A DNA stretch of 51,939 nt. It comes from Oscillospiraceae bacterium (GTDB lineage Bacteria > Bacillota > Clostridia > Oscillospirales > Oscillospiraceae). The DNA lies in the NCBI GenBank assembly GCA_017561205.1, contig JAFZDL010000041.1:1-51939 (forward strand). Reading direction: 5' to 3'. Shown here in pieces: positions 1 to 51,939 of this stretch (the first letter of the stretch is position 1; each line of letters begins with the position of its first letter). A program made the translations under genes and the position numbers. Under the pieces are notes generated by a model. It was given only the letters and a program-made list of their open reading frames with translations, did no database searches and was not told where the DNA came from.

Positions 1-92
1 CCATCTCCATGATGCCCGGTACTGCTGCTGACCCCGCATACCGCCGTGTTGACGTTGACGTCGAGACCGGTAAGGTGTCTGGCCTGTTCTAA
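1..92 (+). CDS. fhs: Formate-tetrahydrofolate ligase, C-terminal end (partial)
   Basis: Only the last 29 codons are inside the window; the reading frame enters at base 3 and stops with TAA at 90-92. The visible tail contains MMPG, then DPAYRRVDVD, then ends in GLF. This matches the usual C-terminus of formate-tetrahydrofolate ligase (a MPGLP-like turn, an IDVD-like strand, and a terminal GLF). The enzyme makes 10-formyl-tetrahydrofolate from formate, ATP and tetrahydrofolate in the cytoplasm. The next two genes encode a cyclohydrolase and a methylene-THF dehydrogenase, which supports the call. The fragment is short, so identity rests on the tail motif plus context. Confidence 0.75.
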   Translation, partial: ISMMPGTAADPAYRRVDVDVETGKVSGLF

Positions 93-108
93 TTCTGATT
101 TTTCCAAT

Positions 109-138
109 AAGCACAGGCGGTTTCCCGCCTGTGCTTTT
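109..138 (+). terminator. Rho-independent terminator after fhs
   Basis: Stem AAGCACAGGCGG pairs with CCGCCTGTGCTT across a short loop, followed by TTTT. It begins 17 bases after the stop codon, so at least part of fhs transcription ends here. Confidence 0.8.
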
Positions 139-159
139 GGAGCATTTTTAAAAACACAC

Positions 160-276
160 GTCATTGCGAGCCCCTTTAGGGGCGTGGCAATCTCCCGGCA
201 CAATCTTTTGTTGTGCTGTGCATTTCGATGGATAGTACCTTGAGATTGCCACGTCGCTTATGCTCCTCGCAATGAC
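160..276. repeat. Palindromic intergenic element, GCAATCTC subfamily, copy 1
   Basis: Outer inverted ends GTCATTGCGAG and CTCGCAATGAC enclose an inner pair GTGGCAATCTC and GAGATTGCCAC, with a variable centre. There is no coding capacity. Related copies occur at 27847-27938, 38949-39072, 46816-46933 and 50025-50107. It lies between the fhs terminator and fchA. Confidence 0.9.
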
Positions 277-297
277 AAAAATAAGGAGATACATATT

Positions 298-918
298 ATG
301 GATATGACTATGGAAACCTGCCGCAAGTTTGTGGAGGTTCTGGCATCTGATGCACCCGCTCCCGGCGGCGGCGGCGCTGCTGCCCTGGTTGGCGCTATCG
401 GTACCGCTCTGGGCAATATGGTTGGTTCTCTGACCGTTGGCAAGAAGAAGTACGCAGAAGTCGAGGCTGAGATCATCGAGCTGAAGGCCAAGTGCGATGC
501 TTTGCAGAAGGAACTGCTGGACCAGGTAGAGGCTGACGAAGTAAACTTCCTGCCTCTGGCTAAGGCTTACGGCATCCCCAAGGACGACCCCACCCGTGAC
601 GCTGTTATGGAAGAGGCTACCATCATTGCTTGCTCCACGCCCATGAAGATTATGGAGCTGTGCTGCCAGGCTATTGAGTACATCGCTGTGTTTGCTGCTA
701 AGGGCTCACGGTTGGCTGTTTCCGATGCCGGCTGCGGTGCTACCATTTGCAAGGCCGCTCTGCAGGCTGCATCCCTCAATGTGTTCATCAACACCAAGAC
801 CCTCAAGAACCGCGAGGTTGCCGAGGAAATGAACGCAAAGGCACTGGGTATGCTTGACAAGTACGGCGCAATGGCCGACGATATTTTCAACACCGTCAAA
901 TCCGGTTTTGGAGTATAA
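298..918 (+). CDS. fchA: Methenyltetrahydrofolate cyclohydrolase (formiminotransferase-cyclodeaminase family)
   Basis: A 206-residue cytoplasmic protein of the FTCD_C/FchA family. In the one-carbon branch it interconverts 10-formyl-THF and 5,10-methenyl-THF. The family's glycine-rich N-terminal signature APGGGGAAALVGAIGTALG is at residues 20-38, followed by MVGSLTVGKKKY. Length matches stand-alone cyclohydrolases rather than the larger bifunctional animal enzyme. AAGGAG at 283-288 sits 9 bases before the ATG at 298; a second in-frame ATG at 304 is less well spaced. The gene lies between fhs and folD, so the three together would run formate to methylene-THF. A formimino-THF cyclodeaminase is the family alternative, but no histidine-degradation gene is nearby. 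Confidence 0.88.
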   Translation: MDMTMETCRKFVEVLASDAPAPGGGGAAALVGAIGTALGNMVGSLTVGKKKYAEVEAEIIELKAKCDALQKELLDQVEADEVNFLPLAKAYGIPKDDPTRDAVMEEATIIACSTPMKIMELCCQAIEYIAVFAAKGSRLAVSDAGCGATICKAALQAASLNVFINTKTLKNREVAEEMNAKALGMLDKYGAMADDIFNTVKSGFGV

Positions 919-1030
919 AATGCAAAATGATAAATGCTAAATGCAAAATGAAGGTATCCCTTCGGGATATAATTTAAATCATTTGCGAAGCAAATACATC
1001 CATTTTGCACTTTGCACTTTGCATTTTACA
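919..1030. repeat. AT-rich palindromic element (TGCAAAATG family), copy 1
   Basis: The left arm has repeated TGCAAAATG and ATAAATGC words; the right arm has the complementary CATTTTGCACTTTGCA words. An inner small hairpin GGTATCCCTTCGGGATA sits off-centre. A second copy with the same layout is at 30143-30257. This one lies between fchA and folD, so it is probably transcribed as part of the operon mRNA. Confidence 0.85.
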
Positions 1031-1069
1031 TTCACACATTTTATTCTCAAGAATTAAGGAGATTTACTT

Positions 1070-1942
1070 ATGGCAAAGCAATTACTGGGTAAAGAAGTGA
1101 ACGAAGCGCTGGTTGCTGCTCTGCAGGGCCGCACGAGAGCTTTGAAGGAAAAGGGCGTTACCCCCACTCTGGGCATCATCCGTCTGGGCGAGAACCCCTC
1201 CGACCTGAGCTATGAAAAGGGCGCTACCAAGCGCGCTGAGGAAGTGGGCGTTGCAATCAAGAACTACATCCTGCCCGAGGAAACCACCAAGGAAGAGCTG
1301 CTGAAGGTCATCGACGGCATCAACGCTGACGAGGGCGTTCACGGCGTGCTGATGTTCCGTCCCCTGCCCAAGCATCTGAAGGCTGACCAGGACGAAATCT
1401 GCAACCGCTTGGATCCCAAGAAGGACGTGGACTCCATGACCCATATGAGTAACGCCGGTGTGTTTGAGGGCCAGGATCTGGGCTATGCTCCCTGCACCCC
1501 CGCTGCTTGTATGGAAATTCTGGACTACTACGGCATTGACTGCAAGGGCAAGAATGCCGTTGTGATCGGCCGCTCTCTGGTTGTCGGCAAGCCCGCAGCT
1601 ATGATGCTGATGGGCAAGAACGCTACCGTTACCATCTGCCACACCAAGACCGTAAACACCGCTGAAATCTGCAAGAAGGCAGACATCATTGTCACCGCTG
1701 CCGGCGTGCTGGGCAGCCTGACCAAGGATTTTGTCAGCGAAGGCCAGATCGTAATCGACGTTTCCATGAACTGGAATCCCGAGAAGATCACCTCCAAGGG
1801 CAAGGGCGGTATGTCCGGCGACTGTGTCTTTGACGAGGTCGAGCCCATTGTTGGCGCTATCACCCCCGTTCCCGGTGGCGTGGGCGCTGTTACCACCACG
1901 GTGCTGATGAAGCACGTGGTCGAGGCTGCTGAGAAGATTTAA
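1070..1942 (+). CDS. folD: Methylenetetrahydrofolate dehydrogenase, FolD family
   Basis: A 290-residue FolD-family protein that oxidises 5,10-methylene-THF to methenyl-THF; in most bacteria it also hydrolyses methenyl-THF. Visible landmarks are LGENPSDLSY (39-48), the KDVDS segment (118-122), the Rossmann nucleotide site VIGRSLVVGKP, and the C-terminal TPVPGGVGAVTT. In an ungapped comparison, the usual cyclohydrolase lysine (Lys56 in the human enzyme, YxxxK) is Ala52 here, and the glutamine of the usual VQLPL motif is Phe96 (MFRPLP). The aspartate of KDVD is kept. The enzyme may therefore be dehydrogenase-only, relying on FchA upstream. AAGGAG lies just before the ATG. Confidence 0.9.
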   Translation: MAKQLLGKEVNEALVAALQGRTRALKEKGVTPTLGIIRLGENPSDLSYEKGATKRAEEVGVAIKNYILPEETTKEELLKVIDGINADEGVHGVLMFRPLPKHLKADQDEICNRLDPKKDVDSMTHMSNAGVFEGQDLGYAPCTPAACMEILDYYGIDCKGKNAVVIGRSLVVGKPAAMMLMGKNATVTICHTKTVNTAEICKKADIIVTAAGVLGSLTKDFVSEGQIVIDVSMNWNPEKITSKGKGGMSGDCVFDEVEPIVGAITPVPGGVGAVTTTVLMKHVVEAAEKI

Positions 1943-1950
1943 AAAATAAC

Positions 1951-2053
1951 ATCCCATATAACTGGCAGAATTTGCGGAGTACCGCGTGGGAGTATGGGAG
2001 AAGAAAGCCGACTGTCTGGGCAATTCGAACTTTTGGGCTCGGATTGCCCGGAT
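1951..2053 (+). promoter_or_regulatory. ZTP (pfl-motif) riboswitch with alternative hairpin
   Basis: The leader matches the ZTP aptamer plan. P1 forms from CCCATA (1953-1958) with TATGGG (1993-1998) around ACTGGC and GTGGGAG strands. A small hairpin GCGG-AGTA-CCGC sits between them. The 3' conserved segment GCCGACTGTCTGGGC is at 2007-2021. Bases 2014-2024 can instead pair with 2043-2053 (11 pairs including three G-U wobbles), which would break the 3' aptamer hairpin. That gives an expression-platform switch. No long U-tract follows, so the control mode (termination or otherwise) is unclear. ZTP riboswitches sense the purine/folate alarmone ZMP/ZTP and usually turn genes on. The assignment is by eye, without a covariance search. 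Confidence 0.78.
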
Positions 2054-2072
2054 TTCATTAGAGGTGAATATT

Positions 2073-3437
2073 ATGAACAAGATCAAAAATATGAACGAAA
2101 GCAGCTTTCTGAAGCTGTTCTTCGCGGTTGTTTCCGCTTGCTTTATCGTGGCTGCTTTTATTATGCCCGACAGAGCGACCGCATTTTCCGGTTTGGTAAA
2201 GATCCTTACCGGTACCTGCAAGGTTTCCACCAACTATTTCGCTCTGGGCGGTGTTTCCGCCACCTTCCTGAATATGGGTCTGGTGGGCCTGTTTTGCACA
2301 CTCCTGTGCTTCCTGCCCGGCGCAAAGGCCACCAATGTGACCACTTTGGGTTTCATTCTCACCGTGGGCTTCGGCTCCTGGGGCATTAACCCTCTGAATA
2401 TGGTACCTACCGTTTTGGGTGTTTGCCTGTACTGTCTGGTGAAGAAGGAAAAGCTGGGCGCCAATGCCAACGCTATGATGTACTCCACCGGCATCGCTCC
2501 GCTGATCTCCGATCTGCTGCTGCGCTACCCCGGCACCGAGTACATCGGCTTCAACACCTTGGGCATTGTTATGGCCATTGTGGTTGGCTGCATCATCGGT
2601 TTCTTCCTGCCTGCAGGTTTGGGTCACGCGCCCAATATCCACAAGGGCTTTAACCACTACTCTGCCGCTGTTCCCATCGGCTTTACCGCATTTTTCCTGC
2701 GGGCCGTGCTGTACAATGTGATGCTGGGCGCATCTCCTGCCAAGCTGGAGCTTTCCACCATGGCCGCGCTGGATGTGACTGCTCCCGTAGCCGCCAATGC
2801 ATTCTGCTGCGCGCTGTTCGGCCTGTGCATTGTATTCTCCCTGCTGATGGGCTGCACCCCCAAGACCTACTGGGCGCTGATGAAGGACACCGGCAAGGGT
2901 GTCAGCTTTACTTCCAAGTACGGCACTGCGCCTTTCCTGATGAATGTGGGTGTGTACGGTCTGATGATCGTTGCCTACTTCAACCTGGCTGGTCTATTGG
3001 ACGGCAAGCAGGTCTGGACGGGTATGACCTTCGGCATTGTTTTCTGTATGCTCTGCACCTGCAACTCCGGCTCCCACCCCCGCAATGTCCTGCCCATTAT
3101 GGTAGGCTATGTGCTAACTTCCTATCTGTTCGGCTGGATCGCCGGTCTGCTGGGTATGGAAAACTACTCTCTCACCATTGCCAACCAGTCCATTCTCATC
3201 GGTCTGTGCTATGCCAACGGCCTGAGCCCCATCGCCGGCACTTACGGCTTTGGCTACGGTGTTCTGGCTGCAGGTCTGCACTATCTGCTGGTCACCTGCG
3301 TACCGGATATGCACGGCGGCTTCTGCCTGTATAACGGCGGCTTCACCGCAGCGCTGATCTGCCTGATGCTGGTACCCCAGCTGGAGAAGTTCTGCAAGAC
3401 CAAGGAAGAACGCAAGCTTGCCAAAGCTGCAAAGTAA
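2073..3437 (+). CDS. DUF1576 multi-pass membrane protein
   Basis: 454 residues with about ten or more hydrophobic segments. The general look is that of the DUF1576 family, which has no assigned function that I know of. The start at 2073 is preferred because GAGGTGA (2061-2067) lies just upstream; an upstream in-frame start at 1986 would read through the riboswitch and is rejected. Glycine-rich and aromatic membrane segments, the loop CNSGSHPRN, and a basic C-terminus (KTKEERKLAKAAK) are visible. Its ZTP riboswitch leader and position after fhs-fchA-folD suggest a transport role linked to folate, formate or purine intermediates. This is inference from regulation and context only. Confidence 0.75.
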   Translation: MNKIKNMNESSFLKLFFAVVSACFIVAAFIMPDRATAFSGLVKILTGTCKVSTNYFALGGVSATFLNMGLVGLFCTLLCFLPGAKATNVTTLGFILTVGFGSWGINPLNMVPTVLGVCLYCLVKKEKLGANANAMMYSTGIAPLISDLLLRYPGTEYIGFNTLGIVMAIVVGCIIGFFLPAGLGHAPNIHKGFNHYSAAVPIGFTAFFLRAVLYNVMLGASPAKLELSTMAALDVTAPVAANAFCCALFGLCIVFSLLMGCTPKTYWALMKDTGKGVSFTSKYGTAPFLMNVGVYGLMIVAYFNLAGLLDGKQVWTGMTFGIVFCMLCTCNSGSHPRNVLPIMVGYVLTSYLFGWIAGLLGMENYSLTIANQSILIGLCYANGLSPIAGTYGFGYGVLAAGLHYLLVTCVPDMHGGFCLYNGGFTAALICLMLVPQLEKFCKTKEERKLAKAAK

Positions 3438-3456
3438 ATTGCAAAATCTTAACGAC

Positions 3457-3576
3457 GGCCCCCTTGCCTAAAGGGGGCTGTCATATTGCCTATTTTAGGC
3501 AATATGACTGGGGGATTTCGCAATAAGGAATCCCTCCACCGCTGACGCGGTCCCCCTCCCTTTAGACAAGGGAGGC
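3457..3576. repeat. Composite palindromic element with GGCCCCCTTGCC / GGGAGGC ends
   Basis: The element starts with a GGCCCCCTTGCCTAAAGGGGGC palindrome and contains a perfect hairpin TCATATTGCCTA-TTT-TAGGCAATATGA at 3481-3507. It ends with CCTCCCTTTAGACAAGGGAGG. No second copy is in this window. Its structure resembles common clostridial intergenic palindromes. Confidence 0.7.
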
Positions 3577-3582
3577 TTTTTT
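3555..3582 (+). terminator. Rho-independent terminator before secA
   Basis: CCTCCCTT pairs with AAGGGAGG across a short loop and is followed by a run of T. It forms the right edge of the palindromic element and would end transcription of the DUF1576 gene. Confidence 0.75.
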
Positions 3583-3628
3583 GTTTTTGGAATATTTACA
3601 AAATTATCTGTTATTTTCCTGTGAGTTG

Positions 3629-3637
3629 TGCTATAAT
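3629..3637 (+). promoter_or_regulatory. secA promoter, extended -10
   Basis: TGCTATAAT is a perfect extended -10 element about 30 bases before the secA ATG. No strong -35 is seen at 16-18 bases upstream, which is usual for extended -10 promoters. Confidence 0.7.
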
Positions 3638-3666
3638 GGTAGAAATTATACCCTAAGGAGACCGTT

Positions 3667-6393
<2,727 letters not shown>

Positions 6394-6423
6394 CTATTAC
6401 GAATTCTCAATCAACAACAATCT

Positions 6424-6544
6424 TGTCATCCTGAGCGAAACGAAGTGGAGTCGAAGGATCTTCGCAACATCGATATTTCTCTATAAAATATAATGCGTAG
6501 ATCCTTCGACTTCGCTCCTTTCGTCGCTCCGCTCAGGATGACAG
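6424..6544. repeat. Palindromic intergenic element, CGAAGGATC subfamily, copy 1
   Basis: Outer ends TGTCATCCTGAGCG and CGCTCAGGATGACA; inner pair AGTCGAAGGATCT and AGATCCTTCGACT; the centre is A/T-rich. Other copies are at 17813-17925, 23725-23824, 41072-41154, 44815-44925, 47858-47977 and 49036-49142. Confidence 0.9.
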
Positions 6545-6565
6545 GCACGAAACAAAGAAGAAAGT

Positions 6566-7354
6566 ATGTCTATTATTACAATTAACCAAGGTTCATTGGA
6601 ATATCTTGTTGCGGAGAATATCCCGGTTGCTCACGGTTTTACCGGCCGTATGGGCGGTGTGAGTGAGGGGTATCTCAGCAGCCTCAACTTGGGTATGCAC
6701 CGGGGCGACGACCCGGAGAATGTGGCAAAGAACTACGATATCGTCGGAAATGCCCTGGGCTTTTCTCCCAAAAAATTGGTGCTTGCCAACCAAATCCACT
6801 CGGATATTGTCCGGGTGGTGACGGAAGAAGACTGCGTAGGCAGCCTGTCCCATCGGGATTACCCGGAATGCGATGCCTTGGTGACCAACACCCCCGGAGT
6901 GGCCATCGCTGTTTTCACCGCCGACTGCACCCCCATTTTGTACCACGACCCCGTTACCGGCGCAGTGGGCGCTGCCCACGCAGGCTGGCGGGGTACTGCT
7001 GCCGGCATTGCCGCCAATGTGGTGGACACCATGGTTTCGACCTTTGGCTGCAAGCGGTCGGACATCCGGGCGGCCATCGGCCCTAACATCGGCGTCTGCT
7101 GCTTTGAGACCCATAACGATGTGCCGGAGGCAATGCTTAACGCTTTGGGCGACGATGCCAAACCTTATATCTTCCCCCAAGGTGAAAAATTCCGGGTGGA
7201 TTTAAAGGGCATCAATGCCCATTTCCTGCGCCGGGCGGGCGTAGAGAATATTGAAATTGCCAAAGAATGCACTGTCTGCCAGTCCCAGCGCTTTTGGTCC
7301 CACCGTGTGACCAAGGGCCAGCGGGGCTCTCAGATCGCTGTGATTATCAGATAA
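6566..7354 (+). CDS. pgeF: PgeF/YlmD-family multi-copper-like (laccase-domain) protein
   Basis: 262 residues of the Cu-oxidase_4 (DUF152, YfiH/YlmD) family. Members act as purine nucleoside phosphorylase/adenosine deaminase-type enzymes, and E. coli PgeF has been linked to cell-wall precursor editing. The metal/catalytic triad is visible as His78 (NQIHSD), Cys121 (FTADCTPI) and His138 (AAHAGWRGT). The C-terminal signature CTVCQSQRFWSHR is also present. It stands between secA and an orphan lipoprotein gene, with only 12 bases to the latter. The Shine-Dalgarno is only purine-rich (AAGAAGAAAG). Confidence 0.9.
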   Translation: MSIITINQGSLEYLVAENIPVAHGFTGRMGGVSEGYLSSLNLGMHRGDDPENVAKNYDIVGNALGFSPKKLVLANQIHSDIVRVVTEEDCVGSLSHRDYPECDALVTNTPGVAIAVFTADCTPILYHDPVTGAVGAAHAGWRGTAAGIAANVVDTMVSTFGCKRSDIRAAIGPNIGVCCFETHNDVPEAMLNALGDDAKPYIFPQGEKFRVDLKGINAHFLRRAGVENIEIAKECTVCQSQRFWSHRVTKGQRGSQIAVIIR

Positions 7355-7366
7355 GGAGGAAAACAG

Positions 7367-8911
7367 ATGAAGAGGCTCTTAGCCACGGTTCTGTGCCTGT
7401 GTCTTTTGCTCTGCGGCTGTGGAAAGTCCGGGGGCGATGCCTATACCCCCACCGGAGACGGCTTGGACTACGGCCCGGAACACACCGGTCCGCAGACCCC
7501 TCCCCAGCAGGAAAGCACCGCAGAAAATTTCAGCCTGCCTTACTACAAGGAAAAGACCCTGAACCCCTACCAATGCAACGATTTTACAAACCGGGCGCTG
7601 TTTTCCCTGCTGTATCAAAGTCTGTTTTCCATTGACCGGGAGTACAATGTACGGCCCCAGCTTTGTAAAAATTACACCGTTTCCCAGGATATGAAGACCT
7701 ATACCTTCACCCTGGAAAATGCCACCTTCTCCGATGGAAAGCCGGTCACTGCTAAGGATGTGGTGGCAAGCTTTGCCGCCGCCAAGGAAAGCGATTACTA
7801 CAAGGGCCGGTTCTTCCACATCAATGAGATTTCCGTTCAGGGTCAGAGTATCACCATCACCTTAAACGTTCCCTATGAAAACTTACCCATGCTGCTGGAC
7901 ATTCCCATCCTGCCGGAAAGCCAGGTAGGCTCTGAGCGGCCCATCGGCTCCGGCCCTTATGTGCTGCACACCGCCGCCGTGGGCGACAGCCTGCAAAAGC
8001 GGGAGAGCTGGTGGTGCAAAGCCACCCTTCCCATCAAGGCCGACACCATTGCCCTGTTCGCTGCCACCAATGCAACGGATATCCGGGATCAGTTCGAGTT
8101 TTCCGATCTGACCCTGGCCTGCGCAGATCCGGGCAGTGACCGGTATGTTGACTACCGGTGCGACTATGAGCTTTGGGATGCGGAAAACGGCACATTTTTG
8201 TACCTGGCCACCTCCAAAGACAGCGAGGTGTTCCAAAACATCTCTGTCCGTTCTTCTTTGACCTATGCCATTGACCGGGCCACCATCGTCAAGGAGTTTT
8301 ACCGGGGCTTTGCCGCTGCCGCTACCTTGCCTGCCTCTCCCCGGTCTCCCTATTACAGTGCGGTTTTAGCACAGCGCTACAGCTACGATCCGGGGAAATT
8401 CTCCCAGGCCGTGACCATGGCAAACTTCGAACAGACCGAGGTCATCTTCCTGGTAAACAAGGACGACAGCCTGCGGCTGCGGGTTTCCCGGAGCATTCAA
8501 AAGATGCTGAAAGACGGAGGTCTGAATGTGACCATGAAGGAGCTTAGCGGCAACAGCTATCTGTATGCGCTTAAGAACCGGCAGTATGACATCTATCTGG
8601 GACAGACCCGGCTCTCTCCCAATATGGATCTGTCCGCCTTCTTCCACACCTACGGTGAGCTGAGCTGGGGCGGCGTGAACGATGTGGGCACCTATGCTTT
8701 GTGCCTGCAGGCTTTGGAGAACCACGGCAACTACTTCACTCTCCACAAGCAGATAATGGATCAAGGCCTGCTCGTTCCCGTCTTGTTCCGCAATTACGCC
8801 ATCTTTACCGACCGGGGCGTGATCCCCGATCTGGCGCCCGCCCGGGACAATCTGTTCTACTATTCCACCGGCAAGACCCTGGAAAACGCCAAGCTGGAAA
8901 CCAAAGAATAA
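7367..8911 (+). CDS. Peptide/nickel-type ABC transporter substrate-binding lipoprotein (orphan)
   Basis: 514 residues. The N-terminus MKRLLATVLCLCLLLCGCGK is a lipoprotein signal with lipidated Cys18. The remainder resembles the SBP_bac_5 (OppA/DppA) family: a TLNPYQCNDFTNRALF start, the SDGKPVTAKDVVASFAAAK segment, and ALKNRQYDIYLGQ near the C-terminus. Such proteins capture oligopeptides or similar ligands outside the membrane. No permease or ATPase gene is adjacent, so it must share a distant transporter or do another job. AAGGAGG precedes the ATG. It appears co-transcribed with pgeF (12-base gap) and is followed by a strong hairpin. Confidence 0.82.
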   Translation: MKRLLATVLCLCLLLCGCGKSGGDAYTPTGDGLDYGPEHTGPQTPPQQESTAENFSLPYYKEKTLNPYQCNDFTNRALFSLLYQSLFSIDREYNVRPQLCKNYTVSQDMKTYTFTLENATFSDGKPVTAKDVVASFAAAKESDYYKGRFFHINEISVQGQSITITLNVPYENLPMLLDIPILPESQVGSERPIGSGPYVLHTAAVGDSLQKRESWWCKATLPIKADTIALFAATNATDIRDQFEFSDLTLACADPGSDRYVDYRCDYELWDAENGTFLYLATSKDSEVFQNISVRSSLTYAIDRATIVKEFYRGFAAAATLPASPRSPYYSAVLAQRYSYDPGKFSQAVTMANFEQTEVIFLVNKDDSLRLRVSRSIQKMLKDGGLNVTMKELSGNSYLYALKNRQYDIYLGQTRLSPNMDLSAFFHTYGELSWGGVNDVGTYALCLQALENHGNYFTLHKQIMDQGLLVPVLFRNYAIFTDRGVIPDLAPARDNLFYYSTGKTLENAKLETKE

Positions 8912-8917
8912 CACTTC

Positions 8918-8941
8918 CCCCCGACGGTTTTCCGTCGGGGG
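8918..8941 (+). terminator. Strong GC hairpin after the peptide-binding lipoprotein
   Basis: CCCCCGACGG pairs perfectly with CCGTCGGGGG over a TTTT loop. The following ATTGCTTTG is only moderately T-rich. Confidence 0.65.
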
Positions 8942-8968
8942 ATTGCTTTGCCAAATTTCGGCAAATGG

Positions 8969-8997
8969 TTGCATTTGGTAAAAGAATATGCTATAAT
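8969..8997 (+). promoter_or_regulatory. Promoter of the polysaccharide locus
   Basis: -35 TTGCAT (8969-8974), 17-base spacer, -10 TATAAT (8992-8997), with TG one base before the -10. It lies 82 bases ahead of the priming transferase start. Confidence 0.8.
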
Positions 8998-9078
8998 GGC
9001 AAAGATTATAATTGCTGATAATATGCGTACCGACAATTCCTTGATATATATAGAAAAATAAGAGAGTAGGTAACTGCT

Positions 9079-10476
9079 ATGAATTGTAAAAAACGCTCTG
9101 TTGCCGGCATAAAAGGCTTGATTCGCGGTCTGGAGGGCTTGACGGAAGTTGTAGCTTTGACATTCCTTTACTTCGCCTTCTGGTCGGACGATTACAACGA
9201 CCTGCATATCCTGTCCGCCTTCGGCGGCTACGGACACTGGATCATTATTGCAATCTATGCCGTGCTGACTCTGGTGATGCTCTCCGCCTTTGACGGACTG
9301 CTGTTCGGTTATTTGCGGATATCCGATATGCTTTTGTCCCAGTCGCTGTGTATGCTCATCGTCAACTTCGTCACCTACTGGCAGCTGTGTCTGATCGGCG
9401 ACGCTCTGTTGCCCGCTCTGCCCATGGTAAAGCTGATGGCTGCCGATATAGTGCTGATCGTAGCCTGCGTGTTCCTGTACACCTGGGTGTACCACAAGAT
9501 CTATGCCCCCAAGAAGATGGCTATGGTCATCGGCCGCCGGAATGCCATCTCCTTGAAATTCAAAATGGAAACCCGGCCCGACAAATATCACATTGAAAAA
9601 ATCATCGACGCGGAAGATAATTTTGCCAGCATCTGCATGCAGCTTGCCGGATATGAGTCCGTCATCATCAACGATGTTCCCTCAGAGATCCGCAATCGGA
9701 TTCTGAAATTCTGCTATGAGCATGAGATCCGCACCTATGTGACCCCCAAGCTTTCCGATATCATTGTCCGCGGCTCTACGGATATCACCCTGTTTGACAC
9801 CCCCCTGCTTTTGGTGAAGGGCACCGGCCTGACCCCTATGCAGCGGTTTTTCAAGCGGATTTTGGATTTGGCCATCTGCATACCCGCAGCCATCATTGCA
9901 TCGCCCATTATGCTGGTAACTGCCATTGCTATTAAGTTAGAAGACGGCGGCCCTGTGTTCTTCAAGCAGGCCCGGGCTACCCTCCACGGCGATGTGTTCA
10001 ACATTCTTAAGTTTCGCAGTATGATCGTGGATGCGGAAAAAGAGGGCCACGCCATCCCCGCCACAGACAAAGACCCCCGCATCACCAAGGTGGGCAATAT
10101 TATCCGCCCCTGCCGTATTGACGAGCTGCCCCAGCTGCTGAACATCATCAAGGGCGATATGAGCATCGTTGGCCCCCGGCCCGAGCGGGTGGAGCATATG
10201 GAAAAGTACTCCGAGGAAATTCCCGAGTTTGTCTACCGCACCAAGGTCAAGGGCGGCCTCACAGGCTATGCCCAGATCTACGGCAAGTATAACACCTCTG
10301 CCTACGATAAGCTCCGCCTGGACCTCATGTATATTGAAAACTACTCCATTATTCAGGATCTGAAGCTGATCTTCCTGACCCTGCGGATCCTGTTTAAAAA
10401 AGAAAGCACCGAGGGCTTTGACGCCCAAGACGAAAACGCCGCCAAGGAAGAGGATACGGTTGCAATCAGCAAGTAA
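9079..10476 (+). CDS. Polyprenyl-phosphate sugar-1-phosphate transferase (priming glycosyltransferase)
   Basis: 465 residues of the bacterial sugar transferase (WbaP/CpsE) type. It starts surface polysaccharide assembly by loading the first sugar phosphate onto undecaprenyl phosphate at the inner membrane. Four hydrophobic segments fill residues 15-145, then a soluble middle region. A membrane helix near 260-280 precedes the catalytic domain. The catalytic domain has FFKQAR, ILKFRSM, RPCRIDELPQLLNIIKGDMS and VGPRPE, then GGLTGYAQIYGKYN. The acidic C-terminus (QDENAAKEEDT) is unremarkable. It is the first gene after the locus promoter, as expected for an initiating enzyme. Confidence 0.92.
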   Translation: MNCKKRSVAGIKGLIRGLEGLTEVVALTFLYFAFWSDDYNDLHILSAFGGYGHWIIIAIYAVLTLVMLSAFDGLLFGYLRISDMLLSQSLCMLIVNFVTYWQLCLIGDALLPALPMVKLMAADIVLIVACVFLYTWVYHKIYAPKKMAMVIGRRNAISLKFKMETRPDKYHIEKIIDAEDNFASICMQLAGYESVIINDVPSEIRNRILKFCYEHEIRTYVTPKLSDIIVRGSTDITLFDTPLLLVKGTGLTPMQRFFKRILDLAICIPAAIIASPIMLVTAIAIKLEDGGPVFFKQARATLHGDVFNILKFRSMIVDAEKEGHAIPATDKDPRITKVGNIIRPCRIDELPQLLNIIKGDMSIVGPRPERVEHMEKYSEEIPEFVYRTKVKGGLTGYAQIYGKYNTSAYDKLRLDLMYIENYSIIQDLKLIFLTLRILFKKESTEGFDAQDENAAKEEDTVAISK

Positions 10477-10511
10477 ATCCTTCCCCGGGCGGACGCAAAA
10501 AGAGGATGCAA

Positions 10512-11504
10512 ATGCGTAACAAAAAAGTATTGATGTTTGGCCCGTCTTATTTTGGATATGCCGAATGTATCATCGCGCAGATGGAAGCTATGGGCGCGCA
10601 AGTAGATTTCTACAACGACCGCCCCAATAACAGCGGCCTTTGCAAGGCATTGGTCCGTTACCAGGTGAAGGCTTATTATCCTACCGTGGTCGCCCATTAT
10701 ACCAATGCGGCAGAGGAAAACAAGGATAAAGACTACGATTTCATCTTCGTGATCAAAAGCGAATGCGTGGATGCAAATATTATGAAAATGCTCCGGGCGC
10801 ATTTTCCCAAAGCCAAGTGCATTCTCTATATGTGGGACGGTCTGCACAACATCCCCCACGGCACGGAGCGGCTGTGTCTTTATGACCGGGTGCTGACCTT
10901 CGACCACGAGGATGCAGAAAAGTACGGCCTTATCCTGCGGCCTTTGTTCTTCCGGAAAGAGTATGCAAAGCCCTCCGCAGAGCCGGACCACTACGATTAC
11001 GATGTTTCCTTCATCGGCACCGCCCACTCGATCCGTCCCAAGATGGTCAAGGCTGTGGAGGATATCTGCCGGGCCGAGGGCCGTAAGAGCTTTGCGTACC
11101 TGTTCCTGCCCAGCAAGCTGGTGTATTTCTACAACAAGCTGTTTAACAAGGCCTACCGCCATATCCGCAAGGGAGATATCCATTTCACCGCCATCAGCGC
11201 CGATGAGGTACGCCGGATCTACGATACCAGCCGGTGCATTTTGGATGTGGAGCATATACAGCAGCGGGGGTTGACCATCCGCACCATCGAGATGATCGGT
11301 ATGGGCAAAAAGCTCATCACCACCAACACCGGCATCAAAAAGTACGATTTCTATAACCCCAAGAACATTCTCATTCTCGACCGGGATAACCCCAAAATTC
11401 CCCCGGAATTCTGGGACAGTCCCTATGAGCCCATTCCCCAAGAGGTTATTAACCGATACTCCCTGGAGTCTTTTGTCCGGGAGCTGTTCGAAGTGAAGGA
11501 GTAA
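10512..11504 (+). CDS. Glycosyltransferase-like protein (CgeB-like)
   Basis: 330 residues. It resembles the GT-B-like proteins often annotated CgeB or lipopolysaccharide biosynthesis protein. Landmarks are a VLMFGPSYFGYAE start, KCILYMWDGLHNIP, a RVLTFDHEDAEKYGL segment, DVSFIGTAHSIRP, and a donor-side helix RGLTIRTIEMIGMGKKLITTN. It probably transfers one sugar of the repeat unit on the cytoplasmic face. I chose the ATG at 10512 because AGAGG (10501-10505) directly abuts the alternative ATG at 10506 but is six bases from this one. The next gene starts four bases after the stop. Donor and linkage cannot be read from sequence. Confidence 0.7.
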   Translation: MRNKKVLMFGPSYFGYAECIIAQMEAMGAQVDFYNDRPNNSGLCKALVRYQVKAYYPTVVAHYTNAAEENKDKDYDFIFVIKSECVDANIMKMLRAHFPKAKCILYMWDGLHNIPHGTERLCLYDRVLTFDHEDAEKYGLILRPLFFRKEYAKPSAEPDHYDYDVSFIGTAHSIRPKMVKAVEDICRAEGRKSFAYLFLPSKLVYFYNKLFNKAYRHIRKGDIHFTAISADEVRRIYDTSRCILDVEHIQQRGLTIRTIEMIGMGKKLITTNTGIKKYDFYNPKNILILDRDNPKIPPEFWDSPYEPIPQEVINRYSLESFVRELFEVKE

Positions 11505-11507
11505 ACC

Positions 11508-12347
11508 ATGAGCAACGTTTTAGTCACCGGCGCCAACGGCTATATCGGCTCCTGCGTAGTGGCCGAACTACAAAAGCGTGGCTACGAGGTCGTGGCCTGC
11601 GATATGGACTTTTCCAACCTTCCAGACAATGTGGAAAAGCTGACGGTCAATATTTTTGACCCGGAGGTGGATGTCTACGATCTGGCCGGTCAGCCCGATT
11701 GCCTTATCCACCTGGCTTGGCGCAATGGCTTTCAGCACAATGCAGACACCCACCTGCAGGACCTGCCCCACCATTTTGATTTCTTGAAAAAGATGGTGGA
11801 AGCCGGCTGCAAGAAGCTGTCCGTCATGGGCAGTATGCACGAGGTGGGCTACTGGGAGGGTGCGATTACTGCAGAATCTGCCACCAATCCTCTGTCCCTT
11901 TACGGCATTGCCAAGAACGCCCTTCGGCAGGCTTTGGAGGTCTTTACCAAGGGTAAGGATGTGAGCTTCCACTGGCTCCGGGGCTACTACATTTACGGCA
12001 ACGATGCCAAGAGCAACTCTGTTTTGGGTAAGATTTTGGCAGCCGACAAAGAAGGCAAGGAGCTGTTCCCCTTCACCTCCGGCAAAAACCTCTATGACTA
12101 TATCTCTGTACAGGAGCTGGCACGGCAGATTGTGGCTGCCTCCTTGCAGGAAAAATACACCGGCATCATCAACTGCTGCTCCGGTGTTCCCATCAGCCTG
12201 GCTGAAATGGCTGAGAAATTCATCCGGGAAAACGGTCTTAAAATCAAGCTCCAGTACGGCGCATTCCCGGACAGACCTTATGACTCTCCCGGTGTATGGG
12301 GAGATGCCTCTCTGATTCAGAAAATTTTGGCAGAATGTGAGGAATAA
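11508..12347 (+). CDS. NAD-dependent nucleotide-sugar epimerase/dehydratase (extended SDR)
   Basis: 279 residues. The N-terminal Rossmann motif is TGANGYIG, followed by an acidic residue pair in CDMDF that suggests NAD(H). The catalytic YxxxK is YGIAK, preceded by SMGSMHEVGYW in the usual serine position. The C-terminal half is shorter than in RfbB. It probably modifies a nucleotide sugar for the polysaccharide (epimerase, dehydratase or reductase). It lies inside the operon, four bases before a GTG-started acetyltransferase. The exact substrate is not identifiable; it is not one of the four rhamnose enzymes, which are all present further on. Confidence 0.78.
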   Translation: MSNVLVTGANGYIGSCVVAELQKRGYEVVACDMDFSNLPDNVEKLTVNIFDPEVDVYDLAGQPDCLIHLAWRNGFQHNADTHLQDLPHHFDFLKKMVEAGCKKLSVMGSMHEVGYWEGAITAESATNPLSLYGIAKNALRQALEVFTKGKDVSFHWLRGYYIYGNDAKSNSVLGKILAADKEGKELFPFTSGKNLYDYISVQELARQIVAASLQEKYTGIINCCSGVPISLAEMAEKFIRENGLKIKLQYGAFPDRPYDSPGVWGDASLIQKILAECEE

Positions 12348-12350
12348 GCT

Positions 12351-12917
12351 GTGGCCAATCGGTACAGTCCTTCGGAATTTATTAAAAATTGCTGGTCTTT
12401 ACTTTGCACCAAGCTTTTCTACCGGCCTGCCCGGTTGGTGCGCAGACCTGTATATATCCGGGGCAAGCAGGGTATGGCCTTTGGCCCGGGCTTTACCACC
12501 GGCTATCGCTGCCGCTTTGAAATGTTCGGCCGGGGAAAAACCCTGCAAATCGGCAAGAACTGCAAGTTAGGTGACTATGTACATATCACCGCGTCAGAGT
12601 CGGTTACTATCGGTGACGATTGCCTGTTTGCCAGCCATATTTTCATCAGCGACACCAACCACGGCACTTTGCAGGATGACCCCACCACCGCTCCGGACAG
12701 CCGTCCGCTGACCACCCAGCCTGTTTCCATCGGCAACAAGGTTTGGCTGGGCGAGAATGTTGCGGTGCTGCCCGGCGCCAAGATCGGTGACGGCTGCGTC
12801 ATCGGCGCCCACGCAGTGGTCAAGGGTGAGATTCCCCCTTACACCATGGCAGTGGGTTCCCCGGCAAAGCCTGTGAAGAAATATAATTTTGAAACCAAAG
12901 TATGGGAGCGTTGCTGA
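12351..12917 (+). CDS. Left-handed beta-helix acyltransferase (sugar O-acetyltransferase-like)
   Basis: 188 residues, GTG start at 12351 with GAGGA a few bases upstream. Hexapeptide repeats run from about residue 60 (IGKNCKLGDYV) to 175 (IGNKVWLGENVAVLPGAKIGDGCVIGAHAVV), the maltose/galactoside acetyltransferase pattern. The loop FISDTNHGT carries the catalytic-type histidine of the WbbJ-like group. It most likely O-acetylates a sugar of the repeat unit. It sits between the epimerase and a glycosyltransferase, with one base to the latter. Confidence 0.85.
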   Translation: MANRYSPSEFIKNCWSLLCTKLFYRPARLVRRPVYIRGKQGMAFGPGFTTGYRCRFEMFGRGKTLQIGKNCKLGDYVHITASESVTIGDDCLFASHIFISDTNHGTLQDDPTTAPDSRPLTTQPVSIGNKVWLGENVAVLPGAKIGDGCVIGAHAVVKGEIPPYTMAVGSPAKPVKKYNFETKVWERC

Positions 12918-12918
12918 T

Positions 12919-13638
12919 ATGGCAAGTATTTCCGTAGCCATGGCCGTATACAACGGCGAAACCTACCTTCCCGAGCAGCTGGATTCCATTTTGACCCAGC
13001 TGGAGCCCCAGGACGAGATTGTAATTTCTTACGACAAGTCTCACGACGGCACATGGCAGCTGATTCAGTCTTATAAGGAAAAATATCCCCAGGTCCGGGT
13101 GCTGGAAAATGTATGCCCCGGCATCAACGGGAATTTCAATAATGCCATTGCCGGCTGTACCGGCGATTACATCTTCATCTGCGACCAGGACGACCGCTGG
13201 GCAGCAAAGAAGCGCAGCGCTGTCTTGGAAACCTTTGAGAAAACCGGCGCGGATATGGTGATCCACAATGGTGTCCACATTAACACCCAGGGTGAAACCA
13301 TTTCTGAGCCTTTCTTTACCCTTTACCGCATCGGTGACGGCAAGCTGAAGAATATTCTAAAGCCCCGTTACAGCGGTTGCTGCACCGCCTTTACCCGGGC
13401 TATGGCGCAGAAGATTATGCCCATGCCTATGAACTTAGATGCCTACGACCACTGGATCGGCACTGTGGGTGAATTTATGGGCAAAATCGCTTACGAAGAC
13501 CGGATCTTGCTCTACCATCGGCTTCACGATAACAATGTCACCCCCGTGAGCACCCGTTCTTGGAAAGTAATCTTGAAAGCAAGATGGACGCTTTTACAGA
13601 ATCTTCGCCGGCGAATCCGCCGTGAAAGGAGAAAATAA
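12919..13638 (+). CDS. Family 2 glycosyltransferase
   Basis: 239 residues. GT-A fold signals: SVAMAVYNGETYLPEQLDSI at the N-terminus and the metal/nucleotide site as FICDQDDRW near residue 90. The DQDD form and the later DHWIG segment (residues about 176-180) are typical of rhamnosyl/galactosyl transferases in capsule loci. The start at 12919 follows the previous stop by one base and has GGGAG upstream; the in-frame extension to 12889 would overlap the acetyltransferase and is less likely. The C-terminus is very basic (RRRIRRERRK), consistent with membrane-surface binding. Confidence 0.88.
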   Translation: MASISVAMAVYNGETYLPEQLDSILTQLEPQDEIVISYDKSHDGTWQLIQSYKEKYPQVRVLENVCPGINGNFNNAIAGCTGDYIFICDQDDRWAAKKRSAVLETFEKTGADMVIHNGVHINTQGETISEPFFTLYRIGDGKLKNILKPRYSGCCTAFTRAMAQKIMPMPMNLDAYDHWIGTVGEFMGKIAYEDRILLYHRLHDNNVTPVSTRSWKVILKARWTLLQNLRRRIRRERRK

Positions 13639-13639
13639 T

Positions 13640-14425
13640 ATGTCCTTTGCGGCCGCTGTGGTTATCTATAACACCGCCTGCCAAGACAGTCCTACCTGCC
13701 TGGCACTCCGGAAACTCTCCGACATTACCGTTCTCATTTATGACAACAGCACCCGGGATTTTGGAAACCGGGAATACTGTGAGAAATCCGGCTGGGTTTA
13801 TTTGGGCGGACAGGGCAATTTGGGCCTGTCCAAAGCATACAATGCCTGTATCGACTACTTGAAAGCAAATCCCGAGGCAGATATGCTCTGCCTGTTTGAC
13901 GACGATACCGATTTAGAGCCTGCTTACTTTACAGCTTTGGAAAAAGCCCGGACGCAGACGGCTGGCCGTATCTTCGTGCCTATGATCTTCGCCGGTGGCT
14001 CTTTGATTTCTCCCTGTATTTTGGACTCCGGTCACAAGGTGAGAACATTCGCCAGTGAGGAAGAAGCCAAGGCCTATACCGGTGAAAACTTAAGTGCCAT
14101 CAATTCCTGTATGGCCATTGACTTAAAAATCTTTGACGATTTCCGTTACGACGAAAATATTTTCTTAGACGGCATAGACCACAATTTTACCCAATCTATG
14201 AAAGGCGAAAAGATTCATATTTTGGACTACCGCTGCAACCACGCCTTCTCCGGTGTGGAAACGCCTCCCAAGGCCTCGGCTTTGGTGCGATTCAAGATTT
14301 ATGCCAAGGATTACGCTTATATCCTGCGGGATAACAAGGCCGCCTATTACCGTTTGGTTGGCAAACGGGCATTGCGGCTGACAGCCCGGTACAAGACTCT
14401 TGCCTTTTTGAAGGCAATGCGATAA
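13640..14425 (+). CDS. Family 2 glycosyltransferase (rhamnosyltransferase-like)
   Basis: 261 residues. It begins AAAVVIYN, then IYDNST, the GGQGNLGLSKAYN segment and the DXD-type site LFDDDTDLE, the pattern of WbbL/RfbF-like rhamnosyltransferases. AAAGGAG at 13625-13631 favours the ATG at 13640 over an in-frame start at 13622. The stop of the preceding gene is one base upstream. Because the locus makes dTDP-L-rhamnose, this enzyme is a good candidate to add rhamnose. That is inference from context and general similarity. Confidence 0.85.
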   Translation: MSFAAAVVIYNTACQDSPTCLALRKLSDITVLIYDNSTRDFGNREYCEKSGWVYLGGQGNLGLSKAYNACIDYLKANPEADMLCLFDDDTDLEPAYFTALEKARTQTAGRIFVPMIFAGGSLISPCILDSGHKVRTFASEEEAKAYTGENLSAINSCMAIDLKIFDDFRYDENIFLDGIDHNFTQSMKGEKIHILDYRCNHAFSGVETPPKASALVRFKIYAKDYAYILRDNKAAYYRLVGKRALRLTARYKTLAFLKAMR

Positions 14426-14442
14426 AGATTGTGAGGACCAAT

Positions 14443-15876
14443 ATGGAGCGAAAGGAACTGCTGAAACACTTACCCAGCCTGCTAATCGGCGCCATCGCCC
14501 TGCTGCTGTGCGCTGTGGTAAACCCCATAAACCACTACGCCTGCGCGCTGATGCTGATGGTTTGCGCAGTTGCGCTGTATTTTTACACCGCGTTTATCCC
14601 CGGGAAGCGCAACTGGTGGGATATCCGGGCGCTCTTTTCCGCTGTTTGGCTGTTCACCATCGGCCTTGCCTGCCTGCGGCTGACGGATTATCAGCGACCC
14701 TGGGAAAAAGCCACTTGGCTGCTGCTGGCTGCAAGCTATGCTTTGTTCTATGCAGGCGCTACCTTCGGTATCCGACTTGGTCAAAAATGCCATACCCGGT
14801 ACAAATCCGGCATCTCTATTAAGAATATTTCCTTCCGCCTGCAGGGTCAGCGGCTGTTTTGGATCTGCTTCGGCGTGACCGTTTTCTGCATTTGCTGCTT
14901 TGCCGCCAACATCGCTCTGCGTGGATATATCCCTTACTTTGCAAGATCCGGTGATACCTATGTGGGCTTTTACAGCAAGTTTTACATCTTCTGCACCGCC
15001 GGAACCGGCATCTCGGGCCTGAGCTACTACACCTTGAAGACCCAAAAGCTTGCTACTTGGCAGAAGCTCTTCCTGTGGTTCAGCATCGTGTATTCCACCT
15101 TCCTGTACCCCATGCTGGTGGTATCAAGAGGTATGTTCTTAACTGCCGCCCTTTCTCTGACCACAGTGGTATTCTACTTAAACAAGCGGCGGTTCCTGCT
15201 TTTGGTGCTGAGTATTGCCGTCATCGGCGCTTTCTATATGGAAGGCACTAAGGCCCGGGGCTATTCCGAGGATCAGCTGAACGCTTTCTTTGAGCCCTCT
15301 GTCATTGCTCCCGACAAGGAAGATTCCGACAGCACCGATCCCTCCGCTCCCGGCGAAACCCCGGAGGAAACCCCCAACGAAAATCCCGGCTTCCAGCTGT
15401 CCGGCTCTGCCGCCTTTATCTACTCCTATCTCACCGTCAGCCACGATAATTTCAACGAGGCTGTCCGCACGGTAGATACCTACACCTACGGCCTGCGACA
15501 ATTGCTTCCTTTCAATGTGATTCTGCGCATCGGCGCTATTGATAAGACCGTTGAAGAAGCGGGCCACAATTTTGTCCGCCCCCATCTGAACACAACCAAC
15601 TTAGTTGGCGAAGCTTATTACGATTTCGGCGCCATCGGCGTGATTGCGCTGATGCTCCTGTGGGCAATTGCCTTTGGTATGATCCAAGGTGTTGCGCTAG
15701 CGTCTGACGGTCCTTTCGGCCTGATGGCTTTGGGCAATACCATGACCCCGGTAGTGCTTTGCTTCTTTGAATCCTGGATGAGTATTTTCTCCCACTGGAT
15801 GCACTGGGGCTTTGTGCTGATCCTGTTCCTGATTGCAACTGTTACCAAAAATCATAAAGACAAAGGAGATTTCTGA
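14443..15876 (+). CDS. O-antigen-polymerase-like (Wzy) membrane protein
   Basis: 477 residues with about ten to twelve hydrophobic segments, the topology of oligosaccharide repeat-unit polymerases. A long outside loop near residues 285-325 is rich in acidic residues, proline and threonine ([18 protein letters not shown]). The region around [21 protein letters not shown] resembles the conserved periplasmic-loop region of Wzy-type proteins. I prefer ATG at 14443 (GAGGA six bases upstream) over GTG at 14431. The stop overlaps the next start as TGATG. Wzy proteins have little sequence identity, so the call rests on topology, length and position next to flippase and transferase genes. Confidence 0.8.
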
Positions 15877-16772
15877 TGAAAGGTATCATTTTGGCCGGTG
15901 GCTCCGGCACCCGTCTGTATCCTTTGACCCTCGTCACCTCCAAGCAGCTGCTGCCGGTGTATGACAAGCCCATGATCTACTACCCCATGTCCACACTAAT
16001 GCTGGCCGGCATCAAGGACATTCTCATCATCTCCACCCCCACCGACACCCCCCGTTTCCAGGCCCTTTTGGGTGACGGCAGCCGCTACGGTGTGAACCTG
16101 AGCTATGCGGTGCAGCCCTCTCCCGACGGCTTGGCGCAGGCCTTTATCATCGGCGAGGAGTTTGCCGGCGACGAGCCCTGCGCTATGGTTCTGGGCGATA
16201 ACATCTTCTACGGCAACGGCTTTTCCGCCATTTTGGCCCGGGCCTGCGAAAATGCAGAGAACGGCCGTGCAACCGTCTTCGGCTACCATGTCCACGATCC
16301 CGAGCGGTTCGGCGTGGTGGAATTTGACGATGCAGGCCGCGCCATTTCCATTGAGGAAAAGCCCGCGCAGCCTAAGTCCAATTACGCTGTCACCGGCCTG
16401 TACTTCTACCCCAAGGGTGTGGCCGCCAAGGCTAAGCAGGTCAAGCCCTCCAAGCGGGGTGAACTGGAGATCACCACCTTAAACGAAATGTATCTGCAGG
16501 AAGGCACTCTGAGTGTGGAACTGCTGGGTCGCGGCTTTGCCTGGCTGGACACCGGCACATTCAAGAGCCTTTTGGAGGCTGCTGAGTTTGTGGAAATGAA
16601 CCAAAGCCGGCAGAATGTGCAGATCTCCGCACCCGAGGAGATCGCTTATGTAAAGGGCTGGATCAACAGAGACCAGCTTCTGAAGGCTGCCGAGGCCTAC
16701 GGCAAATCCCCCTACGGCGACCACCTGCGCCGTGTGGCAGACGACAAGCACCGTTTTATTCATAAACACTAA
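15876..16772 (+). CDS. rfbA: Glucose-1-phosphate thymidylyltransferase
   Basis: 298 residues; first step of dTDP-L-rhamnose synthesis (glucose-1-phosphate plus dTTP). The nucleotide-binding signature GGSGTRLYP is at residues 8-16, followed by [20 protein letters not shown]. Also visible are the substrate motifs [27 protein letters not shown] and GFAWLDTGT. Length matches RmlA. GGAG lies seven bases before the ATG, which overlaps the polymerase stop by one base. Confidence 0.96.
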
Positions 16773-16784
16773 GGAGAGAGAACT

Positions 16785-17804
16785 ATGACGATTATTGTTA
16801 CCGGCGGCGCCGGCTTTATCGGCAGTAATTTCATTTTTCATATGCTGGGCAAGTATCCCGACTACCGGATCATCTGCCTGGACAAGCTGACCTATGCAGG
16901 CAACTTAAGCACCCTGGCCGGTGTGATGGATAACCCCAACTTCCGCTTTGTGAAGCTGGATATCTGCGACCGGGCCGGTGTTTACAAGCTGTTCGAGGAA
17001 GAAAAGCCCGATGTGGTGGTGAATTTTGCCGCAGAGAGCCATGTGGACCGCTCCATTGAGAATCCCGAGGTGTTCCTGCAGACCAATATTCTGGGTACTC
17101 AGGTGCTGATGGATGCTTGCCGGAAGTACGGCATCACCCGTTACCACCAGGTCTCCACCGACGAGGTCTACGGTGACCTGCCTCTGGACCGTCCCGACCT
17201 GTTCTTCACCGAGGAGACCCCCATTCACACCTCCTCTCCCTATTCTTCTTCCAAGGCAGGCGCAGACCTGCTGGTGCTGGCCTATCACCGCACCTTCGGT
17301 TTGCCTGTGACCATTTCCCGCTGTTCCAATAACTACGGCCCCTATCACTTCCCCGAGAAGCTGATTCCGCTGATGATCGCCAACGCTCTGAACGACAAGC
17401 CCCTGCCCGTGTACGGTGAGGGTCTGAATGTCCGGGACTGGCTGTATGTGGAAGACCACTGCAAGGCCATCGATCTGATTATCCACAAGGGCCGTGTGGG
17501 CGAGGTGTACAACATCGGCGGCCACAACGAGATGAAGAACATCGACATTGTCAAGATCATCTGCAAGGCTTTGGGCAAGCCCGAGAGCCTCATTACCTAT
17601 GTGGCTGACCGGAAGGGCCACGATATGCGTTACGCCATCGACCCCACCAAGATTCATACCGAGCTGGGCTGGCTGCCGGAAACCAAGTTTGCTGACGGCA
17701 TTCAGAATACCATCCAGTGGTACTTGGACAACAAGCAGTGGTGGGAGACCATCATCTCCGGTGAGTATCAGAACTACTACGAAAAGATGTACGGCAACCG
17801 CTAA
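16785..17804 (+). CDS. rfbB: dTDP-glucose 4,6-dehydratase
   Basis: 339 residues; second step of dTDP-rhamnose synthesis. NAD-binding GGAGFIGSNF (6-15), AAESHVDRS, the active-site STDEVYG and the catalytic YSSSK, then SRCSNNYGPYHFPEKLIPL. These are all standard RmlB signatures. The gap to rfbA is 12 bases and holds an AAGGAGAG site. A palindromic element follows the stop and separates it from rfbD. Confidence 0.97.
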   Translation: MTIIVTGGAGFIGSNFIFHMLGKYPDYRIICLDKLTYAGNLSTLAGVMDNPNFRFVKLDICDRAGVYKLFEEEKPDVVVNFAAESHVDRSIENPEVFLQTNILGTQVLMDACRKYGITRYHQVSTDEVYGDLPLDRPDLFFTEETPIHTSSPYSSSKAGADLLVLAYHRTFGLPVTISRCSNNYGPYHFPEKLIPLMIANALNDKPLPVYGEGLNVRDWLYVEDHCKAIDLIIHKGRVGEVYNIGGHNEMKNIDIVKIICKALGKPESLITYVADRKGHDMRYAIDPTKIHTELGWLPETKFADGIQNTIQWYLDNKQWWETIISGEYQNYYEKMYGNR

Positions 17805-17812
17805 ACTAACGC

Positions 17813-17925
17813 TGTCATCCTGAGCGAAACGAAGTGAAGTCGAAGGATCTACGCGCCTTCGGCACAGCTCGGCATCTGTTCAGCGAGAAGATTCTTCGAC
17901 TCGCTATGCTCGCTCAGAATGACAG
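17813..17925. repeat. Palindromic intergenic element, CGAAGGATC subfamily, copy 2
   Basis: TGTCATCCTGAGCG at the left and GCTCAGAATGACA at the right, with an inner AGTCGAAGGATCT / AGATTCTTCGACT pair. It lies inside the rhamnose operon between rfbB and rfbD, so it will be present in the mRNA as a long hairpin. Confidence 0.9.
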
Positions 17926-17941
17926 GATTTAAGGAGTTCCT

Positions 17942-18853
17942 ATGAAAGTATTTGTAACCGGTGTGGCCGGGCAGTTGGGCCACGATGTGGTGAACGAGCT
18001 GATTTCCCGTGGCCACCAGGCCATCGGCAGCGACTTAGCCCCCCAATACAGTGGCATCGCTGACGGCAGTCCTGTCACCGCCTGCCCCTATGTGAGCCTG
18101 GACATCACCGATAAAGCCGCTGTTAATAAAGCCCTGTCGGTCATCGCTCCGGATGCGGTGGTGCATTGCGCCGCCTGGACCGCAGTGGATTTGGCTGAAG
18201 AAGCAGACAAGCAAGCCTTAGTCCGCGCCATCAATGTGGATGGCACACAAAATATCGCTGATGCCTGCGAGGCGCTGGATTGCAAAATGCTCTACATCTC
18301 CACCGACTATGTGTTCGATGGACAGGGCGAAACCCCTTGGCAGGCGGATTGCAAGGACAATAAGCCCCTCAATGTGTACGGACAGACCAAGCTGGAAGGC
18401 GAGTTGGCCGTTTCCCAAACTGTGGAAAAGCACTTTATTGTGCGTACGGCTTGGGTATTTGGTCTGAACGGCAAGAACTTCATTAAGACCATGCTGAACG
18501 TGGGCAAAAACCACGACACCGTCCGGGTGGTCTGCGATCAGATTGGCACGCCCACCTACACCTATGACCTTTCCCGGCTATTGGTGGATATGCTGGAAAG
18601 TGAAAAGTACGGCTACTACCACGCCACCAACGAGGGCGGCTACATCAGCTGGTACGATTTCACCTGCGAGATTTTCCGCCAGGCAGGCTACACCACCAAG
18701 GTCGTGCCTGTCACCACCGAAGAATACGGTCTATCCAAGGCCACCCGGCCCTATAACAGCCGGCTGGACAAATCCAAATTGACCGAAATGGGCTTTAAGC
18801 CCCTGCCCACCTGGCAGGATGCTTTAGCTCGCTACCTGAAGGAGATGGCATAA
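17942..18853 (+). CDS. rfbD: dTDP-4-dehydrorhamnose reductase
   Basis: 303 residues; the final NAD(P)H-dependent step giving dTDP-L-rhamnose. The N-terminal GVAGQLGHDV is the RmlD nucleotide site. Others are HCAAWTAVDLAEE, STDYVFDG, catalytic YGQTK, and RTAWVFGLNGKNFIKTML. AAGGAG precedes the ATG directly after the palindromic element. The stop and the next ATG overlap (TAATG). Confidence 0.96.
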   Translation: MKVFVTGVAGQLGHDVVNELISRGHQAIGSDLAPQYSGIADGSPVTACPYVSLDITDKAAVNKALSVIAPDAVVHCAAWTAVDLAEEADKQALVRAINVDGTQNIADACEALDCKMLYISTDYVFDGQGETPWQADCKDNKPLNVYGQTKLEGELAVSQTVEKHFIVRTAWVFGLNGKNFIKTMLNVGKNHDTVRVVCDQIGTPTYTYDLSRLLVDMLESEKYGYYHATNEGGYISWYDFTCEIFRQAGYTTKVVPVTTEEYGLSKATRPYNSRLDKSKLTEMGFKPLPTWQDALARYLKEMA

Positions 18854-19452
18854 TGGGACAGATCACTGTAGAAAAAAATGTAGGCGGTATTGACGGCCTC
18901 TGCGTTATCACCCCCGCCGTCCACGGCGACAACCGGGGCTACTTTATGGAGACCTACAGCCTGCGGGATATGCAAGAAGCAGGCATCCATATTGATTTTG
19001 TGCAGGACAACCAGTCCATGTCCGTAAAGGGCGTGCTGAGAGGCCTCCACTTCCAGAAGAATTTCCCCCAGACCAAGCTGGTGCGGGTGATTCAAGGTTC
19101 TGTGTTTGATGTGGCTGTGGATCTGCGTCCCGGCTCGAAAACCTACGGCAAATGGTACGGCGTGGAGCTGACCGCAGAAAACAAAAAGCAGTTCCTCATT
19201 CCCCGGGGCTTTGCCCACGGTTTTTTGGTGCTGAGTGACACTGCCGAGTTCTGCTACAAATGTGATGACTTCTACCACGCCAATGACGAGGGCGGCTTGG
19301 CCTGGAACGACCCTGCCATCGGCATCACCTGGCCGGAAGTTGTCGGTGAATATAAGGGCAGTGCTTCCGCTGAGGGATACACTCTCGCCGACGGCACCCC
19401 CCTCAATTTAAGCGAAAAAGATCAAAAATGGTTGGGTATTTCCCAGATTTAA
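18853..19452 (+). CDS. rfbC: dTDP-4-dehydrorhamnose 3,5-epimerase
   Basis: 199 residues; third chemical step of dTDP-rhamnose synthesis. Cupin-fold RmlC signatures: HGDNRGYFMETY, VQDNQSMSVKGVLRGLHFQ with the catalytic histidine, VFDVAVDLRPGSKTYG, and PRGFAHGFLVLSDTAEFCYKCDDFY with the catalytic tyrosine. Translationally coupled to rfbD through a one-base overlap. Confidence 0.96.
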   Translation: MGQITVEKNVGGIDGLCVITPAVHGDNRGYFMETYSLRDMQEAGIHIDFVQDNQSMSVKGVLRGLHFQKNFPQTKLVRVIQGSVFDVAVDLRPGSKTYGKWYGVELTAENKKQFLIPRGFAHGFLVLSDTAEFCYKCDDFYHANDEGGLAWNDPAIGITWPEVVGEYKGSASAEGYTLADGTPLNLSEKDQKWLGISQI

Positions 19453-19461
19453 GGTGAAACT

Positions 19462-20859
19462 ATGTCAGAAAGCAAGGCGCTGCGCTCCGGAGTTGGTTAC
19501 ACCCTTGGTAACATTCTTATCAAGGGCATCAATTTCCTGACGCTGCCCATTTTCAGCCGACTCCTCTCCCCGGAGGAGTTTGGTGTTTATAATGTATTTG
19601 CGTCCTACGATATGATACTGTTCGTGCTCATTGGCCTGGCCCTGCACACCAGTATCCAAAGCGCAAATTTGGAGTTCCGGGGCAAAATCAACAGCTACAC
19701 CTCCTCCATCAGTCTGATTTATATTCTCAACGGACTGGTGGCCCTTGTTGTGGCTATTTTGTTCCGCCATGCGCTGGGACAGGTTCTATCCCTGCCCCCC
19801 GCATCCCTTACCATGCTGGTGCTGGGCAGCTTTTCCACGGCAGTGATCCAGCTATACAACACCCGCATCAGCCTGGACTATTCCTATAAAAAATATCTGC
19901 TGGTTTCCGCCTGCAGTTCCATATTGAATATCACCCTTTCTTTGGCGCTGATTCTAACGGCATTTTCCGAAAACCGGGCTATGGGCCGGATCATCGGCGC
20001 ATCTGTGCCGGCATTCCTCATTTCTGTAGTGCTGCTGCTTTCCTTCTTCCGGAAGGAAAAGCCCCGTTTTTCCAAGACCTATTGGAAGTTCGGCATCAAA
20101 TACAGCCTGCCCATCGTGCCCCACGGCATTTCCCAAATGCTGCTGAATCAATGCGATCGGATTATGATCAGCAAAATGGTCAGCGATGCTGCCGCCGGTA
20201 TTTACAGCCTGGCCGGCAATATCAAGCTGATTTTGGTGATCATCACCGAGTCCGTCACCACCGCCTGGACCACCTGGTTCTATTCCCAAATGGACAAGGG
20301 CGAAAAGATCGCCATTCAAAAGCGGGCAACCCAACTGCTTTTGCTGTTCTTCGCCCTGACCACGGGCCTTATGGCACTGTCGCCGGAGCTGGTGCAGCTG
20401 CTGGGCGGTGCCCAGTACACCCAGGGCAAATATGTGGCAATTCCTCTGGTGCTGGATGCCTTTGCGCTGTTCCTTTATAATTTGGTCGTCCCCGCCCAGT
20501 ACTATGCAAAAAAGACCACCTACATCATGTACGGCACTATGGCCGCCGCTGTGGTAAACATCGTTCTGAACTATGTGTTTATCAAGCTTTATGGCTTTGT
20601 GGCTGCGGCATACACCACCTTGGCATCTTATTTGCTGTTTGCGGCGGTGCATTATTTCATCTCCGGAAAGCTATTAAAGTTCTTCGTTGTGCCCCCCAGC
20701 CGGATGCTGGGTGTCTGCGCCGCTGTGGCTGCGATGGCCGCCTGGCAACTGCTGTTTGTTGACAGTATCCTGCTGCGCTGGGGCGTATGCGCTGTGACTG
20801 TCATTCCCGCGGCTCTTTATTTGCTGCGCCAAATGCGCAAAGACAAGGTTGCCGCATAA
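19462..20859 (+). CDS. Polysaccharide flippase (Wzx-like, MATE/MurJ superfamily)
   Basis: 465 residues with about 12-14 hydrophobic segments. The N-terminus GVGYTLGNILIKGINFLTLP and LLSPEEFGVYN are typical of Polysacc_synt/Wzx exporters, as is KFGIKYSLPIVPHGIS near the middle. It would flip undecaprenyl-linked repeat units to the outside for the Wzy polymerase at 14443. It is the last gene of the locus and is followed by a terminator. No Wzz-type chain-length regulator or tyrosine kinase is visible in the window. Confidence 0.9.
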   Translation: MSESKALRSGVGYTLGNILIKGINFLTLPIFSRLLSPEEFGVYNVFASYDMILFVLIGLALHTSIQSANLEFRGKINSYTSSISLIYILNGLVALVVAILFRHALGQVLSLPPASLTMLVLGSFSTAVIQLYNTRISLDYSYKKYLLVSACSSILNITLSLALILTAFSENRAMGRIIGASVPAFLISVVLLLSFFRKEKPRFSKTYWKFGIKYSLPIVPHGISQMLLNQCDRIMISKMVSDAAAGIYSLAGNIKLILVIITESVTTAWTTWFYSQMDKGEKIAIQKRATQLLLLFFALTTGLMALSPELVQLLGGAQYTQGKYVAIPLVLDAFALFLYNLVVPAQYYAKKTTYIMYGTMAAAVVNIVLNYVFIKLYGFVAAAYTTLASYLLFAAVHYFISGKLLKFFVVPPSRMLGVCAAVAAMAAWQLLFVDSILLRWGVCAVTVIPAALYLLRQMRKDKVAA

Positions 20860-20909
20860 GGCCGCCCCAAATATACAAATTTCCAAAAATTTTATACATT
20901 TTATACATC

Positions 20910-20938
20910 GAAAAGCAGGGCTGATAACCCTGCTTTTC
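20910..20938 (+). terminator. Terminator of the polysaccharide locus
   Basis: GAAAAGCAGGG pairs with CCCTGCTTTTC over a seven-base loop; the run of T lies inside the 3' arm. It is 51 bases after the flippase stop. Confidence 0.8.
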
Positions 20939-21035
20939 TGCGTATGTGATAGAAAAACACCCTATTTTTGTGCATTATAAACAAAGCGCACTTGGTATTT
21001 TCGGCAACTTTTGGAATGTAAATAGTGAATATAGG

Positions 21036-21053
21036 CTTGCATATTTATTCAAG
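21036..21053 (+). promoter_or_regulatory. ARG box (ArgR/AhrC operator) over the argG -35
   Basis: The core TGCATATTTATTCA (21038-21051) fits the TGNATWWWWATNCA ARG box core at all fixed positions. It covers the -35 TTGCAT (21037-21042), so arginine-bound ArgR would block RNA polymerase. Only one box is evident by eye. Confidence 0.72.
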
Positions 21054-21065
21054 CTGTGATACAAT
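21037..21065 (+). promoter_or_regulatory. argG promoter
   Basis: -35 TTGCAT (21037-21042), 17-base spacer, -10 TACAAT (21060-21065), 57 bases before the argG ATG. Confidence 0.78.
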
Positions 21066-21121
21066 CTTGCCATAACATAAATTACACGGGCTATTCCCGC
21101 GGATACTAGGAGGAAACAAAC

Positions 21122-22351
21122 ATGGATAAGAAAGACATCAAGAAGATTGTTTTGGCCTACTCCGGCGGCCTGGACACTTCCATCATTATTCCTTGGCTGA
21201 AGGAAAACTACAACGATCCTTACATCATCGCCGTGGCCGGTAATGTTGGCCAGGCCGACGAGCTGGAAGGCCTGGAAGAGAAGGCTTACAAGACCGGCGC
21301 GCACAAGTTCTACGCTGCTGACCTGAGCGAGGCTATGGTCGACGAGATCATCATTCCCTCCATGCAGGCTGGCTGTATCTACGAAGAGTATCTGATGGGT
21401 ACTGCTTTCGCCCGCCCCATCATTGCCAAGGCCCTGGTGGAGATCGCCAAGGCTGAGGGCGCTGACGCTATCTGCCACGGCTGCACCGGTAAGGGCAACG
21501 ACCAGGTTCGTTTCGAGCTGGCCATCAAGCGCTTCGCACCCGATATGAAGATCATCGCTCCCTGGCGTGAGTGGGATATCAAGTCCCGTGAAGAAGAGAT
21601 CGACTACGCCGAGGCTCACAACGTGCCTCTGAAGATCAACCGTGAGACCAACTACTCTAAGGACAAGAACCTGTGGCACCTGAGCCACGAGGGCCTGGAC
21701 CTGGAAGATCCCTGGAACGAGCCTCAGTACGAGAAGCCCGGCTTCCTGGAGATGACCATCTCCCCCATGCTGGCTCCCGACGAACCCACCTATGTAACCA
21801 TCGACTTTGAAAAGGGCGTTCCCGTTGCTCTGGACGGCAAGAAGATGACCGCTACCGAGATGATCTGGGCACTGAACGAGATCGGCGGCAAGAACGGCAT
21901 CGGTCTTTTGGACATCGTGGAGAACCGTCTGGTCGGTATGAAGTGCAGAGGCGTCTACGAGACTCCCGGCGGCACCATCTTGTACAAGGCTCACAGAGTT
22001 CTGGAGACCATTTGTCTTGACAAGATGACCGCTCACAAGAAGCAGGAGCTGAGCGTTTGCTTTGCTGAGCTTCTCTACAACGGTCAGTGGTACACCCCCC
22101 TGCGTGAGGCTCTGTCCGCTTTCGTGACCGAGACCCAAAAGACTGTTACCGGCACTGTCCGGCTGAAGCTGTACAAGGGTAATATGATCAACGCAGGCGT
22201 GAAGAGTCCCTTCTCCCTGTACTCCGAGGACATCTGCACCTTCGGTGAGAGTGACTACGATCAGTCCAACGCCACCGGCTTCATTAACCTGTGGGGCCTG
22301 CCCACCCAGACTCAGGCTCTCATGGAACAGGGTAAGCTGAACAATGGCTAA
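21122..22351 (+). CDS. argG: Argininosuccinate synthase
   Basis: 409 residues; joins citrulline and aspartate using ATP in arginine synthesis. The ATP-pyrophosphatase P-loop is AYSGGLDTS (residues 12-20). Also visible are [41 protein letters not shown] and the C-terminal [12 protein letters not shown]. Length is standard. AGGAGG precedes the ATG. Codon choice is strongly biased, as for highly expressed genes. It overlaps argH by eight bases. Confidence 0.97.
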
Positions 22352-23717
22352 GATGTGGGAAGGCCGGTTCAGCAAGGCGCTGGACCAACAGGCCGACGAT
22401 TTTAACTCATCCATTCACTTTGACTGCCGGATGTTCCGGCAGGATATCAAGGGCTCTATGGCCCACGCGGCAATGCTTGCCGCCCAGGGTATCATTCCCG
22501 CCGCCGATGTGGACATCATCATCGCGGAGCTTTCCAAGATCTTGGCAGACTTGGAAAGCGGCAAGCTGGCCATTGATATGACCGCGGAAGATATCCATAT
22601 GTTTGTAGAGGCGGAGCTCACCAAACGCATTGGCGACATTGGCAAAAAGCTCCACACCGCCCGCAGCCGCAACGACCAGGTTGCCCTGGACATCAGGCTG
22701 TACTTAAAAGAAGAGGCAGCCGGCATTGTGGCAATGCTGAAGGGTCTGCTGGAGGACATTCTCTTCCAGGCCCAGCAGCATAAAAACACCATTATGCCCG
22801 GTTACACCCACCTGCAAAGAGCCCAGCCCATTACCTTTGCCCACCATCTGTTGGCTTACGCAATGATGTTCTCCCGGGACATAGGGCGTATTGAAGATGC
22901 GGTGAAGCGAATGAACTATTCGCCCTTGGGCTCTTGTGCGCTGGCTGGTACTACCTATCCCACCAACCGGGAAATGGTAGCCCAAAAGCTGGGCTTCGAC
23001 GGCATTACCCTCAACAGCATCGACGGCGTGTCCGACCGTGACTTCTGCGTGGAGCTGCTGAGCGCCTTTGCCACGGTGATGATGCACTTGTCCCGTTTCT
23101 CCGAGGAGGTTATCCTCTGGGCAAGCTGGGAATTCAAGTTCATCGAGCTGGATGACAGCTACACCACCGGATCGAGCATTATGCCCCAGAAGAAGAACCC
23201 TGATATCGCCGAATTGGTGCGAGGCAAAACGGGCCGCGTCTACGGCGATCTCATGGGAATGCTCACAGTACTGAAGGGCCTGCCCCTGGCATATAACAAG
23301 GATATGCAGGAGGATAAGGAGTCTATCTTTGACGCCATCGACACCGTCAAGCAGTGCTTAACCGTATTCCCGCCCATGATCCGCACCATGAAGGCACTGC
23401 CCGAGAATATGCTCCGGGCCGCACAGAAGGGCTTCATCAACGCCACCGACTTGGCTGATTACCTCACCAAGAAGGGCGAACCCTTCCGCAGCGCATACAA
23501 GGCCACCGGTCAGATCGTGGCCTACTGTATTGCAAATAACAAGGTACTGGAAGAAATGACCATCGCAGAATACAAAGCATTCGACACCCAGTTTGAAAAC
23601 GATGTTTTTGAAGCCATCGACCTGCGACGATGTGTGGAAAGCAGAATCTCCGCCGGCGGCACCAACCAGGCTTCCGCCGACGAACAAATAAAGTACATTC
23701 AAGCTTATGTAAAGTAA
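22344..23717 (+). CDS. argH: Argininosuccinate lyase
   Basis: 457 residues; splits argininosuccinate to arginine and fumarate. The fumarase/aspartase-superfamily signature is [12 protein letters not shown], with [13 protein letters not shown] and [20 protein letters not shown] upstream. The start lies within the last codons of argG, so translation is probably coupled. A palindromic repeat follows before the transporter genes. Confidence 0.97.
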
Positions 23718-23724
23718 AAAATTC

Positions 23725-23824
23725 TGTCATTCTGAGCGAAGGGCTTTAGCCCGTAGTCGAAGAATCTACGCATTATTGATAGTGCCAAGATCCTTCGTGT
23801 CGCTGACGCTCCCTCAGGATGACA
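23725..23824. repeat. Palindromic intergenic element, CGAAGGATC subfamily, copy 3
   Basis: Ends TGTCATTCTGAGCG and CCTCAGGATGACA; inner GTCGAAGAATCT and AGATCCTTCG arms. It lies between argH and the binding-protein gene, within what looks like one transcription unit. Confidence 0.88.
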
Positions 23825-23864
23825 AGGTTTTTAATTAACAAACAATTTTAGGAGGAAAACCAAA

Positions 23865-24680
23865 ATGAAAAAGTTTATTGCATTGACCCTGGCACTGGTA
23901 CTGTGCCTGTCCCTGTTCGCAGCTTGCGGCGCTAAGGAAGAAGCCGGCGCTAAGATCGTCGCCCAGAAGGGTACTACCAGCTTTATGTATGCTGAAAAGC
24001 TGGCCAACACCAAGACCACCACCTACGACACCTTCGCACTGGCTGCAAAGGATATGATCAACGGCAACGCTGATTATCTGTTCGTCGACAAGACCACCGC
24101 TAAGTCCCTGGCTAAGGAAATCGAGGGTCTGAAGATCATCGAGATCGCTCTGTCCAGCGAGAACTACGGCATCGGCATCGACAAGAATCAGGCTGACCTG
24201 AAGACCAAGATCGACGATATTCTGAAGAACAAGGCCGCTGAGATCGACGCTATCAAGGAAAAGTACATGAACGGCGAAGAGGATAAGTATGTTGGCGTGA
24301 CCTCCGGCACCAAGGACGGCAGCAAGGCAGATAAGCAGCTGGTTGTTGCTACCAACGCTGAGTTCGCTCCCTGGGAGTACAAGGAAGGCAATCAGTTCTA
24401 CGGCATCGACATGGAGATCGCTAAGCTGTTCGCTGACGAGCTGGGTATGGAGCTGGTTATCGACGATATGGAGTTCGACGCTGTTGTAGGCGCTGTTGGC
24501 AAGCAGAATGTTGACATCGCTATGTCCGGTATCACCATCACCACCGAGCGTCTGGGCGTTATCAACTTCTCCGAGCCCTACTACACCGAGTCCATCGTCT
24601 GCGTTGTTCCCGCTGCCAACACCGAGCTGGATTCTGCCGGCACTGTTGTTGATATGCTGAACGTCATCTGCGCAAAGTAA
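23865..24680 (+). CDS. Amino-acid ABC transporter binding lipoprotein with circularly permuted lobes
   Basis: 271 residues with a lipoprotein signal (MKKFIALTLALVLCLSLFAAC, Cys21). In ordinary SBP_bac_3 proteins lobe 1 comes first and lobe 2 follows. Here the order is reversed. Residues 29-142 are lobe-2 sequence (KIVAQKGTTSFMY, ADYLFVDKTTA, NYGIGIDKN, then a C-terminal-type helix AEIDAIKEKYM). After a linker (143-157), residues 158-243 are lobe 1 (LVVATNAEFAPWEY, FYGIDMEIAKLFADEL, SGITITTERLGVINFSEPYY). The tail then ends where the normal inter-lobe crossover would meet the present N-terminus. Alpha-amino-acid contacts appear kept: Arg229, Thr37/Thr38, Asp75. AGGAGG precedes the ATG. Ligand is probably arginine or another basic amino acid, from operon context. 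Confidence 0.85.
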   Translation: MKKFIALTLALVLCLSLFAACGAKEEAGAKIVAQKGTTSFMYAEKLANTKTTTYDTFALAAKDMINGNADYLFVDKTTAKSLAKEIEGLKIIEIALSSENYGIGIDKNQADLKTKIDDILKNKAAEIDAIKEKYMNGEEDKYVGVTSGTKDGSKADKQLVVATNAEFAPWEYKEGNQFYGIDMEIAKLFADELGMELVIDDMEFDAVVGAVGKQNVDIAMSGITITTERLGVINFSEPYYTESIVCVVPAANTELDSAGTVVDMLNVICAK

Positions 24681-24704
24681 TTTAAGTAAATCAGAAAAGG
24701 TAAG

Positions 24705-24736
24705 GTGAAGGCTTAGTCGAAGCGCTAAGCCTTCAC
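24705..24736 (+). terminator. Intra-operon hairpin (partial terminator or mRNA stabiliser)
   Basis: GTGAAGGCTTAG pairs perfectly with CTAAGCCTTCAC over an eight-base loop and is followed only by TTTGG. Between a binding-protein gene and its permease this is likely to keep the binding protein more abundant than the membrane parts. Confidence 0.6.
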
Positions 24737-24749
24737 TTTGGTTAAAAAT

Positions 24750-25454
24750 ATGACTATAACTCAAATGTGGAATGAATTTATCAAGCAGTTCATCACCCTA
24801 AAGGGATATGAAAATGTGGTGAACGGCTTGTGGATTACCGTGCAGATCGCCGTTTTCGGCTTGCTGATCGGTATCCTCATCGGTACCCTCATCGCTGTGG
24901 TGCGGGTAATGCCCAAGTATAAGAGGCTCCCCAGAATCCTGGACAAGATCTGCGTATGCTATATCGAACTCTTCCGGGGCACACCTATGGTGGTGCAGCT
25001 GCTGATTGGCTACTGGGTGCTGCTGCCCGCATTGGGTATCACCGTTGACTCCGGTGTTCCGGTGGCAATCGTGGTGTTCGGTCTGAACAGCGGCGCTTAT
25101 GTCAGCGAAATTATGCGTGGCGGTATCCAATCCGTGGACCCCGGCCAGATGGAAGCCGGTCGGGCCCTGGGTTTGACCTATGCCACCACCATGCTGAAAA
25201 TTGTTGTGCCCCAGGCCATCAAGAACATCCTGCCCACCCTGGGCAACGAGTTCATCGTGCTGATCAAGGAAACCTCCATCGTCAGCTTTATCGCGGTGAC
25301 CGACCTTTACAAATCCTTCAAGCAGCTGGGTGATCCCACCTACGATTACACCATGCCCTATCTGATGCTGGCACTGACCTACTTGGTTATGGTGCTGCTG
25401 ATTTCCTGGGGTGTCAGAGTGCTGGAAGCAAAAATGAAGAAGAGTGAAAGATAA
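24750..25454 (+). CDS. Polar amino-acid ABC transporter permease (HisM/GlnP family)
   Basis: 234 residues from the ATG at 24750 (an in-frame TTG at 24738 is possible). About five membrane segments. The inner-membrane coupling loop is the EAA motif: [22 protein letters not shown], with [13 protein letters not shown] earlier, both hallmarks of the HEQRO subfamily. No clear Shine-Dalgarno is seen before either start; the hairpin at 24705-24736 occupies that space. It works with the binding protein upstream and the ATPase downstream; the ATPase start is one base past this stop. Confidence 0.93.
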
Positions 25455-25455
25455 T

Positions 25456-26235
25456 ATGGAAAAACAGTTACTATTGTCAGTTAGAAATCTGACCAAGAAA
25501 TTCGGCGACATACAAGTCCTCAAGGGCATCGATTTGGATGTTTACGAGGGTGATGTGGTGGCTATCATCGGGCCTTCCGGCTGCGGCAAGTCCACATTCC
25601 TGCGTTGCGTCAACTGCCTGGAAGATCCCTCCGGCGGCTCTATTATGTTCGACGGCGAGGACCTGGCAGATATGAAGGTGGACATCAATATCCACCGGCA
25701 AAAGATTGGTATGGTGTTCCAGCAGTTTAACCTGTTCAATAACCTGTGCGTGCTGGACAACATCACCCTTGCGCCTGTTACCATCGCCAAGAAGAATAAA
25801 AAGGCCTTGCGGGCCCAAGGCAAGACTGTTGCCGATGTAAAAGCGGAGGCCGAAAAGCGGGCTATGGAGCTGCTGAAGGCCATCGGCCTTGAGGACAAGG
25901 CTGCCGCCTATCCTTCTCAGATCTCCGGTGGTCAGAAGCAGCGTGTGGCCATCGTCCGGGCATTAGCTATGAATCCCAAGGTCATTCTCTTTGACGAGCC
26001 TACCTCCGCCCTGGACCCGGAAATGGTCGGCGAAGTGCTGGATGTTATGAAGGCTCTGGCAAAGCAGGGTATGACCATGGTTGTGGTCACCCACGAAATG
26101 GGCTTTGCCCGCGAGGTCTCCAACCGGGTGATCTTCATTGACGAAGGCGTCATTGCCGAGAAAAACACCCCCACTGAGTTCTTTGGCAACCCCCAAAGCG
26201 AGCGTCTGAAATCCTTCCTGGCTAAGGTATTATAA
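25456..26235 (+). CDS. Polar amino-acid ABC transporter ATPase (GlnQ/HisP family)
   Basis: 259 residues. Walker [10 protein letters not shown] (residues 37-45), Q-loop FQQFNLF, signature SGGQKQR, Walker [15 protein letters not shown] and H-loop [10 protein letters not shown]. About 20 residues more than the common form are inserted after the Q-loop region ([25 protein letters not shown]); this type of insert is seen in some clostridial members. I prefer ATG at 25456 over GTG at 25444. Very likely energises uptake of arginine or a related amino acid, as it is followed directly by argF. Confidence 0.94.
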
Positions 26236-26247
26236 GGAGATTTGAAG

Positions 26248-27225
26248 ATGAAAGGCAGAAATTTTCTGAAGCTGCTGGACTACACCCCGGCAGAAATTAT
26301 GCACCTGATCGATTTGGCTGCTGACCTGAAAGCCAAGAAAAAGGCCGGCATTCCCCACAAAATGTGCGAGGGCAAGAATATCGTTCTCCTGTTTGAAAAG
26401 GACTCCACCCGTACACGCTGCGCCTTTGAGGTTGCCGGTGCGGACTTGGGTATGTCCGTGACCTATTTAGGACCTTCCGGCTCTCAGATGGGCAAGAAGG
26501 AATCCATCGCCGACACCGCCCGGGTGCTGGGCCGTATGTACGACGGTATTGAGTACCGGGGCTACGGCCAGGAGATCGTGGAGGAGCTGGCAAAGCACGC
26601 AGGCGTGCCCGTTTGGAACGGCCTGACCAACGAGTTCCACCCCACTCAGATTTTGGCGGATATGCTCACCATCCGGGAGCGTTTTGGCTACTTGAAAGGC
26701 ATCAATTTTGTGTATATGGGTGATGCCCGGTACAATATGGGTAACTCCCTGATGGTTGGCTGCGCCAAGCTGGGTCTCAATTTCACCGCCTGCTGCCCCG
26801 AAAAGTATTTCCCCAGCAAGGAACTGATTGCCACCTGCCAAGCCATTGCCGAGGAAACCGGCGCGATTTTGCGTTTTGAGACCGATTCCGCCATCGCCGC
26901 GAAGGATGCCGATGTGATCTACACCGATGTTTGGGTGTCTATGGGCGAGCCTGCCGAGGTTTGGGCAGAGCGGATCGAAGAACTTTCCCCCTACCGGGTG
27001 ACCCAGGAGCTGATGGACATTGCAGGTCCTCAGTGCAAATTTATGCACTGCCTGCCCGCTTTCCACGACCTGAACACCAAGATCGGCAAGGAAATGGGTG
27101 AGCAGTTCGGCATCGACTGCATGGAAGTCACCGACGAGGTGTTTGAAGGCCCGCAGTCCATTGTCTTCGACGAGGCTGAGAACCGGATGCACACCATCAA
27201 GGCCGTTATGGCTGCAACATTGTAA
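26248..27225 (+). CDS. argF: Ornithine carbamoyltransferase
   Basis: 325 residues; makes citrulline from ornithine and carbamoyl phosphate. Carbamoyl-phosphate site [13 protein letters not shown], then FHPTQILAD, and the ornithine-specific MHCLPAFHD; these distinguish it from aspartate carbamoyltransferase. GGAG is eight bases before the ATG at 26248. It closes the argG-argH-transporter-argF unit. A strong bidirectional terminator follows. Confidence 0.96.
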
Positions 27226-27226
27226 T

Positions 27227-27258
27227 AAAAAAGGGAACGGCTTGGCCGTTCCTTTTTT
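27227..27258. terminator. Bidirectional terminator between argF and spoVT
   Basis: A-run, GGAACGGC, short loop, GCCGTTCC, T-run. It can serve both converging genes; the spoVT stop overlaps its right edge. Confidence 0.9.
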
Positions 27259-27799
27259 AGCTTTCCATCTGCTTGCCTAAGAAGCCGGCAATGGTCTGGG
27301 TGATCTTCTGATCAGCCTCGGTGACCGGAGCGCTGTCTTCTCCCATCAGCAGCATCACACAGCCCATGAGGTCTCCCTGGCTGAGAATGGGTGATGCCGC
27401 CCCCAGAGAGTACTTGTCCGTGTTGTCCGTGGGACGAACCACAGGCTCGCCGGGGTTGTAGCGGTAGTGGGTGCGCTGCTCCATCAGCTTTTCCAGCTCC
27501 TGAGAGTTGGGCTTATCCATGAGCTCCCGCTTGGGTGCGCCGGACAAAGCGATGATGCTGTCCCGGTCCGCCACAGCGGCAATGCGCCCGGTGCTGTCAC
27601 CGATGGACTCGCAGATCTGTGTGGCAAAATCCTGCAGATCGCTCATAGGGGAATACTTCCGGAAGATCACACCCCCGTCCTTTTCGGTGTAAATCTCAAG
27701 GGGATCACCCTCACGGATGCGAAGGGTTCTTCTGATTTCTTTGGGAATCACAATACGCCCTAAATCGTCCACTCTTCTGACAATGCCAGTTGCTTTCAT
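27257..27799 (-). CDS. spoVT: Stage V sporulation protein T (AbrB-type transcription regulator)
   Basis: 180 residues, normal SpoVT length. The N-terminal swapped-hairpin AbrB DNA-binding domain (residues 1-50) has GIVRRVDDLGRIVIPKEIRR. The remainder is a GAF-like domain (about 55-178) as in Bacillus SpoVT, a late forespore regulator. Its presence supports a sporulating ancestry. AAAGGAG lies upstream of the ATG at 27799. The 5' region contains a palindromic repeat and shares promoter-like sequence with a decayed duplicate at 28372-28578. Confidence 0.93.
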   Translation of the reverse strand: MKATGIVRRVDDLGRIVIPKEIRRTLRIREGDPLEIYTEKDGGVIFRKYSPMSDLQDFATQICESIGDSTGRIAAVADRDSIIALSGAPKRELMDKPNSQELEKLMEQRTHYRYNPGEPVVRPTDNTDKYSLGAASPILSQGDLMGCVMLLMGEDSAPVTEADQKITQTIAGFLGKQMES

Positions 27800-27846
27800 A
27801 TATCTTTCTCCTTTTACGATACTTTACGGCACCACCGCACCTCGTT

Positions 27847-27938
27847 GTCATTGCGAGGAGCGTAGCGACGTGGCAATCTCAAGTGAGCAGTTGGTTTTGG
27901 AGATTGCCACACCAGTGTGCGCACTGGTTCGCAATGAC
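27847..27938. repeat. Palindromic intergenic element, GCAATCTC subfamily, copy 2
   Basis: Ends GTCATTGCGAG and TTCGCAATGAC; inner GTGGCAATCTC and GAGATTGCCAC. It lies in the 5' leader of spoVT. Confidence 0.88.
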
Positions 27939-27965
27939 AGTGGTAGTCGATACCTGCCTACAATA

Positions 27966-27997
27966 ATTTTACAAATTACGCTGTTAGTATCTGTAAA
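27966..27997 (-). promoter_or_regulatory. Candidate spoVT promoter
   Basis: On the minus strand TTTACA, a 20-base spacer and TAAAAT. The spacing is long for a vegetative promoter. The same block is kept upstream of the decayed duplicate, with TTGACA and an 18-base spacer. Confidence 0.4.
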
Positions 27998-28020
27998 CTC
28001 ACGGAGATTATACCGCAAGA

Positions 28021-28049
28021 TTTACTTTTTCAAATCGCTGTGATATGAT
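28021..28049 (+). promoter_or_regulatory. Candidate promoter of the small protein gene
   Basis: TTTACT, 17-base spacer, TATGAT at 28044-28049, 22 bases before the ATG at 28071. Confidence 0.5.
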
Positions 28050-28070
28050 AAATAAAAAGGCGGTGAAAAT

Positions 28071-28271
28071 ATGAGACAACCTGAAGACCAACATTTTTGT
28101 CCGTTATTTAATCGTAACATCTATTGGGGCGGTCCTGGCGGATGTTACGAAGTACAAGAGGTTCGCGAAGATAGTATGGATATGGAACTAATGCCACAAT
28201 CATTCGATATTAAACAAGCAGACAAACATTGTGAAGATTGCCAATGGTACAATGTTTCTAAGCAGAAATAG
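28071..28271 (+). CDS. Small cysteine-containing hypothetical protein (66 aa)
   Basis: I do not recognise the family. The 66-residue product has cysteines in FCPLF, GGCYE and CEDCQWYN, the last a CxxC pair that could bind a metal together with nearby histidines (HFC, KHCEDC). There is no signal peptide or membrane segment. AGGCGGTGA precedes the ATG, a promoter-like pair lies upstream and a perfect terminator follows, so it looks like a real independent gene. Its base composition and codons are clearly more A/T-rich than its neighbours, suggesting recent acquisition. Confidence 0.62.
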   Translation: MRQPEDQHFCPLFNRNIYWGGPGGCYEVQEVREDSMDMELMPQSFDIKQADKHCEDCQWYNVSKQK

Positions 28272-28272
28272 A

Positions 28273-28302
28273 AATAACGGAGTGAAATATCACTCCGTTA
28301 TT
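28273..28302 (+). terminator. Terminator after the small protein gene
   Basis: AATAACGGAGTGA pairs perfectly with TCACTCCGTTATT over an AATA loop, immediately after the stop codon. Confidence 0.8.
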
Positions 28303-28371
28303 ATTCTTTGTGCAAGGCTATGTATTGCCAAACAAAACTTGTCGATTGGTGTCAATGTTGTATGAGAGGGG

Positions 28372-28578
28372 TCGCCCTCACGGATGCGGAGAGTTCTCCG
28401 AATTTCTTTGGGAATCACAATACGCCCGAGGTCATCCACCCGACGGACGATTCCTGTTGCGGTGCCCGGTGCTCTCCTTGCCGACGGCGCGGCTGCGTCG
28501 CTCACCGACCGCGGCCACTCGCTCAAGTCGCTCCTCCCGCCACCGGCGGCGCTCCCATCGCTCCCCAGTAGCTTTCAT
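28372..28578 (-). pseudogene. Decayed duplicate of the spoVT 5' end, interrupted by a GC-rich element
   Basis: On the minus strand it keeps the spoVT Shine-Dalgarno region and start (ATG AAA GCT ACT GG at 28578 downward). A GC-rich insertion of about 114 bases follows, then codons for GIVRRVDDLGRIVIPKEIRR and TLRIREGDP, as in intact spoVT. After that the similarity ends, so everything past codon 33 is missing. The insertion also shifts the frame: reading from the original ATG runs into a TGA soon after it. Upstream sequence (AATAATTTTACAAATTA) is shared with intact spoVT, so promoter plus start were duplicated together. Confidence 0.88.
28453..28566. repeat. GC-rich 114-bp element, copy 1 (inside the spoVT remnant)
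   Basis: Bounded by CCTGTTGCGGTGCCC and CGCTCCCC, with shared internal blocks GACCGCGGCCACTCGCTC and CTCCCGCCACCGGCGGC. The blocks recur in the same order at 29860-29974. It interrupts codon 5 of the duplicate spoVT. The flanks CCTGTTGC and CCAGTAGC are similar and could be a diverged target duplication. No protein can be assigned. Confidence 0.8.
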
Positions 28579-28600
28579 ATATCTTTCTCCTTTTCGCATT

Positions 28601-28681
28601 TGTAGGGGGCGGCGCCTCGACGCCCCGCAAGGACATCTTCCGTAAACGCTGGGCGGGCTGTCGTGGGCGCCAGCCCCTGCA
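28601..28681. repeat. GC-rich inverted repeat (TGTAGGGGG / CCCCTGCA)
   Basis: Ends TGTAGGGGGCGG and CAGCCCCTGCA enclose GGCGCCTCGACGCCC-type palindromes. It occupies the same place upstream of the spoVT remnant that the GCAATCTC element occupies upstream of intact spoVT. Single copy in this window. Confidence 0.7.
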
Positions 28682-28684
28682 ATA

Positions 28685-28714
28685 ATTTTACAAATTACCT
28701 TTCGTATCTGTCAA
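28685..28714 (-). promoter_or_regulatory. Relic promoter of the spoVT duplicate
   Basis: On the minus strand TTGACA (28714-28709), 18-base spacer, TAAAAT (28690-28685). It now drives only the broken copy, if it is active. Confidence 0.5.
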
Positions 28715-28740
28715 GCAAGATAAGATCATACCGCCTAAAA

Positions 28741-28778
28741 GAAAACCTCCTCTGTTCATTATCGCAGAGGAGGTTTTC
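28741..28778. terminator. Bidirectional hairpin terminator after the AEC transporter
   Basis: GAAAACCTCCTCTG pairs perfectly with CAGAGGAGGTTTTC (14 pairs, 10-base loop). It lies ten bases beyond the AEC stop on the minus strand. Confidence 0.85.
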
Positions 28779-28787
28779 ATACATTAT

Positions 28788-29747
28788 TCAGATAAATAAA
28801 TTCACCAGATAGTAAAGGGTTGGAATGGTGATCACGGACAGCACGGTAGTGCCCAGGGTGAAGATCACCGCGTTCTGGGTATCGCCGCCGAACTCATCGG
28901 CAAAGGTAGCCGAAAGGCCTGCGGTAGGCATAGAGAATGCCACGAACATGCCCAGAATCAGCTCCGTAGCAGGCAGATTCCCAAAAATCGGCTTAAGGGC
29001 AATCATAGCCGCCGTAATCACCACCGGGAACAGCACCAGCTTCAGGAAAGAAACATAGTAGAGCTTTCCGGAGCTGAACAAGGTTCTAAATGAGATCGCG
29101 CCCAGCTTCATACCGATGATGGTCATGGAGATGGGGGTCACGATGGAGCCAAAATGGTCGGAGAATTTCCCCACCTCGGGAACGGCCTTGCCCACGCCCA
29201 GCAGATTGCAGATACAGCCCAGCACGAATGCCACCAGCACCGGGTTGAGGAAAGCTTTCTTCACGCTGATATTCTTCTTATCGCCGGTAGCCAAATAAGC
29301 GCCCAAAGTGTACATCAGCACATTGTTGATAATATTCAGCACGATGAGCACAGTGAACACCGGGGAATCGCCGCCGAACACCGCAACTGCCAAAGGAATG
29401 CCCAAAAAGCCGTTGTTGGCAAACACAGCGCAAAAACGCATCATACCCTTGGTCTTTTGGTTCTTCTCCATATTCACCAAAGGTGCAGAAACAAAGAACA
29501 TACCCAAAACCACCACCATACCGATGAGGGCCACCACCCCCAGCATCAGCAGAGAATCCCCGTCAAAGGTCAGATTCTTCACCACACCGGAGAAAATCAT
29601 AAAGGGCAGCGCTAAGTACATAAGAAGCTTCGAGAGCACCCCGGACTGCTCGGGCTTTAACAGCTTGGTCTTTACCAAAACAAAGCCGGGAATCGCCAGG
29701 GCAACGAACATCAGGACGTTCCGCAGCATAATCATTAATTCTTCCAT
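28788..29747 (-). CDS. AEC (auxin efflux carrier) family transporter
   Basis: 319 residues with about ten hydrophobic segments in two halves, the Mem_trans/AEC plan. Landmarks include FVLVKTKLLKPEQSGVLSKL near the N-terminus, FANNGFLGIPLA in the first half and FSMPTAGLSATFADEFGGD near the C-terminus. Bacterial members carry organic acids such as malate or lactate-type substrates; the substrate here is unknown. The start at 29747 has GGAGG upstream; an in-frame extension to 29816 lacks a ribosome site and overlaps the promoter. Transcribed alone from its own promoter. Confidence 0.9.
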   Translation of the reverse strand: MEELMIMLRNVLMFVALAIPGFVLVKTKLLKPEQSGVLSKLLMYLALPFMIFSGVVKNLTFDGDSLLMLGVVALIGMVVVLGMFFVSAPLVNMEKNQKTKGMMRFCAVFANNGFLGIPLAVAVFGGDSPVFTVLIVLNIINNVLMYTLGAYLATGDKKNISVKKAFLNPVLVAFVLGCICNLLGVGKAVPEVGKFSDHFGSIVTPISMTIIGMKLGAISFRTLFSSGKLYYVSFLKLVLFPVVITAAMIALKPIFGNLPATELILGMFVAFSMPTAGLSATFADEFGGDTQNAVIFTLGTTVLSVITIPTLYYLVNLFI

Positions 29748-29778
29748 CGTTTGCCTCCGTAGGTTTATAGTGCCTTTC

Positions 29779-29807
29779 ATTATACACCTGTTTCCGCGGG
29801 ATAGCAA
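29779..29807 (-). promoter_or_regulatory. AEC transporter promoter
   Basis: On the minus strand TTGCTA, 17-base spacer, TATAAT, about 30 bases before the ATG. Confidence 0.72.
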
Positions 29808-29814
29808 GCAAAAC

Positions 29815-29858
29815 AACCAGGATATCCAAGTGGGATATCCCGGTTATTGGTGCCGCTG
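29815..29858 (-). pseudogene. tRNA-Leu 3'-end remnant with its own hairpin
   Basis: On the minus strand CAGCGGCACCA (29858-29848) is identical to the acceptor-stem 3' strand plus CCA of the intact tRNA-Leu at 30048-30134. It is followed by AT and a hairpin (GGATATCC arms flanked by AACC/GGTT) like the one after the intact tRNA. The rest of the tRNA is absent; a GC-rich element sits where the body should be. Confidence 0.7.
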
Positions 29859-29859
29859 T

Positions 29860-29974
29860 CCTGTTGCGGTACCCAGCAATAGCGTCGCCCGGCAAAGCGG
29901 GCTCGCTATTCGCTGACCGCGGCCACTCGCTCGCCTCCTTCCTCCCGCCACTGGCGGCAGTCGGCTCGCTCCCC
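29860..29974. repeat. GC-rich 115-bp element, copy 2 (beside the tRNA-Leu remnant)
   Basis: CCTGTTGCGGTACCC at one end and CGCTCCCC at the other, with GACCGCGGCCACTCGCTC and CTCCCGCCACTGGCGGC inside. It is collinear with the element at 28453-28566 but more diverged in the first third. Confidence 0.8.
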
Positions 29975-30010
29975 GGAATCTCACCTCCGGTTCGATTCCG
30001 AGCAATACAA

Positions 30011-30048
30011 AATTATCCCATATCCCCGGTTGGGGATATGGGATAATT
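30011..30048 (-). terminator. Terminator of tRNA-Leu
   Basis: A perfect 17-pair stem (AATTATCCCATATCCCC with its complement, four-base loop) directly follows the tRNA CCA end on the minus strand and is followed by TTTT. Confidence 0.85.
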
Positions 30049-30134
30049 GGTGCCGCTGACCGGAATCGAACCGGTACGGATTTTACTCCGAGGGATTTTA
30101 AGTCCCTTGTGTCTACCTATTCCACCACAGCGGC
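30048..30134 (-). tRNA. tRNA-Leu (anticodon UAA)
   Basis: 87 bases including an encoded CCA. Acceptor strands GCCGCTG and CAGCGGC pair fully. The anticodon arm GGGACTTAAAATCCC presents UAA. A long variable arm (CTCGGAGTAAAATCCG) and T-arm with GGTTCGATTCC are visible. This is the class II layout of tRNA-Leu. Confidence 0.96.
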
Positions 30135-30142
30135 AAGTATAT

Positions 30143-30257
30143 AATGCAAAATTCAAAATGATAAATGCAAAATGTAGGTATTACCTTCGGTAATAATTTT
30201 AATAAGTCGGCTTTGCCGACACCTCAATTTTGCACTTTGCATTTTACGTTTTGCATT
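30143..30257. repeat. AT-rich palindromic element (TGCAAAATG family), copy 2
   Basis: TGCAAAATTCAAAATGATAA words at the left; complementary TTTTGCACTTTGCATTTTA words at the right; inner GGTATTACCTTCGGTAATA hairpin. It has the same layout as 919-1030 and lies upstream of tRNA-Leu and gpmI. Confidence 0.85.
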
Positions 30258-30338
30258 CGGTGCTTGCAACGCAAGTGCCGTTATAGTAGCACATTTTTAG
30301 GTGGCAGTCAAGTTTTCCGGTAAATTTTCAAAAAACAG

Positions 30339-30367
30339 TTGTAACTTTGACTAAAATGATGTAAAAT
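30339..30367 (+). promoter_or_regulatory. gpmI promoter
   Basis: TTGTAA, 17-base spacer, TAAAAT at 30362-30367. An overlapping alternative is TTGACT with a 17-base spacer to TATAGC. Confidence 0.55.
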
Positions 30368-30421
30368 AATATAGCTGAAAAACTGCAAACTTATACCCAT
30401 CGATTTTGGAGGACATATATC

Positions 30422-31984
30422 ATGGAAAAGAAACCCATTGTTTTGGTCATTATGGACGGCGTCGGCAAGGGCGACGGCGGCAGCGGCGATGCTGTGGCTG
30501 TGGCCAAGACCCCCACCCTGGACCATCTGTTTGCCACCTGCCCCTACACCTGGCTGAAGGCCCACGGTACTGCCGTCGGTCTGCCCTCTGACGAGGATAT
30601 GGGCAACTCCGAGGTTGGCCACAATGCCCTCGGCTGCGGTCAGGTCTACTCCCAGGGCGCAAAGCTGGTTGGCGAGTCCATCGAAAACGGCGCCCTGTTC
30701 GCAAGCGCCACCTGGAAGGAACTGGTTGCCAACGCAAACGGCAAGGCTCTGCATTTCCTGGGCCTGCTGTCCGACGGCAATGTGCATTCTAACATCCATC
30801 ACCTGATTGCCCTGCTGAAGCAGGCAAAGGCCGCGGGTGTGAAGAAGGCTTACTGCCACATTCTGCTGGACGGCCGTGATGTGCCTGCCACCTCCGCACT
30901 GGAATATGTAGGCATGCTGGAGGACACCTTAAAGGAACTGAATACCGACGGCTGCGACTATGCCATTGCTTCCGGCGGCGGCCGTATGCAGGTCACTATG
31001 GACCGCTACGAGGCCAACTGGGGTATGGTGGAAGCCGGCTGGAGAACCCACGTACAGGGTCTGGGCCGTCAGTTTGCATCTGCCGCCGAGGCTATTGAGA
31101 CCTACCGGGCTGAGACCGGCTGCATTGACCAGGACCTGCCCGCCTTCGTGGTAGCACGAAACGGCGAGCCCGTTGCCAAGATTGCAAACGGCGACAGCGT
31201 GATTCTGTTCAACTTCCGCGGTGACCGGGCACAGGAGATCTCCCTTGCCTTCGACCGCAAGGACTTTGATAAGTTCGACCGCCCCGGCTACACCGGTGTG
31301 AAATTTGCCGGTATGCTCCAGTACGATGCCGACCTGAACATCCCCGAAAACTACCTGCTGCAGCCCCCCGTTATCAAGAACACCCTCACCGAGGTGCTGT
31401 GTGAGGCCGGTGTTACCGAGTACGCTGTATCCGAGACCCAGAAGTACGGCCACGTGACATATTTCTGGAACGGCAACCGCTCCGGTAAGGTAAACGAAGA
31501 GCTGGAAACCTATGAGGAGATCCCCTCCGATGTGATCCCCTTCGAGCAGGCTCCCGCTATGAAGTCCAAGGAAATCACCGAGAAGATGGTCGCCGCCATT
31601 GAATCCGGCAAGTACAGGTTTATCCGCTGTAACTTCCCCAACGGCGATATGGTGGGTCACACCGGCGTGATGGAAGCTGTCATCACCGCTATGGAGTGCG
31701 TGGACCAGGGTCTTGCGGCCATTCTGGAGGCTGCTGATAAGTGCGGTTACACCGTGCTCATCACCGCCGACCACGGCAATGCCGACCAGATGACCGAGAC
31801 CAAGAAGGGCAAGACTTCCGTCCGTACCGCCCACTCTCTGAACCCCGTTCCCTTCATCATCTACGACAAGGACAACACCTACACTGTAAAGGACGGCGAA
31901 TTTGGCCTTGCCAATGTAGCACCCACCGTGGTCAAGATGCTGGGCCTCACCGCTCCTTCCTGCTGGGAAGAAAGTGTTATCTGA
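30422..31984 (+). CDS. gpmI: 2,3-bisphosphoglycerate-independent phosphoglycerate mutase
   Basis: 520 residues; interconverts 3- and 2-phosphoglycerate in glycolysis using two Mn ions. The catalytic serine is Ser63 in DMGNSEVGHNALG. Metal-site motifs are VIMDGVG at the N-terminus, then MVGHTGV and TADHGNADQM near the C-terminus. Also present are LLSDGNVHS, LDGRDVPATSA, and FNFRGDRAQE. The early loop GKGDGGSGDAV differs from the common LDGWGYR form. TTGGAGG precedes the ATG. Followed 27 bases later by the Asp23-family gene. Confidence 0.95.
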   Translation: MEKKPIVLVIMDGVGKGDGGSGDAVAVAKTPTLDHLFATCPYTWLKAHGTAVGLPSDEDMGNSEVGHNALGCGQVYSQGAKLVGESIENGALFASATWKELVANANGKALHFLGLLSDGNVHSNIHHLIALLKQAKAAGVKKAYCHILLDGRDVPATSALEYVGMLEDTLKELNTDGCDYAIASGGGRMQVTMDRYEANWGMVEAGWRTHVQGLGRQFASAAEAIETYRAETGCIDQDLPAFVVARNGEPVAKIANGDSVILFNFRGDRAQEISLAFDRKDFDKFDRPGYTGVKFAGMLQYDADLNIPENYLLQPPVIKNTLTEVLCEAGVTEYAVSETQKYGHVTYFWNGNRSGKVNEELETYEEIPSDVIPFEQAPAMKSKEITEKMVAAIESGKYRFIRCNFPNGDMVGHTGVMEAVITAMECVDQGLAAILEAADKCGYTVLITADHGNADQMTETKKGKTSVRTAHSLNPVPFIIYDKDNTYTVKDGEFGLANVAPTVVKMLGLTAPSCWEESVI

Positions 31985-32011
31985 AACCGCTTCATATAGG
32001 AGGAAAATATT

Positions 32012-32374
32012 ATGATCCATCATAGCAACGAAAACGGTTCTGTTATTGTCAGCGCAGGCGTATATACGGATATAGCGGGCACTGCCGCCATTAACTGTAT
32101 GAGCGTCAAGGGTATGGTGGCCCGGTCCGTTTCCGACGGCCTGTATCACCTGCTGCGCCGGGAATCTATGGGTAAGGGCGTCAAGGTGGAATTCCACAAA
32201 GACGGCGCTATCTCCATTGACCTGCACATTATGGTGGGCGACGGTGTGAACCTGTCCGCTGTGGGCAAGTCCATTATCGACGAGGTCCGCTATATGGTCT
32301 CCAATACCACCGGCACCGAGGTCCGGGGTGTGAATGTGTATATCGACGCCATCAAGCTGGAAAAGCACAAGTAA
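32012..32374 (+). CDS. Asp23/Gls24 family envelope-stress protein
   Basis: 120 residues, all cytoplasmic. The sequence from GSVIVSAGVYTDIAGTAAINC to the C-terminal VRGVNVYIDAI follows the Asp23 (YloU) family. Members are linked to cell-envelope homeostasis and in Firmicutes commonly precede the FakA/YloV kinase, as here (36 bases to it). GGAGG lies before the ATG. Precise biochemical role is unknown. Confidence 0.88.
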   Translation: MIHHSNENGSVIVSAGVYTDIAGTAAINCMSVKGMVARSVSDGLYHLLRRESMGKGVKVEFHKDGAISIDLHIMVGDGVNLSAVGKSIIDEVRYMVSNTTGTEVRGVNVYIDAIKLEKHK

Positions 32375-32410
32375 GATAGAAAGAATATCCCCCTTAGGAG
32401 GTAATCAACA

Positions 32411-34048
32411 TTGATGCAGACAATGAACGGCGCCGATTTTTCCCGGCTGATGCTCAGCGCCGCCGCCGCTATTGAAATTAACAAACAGAAATTAAATGAA
32501 CTGAATGTGTTCCCTGTGCCCGACGGTGACACAGGTACCAATATGTCCATGACCATCAACGCTGCCGCTGCAGATCTGCGGAAGCTGGCCGATCCCAGCC
32601 TGGAAAAGGCTTCTGCCGCCACCGCTTCTGCTATGCTCCGGGGCGCCCGTGGTAACTCCGGTGTTATCCTGTCCCTGCTGATGCGGGGTATGTCCCGGAA
32701 GCTGAAGGGTGCGGAAGACTGCGATGGCACCCTGTGGGCCAAGGCTCTGCAGGAAGGCGTGGACGCTGCCTACAAGGCTGTTATGAAGCCCGCCGAAGGC
32801 ACGATCCTCACCGTGGCAAGACTGGCTGCCGCCAAGGCTGCCTCTGTTGCCAAGAAGAACAACAATCTGGAGTTTGTCCACAAGGCCGCCTTGGAAGAGG
32901 CTAAGGTCGCCCTTGCCAACACCACTGAGCAGAACCCGGTCCTGAAGAAGGCCGGCGTGGTGGATGCAGGCGGACAGGGTTGGGTGTTCGCATTGGAGGG
33001 AATGCTCTGCGCTATGCAGGGCAAGGATATTCAGCCCCCCACCGGCGCTGAGACCCAGACCGCTACCGAGGCTACTTTCTCTGATTTTAACACCGAAGAC
33101 ATCACCTTCACCTACTGCACCGAGTTCATCATTTCCCGGGAGAACAACTTAGACCCCGAGAAGCTCCGTGATTTCCTCAGCAGCTTGGGCGACAGCCTGG
33201 TTTTGGTAGACGACGATGAGATCATCAAGGTCCACGTCCACACCAACGACCCCGGCAAGGCCCTCCACGAAGCTATGGACTACGGCTCCTTTGTCACCGT
33301 GAAGATTGAAAATATGCGCCTGCAGCACTCTGAAAAGGTGCTCAGCGAACAGGCTGCTGCCCCGGCAGAACCTGCCATCGCCGCTCCGGAAAAGCCTTTG
33401 GGCGTGGTATCCGTATGCGCCGGCGAGGGCTTGGCCAATGTGTTCCGCGATTTGGGTGTGGACGGCATCATCTCCGGCGGTCAGACCATGAACCCCAGCA
33501 CCCAGGACATTCTGGAGGCTGTGAACAAAGTCCCCGCAGAAACCGTTTTCGTGCTGCCCAATAACAAGAACATCATTATGGCTGCCGAGCAGGTGAATGA
33601 GCTGACCGAGAAGAACGTGGTGGTTATCCCCAGTAAGACCGTTCCCCAGGGCATTACCGCCATGCTTGGTTTCAATCCCGAGGGCACTGTGGAGGAAAAC
33701 ACCGAGGCGCTGAACGAGGCTCTGCCCATGGTTGACACCATGCAGATCACCTACGCCGCCCGGAACTCCGATTTCGACGGCTATGACATCCACGAGGGTG
33801 ACTATCTGGCTATTTATGGCTCTGCCCTGTTTGGCACTGACACAGATGTGACCGTACTGCTTAAGTCCCTGGCTGAAAAGGTCAAGGAAGAGGGCAAGGA
33901 ATATATCACCATCTACTACGGCGAGGACATCACCCAGGAGCAGGCCCAGGTGGCCGCAGATATCTTTACGGAAATCTGCACCGATGCGGATGTGAATCTC
34001 CTCTCCGGCGGTCAGCCTGTATATTATTATCTGATTTCCGCAGAATAA
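32411..34048 (+). CDS. fakA: FakA-like fatty-acid kinase (DAK2 domain, YloV family)
   Basis: 545 residues. The N-terminal DhaL-type nucleotide domain has NELNVFPVPDGDTGTNM and RGARGNSGVILSLLMRG. A central acidic linker follows, then the FakA C-terminal domain ending near ITIYYGEDITQEQ. FakA phosphorylates fatty acids bound by a FakB (DegV-like) partner for phospholipid synthesis; no FakB gene is in the window. Start choice is ambiguous: AGGAGGT (32396-32402) is nine bases before TTG at 32411 and twelve before ATG at 32414. Pairing with the Asp23 gene matches the yloU-yloV arrangement. Confidence 0.88.
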   Translation: MMQTMNGADFSRLMLSAAAAIEINKQKLNELNVFPVPDGDTGTNMSMTINAAAADLRKLADPSLEKASAATASAMLRGARGNSGVILSLLMRGMSRKLKGAEDCDGTLWAKALQEGVDAAYKAVMKPAEGTILTVARLAAAKAASVAKKNNNLEFVHKAALEEAKVALANTTEQNPVLKKAGVVDAGGQGWVFALEGMLCAMQGKDIQPPTGAETQTATEATFSDFNTEDITFTYCTEFIISRENNLDPEKLRDFLSSLGDSLVLVDDDEIIKVHVHTNDPGKALHEAMDYGSFVTVKIENMRLQHSEKVLSEQAAAPAEPAIAAPEKPLGVVSVCAGEGLANVFRDLGVDGIISGGQTMNPSTQDILEAVNKVPAETVFVLPNNKNIIMAAEQVNELTEKNVVVIPSKTVPQGITAMLGFNPEGTVEENTEALNEALPMVDTMQITYAARNSDFDGYDIHEGDYLAIYGSALFGTDTDVTVLLKSLAEKVKEEGKEYITIYYGEDITQEQAQVAADIFTEICTDADVNLLSGGQPVYYYLISAE

Positions 34049-34053
34049 CAAGG

Positions 34054-34083
34054 AAGGCTCGCTGCAAAAACGTAGTGAGCCTT
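34054..34083 (+). terminator. Hairpin after fakA
   Basis: AAGGCTCGCT pairs with AGTGAGCCTT (one G-T pair) over a ten-base loop, then TCTTTG. Confidence 0.65.
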
Positions 34084-34108
34084 TCTTTGATTTGTTGGGG
34101 GGTATTTT

Positions 34109-34951
34109 ATGAAGAAACTGCTTTCCAATTTCATAGGTAAATTTGTCCGTTTGGCGCGACATTTGTCCCGGCAGAACATTCGCTCCCATGCCGCTGCTGC
34201 AGGATACTTTATCGTGCTGTCGGTCTTCCCCCTGCTGGTGATGATTTTGGCGCTGCTACGCTACACCGGCCTGGAAGTGGAGACCCTTTCGGATTTCGTG
34301 GGCAATTTCCTGCCGGATGCGCTGGCCCCCTACATCAAACGGCTGATTGAAGGCGCTTACCGGAACACCTCCGGCACTGTGGTCTCTGTGTCTGCCGTTA
34401 CCGGTCTTTGGTCTGCCAGCCAGGGTGTGCACTGCCTGCTAAACGGCCTCAACGCCATCTACAAAGCGCCGGAAACCCGGAGCTATATTCGCACCCGCCT
34501 GCTAAGCGTTTTCTACACTGTCCTGTTTATTGTTCTGCTGTTTGCCACATTGGTGCTGAACGTGTTCGGCGCAACGCTCCTGCGGAATCTCCATTTTGAG
34601 AACATCACCTTGCTGCAATTTTTGTGGGATTTGGTGCATCAGCGGTTCATTCTGATGATGCTGCTGCAAACCGGTCTGTTTTCCGCCATGTATATGGCCC
34701 TGCCCAACCGGCGCATCTCCTTCCGGGCGGCTCTACCCGGCGCGCTGCTGGCATCGGCGGGCTGGCTGGCATTTTCCAGCCTGTACTCTGTCTATGTGCG
34801 GCATTTTGCCGCCTATGCCAATATTTACGGCTCGGTGTATATGGTCGCGCTTAGTATGCTGTGGCTGTATTTCTGCCTTTCCATTGTGTTCTGCGGCGGC
34901 GCTCTGAACCACTATTTGGCCACGGAAACGAACTTCTCTAAAGGAGAATAA
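34109..34951 (+). CDS. YihY/BrkB family membrane protein
   Basis: 280 residues with about six membrane segments. The HAAAAGYFIVLSVFPLLVMILALL start and GLWSASQGVHCLLNGLNAIYK block are the classic YihY (formerly mis-named RNase BN) signatures, with WLAFSSLYSVYVRHFAAYANIYGS in the second half. Function is not established; a transport role is often assumed. GGGGGG lies before the ATG. Followed three bases later by the acetyltransferase-like gene. Confidence 0.9.
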   Translation: MKKLLSNFIGKFVRLARHLSRQNIRSHAAAAGYFIVLSVFPLLVMILALLRYTGLEVETLSDFVGNFLPDALAPYIKRLIEGAYRNTSGTVVSVSAVTGLWSASQGVHCLLNGLNAIYKAPETRSYIRTRLLSVFYTVLFIVLLFATLVLNVFGATLLRNLHFENITLLQFLWDLVHQRFILMMLLQTGLFSAMYMALPNRRISFRAALPGALLASAGWLAFSSLYSVYVRHFAAYANIYGSVYMVALSMLWLYFCLSIVFCGGALNHYLATETNFSKGE

Positions 34952-34953
34952 TT

Positions 34954-35502
34954 ATGGGTATCAAGACCAAAATTCGCAGTTTCCTCTACCGCAAACAGGG
35001 CAAAGCCTACTTTTGGAAGCTGCGGCAAACCGGCAAAACCAGCCCCTCCCCTTTGACCCGGTGGTACTGCCGCAACCAATATCAAAAGCTGATGAACAGG
35101 AACTGCGCGGACATTTCCTTTGGCTGCCAAATGGACGGCATACCCACTTTTCCTCACGGTTTTTCCGGTATTTTCGTGTCAGAGGGGGCAAAAATCGGCA
35201 AAAACTGCGTGATTTTCCACCAGGTGACCATCGGCTCTAATACCCTCCCCGGCTCTGCCGGACAGGGTTTTCCCACCCTGGGGGACAATGTGTATATCGG
35301 CTGCGGCGCCAAAATTATAGGCAATGTGAAAATCGGCAACAATGTGCGCATCGGCGCAAACTGTGTAGTGACCCGGGATGTGCCGGATAATGCCACGGTG
35401 GTTTTGGAAAAGCCCCGGGTAATTGTACGAGAAGCTCCCCAGGAAAACCCCTTTGTAAGCTTTGAAGAAATGACAAGCTTCCGCAAAAAGGAGAATATAT
35501 AG
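34954..35502 (+). CDS. Serine O-acetyltransferase-like hexapeptide protein
   Basis: 182 residues. The C-terminal left-handed beta-helix has FPHGFSGIFVSEGAKIGKNC, VIFHQVTIGSN, TLGDNVYIGCGAKIIGNVKIG and NNVRIGANCVVTRDVPDNATVV. This is the CysE pattern, including the catalytic HQVT histidine region. The N-terminus is short compared with full CysE, as in polysaccharide-associated serine acetyltransferase relatives. So it could make O-acetylserine for cysteine or acetylate another small molecule. No cysK is nearby. Starts two bases after the YihY stop, with AAGGAG upstream. Confidence 0.78.
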   Translation: MGIKTKIRSFLYRKQGKAYFWKLRQTGKTSPSPLTRWYCRNQYQKLMNRNCADISFGCQMDGIPTFPHGFSGIFVSEGAKIGKNCVIFHQVTIGSNTLPGSAGQGFPTLGDNVYIGCGAKIIGNVKIGNNVRIGANCVVTRDVPDNATVVLEKPRVIVREAPQENPFVSFEEMTSFRKKENI

Positions 35503-38250
35503 ATGAAACGCGTTTTATGTCTTTGCTTGGTCTTCGCGTGCCTTATTTCTTTGGCCCTCACCGGGTGCAGCCATGACCCCGATGCCGCGCCTATGGCATC
35601 TTCCCGGCAAGCCAAGAAACTAACAATAGAAAAGACAGCCTCTGCCGGCGGCGCTATCACCGCCCATCCCGGCGGCAGAATTACATACACCATTTCCATC
35701 ACCAACAACAACAAAAGGGCAGTAGCCGTGAAGGTCACCGACACCCTGCCGGAGAACACCGTCTTCGTATCCGGCTGCGACAAGGTAGACGGCAACACCC
35801 TTTCCTGGAAGGTTAAGAAAATCGAGCCCGGTCAGACGGAGAAAGTCACCTACACCGTCAAGCCCAACTACACCGTAAAGCAGGTGCGGGAAGCCAAGGA
35901 AGACATCATTCTGAAGAACACTCCCGCCAAGGTGATGAAGATTGAAGTGCCCGCCCCTGCCAAGGATATCTATGTGCTGGAAACCTTCAATTCTACCGAT
36001 ATCCGCCGGATGGAAATGGCCATTGATTCTCTGGTGACTGCCAATCTTACCGCCAAAAATTCCGCCAACAAGCCCTTCAGCGAATTGAACCTGCTGACTA
36101 TGATGTACTATGTGGGCTTCACCTGCGGTACCAATTTCGGCACTTCCGAGCTGGAGCAGATCCTGGGCATGATCTATGACAAAGGCACAACCACTCCCGG
36201 CAGCGGCGGCACTTCCGCCGGTGTGGAGGAAGTGGTGGAAACCGCCCAAAACCTTTTGGCCCGCGTGGTTCCCACCCTCTATGGCGGCACAAATGTTCCC
36301 GCTGAAAAGGATAAACTGTTCCGTGGTAATCGCGCCACAGAAGTGACCATCGCCGACCTGATCTCCGGTGATGTGATTGTGGCAGAAAAGGCCGGAGAAC
36401 ACAAGCTCTACATCGTGGACGGCAAGAATCTTGTACACTTGGGCAAGACCTCTGTCACCCGGCAGATCGATCCTACCACTGTCCTGCCCGGTCTGCCCCA
36501 GTCCGACCGGTATGTGGTGATTCGCCCCTCCATCAATATGAATGTAAACCTCTCTTTAAACGAGGACGAGTACTTTAACGATGCCGACAAGGACGGCTAT
36601 ACCGACCTGGAAAAAGCTCTCGTCGCTACTGCGGAAAGTTATCTCCTCCGGGGTGACCGGGCCCAGTACACCGATGACAATGCCGGCAAGAGCCTTTACC
36701 GCTGGGAGTCCGGTGTCCGTCAGCCCGAGGACTACACCGTAGACCAGTACGGCTATACCAATTGCGCCGCCTTTACCTATGATGTCCACTGGACTACCTA
36801 TGGTTATGCCCCCAAATCTTACAACAGCAAGGGCAATTCCATCACCTTGAACACCACCGCCAACCTGGCGGCCTCTGCCGCCCGGGGCTGGAACGAGGAG
36901 ACCCTCACCGGCGCCAACAAGTCCACCGTCTTCCACTACTCCCCCGAGGCCAATGTAAGTGATGCCGAAAAGGAAGAGAAAACCAAGCAGATCTGCTCTT
37001 TACTGCGTCCCGGTGATATCATCTGCATCCGCAGAACCACCGGATCAGGCCACGCAATGCTGTATGTGGGTAACGGTTTAATTATCCACAGCTCCGGCTC
37101 CAACTACAGCAATGCCAACAAGACCGACACCCACGAGGCCACCATTCGCTTCCGGGCTGTGATGGATCTGTTTGATGAATCCATTGCCGGCAAGACCAGC
37201 TATGTGTTTAACTTAAAGAGCTTCTCCATTGTCCGTCCCCAGAACAACACCACCGCCAAGGTCACCGAGAATGCCGCCAACCGGGTAGAGCATATGCAGG
37301 GCATCGTTGCCGAGAAAATTAGCTCCACCGCCATGGGCAAGACCGTGAACTGCGGTGATACCGTCACCTACACCTTCTATATTTTCAACACCACCAAGCA
37401 GGAAAAGCAGGTGGTCATCAAAGACGAGCTGTCCAGGTTCACCACCTTCGTAACTGCAACCGATGGCGGTAACTGCACCGACAATGTGATCTCCTGGGAT
37501 CTGAAGATCCCCGCAGACACCCGGATCCCTGTTTCCTACACCGTGAGAATCAAGGACGATGTGGCCGCCAATGTGAAGATCGACGGTGCAAAGGCCACTG
37601 TGAACGGTGTGCTCCACAAATGCTATGATGCCGTGGTGGGCAACACCCTTACCACCCAGGAGCAGACCAAGCTCAAAGAAACTGTCGACACCTTGACCAA
37701 GGCCAATCCCGGCCTGGCTGACATAGCTCTGGCAAACCGGATCTACAAGACTGCCTTTGGTGTGAACAACATTTTCGGCAGTGATGTAAAGAAACTGTCC
37801 GACCTGGTAAACGGCAACGGCACCAACAATGTTGGCATCTTCAACGATTCTGCCAACTACTCCGATCCCGCCATTGTGGTACTGACAGACAGCAACAAAT
37901 CCAATGCCTGCCAAATGGTAGCCCCCGGTCTCTTCGGCGGACACGATGTGTACACCAGCACCCGATCTGCCGATCCCTTCTACCGATATCTGGACCTGGC
38001 AGACAATCCCCTGCGCAGCCGGTACTTCTGGGAGAAGGATCTGGTTGTGGGCGACCTGCTGGTGATGCAGGGTGAGGAAACCGAAGTCCTGTACATTTAC
38101 ACCGGCAATAACACCTTTGTCAGCCTGAATGCCGACACTATTCTACAAGACCAAAGTGTTACAGACCTGTTCGGTTACGCTCCCTCCACCGATTGGCTCT
38201 ACACCGCTGTGCTGCGGCCCTCCCTGGTGCTGGATATCCAGGAAAAATAA
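35503..38250 (+). CDS. Large surface lipoprotein with DUF11-like and NlpC/P60-like modules
   Basis: 915 residues. Signal MKRVLCLCLVFACLISLALTGC, lipidated Cys22. Two DUF11-like beta domains occur at about 40-130 (KPGQ-type, SITNNNKRAVAVKVTDTLPEN) and 600-685 (FYIFNTTKQEKQVVIKDEL). Between them lies an NlpC/P60-like segment with Cys421 (TNCAAFTYDVHW), His517 (SGHAMLYVGNG) and His529 (IIHSSG), the likely catalytic set. Two further regions, about 150-345 and 710-910, share the GDVIV/GDLLV...LYIV/LYIYTG...IRPSI/LRPSL frame but lack the Cys and His, so they look like inactive copies. Probably a cell-wall peptidase or binding protein. The gene directly follows the acetyltransferase without a gap. 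A strong terminator follows. Confidence 0.72.
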   Translation: MKRVLCLCLVFACLISLALTGCSHDPDAAPMASSRQAKKLTIEKTASAGGAITAHPGGRITYTISITNNNKRAVAVKVTDTLPENTVFVSGCDKVDGNTLSWKVKKIEPGQTEKVTYTVKPNYTVKQVREAKEDIILKNTPAKVMKIEVPAPAKDIYVLETFNSTDIRRMEMAIDSLVTANLTAKNSANKPFSELNLLTMMYYVGFTCGTNFGTSELEQILGMIYDKGTTTPGSGGTSAGVEEVVETAQNLLARVVPTLYGGTNVPAEKDKLFRGNRATEVTIADLISGDVIVAEKAGEHKLYIVDGKNLVHLGKTSVTRQIDPTTVLPGLPQSDRYVVIRPSINMNVNLSLNEDEYFNDADKDGYTDLEKALVATAESYLLRGDRAQYTDDNAGKSLYRWESGVRQPEDYTVDQYGYTNCAAFTYDVHWTTYGYAPKSYNSKGNSITLNTTANLAASAARGWNEETLTGANKSTVFHYSPEANVSDAEKEEKTKQICSLLRPGDIICIRRTTGSGHAMLYVGNGLIIHSSGSNYSNANKTDTHEATIRFRAVMDLFDESIAGKTSYVFNLKSFSIVRPQNNTTAKVTENAANRVEHMQGIVAEKISSTAMGKTVNCGDTVTYTFYIFNTTKQEKQVVIKDELSRFTTFVTATDGGNCTDNVISWDLKIPADTRIPVSYTVRIKDDVAANVKIDGAKATVNGVLHKCYDAVVGNTLTTQEQTKLKETVDTLTKANPGLADIALANRIYKTAFGVNNIFGSDVKKLSDLVNGNGTNNVGIFNDSANYSDPAIVVLTDSNKSNACQMVAPGLFGGHDVYTSTRSADPFYRYLDLADNPLRSRYFWEKDLVVGDLLVMQGEETEVLYIYTGNNTFVSLNADTILQDQSVTDLFGYAPSTDWLYTAVLRPSLVLDIQEK

Positions 38251-38251
38251 G

Positions 38252-38280
38252 AAAAACCCACCCAAAAGGGTGGGTTTTTT
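38252..38280. terminator. Bidirectional terminator between converging genes
   Basis: AAAAACCCACCC, AAAA loop, GGGTGGGTTTTT. It serves the lipoprotein gene and the DUF2461 gene. Confidence 0.92.
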
Positions 38281-38926
38281 ATACCTTAAAACGGTTAAAG
38301 TAATCATAAAGGGGAATGAGCTTTTCTAAGAATTCTCCTGCCCGCTGGCCCAACTCCGGGCCGAAAATATCCGGACAGATCGGCTCGTCCACAGAACAGG
38401 CAATGTATTTCCTCCAGGCAAAATAGGGGGCAAGCTCCGGGCTGGGCGCTTCCTTGGGCCGCTTGTAAGTTTCCGCCGTAATGGGTACGCCGGTGGCCTT
38501 TTTGGTGTCTTTGATCAGCTTTAAAAACGCCCGCGGCCGGGCGGCAATATCCTTGCGGATCTCCTCTAAGGTGCTGACCCGGGGACTGAGGAAAATAAAG
38601 CCGTAGCTGACGCCCTCCGGGGTGATCTCAAAATACAGACAGGGATTCTCCGCCCACCACTCTACGTCCTGCCGAATGCAGATCCACAGGCTCTCCTTGT
38701 AAGGCAGCGGATGGTGCATCCGGGCATCCCGGTAGATGCGGCTGACCTTCAAGAGATTGCCGGGCTTGTCCAAAAACGGCTGGAATAAGTCCTTGCCCAA
38801 AGCCTTCATAGGCTCATAGAGGTAGTTTACATAATCTTTCTTGTGCTCCAGGAACCACTCCCGGTTGTTGTTCATCCGGATGCCCCACAGAAAATCCACG
38901 GTCTCCGGTGTAAAACCTTCAAACAT
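38279..38926 (-). CDS. DUF2461 family protein
   Basis: 215 residues, cytoplasmic. FEGFTPETVDFLWGIRMNNNREWF at the N-terminus and the RIYRDARMHH...PYKESLWI block match the DUF2461 family. Function is unknown; members are widespread and usually single genes. AAAAGGAG precedes the ATG. A palindromic repeat lies immediately upstream at 38949-39072. Confidence 0.88.
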   Translation of the reverse strand: MFEGFTPETVDFLWGIRMNNNREWFLEHKKDYVNYLYEPMKALGKDLFQPFLDKPGNLLKVSRIYRDARMHHPLPYKESLWICIRQDVEWWAENPCLYFEITPEGVSYGFIFLSPRVSTLEEIRKDIAARPRAFLKLIKDTKKATGVPITAETYKRPKEAPSPELAPYFAWRKYIACSVDEPICPDIFGPELGQRAGEFLEKLIPLYDYFNRFKV

Positions 38927-38948
38927 CGTTTTTTCTCCTTTTTACCCC

Positions 38949-39072
38949 GTCATTCCGAGGCACGAAGTGCCGTGGCGCCCTGAGCGTAGCGAAGAAGTGC
39001 CCTTGGGGTGGAATCCGTTCTCTTTTTGGGTATTACGGATTGCCACGGCTTGCAAGCAAGCCTCGCAATGAC
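38949..39072. repeat. Palindromic intergenic element, GCAATCTC subfamily, copy 3 (hybrid ends)
   Basis: The left end is GTCATTCCGAGG and the right end CTCGCAATGAC, so the two ends differ slightly. The inner right arm GGATTGCCACGGC is kept and the left arm is degraded. It lies between DUF2461 and the DUF4015 gene. Confidence 0.8.
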
Positions 39073-39087
39073 GGAGAGTTTTATAGG

Positions 39088-40101
39088 TTAATGGGCGCCG
39101 GACAGGGGGCGCATAACGCTGTATACATCGAAGCGGGTATCGTGGAGCTCCGTAAGGAACACCAAATTGATGGCAGGGTCTGCCACTCCGCTGTTTGCCG
39201 CCACCTGGGCCGCCTGGGCCGCATCCTTGCCGGTGATGTACAAACGGCTGCGGCCGGTGGGGGGTGTAAAGTCCTCGGTCTTCACAAAGGACAGAGCAAA
39301 CCGATTGGTAGCGCACACCTTCATCAGCTCATTGGCTGCAGTGGTCAGCAGTTCCTTCCGGTCGCCGTCTACCTTGATTTTATCGGTGTTCTGGGGGAAA
39401 CAGAAGTCGTCCAAGACCACCTCGTCAAAGCCCAAATTCCGCAGTTCGACAATGATTTGGGTCAAGAAAGACAATGTGCCTTGGCTGGCAGGATTCAGCC
39501 AGTAGCATCCGTCATCGTCCTGGTACAGATAGCCGCCGGAGCTGTGAGGCACACCGTCGGGCACATGGTTTAAGCCGTAGGTGTAATCCCGCAGGGCGGG
39601 GAACTTGGCGATGGCATAGATATTCTGTTTTTTCAGCCAGGCCAGCAGCTCGTCCATCTTCTGCACATCCACCTGGTTACTCCGGGTATCGCTGACCGCG
39701 GAGGAATAGTAAAACGCGCCCTGAATGCTCTTCACATCGATCATCACCGGTGTACCGGAGGGCAACGCCTGGATCTGTGCTTTCACCACGTCCAAATTGG
39801 AGAGGTCGCCCGGCTCCACATAGTAGCCCACCATCTGCTTTAATTCTGCAGCCTCTAAATCCGACGCGCCGCTGTCATAGCGGATGGACACATCCGGTTC
39901 GTCGGGCTTTTGGGCGGCCTGTCCGTCAGACAGGGGGGGCAGTTCAAAATTAAGGATTGCGTGTCCGTCGGCAGTATACATCACATACCGCTGCGCCCAA
40001 ATATACCAGCAAGTCCCCGCCACAAGGGCAAGCACCAAAACCGGCAACAACGCCATACCTATACGCTTTAGCACCCGTTTGGTGCGGTAGGGAATGTTCA
40101 T
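39088..40101 (-). CDS. DUF4015 putative glycoside-hydrolase-fold protein, membrane-anchored
   Basis: 337 residues. One membrane segment (about residues 15-38) follows a basic start, then an extracytoplasmic TIM-barrel-like domain. GYYVEPGDLSNLDVVKAQIQALP, PVMIDVKSIQGAFYY, IYAIAKFPALRDYTYG, the QDDDGCYWLNPAS segment and LGFDEVVLDDFCFPQN fit the putative glycosyl hydrolase domain DUF4015. The VLDDFCFP acidic pair is a plausible active-site region. The start at 40101 has GGAG upstream and overlaps the prmA stop (ATGA), so translation is coupled. Substrate unknown. Confidence 0.82.
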   Translation of the reverse strand: MNIPYRTKRVLKRIGMALLPVLVLALVAGTCWYIWAQRYVMYTADGHAILNFELPPLSDGQAAQKPDEPDVSIRYDSGASDLEAAELKQMVGYYVEPGDLSNLDVVKAQIQALPSGTPVMIDVKSIQGAFYYSSAVSDTRSNQVDVQKMDELLAWLKKQNIYAIAKFPALRDYTYGLNHVPDGVPHSSGGYLYQDDDGCYWLNPASQGTLSFLTQIIVELRNLGFDEVVLDDFCFPQNTDKIKVDGDRKELLTTAANELMKVCATNRFALSFVKTEDFTPPTGRSRLYITGKDAAQAAQVAANSGVADPAINLVFLTELHDTRFDVYSVMRPLSGAH

Positions 40102-41054
40102 AGGGTTCTCCTTTTTGCGCTGACACAGCGCCATTCTTCTTTGGCCTTTGTGGCAGTGACGGCAATGCCGGCCTGCTCCAAGGCAGTGACCACATCAGAA
40201 AGTCTTGTATCCAAAATACCGGAGCAAATGAGCGTGGTGTTCTCTCCCAAAAACCGGGGCAGCACCGGGGCAAGGCCGATGATCACATCGGCAACGATGT
40301 TCACCAGCACCACATCATACTTCCCGGCAGAAAGCTTGTCCATCAAAGCCTTATCCGCAACCACATTGCCGGTGAGGGCAGTAAATGCCGGTGCGGAAAA
40401 GCCATTGTAGGCCGCGTTTTCCCGGGCAATGTCCTCGGCCTTGGGGTCGATGTCCACGCCGATGGCGCTTTTTGCACCTAAGCGCAGAGCGGTAATGGAC
40501 AAAATGCCACTGCCGCTGCCCAAGTCCAGGCAGGCTGCGCCGGGTTTTACCACGGCTTCCATAGTTTCCACCACCATTTGGGTGGAGGGGTGGGCGCCTG
40601 TACCGAAGGTCAGTCCGGGATCCAAAATCACCGGCAGGCGGCCGTCGGTTTCGTCGGCTCTCCAGTAGGGCAGGACAATGAGCTTTTCACCGATGGGCTG
40701 GGGGGGATAATTGTCCTTCCAGCTTTCCTCCCAGTTTTCCTCAGCAAGAGCCTTGGCCGTCAGCTTCAGTTCTCCCAATTCGCCCCCACGGAGCTTTTCC
40801 AAAAGGGCTTCCAGCCGGGAAAGGCCGGCCTTGTCCGTATCCTCTAAGTACAGCTTGATGCAGGAAAGGCCTTGCAGCTTTTCCTGCAATTCCTCGTCAA
40901 TATAATCCCAGCAAGCCCGGTTCTCCTCCAAAAAGGCCTCAAACTCCCCTTGGTCTTCAATGATCAGGTCGCTGAAGCCACCGGCGGTGAGGGCACTGGC
41001 AGTCTTCTCCGCCTTGCCGGGCAAGGTATCAATTGTCAGTTCCAAATATGCCAT
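40098..41054 (-). CDS. prmA: Ribosomal protein L11 methyltransferase
   Basis: 318 residues. N-terminal recognition domain (AYLELTIDTLPGKAEKTA...), then the SAM-dependent methyltransferase domain with PGLTFGTGAHPSTQM, LDLGSGSGILSITALRLGA, GVDIDPKAEDIARENA and VLVNIVADVI. These are diagnostic PrmA motifs. The start at 41054 has GGAGAG upstream; a longer in-frame reading to 41228 would translate the palindromic repeat and is rejected. Coupled to the DUF4015 gene downstream. Confidence 0.95.
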   Translation of the reverse strand: MAYLELTIDTLPGKAEKTASALTAGGFSDLIIEDQGEFEAFLEENRACWDYIDEELQEKLQGLSCIKLYLEDTDKAGLSRLEALLEKLRGGELGELKLTAKALAEENWEESWKDNYPPQPIGEKLIVLPYWRADETDGRLPVILDPGLTFGTGAHPSTQMVVETMEAVVKPGAACLDLGSGSGILSITALRLGAKSAIGVDIDPKAEDIARENAAYNGFSAPAFTALTGNVVADKALMDKLSAGKYDVVLVNIVADVIIGLAPVLPRFLGENTTLICSGILDTRLSDVVTALEQAGIAVTATKAKEEWRCVSAKRRTL

Positions 41055-41071
41055 AGTTTTCTCTCCACTGT

Positions 41072-41154
41072 TGTCATCCTGAGCGACCAACGGGAGTCGA
41101 AGGATCTTCGCAGTGCGTAGATTATTCGGCGCGCTGCGCTTGCTCAGAATGACA
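41072..41154. repeat. Palindromic intergenic element, CGAAGGATC subfamily, copy 4
   Basis: TGTCATCCTGAGCG and GCTCAGAATGACA ends; inner AGTCGAAGGATCT arm at the left, its partner degraded to TAGATTATTCG. It lies in the prmA 5' leader. Confidence 0.85.
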
Positions 41155-41175
41155 AGTACTGTGCTGTTTTTTACT

Positions 41176-41204
41176 ATTTTATCGTAAAACGCGAAAAATA
41201 ACAA
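41176..41204 (-). promoter_or_regulatory. prmA promoter
   Basis: On the minus strand TTGTTA, 17-base spacer, TAAAAT. The palindromic element would then lie inside the 5' untranslated leader. Confidence 0.6.
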
Positions 41205-41235
41205 CCACCCAAAATGTAAAATTTTCACCCGGGGC

Positions 41236-41264
41236 TTTCCATATCCGCAAAAATGGTATATAAT
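41236..41264 (+). promoter_or_regulatory. Promoter of the M16 peptidase genes
   Basis: TTTCCA, 17-base spacer, TATAAT at 41259-41264, 28 bases before the ATG at 41292. Confidence 0.58.
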
Positions 41265-41291
41265 TAAGGAACATTATCCTTAGGAGGCACT

Positions 41292-42554
41292 ATGATCCAA
41301 ACGATTCATCTGCTGCCGGGGGTCACACTGCGGTGTTTTCCCGACAGCCGTTTCAAGCAGGAGGGGCTGAGCCTGCAATTTGTCCGCCCCATGTGTAAAG
41401 AAGAAGCCGCCCTCAATGCGCTGCTGCCTGCGGTGTTGCTCCGTGGCTGTGAGACTGCCCCGGACCTGCGGGCCATCACGCTCCGTTTAGATGACCTCTA
41501 CGGCGCTGCGGTGGGCGCCCAGCTGCGCCGGGTGGGCGACTACCAGGCCACGGGCCTCAGCTGCAGCTTTATGCGGGAAGAATATGCTCTGCCCGGGGAG
41601 CAGGTGTTTGCGCCGATGCTCCGATTCTTGGAAGAATTGCTCTTCCGACCGGTGCTGGAAAACGGGGTATTTTGCCCGGAATATGTGGAGAGCGAAAAGC
41701 GGAATCTCACCGCCGCCATTGCCGCCCAGCGCAACGACAAGCGTGCCTATGCCAATGCCCAGATGATAAAGCGGATGTGCAAGGGCGATTCCTTCGGTGT
41801 TCCCCGCCTTGGCGAAAAAGAGGATGTGGAGGCCATCACCCCGGAGAGCCTTTACACCCATTACCGGAAAGTCCTGCGGGAAAGCCCTGTGAATTTGTTT
41901 TATGTGGGCGCGGCTGACCCGGAAAAATTAGCTGACCTTTTGCGGCCTATTTTTGAAAAATTAGAAAGAGACCCCATCACGCTGCCGGACCAAACCGCCT
42001 TTCACGATTTGGGCGGCTGCCGGGAAACGGAAGTGATGGATGTGGCGCAAGGCAAGCTGTGTATGGGCTTTACCACCCCCGTCACCTTGCGGGATAAAGA
42101 TTTTGTGGCTATGCAGCTGTTTAACACGGTGTTCGGCAGCGGTATGGTCAGCAAGCTCTTTATGAAGATTCGTGAGGAGATGTCCTTGTGCTATGACATC
42201 CACTCCTCCTACCACGGCAGCAAGGGCATCGTCACTGTGTCCGCCGGCATCGATTGCAATATAGACGGCAAGGTGGAAGAAGAAATTCTTCGCCAGCTGA
42301 AGGCCTGTCAAGAGGGCCAAATCACCGAAACCGAACTGAAAGCCGCCAAGGAGGCTCTGCTCAATCAGCTGCGCAGCACCCACGATTCCCCCGGCGCTAT
42401 CGAGGGCTACTATGCGGTTGCGGCGCTGAGCGGTATGCAGCTGACCCCGGAAGATTACAGCCGGGCAGTGGAAAAAGCAACTGCCGAAGATGTGGCCAAT
42501 GCCGCCAAAACCTTGCAATTACACACAGTTTATTTCTTAAGGGGGGAAGTCTGA
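41292..42554 (+). CDS. M16 family peptidase homologue lacking the zinc motif (YmfF-like)
   Basis: 420 residues of the insulinase (M16) fold. No HxxEH is present in the N-terminal part; the corresponding region reads FVRPMCKEEAALNALLPAVLLRGCE. The second-domain features FNTVFGSGMVSKLFMKIREEMSLCYDIHSSY and the arginine/tyrosine tail are kept. It is therefore a non-catalytic partner of the next gene, as with the YmfF/YmfH pair of Bacillus. AGGAGG precedes the ATG. The stop overlaps the next start by one base. Confidence 0.88.
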   Translation: MIQTIHLLPGVTLRCFPDSRFKQEGLSLQFVRPMCKEEAALNALLPAVLLRGCETAPDLRAITLRLDDLYGAAVGAQLRRVGDYQATGLSCSFMREEYALPGEQVFAPMLRFLEELLFRPVLENGVFCPEYVESEKRNLTAAIAAQRNDKRAYANAQMIKRMCKGDSFGVPRLGEKEDVEAITPESLYTHYRKVLRESPVNLFYVGAADPEKLADLLRPIFEKLERDPITLPDQTAFHDLGGCRETEVMDVAQGKLCMGFTTPVTLRDKDFVAMQLFNTVFGSGMVSKLFMKIREEMSLCYDIHSSYHGSKGIVTVSAGIDCNIDGKVEEEILRQLKACQEGQITETELKAAKEALLNQLRSTHDSPGAIEGYYAVAALSGMQLTPEDYSRAVEKATAEDVANAAKTLQLHTVYFLRGEV

Positions 42555-43831
42555 TGGAAAAGAAATTCTACCCCCAGGTGGGCGAGACCCTTTACAAAGC
42601 GACACTCCCCAGCGGATTAAAAATGGTAGTCCTGCCCCGACCCGGCTTTGCCAAAAAGCTGTGCTATCTGGTGACGGACTACGGCGCGATCCACCGGGAT
42701 TTCACTATGGACGGAATCGAATATTCCGCCCCCGCCGGCGTTGCTCACTACTTAGAGCACAAGCTTTTCGATATGCCCGGACGGGATATCACCGGGGAAT
42801 TTGCCACCTTGGGCGCAAGCCCCAACGCCTTCACCAGCTACGATATGACCGCCTATTATTTCTCCTGTACGGAGAATTTCCGGGAAAACTTAAATCTTTT
42901 GCTGGAATTTGTCACCACCCCCTATTTTACCGAGGAAAGCGTTGCCAAGGAACAGGGCATCATAGGCCAGGAGATCGATATGAACCTGGACAACCCTGAC
43001 AGCCGGCTCTTTGACCTTTTGATGGAAGAAATGTATGGGGTCCACCCCATTAACACCCCCATTTTGGGCACCCGGGAGTCCATTGCCAAAATCACCCCTC
43101 AGGTCTTAACCGATTGCCACCGGGCATTTTATAAGCCGGACAATATGTTCCTGTGCGTGGTGGGCGATGTAGACCCGGAGGAAGTTGCCCAGTTGGCAGA
43201 GGCCCGTTTTGCGGAACTGCCCAACCCGGTGGTTACCGCCCCCCGGGAATGGGCCGAGCCCATGGAAACCACCCAAAAGGAAGTCACCACCCAGATGGAG
43301 GTGGCGATGCCCATGTTCCAGTTGGGCTTTAAGGCCGAGGCCCTGCCCAACGGAATTGAGGGTGTGAAAGGTGAGATCATTGGCGATTTGGCGGCAGAGG
43401 CGCTGTTTGGCGAGTCTTCCCAGCTGTATCTGAAGCTGTACGAGGAGGGGCTCATCGATGCCTCCTTCGGCGGCGGCTTCGAGGCAGTGGAGGGTATGGC
43501 ACTGCTCACCGCGTCCGGTGACAGCGAAAATCCCCAGGCGGTGCGGGATGCTATCTTGGCAGAGGCCAAGCGCTTGGTAGCCGAGGGCATTTCCGAACCG
43601 GACTTCCTGCGTATGCAGCGCAGCGCATTGGGCCGACGGATCCGAGGTCTTGACAGTTTTGAGTCCACCTGTTTTCGGCTCTGCGCCTATCATTTCTCTA
43701 AATTTGACTATTTTGAGATCCCCGCGGTTTACCGGCAGGTAACACCTGCGGATCTGACCCAATTCTTACAAAGAGTGGTCACGGAAGACAGAATGTGTAT
43801 GGCTGTGATCGCCCCTAAGGAGGTTTCTTAA
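42554..43831 (+). CDS. M16 family zinc peptidase (YmfH-like)
   Basis: 425 residues. The inverted zinc motif HxxEH is His65-Glu68-His69 in VAHYLEHKLFDMPG, followed by ASPNAFTSYDMTAYYF. The third zinc ligand region is around QGIIGQEIDM. The C-terminal domain has FGESSQLYLKLYEEGLID. It probably forms a heterodimer with the inactive homologue upstream and degrades peptides in the cytoplasm. The start at 42554 overlaps the upstream stop (TGATG); a long in-frame extension to 42254 is an overlap artefact. The lgt gene overlaps its stop. Confidence 0.92.
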   Translation: MEKKFYPQVGETLYKATLPSGLKMVVLPRPGFAKKLCYLVTDYGAIHRDFTMDGIEYSAPAGVAHYLEHKLFDMPGRDITGEFATLGASPNAFTSYDMTAYYFSCTENFRENLNLLLEFVTTPYFTEESVAKEQGIIGQEIDMNLDNPDSRLFDLLMEEMYGVHPINTPILGTRESIAKITPQVLTDCHRAFYKPDNMFLCVVGDVDPEEVAQLAEARFAELPNPVVTAPREWAEPMETTQKEVTTQMEVAMPMFQLGFKAEALPNGIEGVKGEIIGDLAAEALFGESSQLYLKLYEEGLIDASFGGGFEAVEGMALLTASGDSENPQAVRDAILAEAKRLVAEGISEPDFLRMQRSALGRRIRGLDSFESTCFRLCAYHFSKFDYFEIPAVYRQVTPADLTQFLQRVVTEDRMCMAVIAPKEVS

Positions 43832-44787
43832 TGGAATGGATCAAAGCATCTTCTCCCATTGCATTTCCCGGTCTGGGTTTTGAGATCAATCCCCCCACAG
43901 GCTTTACTGTGGGCAGTTTTGAGGTGATGTTCTACGGTCTGATCATCGGCTTGGGCCTGGTGCTGTGCTGCATTTACGGCCTGCGCCGGGGCAAGGATTT
44001 TGGCCTCACCCAGGACGATATCTTAGACGGCGCCCTGTGGATCATTCCCTTTGCCATCGTCTGCGCCCGGCTTTATTACTGCGCCTTCTACTGGGAGCAG
44101 GGCGGCTACGGCAAAAACCCCATCAGCATTCTTTACATTTGGGAGGGCGGCCTGGCTATTTACGGCGGTGTTATCGGCGCGGCCATCGGCATTGTGGTCT
44201 ACTGTCTGATTAAAAAAATTCCCATCACCACCTGCTTGGACATCACCTTTGTCACCTTCCCCATCGGACAGGCCATTGGCCGTTGGGGCAATTTCTTCAA
44301 CCGGGAGGCCTTTGGCGACCAGACCGACAGCTTCCTGCGGATGGGTCTGAAACTGACAGAGGACGGACGCGCATCTTCCGAGATGTTCTATTACCACCCC
44401 ACATTCCTCTATGAATCCCTGTGGAATGCTTTGGGCTTTGTGCTGCTGCATTTTCTCTCCAAAAAGCGGAAATACGAGGGGCAGATGGCGCTGTGCTATG
44501 CGCTGTGGTACGGCTTTGGCCGGACTATGATCGAAGGTCTGCGGACGGACAGCCTGATGTGGGGTCCTTTCCGGGTCAGCCAGCTGCTGGCAGCGGTGAG
44601 CGCCATTGCAGCCGCTTGGATTCTCATTTGGCAGATGTTCCGCCCCCACGATCCTGCAAAGCTCTATGTGAATCGGGTCGCCGCCAAAAAGGCCGCCGAA
44701 GCCGCTGTCATCGCGCAGACCGCAGACGAAGAAACCCACGAAGAAGCCCTCGAGGAAGACTCCACCGAGGAAGACGCTGACAATTAA
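43831..44787 (+). CDS. lgt: Prolipoprotein diacylglyceryl transferase
   Basis: 318 residues with about seven membrane segments; attaches diacylglycerol to lipobox cysteines, which the several lipoproteins of this window need. The Lgt signature GRWGNFFNREAFG is at residues 150-162. The HPTFLYESLWN region (reading YHPTFLYESLWN) is also typical. The C-terminus has an unusual alanine- and then glutamate/aspartate-rich extension of about 35 residues. Shares one base with the peptidase stop. Confidence 0.96.
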   Translation: MEWIKASSPIAFPGLGFEINPPTGFTVGSFEVMFYGLIIGLGLVLCCIYGLRRGKDFGLTQDDILDGALWIIPFAIVCARLYYCAFYWEQGGYGKNPISILYIWEGGLAIYGGVIGAAIGIVVYCLIKKIPITTCLDITFVTFPIGQAIGRWGNFFNREAFGDQTDSFLRMGLKLTEDGRASSEMFYYHPTFLYESLWNALGFVLLHFLSKKRKYEGQMALCYALWYGFGRTMIEGLRTDSLMWGPFRVSQLLAAVSAIAAAWILIWQMFRPHDPAKLYVNRVAAKKAAEAAVIAQTADEETHEEALEEDSTEEDADN

Positions 44788-44814
44788 CAATTGTACCTCC
44801 CAAACCCACCATCC

Positions 44815-44925
44815 TGTCATCCTGAGCGACTGAAAGGAGCCGAAGGATCTTCGCACCAAATTGTTGCTTAACGACATTGATATTTCGTAGATTCTTCGAC
44901 TCGCTGCGCTTCGCTCAGAATGACA
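44815..44925. repeat. Palindromic intergenic element, CGAAGGATC subfamily, copy 5
   Basis: TGTCATCCTGAGCG and CGCTCAGAATGACA ends with inner GCCGAAGGATCT and AGATTCTTCGAC arms. It lies after lgt. Confidence 0.9.
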
Positions 44926-44944
44926 AGGGTTTTCCGGTTCGTAT

Positions 44945-44975
44945 AAAAAAGCACCGCCGTAGCGGTGCTTTTTTT
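44945..44975. terminator. Bidirectional terminator between lgt and the flavodiiron gene
   Basis: AAAAAAGCACCGC, CGTA loop, GCGGTGCTTTTTT. A classic two-way terminator. Confidence 0.92.
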
Positions 44976-44976
44976 C

Positions 44977-46770
44977 TTATCCTATCGGTTCAAAATCGGC
45001 AGCGCCGTGCTTGCACAGGGGGCAAACCAGATCCTCGGGAAGCTCGCTACCCTCATAGACCCAGCCGCAGATCTTGCACACAAAGCCCTTCTTCTCGGTT
45101 TCGGGCTTGGGCTTTACGAAGTTTTGGTAGTAGGTGTAGGACATTGTCTCCACCTTGCTCAGATTCGCGCACTGCACAACATCGCAGATGAACATAATGT
45201 GGGTACCCAAATCCATCTGACCCGTGACCTTGCAGGAAATGAATGCGTTGGAATACTTGTCTAAGAACAGCAGGCCGTTGGCGGCGCGCTGGGTATGCTT
45301 AAAGTCTGCGAACTTATCCACTTCCCGACCGGACTGAAAACCAAATCGCTGGAACAGCTTGAAGGGGGCTTCCTGGGACAGGGTGGAAACATTCAGCTTG
45401 CCGGTCTTGGCGATAACCTCGCAGGAGTAGTTGAGCTTGTTAATGGTAACAGCCACCCGGTTGGGGGTGTTGGTGACCTGGGTGACGGTGTTGACGATGA
45501 GGCCGTTGTCCTTCTTCCCGTCGTTGCTGGTTACCACGTACAGGCCGTAGCCGATATTAAACAGCGCGGTTGCGTCCACAAAATCCTCCTGCACTTCCAC
45601 AGGATTATAAGATGCAGCCAGCTCCTCAGCCAGCTTCACCACCTGCTCGGTAGACTCCTTATTCAGCGCGGACATTATGGTTACATTGTTCTCGGTGTAG
45701 GTAATATCCTTGGAGTCGGCCAGCTTGCCCTTCATCACCTTGATGGCGGTGGGAGCCCAGGAGCCGTTTTCGATCATACCTACGGTACGGTTCTGGAAAT
45801 TCCGCTCAGTGAGCTTATCCAGATAGGTCCGCATATAGGGGAAGACATCTGCATTGTAGGTGGTGGTAGCCAGCACCAGCTTATCATAGCGGAAGGCATC
45901 GGAAACCGCCAAAGCCATATCACACCGGGCCAGGTCGTGGACGATCACATTGGGCACATCTCTTGCCCGGAGTTCTCTTGCCAAAATCTCCACAGCCTCC
46001 TTGGTGTGGCCGTAAATAGAGGTGTAGGCAATAACAACACCCTCGGTTTCGGGGGTGTAGGAAGACCACAGGTCATAAAGCTTAATGTAGTGACCCAGAT
46101 TCTCCGTCAGCACAGGGCCGTGGAGGGGGCAGATGATCTGAATGTCCAGGGTCGCAGCAACTTTCAGAATGTTCTGCACCTGCTTGCCGTACTTACCAAC
46201 GATGCCGATAAAGTAGCGGCGGGCTTCGTCATCCCAATCTTCCGTCACATCCAAAGCGCCGAACTTGCCGAAGCCGTCAGCGGAGAACAGTACCTTATCG
46301 AAGCTGTCATAGGTCATCATAACCTCGGGCCAGTGGACCATGGGGGCAAAGGCGAAGGTGAGGGTGTGCTGACCCAATGAAAGTGTGTCGAGGTTCTCCA
46401 CAGTGAGGGTATTTGCCATTTTCAGCTTGGGGAAGAACTGACCGATCATCTTAAAGGTCTTCACATTGGCCACCACAGTAACTTCCGGATATGTATTGAC
46501 AAAAGCCTCAACGGATGCGGCGTGATCCGGCTCCATATGCTGGACAACCAAGTAGTCAGGCTGACGGCCGGACAGAGCCTTTTCAATATTTTTCAGCCAC
46601 TCAGCAGTTTTAGACTGGTCGATGGTGTCCATAACGGCCACCTTCTCGTCCAAAATCACATAAGAATTGTAGGCCATACCGTTGGGCACAACATACTGGC
46701 CCTCGAACAGATCCACTTCGTGGTCATTGGCGCCTACATACAAAATGGTATCGGTAACTTTTTTCAGCAT
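44977..46770 (-). CDS. Flavodiiron protein with fused flavin-reductase and rubredoxin domains
   Basis: 597 residues, cytoplasmic. Domain 1 is the metallo-beta-lactamase-like diiron domain with ligands His78, Glu80, Asp82 (QHMEPDH), His146, Asp165 and His217 (PLHGP). Domain 2 (about 245-390) is flavodoxin-like with YTSIYGHTKEAV. Domain 3 (about 400-535) is a flavin-reductase/FMN-binding domain (LYVVTSNDGKKDNGLIVNT). Domain 4 (about 550-597) is rubredoxin: CKICGWVY and CPLCKHG. The protein would reduce O2 to water and/or NO to N2O with electrons entering through its own rubredoxin and flavin domains. AGGAGG precedes the ATG. Its promoter lies at 46967-46995, and a palindromic element occupies its leader. 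Confidence 0.94.
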   Translation of the reverse strand: MLKKVTDTILYVGANDHEVDLFEGQYVVPNGMAYNSYVILDEKVAVMDTIDQSKTAEWLKNIEKALSGRQPDYLVVQHMEPDHAASVEAFVNTYPEVTVVANVKTFKMIGQFFPKLKMANTLTVENLDTLSLGQHTLTFAFAPMVHWPEVMMTYDSFDKVLFSADGFGKFGALDVTEDWDDEARRYFIGIVGKYGKQVQNILKVAATLDIQIICPLHGPVLTENLGHYIKLYDLWSSYTPETEGVVIAYTSIYGHTKEAVEILARELRARDVPNVIVHDLARCDMALAVSDAFRYDKLVLATTTYNADVFPYMRTYLDKLTERNFQNRTVGMIENGSWAPTAIKVMKGKLADSKDITYTENNVTIMSALNKESTEQVVKLAEELAASYNPVEVQEDFVDATALFNIGYGLYVVTSNDGKKDNGLIVNTVTQVTNTPNRVAVTINKLNYSCEVIAKTGKLNVSTLSQEAPFKLFQRFGFQSGREVDKFADFKHTQRAANGLLFLDKYSNAFISCKVTGQMDLGTHIMFICDVVQCANLSKVETMSYTYYQNFVKPKPETEKKGFVCKICGWVYEGSELPEDLVCPLCKHGAADFEPIG

Positions 46771-46815
46771 AGACTTTCCTCCTGTTGTTTTAGGTCACTT
46801 TGCCGCACCCACCTT

Positions 46816-46933
46816 GTCATTCCGAGGGAGCAACGCGACCGTGGGAATCTCCGGGTACAATCTTTATCACTGCGAAGCATTTCGTTAGTTGCTACCGGGA
46901 GATTGCCACGCCCCTTGCGGGGCTCGCAATGAC
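46816..46933. repeat. Palindromic intergenic element, GCAATCTC subfamily, copy 4
   Basis: GTCATTCCGAGG and CTCGCAATGAC ends; inner GTGGGAATCTC and GAGATTGCCAC. It lies in the predicted 5' leader of the flavodiiron mRNA. Confidence 0.88.
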
Positions 46934-46966
46934 AAAGAAGGGAATACCTCGTCTTTCGATAGTACT

Positions 46967-46995
46967 ATCATAACAAATATTTTCCACTTTGTCAA
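46967..46995 (-). promoter_or_regulatory. Flavodiiron gene promoter
   Basis: On the minus strand TTGACA (46995-46990), 17-base spacer, TATGAT (46972-46967). Near-consensus. Confidence 0.78.
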
Positions 46996-46996
46996 T

Positions 46997-47013
46997 ATAA
47001 GAATGATTCTTAT
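46997..47013. promoter_or_regulatory. Fur-superfamily-like operator palindrome
   Basis: ATAAGAAT-G-ATTCTTAT is a perfect 8-1-8 palindrome. Its size and 7-1-7 core (TAAGAAT-N-ATTCTTA) resemble Fur/PerR/Zur boxes. It abuts the -35 of the flavodiiron promoter and lies 13 bases before the -35 of the ZIP promoter. Which regulator binds cannot be told by eye. Confidence 0.65.
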
Positions 47014-47026
47014 TCTCAAAAATTTC

Positions 47027-47056
47027 TTGACAAAAATCCCCTCTTGCGTATACAAT
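47027..47056 (+). promoter_or_regulatory. ZIP transporter promoter
   Basis: -35 TTGACA at 47027-47032. The -10 is TACAAT (18-base spacer) or TATACA (16-base spacer) within TATACAAT. The ATG is at 47079. Confidence 0.72.
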
Positions 47057-47078
47057 ACATACAGAAGGAGGTATTGCC

Positions 47079-47837
47079 ATGGAACTTGTACTTCTCACAG
47101 CCCTGGGCGTAGGCGGCGCAACCGTCTTTGGCACAGCCCTTGGCTTTCTCTTTAAGAATATTTCCCACAAATTCAGTGATATCATTCTGTCCTTTGCCGC
47201 AGGCGTGATGCTGGCGGCGGCAGTGATGGGTCTTGTACTGCCCTCGTTGGAGTACGGCGGAGAGTTCGGCCTTGTGTACACCATCTTGGGCGTGTTTGCC
47301 GGCGCGGTGTGTGTGAACCTGTTTGATAAATTAGTCCCCCACCTGCACCGGCTCAGCGGCGTGGACCAGGAATCCCACCCCAGCGAAACCCAAAAGCTCA
47401 ACAAGGTTCTGCTGTTCGTCACCGCCATCGCCATTCATAACCTGCCCGAGGGTATCGCCGCAGGCGTTGGCTTTGGCTCCGGCAACAATACAGAAGCCCT
47501 TACCGTGGCAGGTGGCATTGCCCTGCAGAACATCCCCGAGGGTATGGTCATCGTCGGGCCTATGCTGGCAGCGGGTATGAAGCCCGGCCGCACCTTTCTC
47601 ATCGCAGCCGCCACAGGCATTGTGGAGGTGCTGGGAACACTCTTAGGCTTCTTCGCAGTCACGGTTTCGGCAGCGATCCTTCCCTTTGCCCTGGCCTTTG
47701 CCGGCGGCACCATGCTCTACGTCATCAGCGACGAAATGATCCCCGAGACTCACGCCCACGGCAGCGAGCGGGGCGCGACCTATTCTTTGCTGGTTGGCTT
47801 CTGCCTGATGCTGGTATTCGATGTACTATTGGGATAA
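47079..47837 (+). CDS. ZIP family divalent metal transporter (GufA-like)
   Basis: 252 residues with eight predicted membrane segments. The paired metal-site motifs are AIAIHNLPEGIAAGVGF (TM4) and ALQNIPEGMVIVGPM (TM5), and the DEMIPETHAHGSERG loop near the end is typical of the GufA/ZIP11-like group. A short histidine-containing loop (PHLHRLSG...SHPSE) follows TM3. It would bring Zn, Fe or Mn into the cell. GGAGG precedes the ATG. It shares a regulatory region with the flavodiiron gene. Confidence 0.93.
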   Translation: MELVLLTALGVGGATVFGTALGFLFKNISHKFSDIILSFAAGVMLAAAVMGLVLPSLEYGGEFGLVYTILGVFAGAVCVNLFDKLVPHLHRLSGVDQESHPSETQKLNKVLLFVTAIAIHNLPEGIAAGVGFGSGNNTEALTVAGGIALQNIPEGMVIVGPMLAAGMKPGRTFLIAAATGIVEVLGTLLGFFAVTVSAAILPFALAFAGGTMLYVISDEMIPETHAHGSERGATYSLLVGFCLMLVFDVLLG

Positions 47838-47857
47838 TTTATAAAACGCAAAAACCC

Positions 47858-47977
47858 TGTCATTCTGAGCGAAGTGACGAAGGAACGGAGTCGAAGAATC
47901 TACGCACTTTCGTTAACTTCTAAGCAACGATGCGGTGCGAAGATCCTTCGACGCGCTACGCTTGCTCAGGATGACAG
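47858..47977. repeat. Palindromic intergenic element, CGAAGGATC subfamily, copy 6
   Basis: TGTCATTCTGAGCG and GCTCAGGATGACA ends; inner AGTCGAAGAATCT and AGATCCTTCGAC arms. It lies between the ZIP gene and the converging exonuclease gene. Confidence 0.9.
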
Positions 47978-47988
47978 GATTTTTAATT

Positions 47989-48966
47989 TTATTGCAATTT
48001 ACTTCTTCTGCGGCGGCGCTGGGCACCGGAGGGTCTTTTTACTTCCGGGTCTGCCTTTTCTGCCCGCCTTGCGTAGGCCTCAGCGGCTTCAGAGGTGGCT
48101 TCATAGGTGAGCCGGCTCACCCGCACCTTGCCGTCGGGCTGGTCGGACAGGCGAATGCGGATGAGGAATTTTCCGTGTTCCGGACACTCCGCCAAATCCA
48201 TATACCGCCGTCCCGGCTGGGCAAACCACCGGGTACCGGTCATTTGTGCCGAGCAGGTGGGGCATTTGTTTTCCGGGCCATCCATAGCCGCCAAAGCTGC
48301 CTGCTTGTCGGCATAGTCATAGAACACCTTGCGGCCGATACAGCCGGGGAGCTCTGCCCCGTGGAAACCGTTTTCGTGGCTCTTCACAGCCTGTCCGTAC
48401 TCCATAACGCCCTTGGTCAAATCCAATTTGGCGCAAATGAGCGCAGTGTGATAAGCATCCCCCAACGCATCGTGGGCAGGCCGGGTGGCCTCGATTGAGA
48501 AGATCTCCATAGCGGTTTTTAAGGCCTTCTGAGAGGACGAGCCATCGGTCTGGGCATTGAAGATCATCTGGGCATTGTACCAGCGATTGACCCAGCTTTC
48601 GTCAATGCCGTAAAGCCTCAGATTCTCCCGCAAAATAGTGATATCGTCAAAGCCCCAGGTGAGGAAGATCACATCCTCGCCGCACCAGGCGCGGAACTTC
48701 GCCATAGCCTCCCCCATGGGAATGCCTTCGTCCCGGAGCTGGGCTTCTTTAATGCCGGTGAGCTTGCTGACCCGGCGGTTTAAGCGGCGGTAGAATTTGG
48801 GCTTCACCAGCACCTGAAATTCGTCGCCAACCTGCTGATCCTCGGTGATCCGCACCGCGCCGATTTGAATGATCTCACCCCGGATCTGCACCGGCAGAAC
48901 CTTCTTGGCAGAGGGCGAACCGGGCCAGGGCTGATTCCATTCCATATCCAAAACGATGTAGTTCAT
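47989..48966 (-). CDS. DEDDh 3'-5' exonuclease (DnaQ/KapD-like)
   Basis: 325 residues. The exonuclease domain (1-180) has Asp7 and Glu9 in LDMEWN, the WGFDDITIL block, and the C-terminal RPAHDALGDAYHTA with the DEDDh histidine and aspartate. A second part (about 230-290) holds paired cysteines (NKCPTCSAQM and AECPEHG), a possible zinc ribbon. The C-terminus is very basic (RRRRRSK), suggesting nucleic-acid binding. It is more like the KapD/ERI-1 group than a DNA-polymerase proofreading subunit. Nucleic-acid substrate not known. Confidence 0.86.
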   Translation of the reverse strand: MNYIVLDMEWNQPWPGSPSAKKVLPVQIRGEIIQIGAVRITEDQQVGDEFQVLVKPKFYRRLNRRVSKLTGIKEAQLRDEGIPMGEAMAKFRAWCGEDVIFLTWGFDDITILRENLRLYGIDESWVNRWYNAQMIFNAQTDGSSSQKALKTAMEIFSIEATRPAHDALGDAYHTALICAKLDLTKGVMEYGQAVKSHENGFHGAELPGCIGRKVFYDYADKQAALAAMDGPENKCPTCSAQMTGTRWFAQPGRRYMDLAECPEHGKFLIRIRLSDQPDGKVRVSRLTYEATSEAAEAYARRAEKADPEVKRPSGAQRRRRRSKLQ

Positions 48967-48997
48967 CTTTGAAACCTCGTAACAATTTTCTTCCTAT

Positions 48998-49026
48998 ATC
49001 ATAGCATAGCCAATCTGCCCTGTAAA
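48998..49026 (-). promoter_or_regulatory. Exonuclease gene promoter
   Basis: On the minus strand TTTACA, 17-base spacer, TATGAT, preceded by TG at one base. Confidence 0.7.
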
Positions 49027-49035
49027 CAACAATTT

Positions 49036-49142
49036 TGTCATTCTGAGCGTAGCAGCCATAGGCTGCGAAGTCGAAGAATCTTCTCGCCAATCATAGGTAC
49101 GTAGATCCTTCGACTCCCCCTGTGGGGTCGCTCAGGATGACA
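49036..49142. repeat. Palindromic intergenic element, CGAAGGATC subfamily, copy 7
   Basis: TGTCATTCTGAGCG and CGCTCAGGATGACA ends; inner AGTCGAAGAATCT and AGATCCTTCGACT arms. It lies between the exonuclease and PflX-like genes. Confidence 0.9.
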
Positions 49143-49148
49143 ATAAGG

Positions 49149-50006
49149 TCAAAAAGAAGGAATATAGGCAGCATCCCCGGAACAGCCTTCCTGGGTGAAA
49201 CCCTGCAAGCCATTTAAGTACATCCAGCTTAAGACCGCATCATATTCCTCATCGGTAATTTTCCGATCAAAGGGGGCAGGAAGTCCGGGCATGGGGGTAT
49301 ACTGGCGCATCAGGCTCACCAGCACCTGCCCCGGGGCAAAGGTATCCCCAACCCAATCCAGCACTTTGAGGGAATTTTCCACATTGCCCGGCAAAATCAG
49401 ATGCCGGATAATGACACCTTTTTTGATTTTTTCGCCCTCCCATTGGGGAGCGCCCACCTGATGCACCATCTCTTTGATGGCCCGGCTGGCAACTGCAAAA
49501 TAGTCTTTCGCGCCGGAAAGCTTCTCTGCCAACGCATCATCTGCGTACTTCATATCCGGCAGGTAGATATCCACCAAACCGTTTAATTGCGCGATGGTTT
49601 CTGCCTTTTCGTAGCCGCCGCAGTTGTACACCACGGGAACGGGCAATTTGGGACTAAGGGCAGGTAAAATGGTGGGCAAAAACTGGGTAGGGGTCACCAA
49701 ATCAATATTCTCCGCTCCTTGGGCGATGAGCCTTTCCATCTCCCGGCGCAGAGTAGCAGAATCCATGGGTTTGCCCACCGGGGAAGCAGAAATGGCTCTG
49801 TTTTGGCAGTAGCTGCACTTTAGCGTACAGCCGCCGAAGAACACAGCGCCGCTGCCGCCACCGCCTGCCAAAGCAGGCTCTTCCCATTTGTGGAGCATGG
49901 TCTTGGCAACAAGAGCCTCCCCTGGACAGCCGCAAAAGCCCAATTCCCCGGCTGTTCTGTCCACCCCACACTCCCAGGGGCATAAATTACAGGTTTTATA
50001 ATCCAT
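49149..50006 (-). CDS. Radical SAM protein, PflX-like
   Basis: 285 residues from the ATG at 50006. The N-terminus CNLCPWECGVDR and GFCGCP is a cysteine-rich segment typical of the PflX/COG1313 group. The radical SAM cluster motif is Cys60-x3-Cys64-x2-Cys67 in GGCTLKCSYCQN. Later blocks include NCGGYEK, VDIYLPDMKYAD and IIRHLILPGNVENS. Related proteins activate glycyl-radical enzymes, but the PflX group has no settled target and no glycyl-radical gene is adjacent. A weak GGGTG site precedes this ATG; an in-frame ATG at 50018 is the alternative. Confidence 0.87.
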   Translation of the reverse strand: MDYKTCNLCPWECGVDRTAGELGFCGCPGEALVAKTMLHKWEEPALAGGGGSGAVFFGGCTLKCSYCQNRAISASPVGKPMDSATLRREMERLIAQGAENIDLVTPTQFLPTILPALSPKLPVPVVYNCGGYEKAETIAQLNGLVDIYLPDMKYADDALAEKLSGAKDYFAVASRAIKEMVHQVGAPQWEGEKIKKGVIIRHLILPGNVENSLKVLDWVGDTFAPGQVLVSLMRQYTPMPGLPAPFDRKITDEEYDAVLSWMYLNGLQGFTQEGCSGDAAYIPSF

Positions 50007-50024
50007 AGTAACACCCATTTAATT

Positions 50025-50107
50025 GTCATTGCGAGGAGCCGAAGGCGACGTGGCAATCTCAAGTATGCACCATAGATTGCCACGGCCCTAACGGGCCTCG
50101 CAATGAC
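50025..50107. repeat. Palindromic intergenic element, GCAATCTC subfamily, copy 5
   Basis: GTCATTGCGAGG and CCTCGCAATGAC ends; inner GTGGCAATCTC and AGATTGCCAC arms. It is the shortest copy. Upstream of the PflX-like gene. Confidence 0.9.
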
Positions 50108-50176
50108 ACGGAAATTCTTGTTTTTTATGATTTTACCACACAGGAAGAAGATTTGCCACCTTTATAAAAATTTTAT

Positions 50177-50205
50177 TTGCCATTGGGCGGATTTTCGCGT
50201 AGTAT
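50177..50205 (+). promoter_or_regulatory. Promoter of the 323-residue membrane protein gene
   Basis: TTGCCA, 17-base spacer, TAGTAT, 30 bases before the ATG at 50235. Confidence 0.62.
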
Positions 50206-50234
50206 ATAGGAGATGACAACACGGAGGTGACATC

Positions 50235-51206
50235 ATGACTTTACAATTCGATGACCTGCGCCAAAAGGCGGATAAGCGCTTGGATTTTGCCGCTTACTCC
50301 CCTCGGCGTTTGGTGCTGATCCATACTGCCGTATCCTTAGGCGCATCTTTGGTGATAGGACTTCTCAATTTGCTGTTTTCCCAAATGATTGCAAACACAG
50401 GCGGCCTTGGTGGCTTGGCTACCCGCTCTATGCTCCAGACCGCACAGACGGTGCTGGAGTTGGCAGTGACCCTTGCTCTGCCTTTTTGGAACATCGGTCT
50501 GATCCGGGCATCCCTTTGCTGGGCAAGGGGAGAATTGGCTGAGCCGCCCACCCTTTTGGGGGGCTTCCGCCGTTTCCGCTCTGTGCTGGGTGTTAAGCTG
50601 CTCACCGGCGCAATATTCCTGGGGCTGGGTATGGCGATTTCCTACTTAGGCACTATGCTCTTTCTGTTTACTCCCTTTGCAGGCGGACTTCTAAAAGCCC
50701 TGGACCCCATTATGCAGGATGCAGACACCCTCAACCCCGAGCTGCTGCTGAGCGATGAAGTGATGGCCCAGCTCAGCTCCGCTGTCGTGCCGCTGATGAT
50801 TTTCGCAGGCATTCTGTTTGCGGCAATTGCCATTCCTGTGTGGTATCGTGTCCGTTTTGCGGACTTTGTCGTGATGGACGGCAGCCGTTCCGCAGTTTCT
50901 CTCATTGAAAGCTTCCGCATCACTAAGAATAGAGCCCTGGAAGTCTTCAAAATCGACCTGCATTTCTGGTGGTTCTACCTGCTGCAGCTGCTCACCGTGA
51001 CTCTGTGCTACGGCGACAGCATTTTGGCAGCCTTGGGTGTTACCCTGCCCATATCCGAGGAACTGTCCTATGTGCTGTTCTATGCCGTGGGCATTGCAAC
51101 CCAGGGACTGCTTCTTTGGTGGTATCAGGCCCGGGTGTCCGTAACCTACGCCCTTGCCTACGAATCTCTCACCGCCGACGTGGCTTGCAGCCAAACTGCG
51201 CAATAA
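50235..51206 (+). CDS. Multi-pass membrane protein, DUF975-like
   Basis: 323 residues with about six hydrophobic segments. The stretch ESFRITKNRALEVFKIDLHFWWFYLL resembles the conserved core of DUF975 proteins, and the N-terminal soluble part (FDDLRQKADKRL) is similar in position. Function is unknown. GGAGGTG precedes the ATG. It stands alone between the PflX-like gene and gap. Confidence 0.68.
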   Translation: MTLQFDDLRQKADKRLDFAAYSPRRLVLIHTAVSLGASLVIGLLNLLFSQMIANTGGLGGLATRSMLQTAQTVLELAVTLALPFWNIGLIRASLCWARGELAEPPTLLGGFRRFRSVLGVKLLTGAIFLGLGMAISYLGTMLFLFTPFAGGLLKALDPIMQDADTLNPELLLSDEVMAQLSSAVVPLMIFAGILFAAIAIPVWYRVRFADFVVMDGSRSAVSLIESFRITKNRALEVFKIDLHFWWFYLLQLLTVTLCYGDSILAALGVTLPISEELSYVLFYAVGIATQGLLLWWYQARVSVTYALAYESLTADVACSQTAQ

Positions 51207-51216
51207 AGGCAAAGCT

Positions 51217-51237
51217 TGCAGGTTTTCCTGCGTTTTG
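51217..51237 (+). terminator. Weak hairpin after the membrane protein gene
   Basis: TTGCAGG, TTTT loop, CCTGCG, then TTTTGTG. A short stem, so termination may be partial. Confidence 0.45.
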
Positions 51238-51292
51238 TGCTCTGTGTCCAAAGATTAGCGGAAAAAATTGTGTATTTTTACAATTTAGATAC

Positions 51293-51321
51293 TTTACAAC
51301 AGGTTTTTGGTATTGTATAAT
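51293..51321 (+). promoter_or_regulatory. gap promoter
   Basis: TTTACA, 17-base spacer, TATAAT. Transcription would begin about 70 bases before the ATG. The leader has two small hairpins (GGGGTTTAACCCC and GCTGCATCGCAGC). Confidence 0.8.
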
Positions 51322-51396
51322 GTTAAGGACTGGGGTTTAACCCCACAAAAAGTACATTTTGCTGCATCGCAGCACGAAAAATTGGAGGAAATCAAA

Positions 51397-51939
51397 ATGT
51401 CTGTAAAAGTTGCTATTAACGGTTTCGGTCGTATCGGCCGTCTGGCTTTCCGTCAGATGTTCGGCGCTGAGGGCTTCGAGGTTGTCGCTATTAACGACCT
51501 GACCTCCCCCGCTATGCTGGCTCACCTGCTGAAGTACGACTCCACTCAGGGTGCTTACGCTAAGCCCTTCGGCGCTCACACTGTCGAGGCTGGTGAGGAC
51601 AACATCGTTGTTGACGGCAAGAAGATCACCATCTACGCTAAGGCTAACGCTGCTGAGCTGCCCTGGGGCGAGCTGGACGTAGACGTCGTTCTGGAGTGCA
51701 CCGGCTTCTATACTTCCAAGGAGAAGGCTCAGGCTCACATCACCGCTGGCGCTAAGAAGGTTGTTATCTCCGCTCCCGCTGGTAACGATCTGCCCACCAT
51801 CGTTTACAACGTTAACCACGAGACCCTGACCAAGGAAGACAACATCATTTCCGCTGCTTCCTGCACCACCAACTGCCTGGCTCCCATGGCTAAGGCTCTG
51901 AACGACCTGGCTGCCATCGAGAGCGGCATTATGTGCACC
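51397..51939 (+). CDS. gap: Glyceraldehyde-3-phosphate dehydrogenase (partial, N-terminal 181 residues)
   Basis: The window ends inside the gene. NAD-binding [16 protein letters not shown] starts at residue 6. The active-site motif [17 protein letters not shown] is present, with the catalytic cysteine near residue 153. Glycolytic enzyme, NAD-dependent type by the early sequence ([22 protein letters not shown]). TTGGAGG precedes the ATG. Codon use is extremely biased, fitting high expression. Confidence 0.97.

Follow-up and report, generated by a model that had tools for sequence, protein, structure and literature searches.

The gene at positions 23,865–24,680 on the plus strand of the window, as we call the whole 51,939-nt stretch of DNA that was analyzed, raises the question of whether an amino-acid-binding lipoprotein of the SBP_bac_3 family can occur naturally with its two lobes in exchanged order. 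The first-pass annotation of the locus had proposed that a lipoprotein signal is followed by lobe 2, a linker and lobe 1, that the two breakpoints complement each other, that the ligand contacts are kept, and that the termini have been moved to the hinge.

The ORF starts with an ATG, encodes 271 aa and is preceded by a Shine-Dalgarno sequence, AGGAGG, that can be read directly from the DNA (23,850–23,855, plus strand). Its product begins with the lipoprotein signal peptide MKKFIALTLALVLCLSLFAAC (23,865–23,927), whose lipobox Cys21 was invariant in the 23 rows of alignment A1. Lobe 2 follows (residues 30–135; 23,952–24,269), running from KIVAQKGTT through Asp75 and NYGIGIDKN to the C-terminal helix. 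The linker (residues 136–157; 24,270–24,335), which fills the gap between the two lobe HMM matches, leads from the former C-terminus to what was once the mature N-terminus and into lobe 1 (residues 158–248; 24,336–24,608), which carries Arg229. Both lobes were delimited by PDB alignment and lobe HMMs. The C-terminal tail (residues 249–271; 24,609–24,677) corresponds in alignment A1 to the former inter-lobe connector. All these segments lie on the plus strand.

Compared with the PDB by phmmer, residues 154–248 matched residues 6–101 of 4prs, that is, lobe 1 (i-Evalue 2.5e-15), and residues 27–135 matched residues 116–225, that is, lobe 2 (i-Evalue 3e-08). The lobe order was therefore inverted relative to 4prs. 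The Pfam SBP_bac_3 profile (PF00497) agreed with this, its positions 1–95 of 132 falling on residues 159–253 with 89 bits against a curated cut-off of 26.4; no collinear end-to-end match was obtained, lobe 2 coming before the matched part, while the canonical protein L085 matched positions 1–131 in one stretch. The lobe HMMs detected exactly one lobe 2 and one lobe 1, so that the first half is not an extra domain accompanied by a second lobe 2 in the same protein. Arg229, Asp75 and Thr38 were retained, as had been claimed; for the Arg and the Asp we assume the ligand roles that they have in SBP_bac_3 proteins. In alignment A1 the break falls about 15 residues past what we take to be the hinge strand, within lobe 2; the proposal that the termini had moved to the hinge thus held for the circular permutation itself but not for the exact place. 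Together with the ORF and the doubled-profile matches described below, the PDB and Pfam results confirmed, at the level of sequence, that the 271-aa lipoprotein is an SBP_bac_3 amino-acid-binding protein ordered lobe 2, linker, lobe 1.

The protein scored 98.4 bits, in two stretches, with the NCBIfam Lys/Arg/Orn SBP model TIGR01096, below its cut-off of 256.35. Three canonical relatives likewise stayed below it (147.5, 155.1 and 159.6 bits, one stretch each), so the miss is not due to permutation alone, and we have dropped permutation as the cause of missed NCBIfam cut-offs.

In what follows, type 21 denotes the order lobe 2–lobe 1, type 212 the order lobe 2b–lobe 1–lobe 2a, and “2C” a third break inside lobe 2. 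A profile built from 65 canonical proteins, with 223 positions per period, was doubled and compared with each class. The window protein aligned in a single stretch (positions 109–325) covering 217 of the 223 positions of one period. Its score rose on doubling from 126.6 to 177.4 bits, and this gain of 51 was below that of the median type-21 row. The median of type-21 proteins rose from 144.8 to 274.5 bits, with 54/59 gaining more than 20 bits (five did not), and that of type-212 proteins from 177.8 to 214.9 bits, with 61/62 gaining more than 20. Canonical proteins went from a median of 328.0 to 327.6 bits and 0/65 gained more than 20, these being the same 65 from which the profile was built. 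The median aligned span was 221 positions for type 21 and 226 for type 212, about one period in both, as expected from circular permutation. Seven permuted rows (six type 21, one type 212) spanned fewer than 190 positions; they include L191–L193, from three of the ten phylum-sample genomes described below, whose lobe 2–lobe 1 order was read from the separate lobe HMMs only.

Profiles of 23 lobe-2-first proteins (A1) and of type 212 (A2) matched 106 distinct and 90 PDB sequences, respectively, and no solved permuted member was found among the best 60 of either set. Within these best 60, only 6h30 had a best stretch that crossed the lobe 2–lobe 1 junction of A1 or reached the first part of A2. 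This entry, which we take to be Lactococcus GlnPQ with each SBD canonical, is a tandem of two SBP domains and matches across the junction only through that tandem arrangement.

The genus sample comprised 101 genomes, the window's own included. Five others (G060, G065, G051, G014 and G072) carried full-length copies at 88–95% identity, with the same lobe order and preceding the same permease and ATPase genes. The same order was found at 67% identity in L065, at 45% in G021 and in swapped members of two Ruminococcus bromii strains. The contigs named in the window's clade (L060–L065) all bear isolate names of one series (RGIG), but from different animals. The dN/dS of the mature part was 0.162, 0.169, 0.138, 0.169 and 0.202 for the window gene against L003, L005, L006, L007 (four of the five genus copies, L004 being left out) and L065. 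Lobe 1 alone against L003 gave 0.871 on very few changes (dS 0.016).

These data bear on two ways in which the unusual order could be spurious. A misjoining of two SBP gene pieces during assembly or binning, the concern raised at first pass, would fit a fragmented genome (114 contigs, 83% complete), but the recurrence of the order in the genus copies, in the more distant G021 and L065 and in R. bromii makes such an artefact extremely unlikely. The gene could also be what is left of a tandem SBP-SBP gene, two half genes having fused into a sequence that no longer functions and is decaying. Arrays of this kind do exist in the family, canonical in GlnPQ (6h30) and swapped, as (21)n proteins, in L110, L183 and L096. 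Against this stand the purifying selection on the mature part, the retained ligand residues, the open frame and the adjoining permease gene, as well as the rarity of a canonical SBP beside a permuted one (1/132 permuted-SBP loci, L109, in loci of 2 to 13 kb with many short flanks), and we regard a tandem remnant as highly improbable. The best reading of these sequences, and one that they support, is that a gene under selection was circularly permuted in nature.

The gene lies within an ordered cluster on the plus strand, argG-argH-SBP-permease-ATPase-OTC, that was repeated in L060, L062, L063 and L064. Upstream are the genes for argininosuccinate synthase (argG, 21,122–22,351) and argininosuccinate lyase (argH, 22,344–23,717). 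Downstream are an ABC permease gene (24,738–25,454 as listed from a TTG, with the ATG at 24,750 as its likely start; PF00528, 2.9e-28), an ABC ATPase gene of GlnQ/HisP type (25,444–26,235; PF00005, 2.3e-36) and the ornithine carbamoyltransferase (OTC) gene (26,242–27,225). The SBP gene has the adjoining permease and ATPase genes expected for the binding protein of an ABC importer. Apart from that of the window protein, SBP_bac_3 matches in its genome numbered two, a full-length match on C40 and a further match on C110. A terminator-like scan picked up a 12-bp inverted repeat on the minus strand (24,705–24,736) that separates the SBP gene from the permease gene, a common site for a hairpin in SBP operons; the region held eight terminator-like sites versus 4.0 in shuffles. 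The arrangement of the cluster suggests arginine, ornithine or citrulline as the substrate, a suggestion to which we give about an even chance. Next to the SBP gene of L065 (67% identity), no argG, argH or OTC gene was found, although permease and ATPase genes were present, and the link to arginine is therefore not general.

No known RNA was found by Rfam in positions 20,800–28,000. A short ORF at 27,717–28,043 contains CHCEERSDVAISS...RNDSG, a peptide that we take to be typical of a repeated intergenic element rather than of a gene. The intergenic segment 23,791–23,823 (GACGCTCCCTCAGGATGAC) looks, to us, similar in kind, and a second copy of it was absent from the 51,939-nt window with up to three mismatches allowed.

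The window type is one of several arrangements. The first 111 loci, which were picked by similarity to a permuted query and are thus biased and include near-copies, comprised 51 canonical, 31 type-21 and 27 type-212 proteins, two tandem arrays and one lobe 1 alone. After wider sampling, the distinct lobe pairs numbered 64 canonical, 41 type 21, 15 tailed type 21, 62 type 212 and three “2C.” The tailed proteins have a window-like C-terminal tail of 11–59 residues, and 11/15 belong to the window's own lineage; two type-21 proteins fused to a permease, from two strains of Ruminococcus bromii (L070 and L071), were kept apart from them, and L194, truncated by a contig end, was left out when the break types were defined. 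In “2C” proteins (L181:1390-2211, L184:585-1547 and L190:2035-2898), the first beta-alpha unit of lobe 2 is at the C-terminus and the rest of the lobe at the start. On the 223-position profile, the breaks fall at about 100, 102/109 (window), 130 and 170. Judged from the predicted lobe orders, several permutations exist: some, like that of the window protein, break near the hinge, and others at either of two sites within lobe 2. The position of Arg229 was kept throughout the permuted rows of the four break groups (41/41, 15/15, 62/62 and 3/3), and that of Asp75 in all but one (41/41, 14/15, 62/62 and 3/3). A permease gene was fused or lay at most 400 nt away for 64/67 type-21, 64/67 type-212 and 62/67 canonical ORFs, near-copies included.

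Tandem arrays also occur in the swapped phase, with lobe 2 first and lobe 1 last: (21)3 in L110:5023-8052, (21)2 in L183:385-2721 and (21)4 in L096:4309-7809. In L110 (Nitrosomonas communis) and L183, the permease follows in the same ORF. On the minus strand of L195, a type-212 ORF (L195:1988-2854) and a type-21 ORF (L195:2901-3770) are adjacent before one permease; the two proteins share 47% identity in lobe 1 and 31% in lobe 2.

The linker measured 17–35 residues in type 21 (median 21, n = 60) and 17–25 in type 212 (median 18, n = 62). The median spacing between the lipid Cys and the residue at which the core begins was 17.5 residues for canonical proteins (n = 60), 19.5 for hinge type 21 (n = 36), 8 for tailed type 21 (n = 14) and, with the start estimated from the profile end, about 1 for type 212 (n = 59); rows that did not match the lipobox pattern (five canonical, three type 212 and eight type 21) were left out. 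By these distances, the lipid would be attached to different faces, often tightly.

A search for swapped-order proteins across the order, as suggested at first pass, was carried out with a profile of lobe 2b–linker–lobe 1 (A3), a series that runs without interruption only in the permuted types and in tandem arrays. ORFs of fewer than 560 aa that span this profile were present in at least 67/394 genomes of the order, at least 45/291 of the class and at least 10/299 of the phylum; the three samples overlap, and the distinct genomes number at least 116, the window's own included. All loci fetched proved to be permuted (30/30 in the order sample, 30/30 in the class sample and 10/10 spanning genomes of the phylum), and for the remaining spanning genomes the assignment was made from profile coverage together with ORF length. 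These counts do not include hits that were partial or long (G674, G1059, G954:C3, G1164 and G1406). Two seemingly spanning hits with stop codons, in G563 and G853, turned out on inspection to be canonical genes (L197 and L198) and were not counted either. Among the matches listed for 249 Pseudomonadota genomes, where A3 is less sensitive, having been made from Bacillota sequences with the window's family among them, no spanning single-SBP ORF was found and only the Nitrosomonas array spanned the profile. The matches listed there outside that array start at position 41 or later of 163, and we have rejected the idea that the profile produces spanning hits as an artefact.

We have addressed how often the order changed with an SBP tree, in which both lobes were put in one order, and with a permease tree, which is independent of SBP order; both were quick trees with SH-aLRT support only. 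The SBP tree had 99 rows, thinned from 185 at more than 78% identity within an order, with five long-branch or divergent rows left out (four canonical ones and permuted L058). The window's clade contained 21 rows, 6 lobe-2-first and 15 type 212 (support 100), and 13 changes were needed over the whole tree. AU tests were run on groups defined by architecture, after the trees had been seen. A single clade was rejected at p 0.000258 for the permuted rows taken together, at p 1.8e-5 for the lobe-2-first rows and at p 0.00578 for type 212. The permease tree mixed the lobe orders as well and needed 20 changes over all groups; the window's transporter clade had 41 rows (support 100), 9 lobe-2-first and 32 type 212, and no canonical SBP was found in it among the fetched loci. 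The Ruminococcus clade held rows of both kinds, canonical and permuted, intermixed. Permuted L068 and canonical L085 were 80.6% identical in DNA over lobe 1 and 80.2% over lobe 2. From these comparisons, the family appears to have been permuted repeatedly, at three or more break sites.

Two further readings concern how the present proteins came about. One is that halves of different SBPs were fused, rather than a single gene being permuted. The lobes do differ in rate, the nearest rows outside the close clade being at about 60% in lobe 1 against 42% in lobe 2, and the 16 lobe-2 neighbours include one canonical protein from a different clade. Beyond the window's own close clade, however, all 16 best listed lobe-1 neighbours and 15/16 of those of lobe 2 fall in the same transporter clade of the permease tree, so that both halves would belong to one SBP lineage; the lobes of L068 are, moreover, equally close to L085 in DNA. 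We consider a chimera decidedly improbable. The other is that permutations were few and the canonical order was often restored afterwards. In the SBP tree, some canonical rows of Ruminococcus fall within the lobe-2-first clade, and a reversion is possible there; yet the differing break positions call for more than one rearrangement in any case, and one clade was rejected for all permuted rows together, making this account unlikely in place of repeated permutation. With repeated permutation as the preferred reading, we think it likely that the amino-acid SBPs of Clostridia are a permutation-prone family, cut and rejoined repeatedly at about four positions (at the hinge, just past it, midway through lobe 2 and behind the first beta-alpha unit of that lobe). 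Reversions and tandem arrays in the swapped phase may be part of this, and the anchor would be shifted to another face each time.

For the window protein itself, we hold it highly probable that an ordinary two-lobe SBP was permuted and that the product would serve as the binding protein of a polar amino-acid ABC importer. As the sequence shows, the linker of about 20 residues joins the former C-terminus to the original N-terminus of the mature protein, and the new termini open just beyond the first hinge crossover, inside lobe 2. The chain would be expected to adopt a normal type II Venus-flytrap fold with its ligand contacts, the lipid tether would sit on lobe 2 near the hinge instead of on lobe 1, and, judging by the operon, the substrate would be passed to the permease and ATPase encoded directly downstream. 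The permutation may have originated when the mature domain was duplicated in frame and fused after the original signal peptide, the outer halves being lost later, a route that we find about as probable as not. Between permuted L068 and canonical L088, 20/26 signal-peptide residues are the same, and the rearrangement therefore seems to have been confined to the mature part. Adjacent SBP genes (L195 and L196) and tandem arrays are compatible with duplication, fusion and trimming, and in SBD1-SBD2-permease proteins of the GlnPQ type (6h30) lobe 2 runs into the next lobe 1, as it would in a duplication intermediate. A duplicated canonical intermediate was not found among the loci examined.

GlnH, HisJ, ArgT and ArtJ, type II amino-acid-binding proteins of SBP_bac_3 (cluster F, as we take the name to be), resemble the window protein in their lobes, ligand Arg and Asp, lipoprotein anchor, and permease and ATPase partners. 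They differ in that the window protein runs lobe 2–lobe 1, with its termini just past the hinge and its lipid anchor on lobe 2. The first-pass annotation knew of no natural example of such a permutation in this family. For SBP_bac_3, none was found in the titles and abstracts of the literature searched, a scope that left most subscription papers and all bioRxiv preprints outside; among SBPs at large, a natural case is known. Tp0684 (TpMglB-2) of Treponema pallidum is reported as a naturally permuted type I SBP, for which the name “Type Ic / Cluster Bc” was proposed; it undergoes a conformational change and has glucose as a ligand, an adaptation to anchoring is raised by the authors, and relatives are reported in Gram-positive gut bacteria (PMC4990184). 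Tp0684 is, like the window protein, a naturally circularly permuted, lipid-anchored ABC binding protein, but it has a type I sugar-binding fold with the first three N-lobe strands at the C-terminus and a fourth crossover (PMC4990184). The window protein belongs to a type II amino-acid family in which whole lobes or parts of lobe 2 have moved, at several break sites. The window protein shares the circular permutation with Type Ic but, by sequence, has its best matches in SBP_bac_3 and not in a type I sugar-binding fold.

Circular permutation within a protein family is commonly viewed as an old, rare event. Here, a well-studied fold has seemingly been permuted repeatedly, and in part recently (L068/L085, about 80% DNA identity), in gut bacteria that include Ruminococcus bromii. 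A search that expects a single collinear match will cover no more than half of such a protein in any one stretch. The steps that yield a permutation, the choice of cut site, the position of the anchor in relation to delivery to the permease, and the tolerance of new termini become questions that can be put to the test. If true, a permutation-prone family would be a natural experiment on tethering geometry in ABC import.
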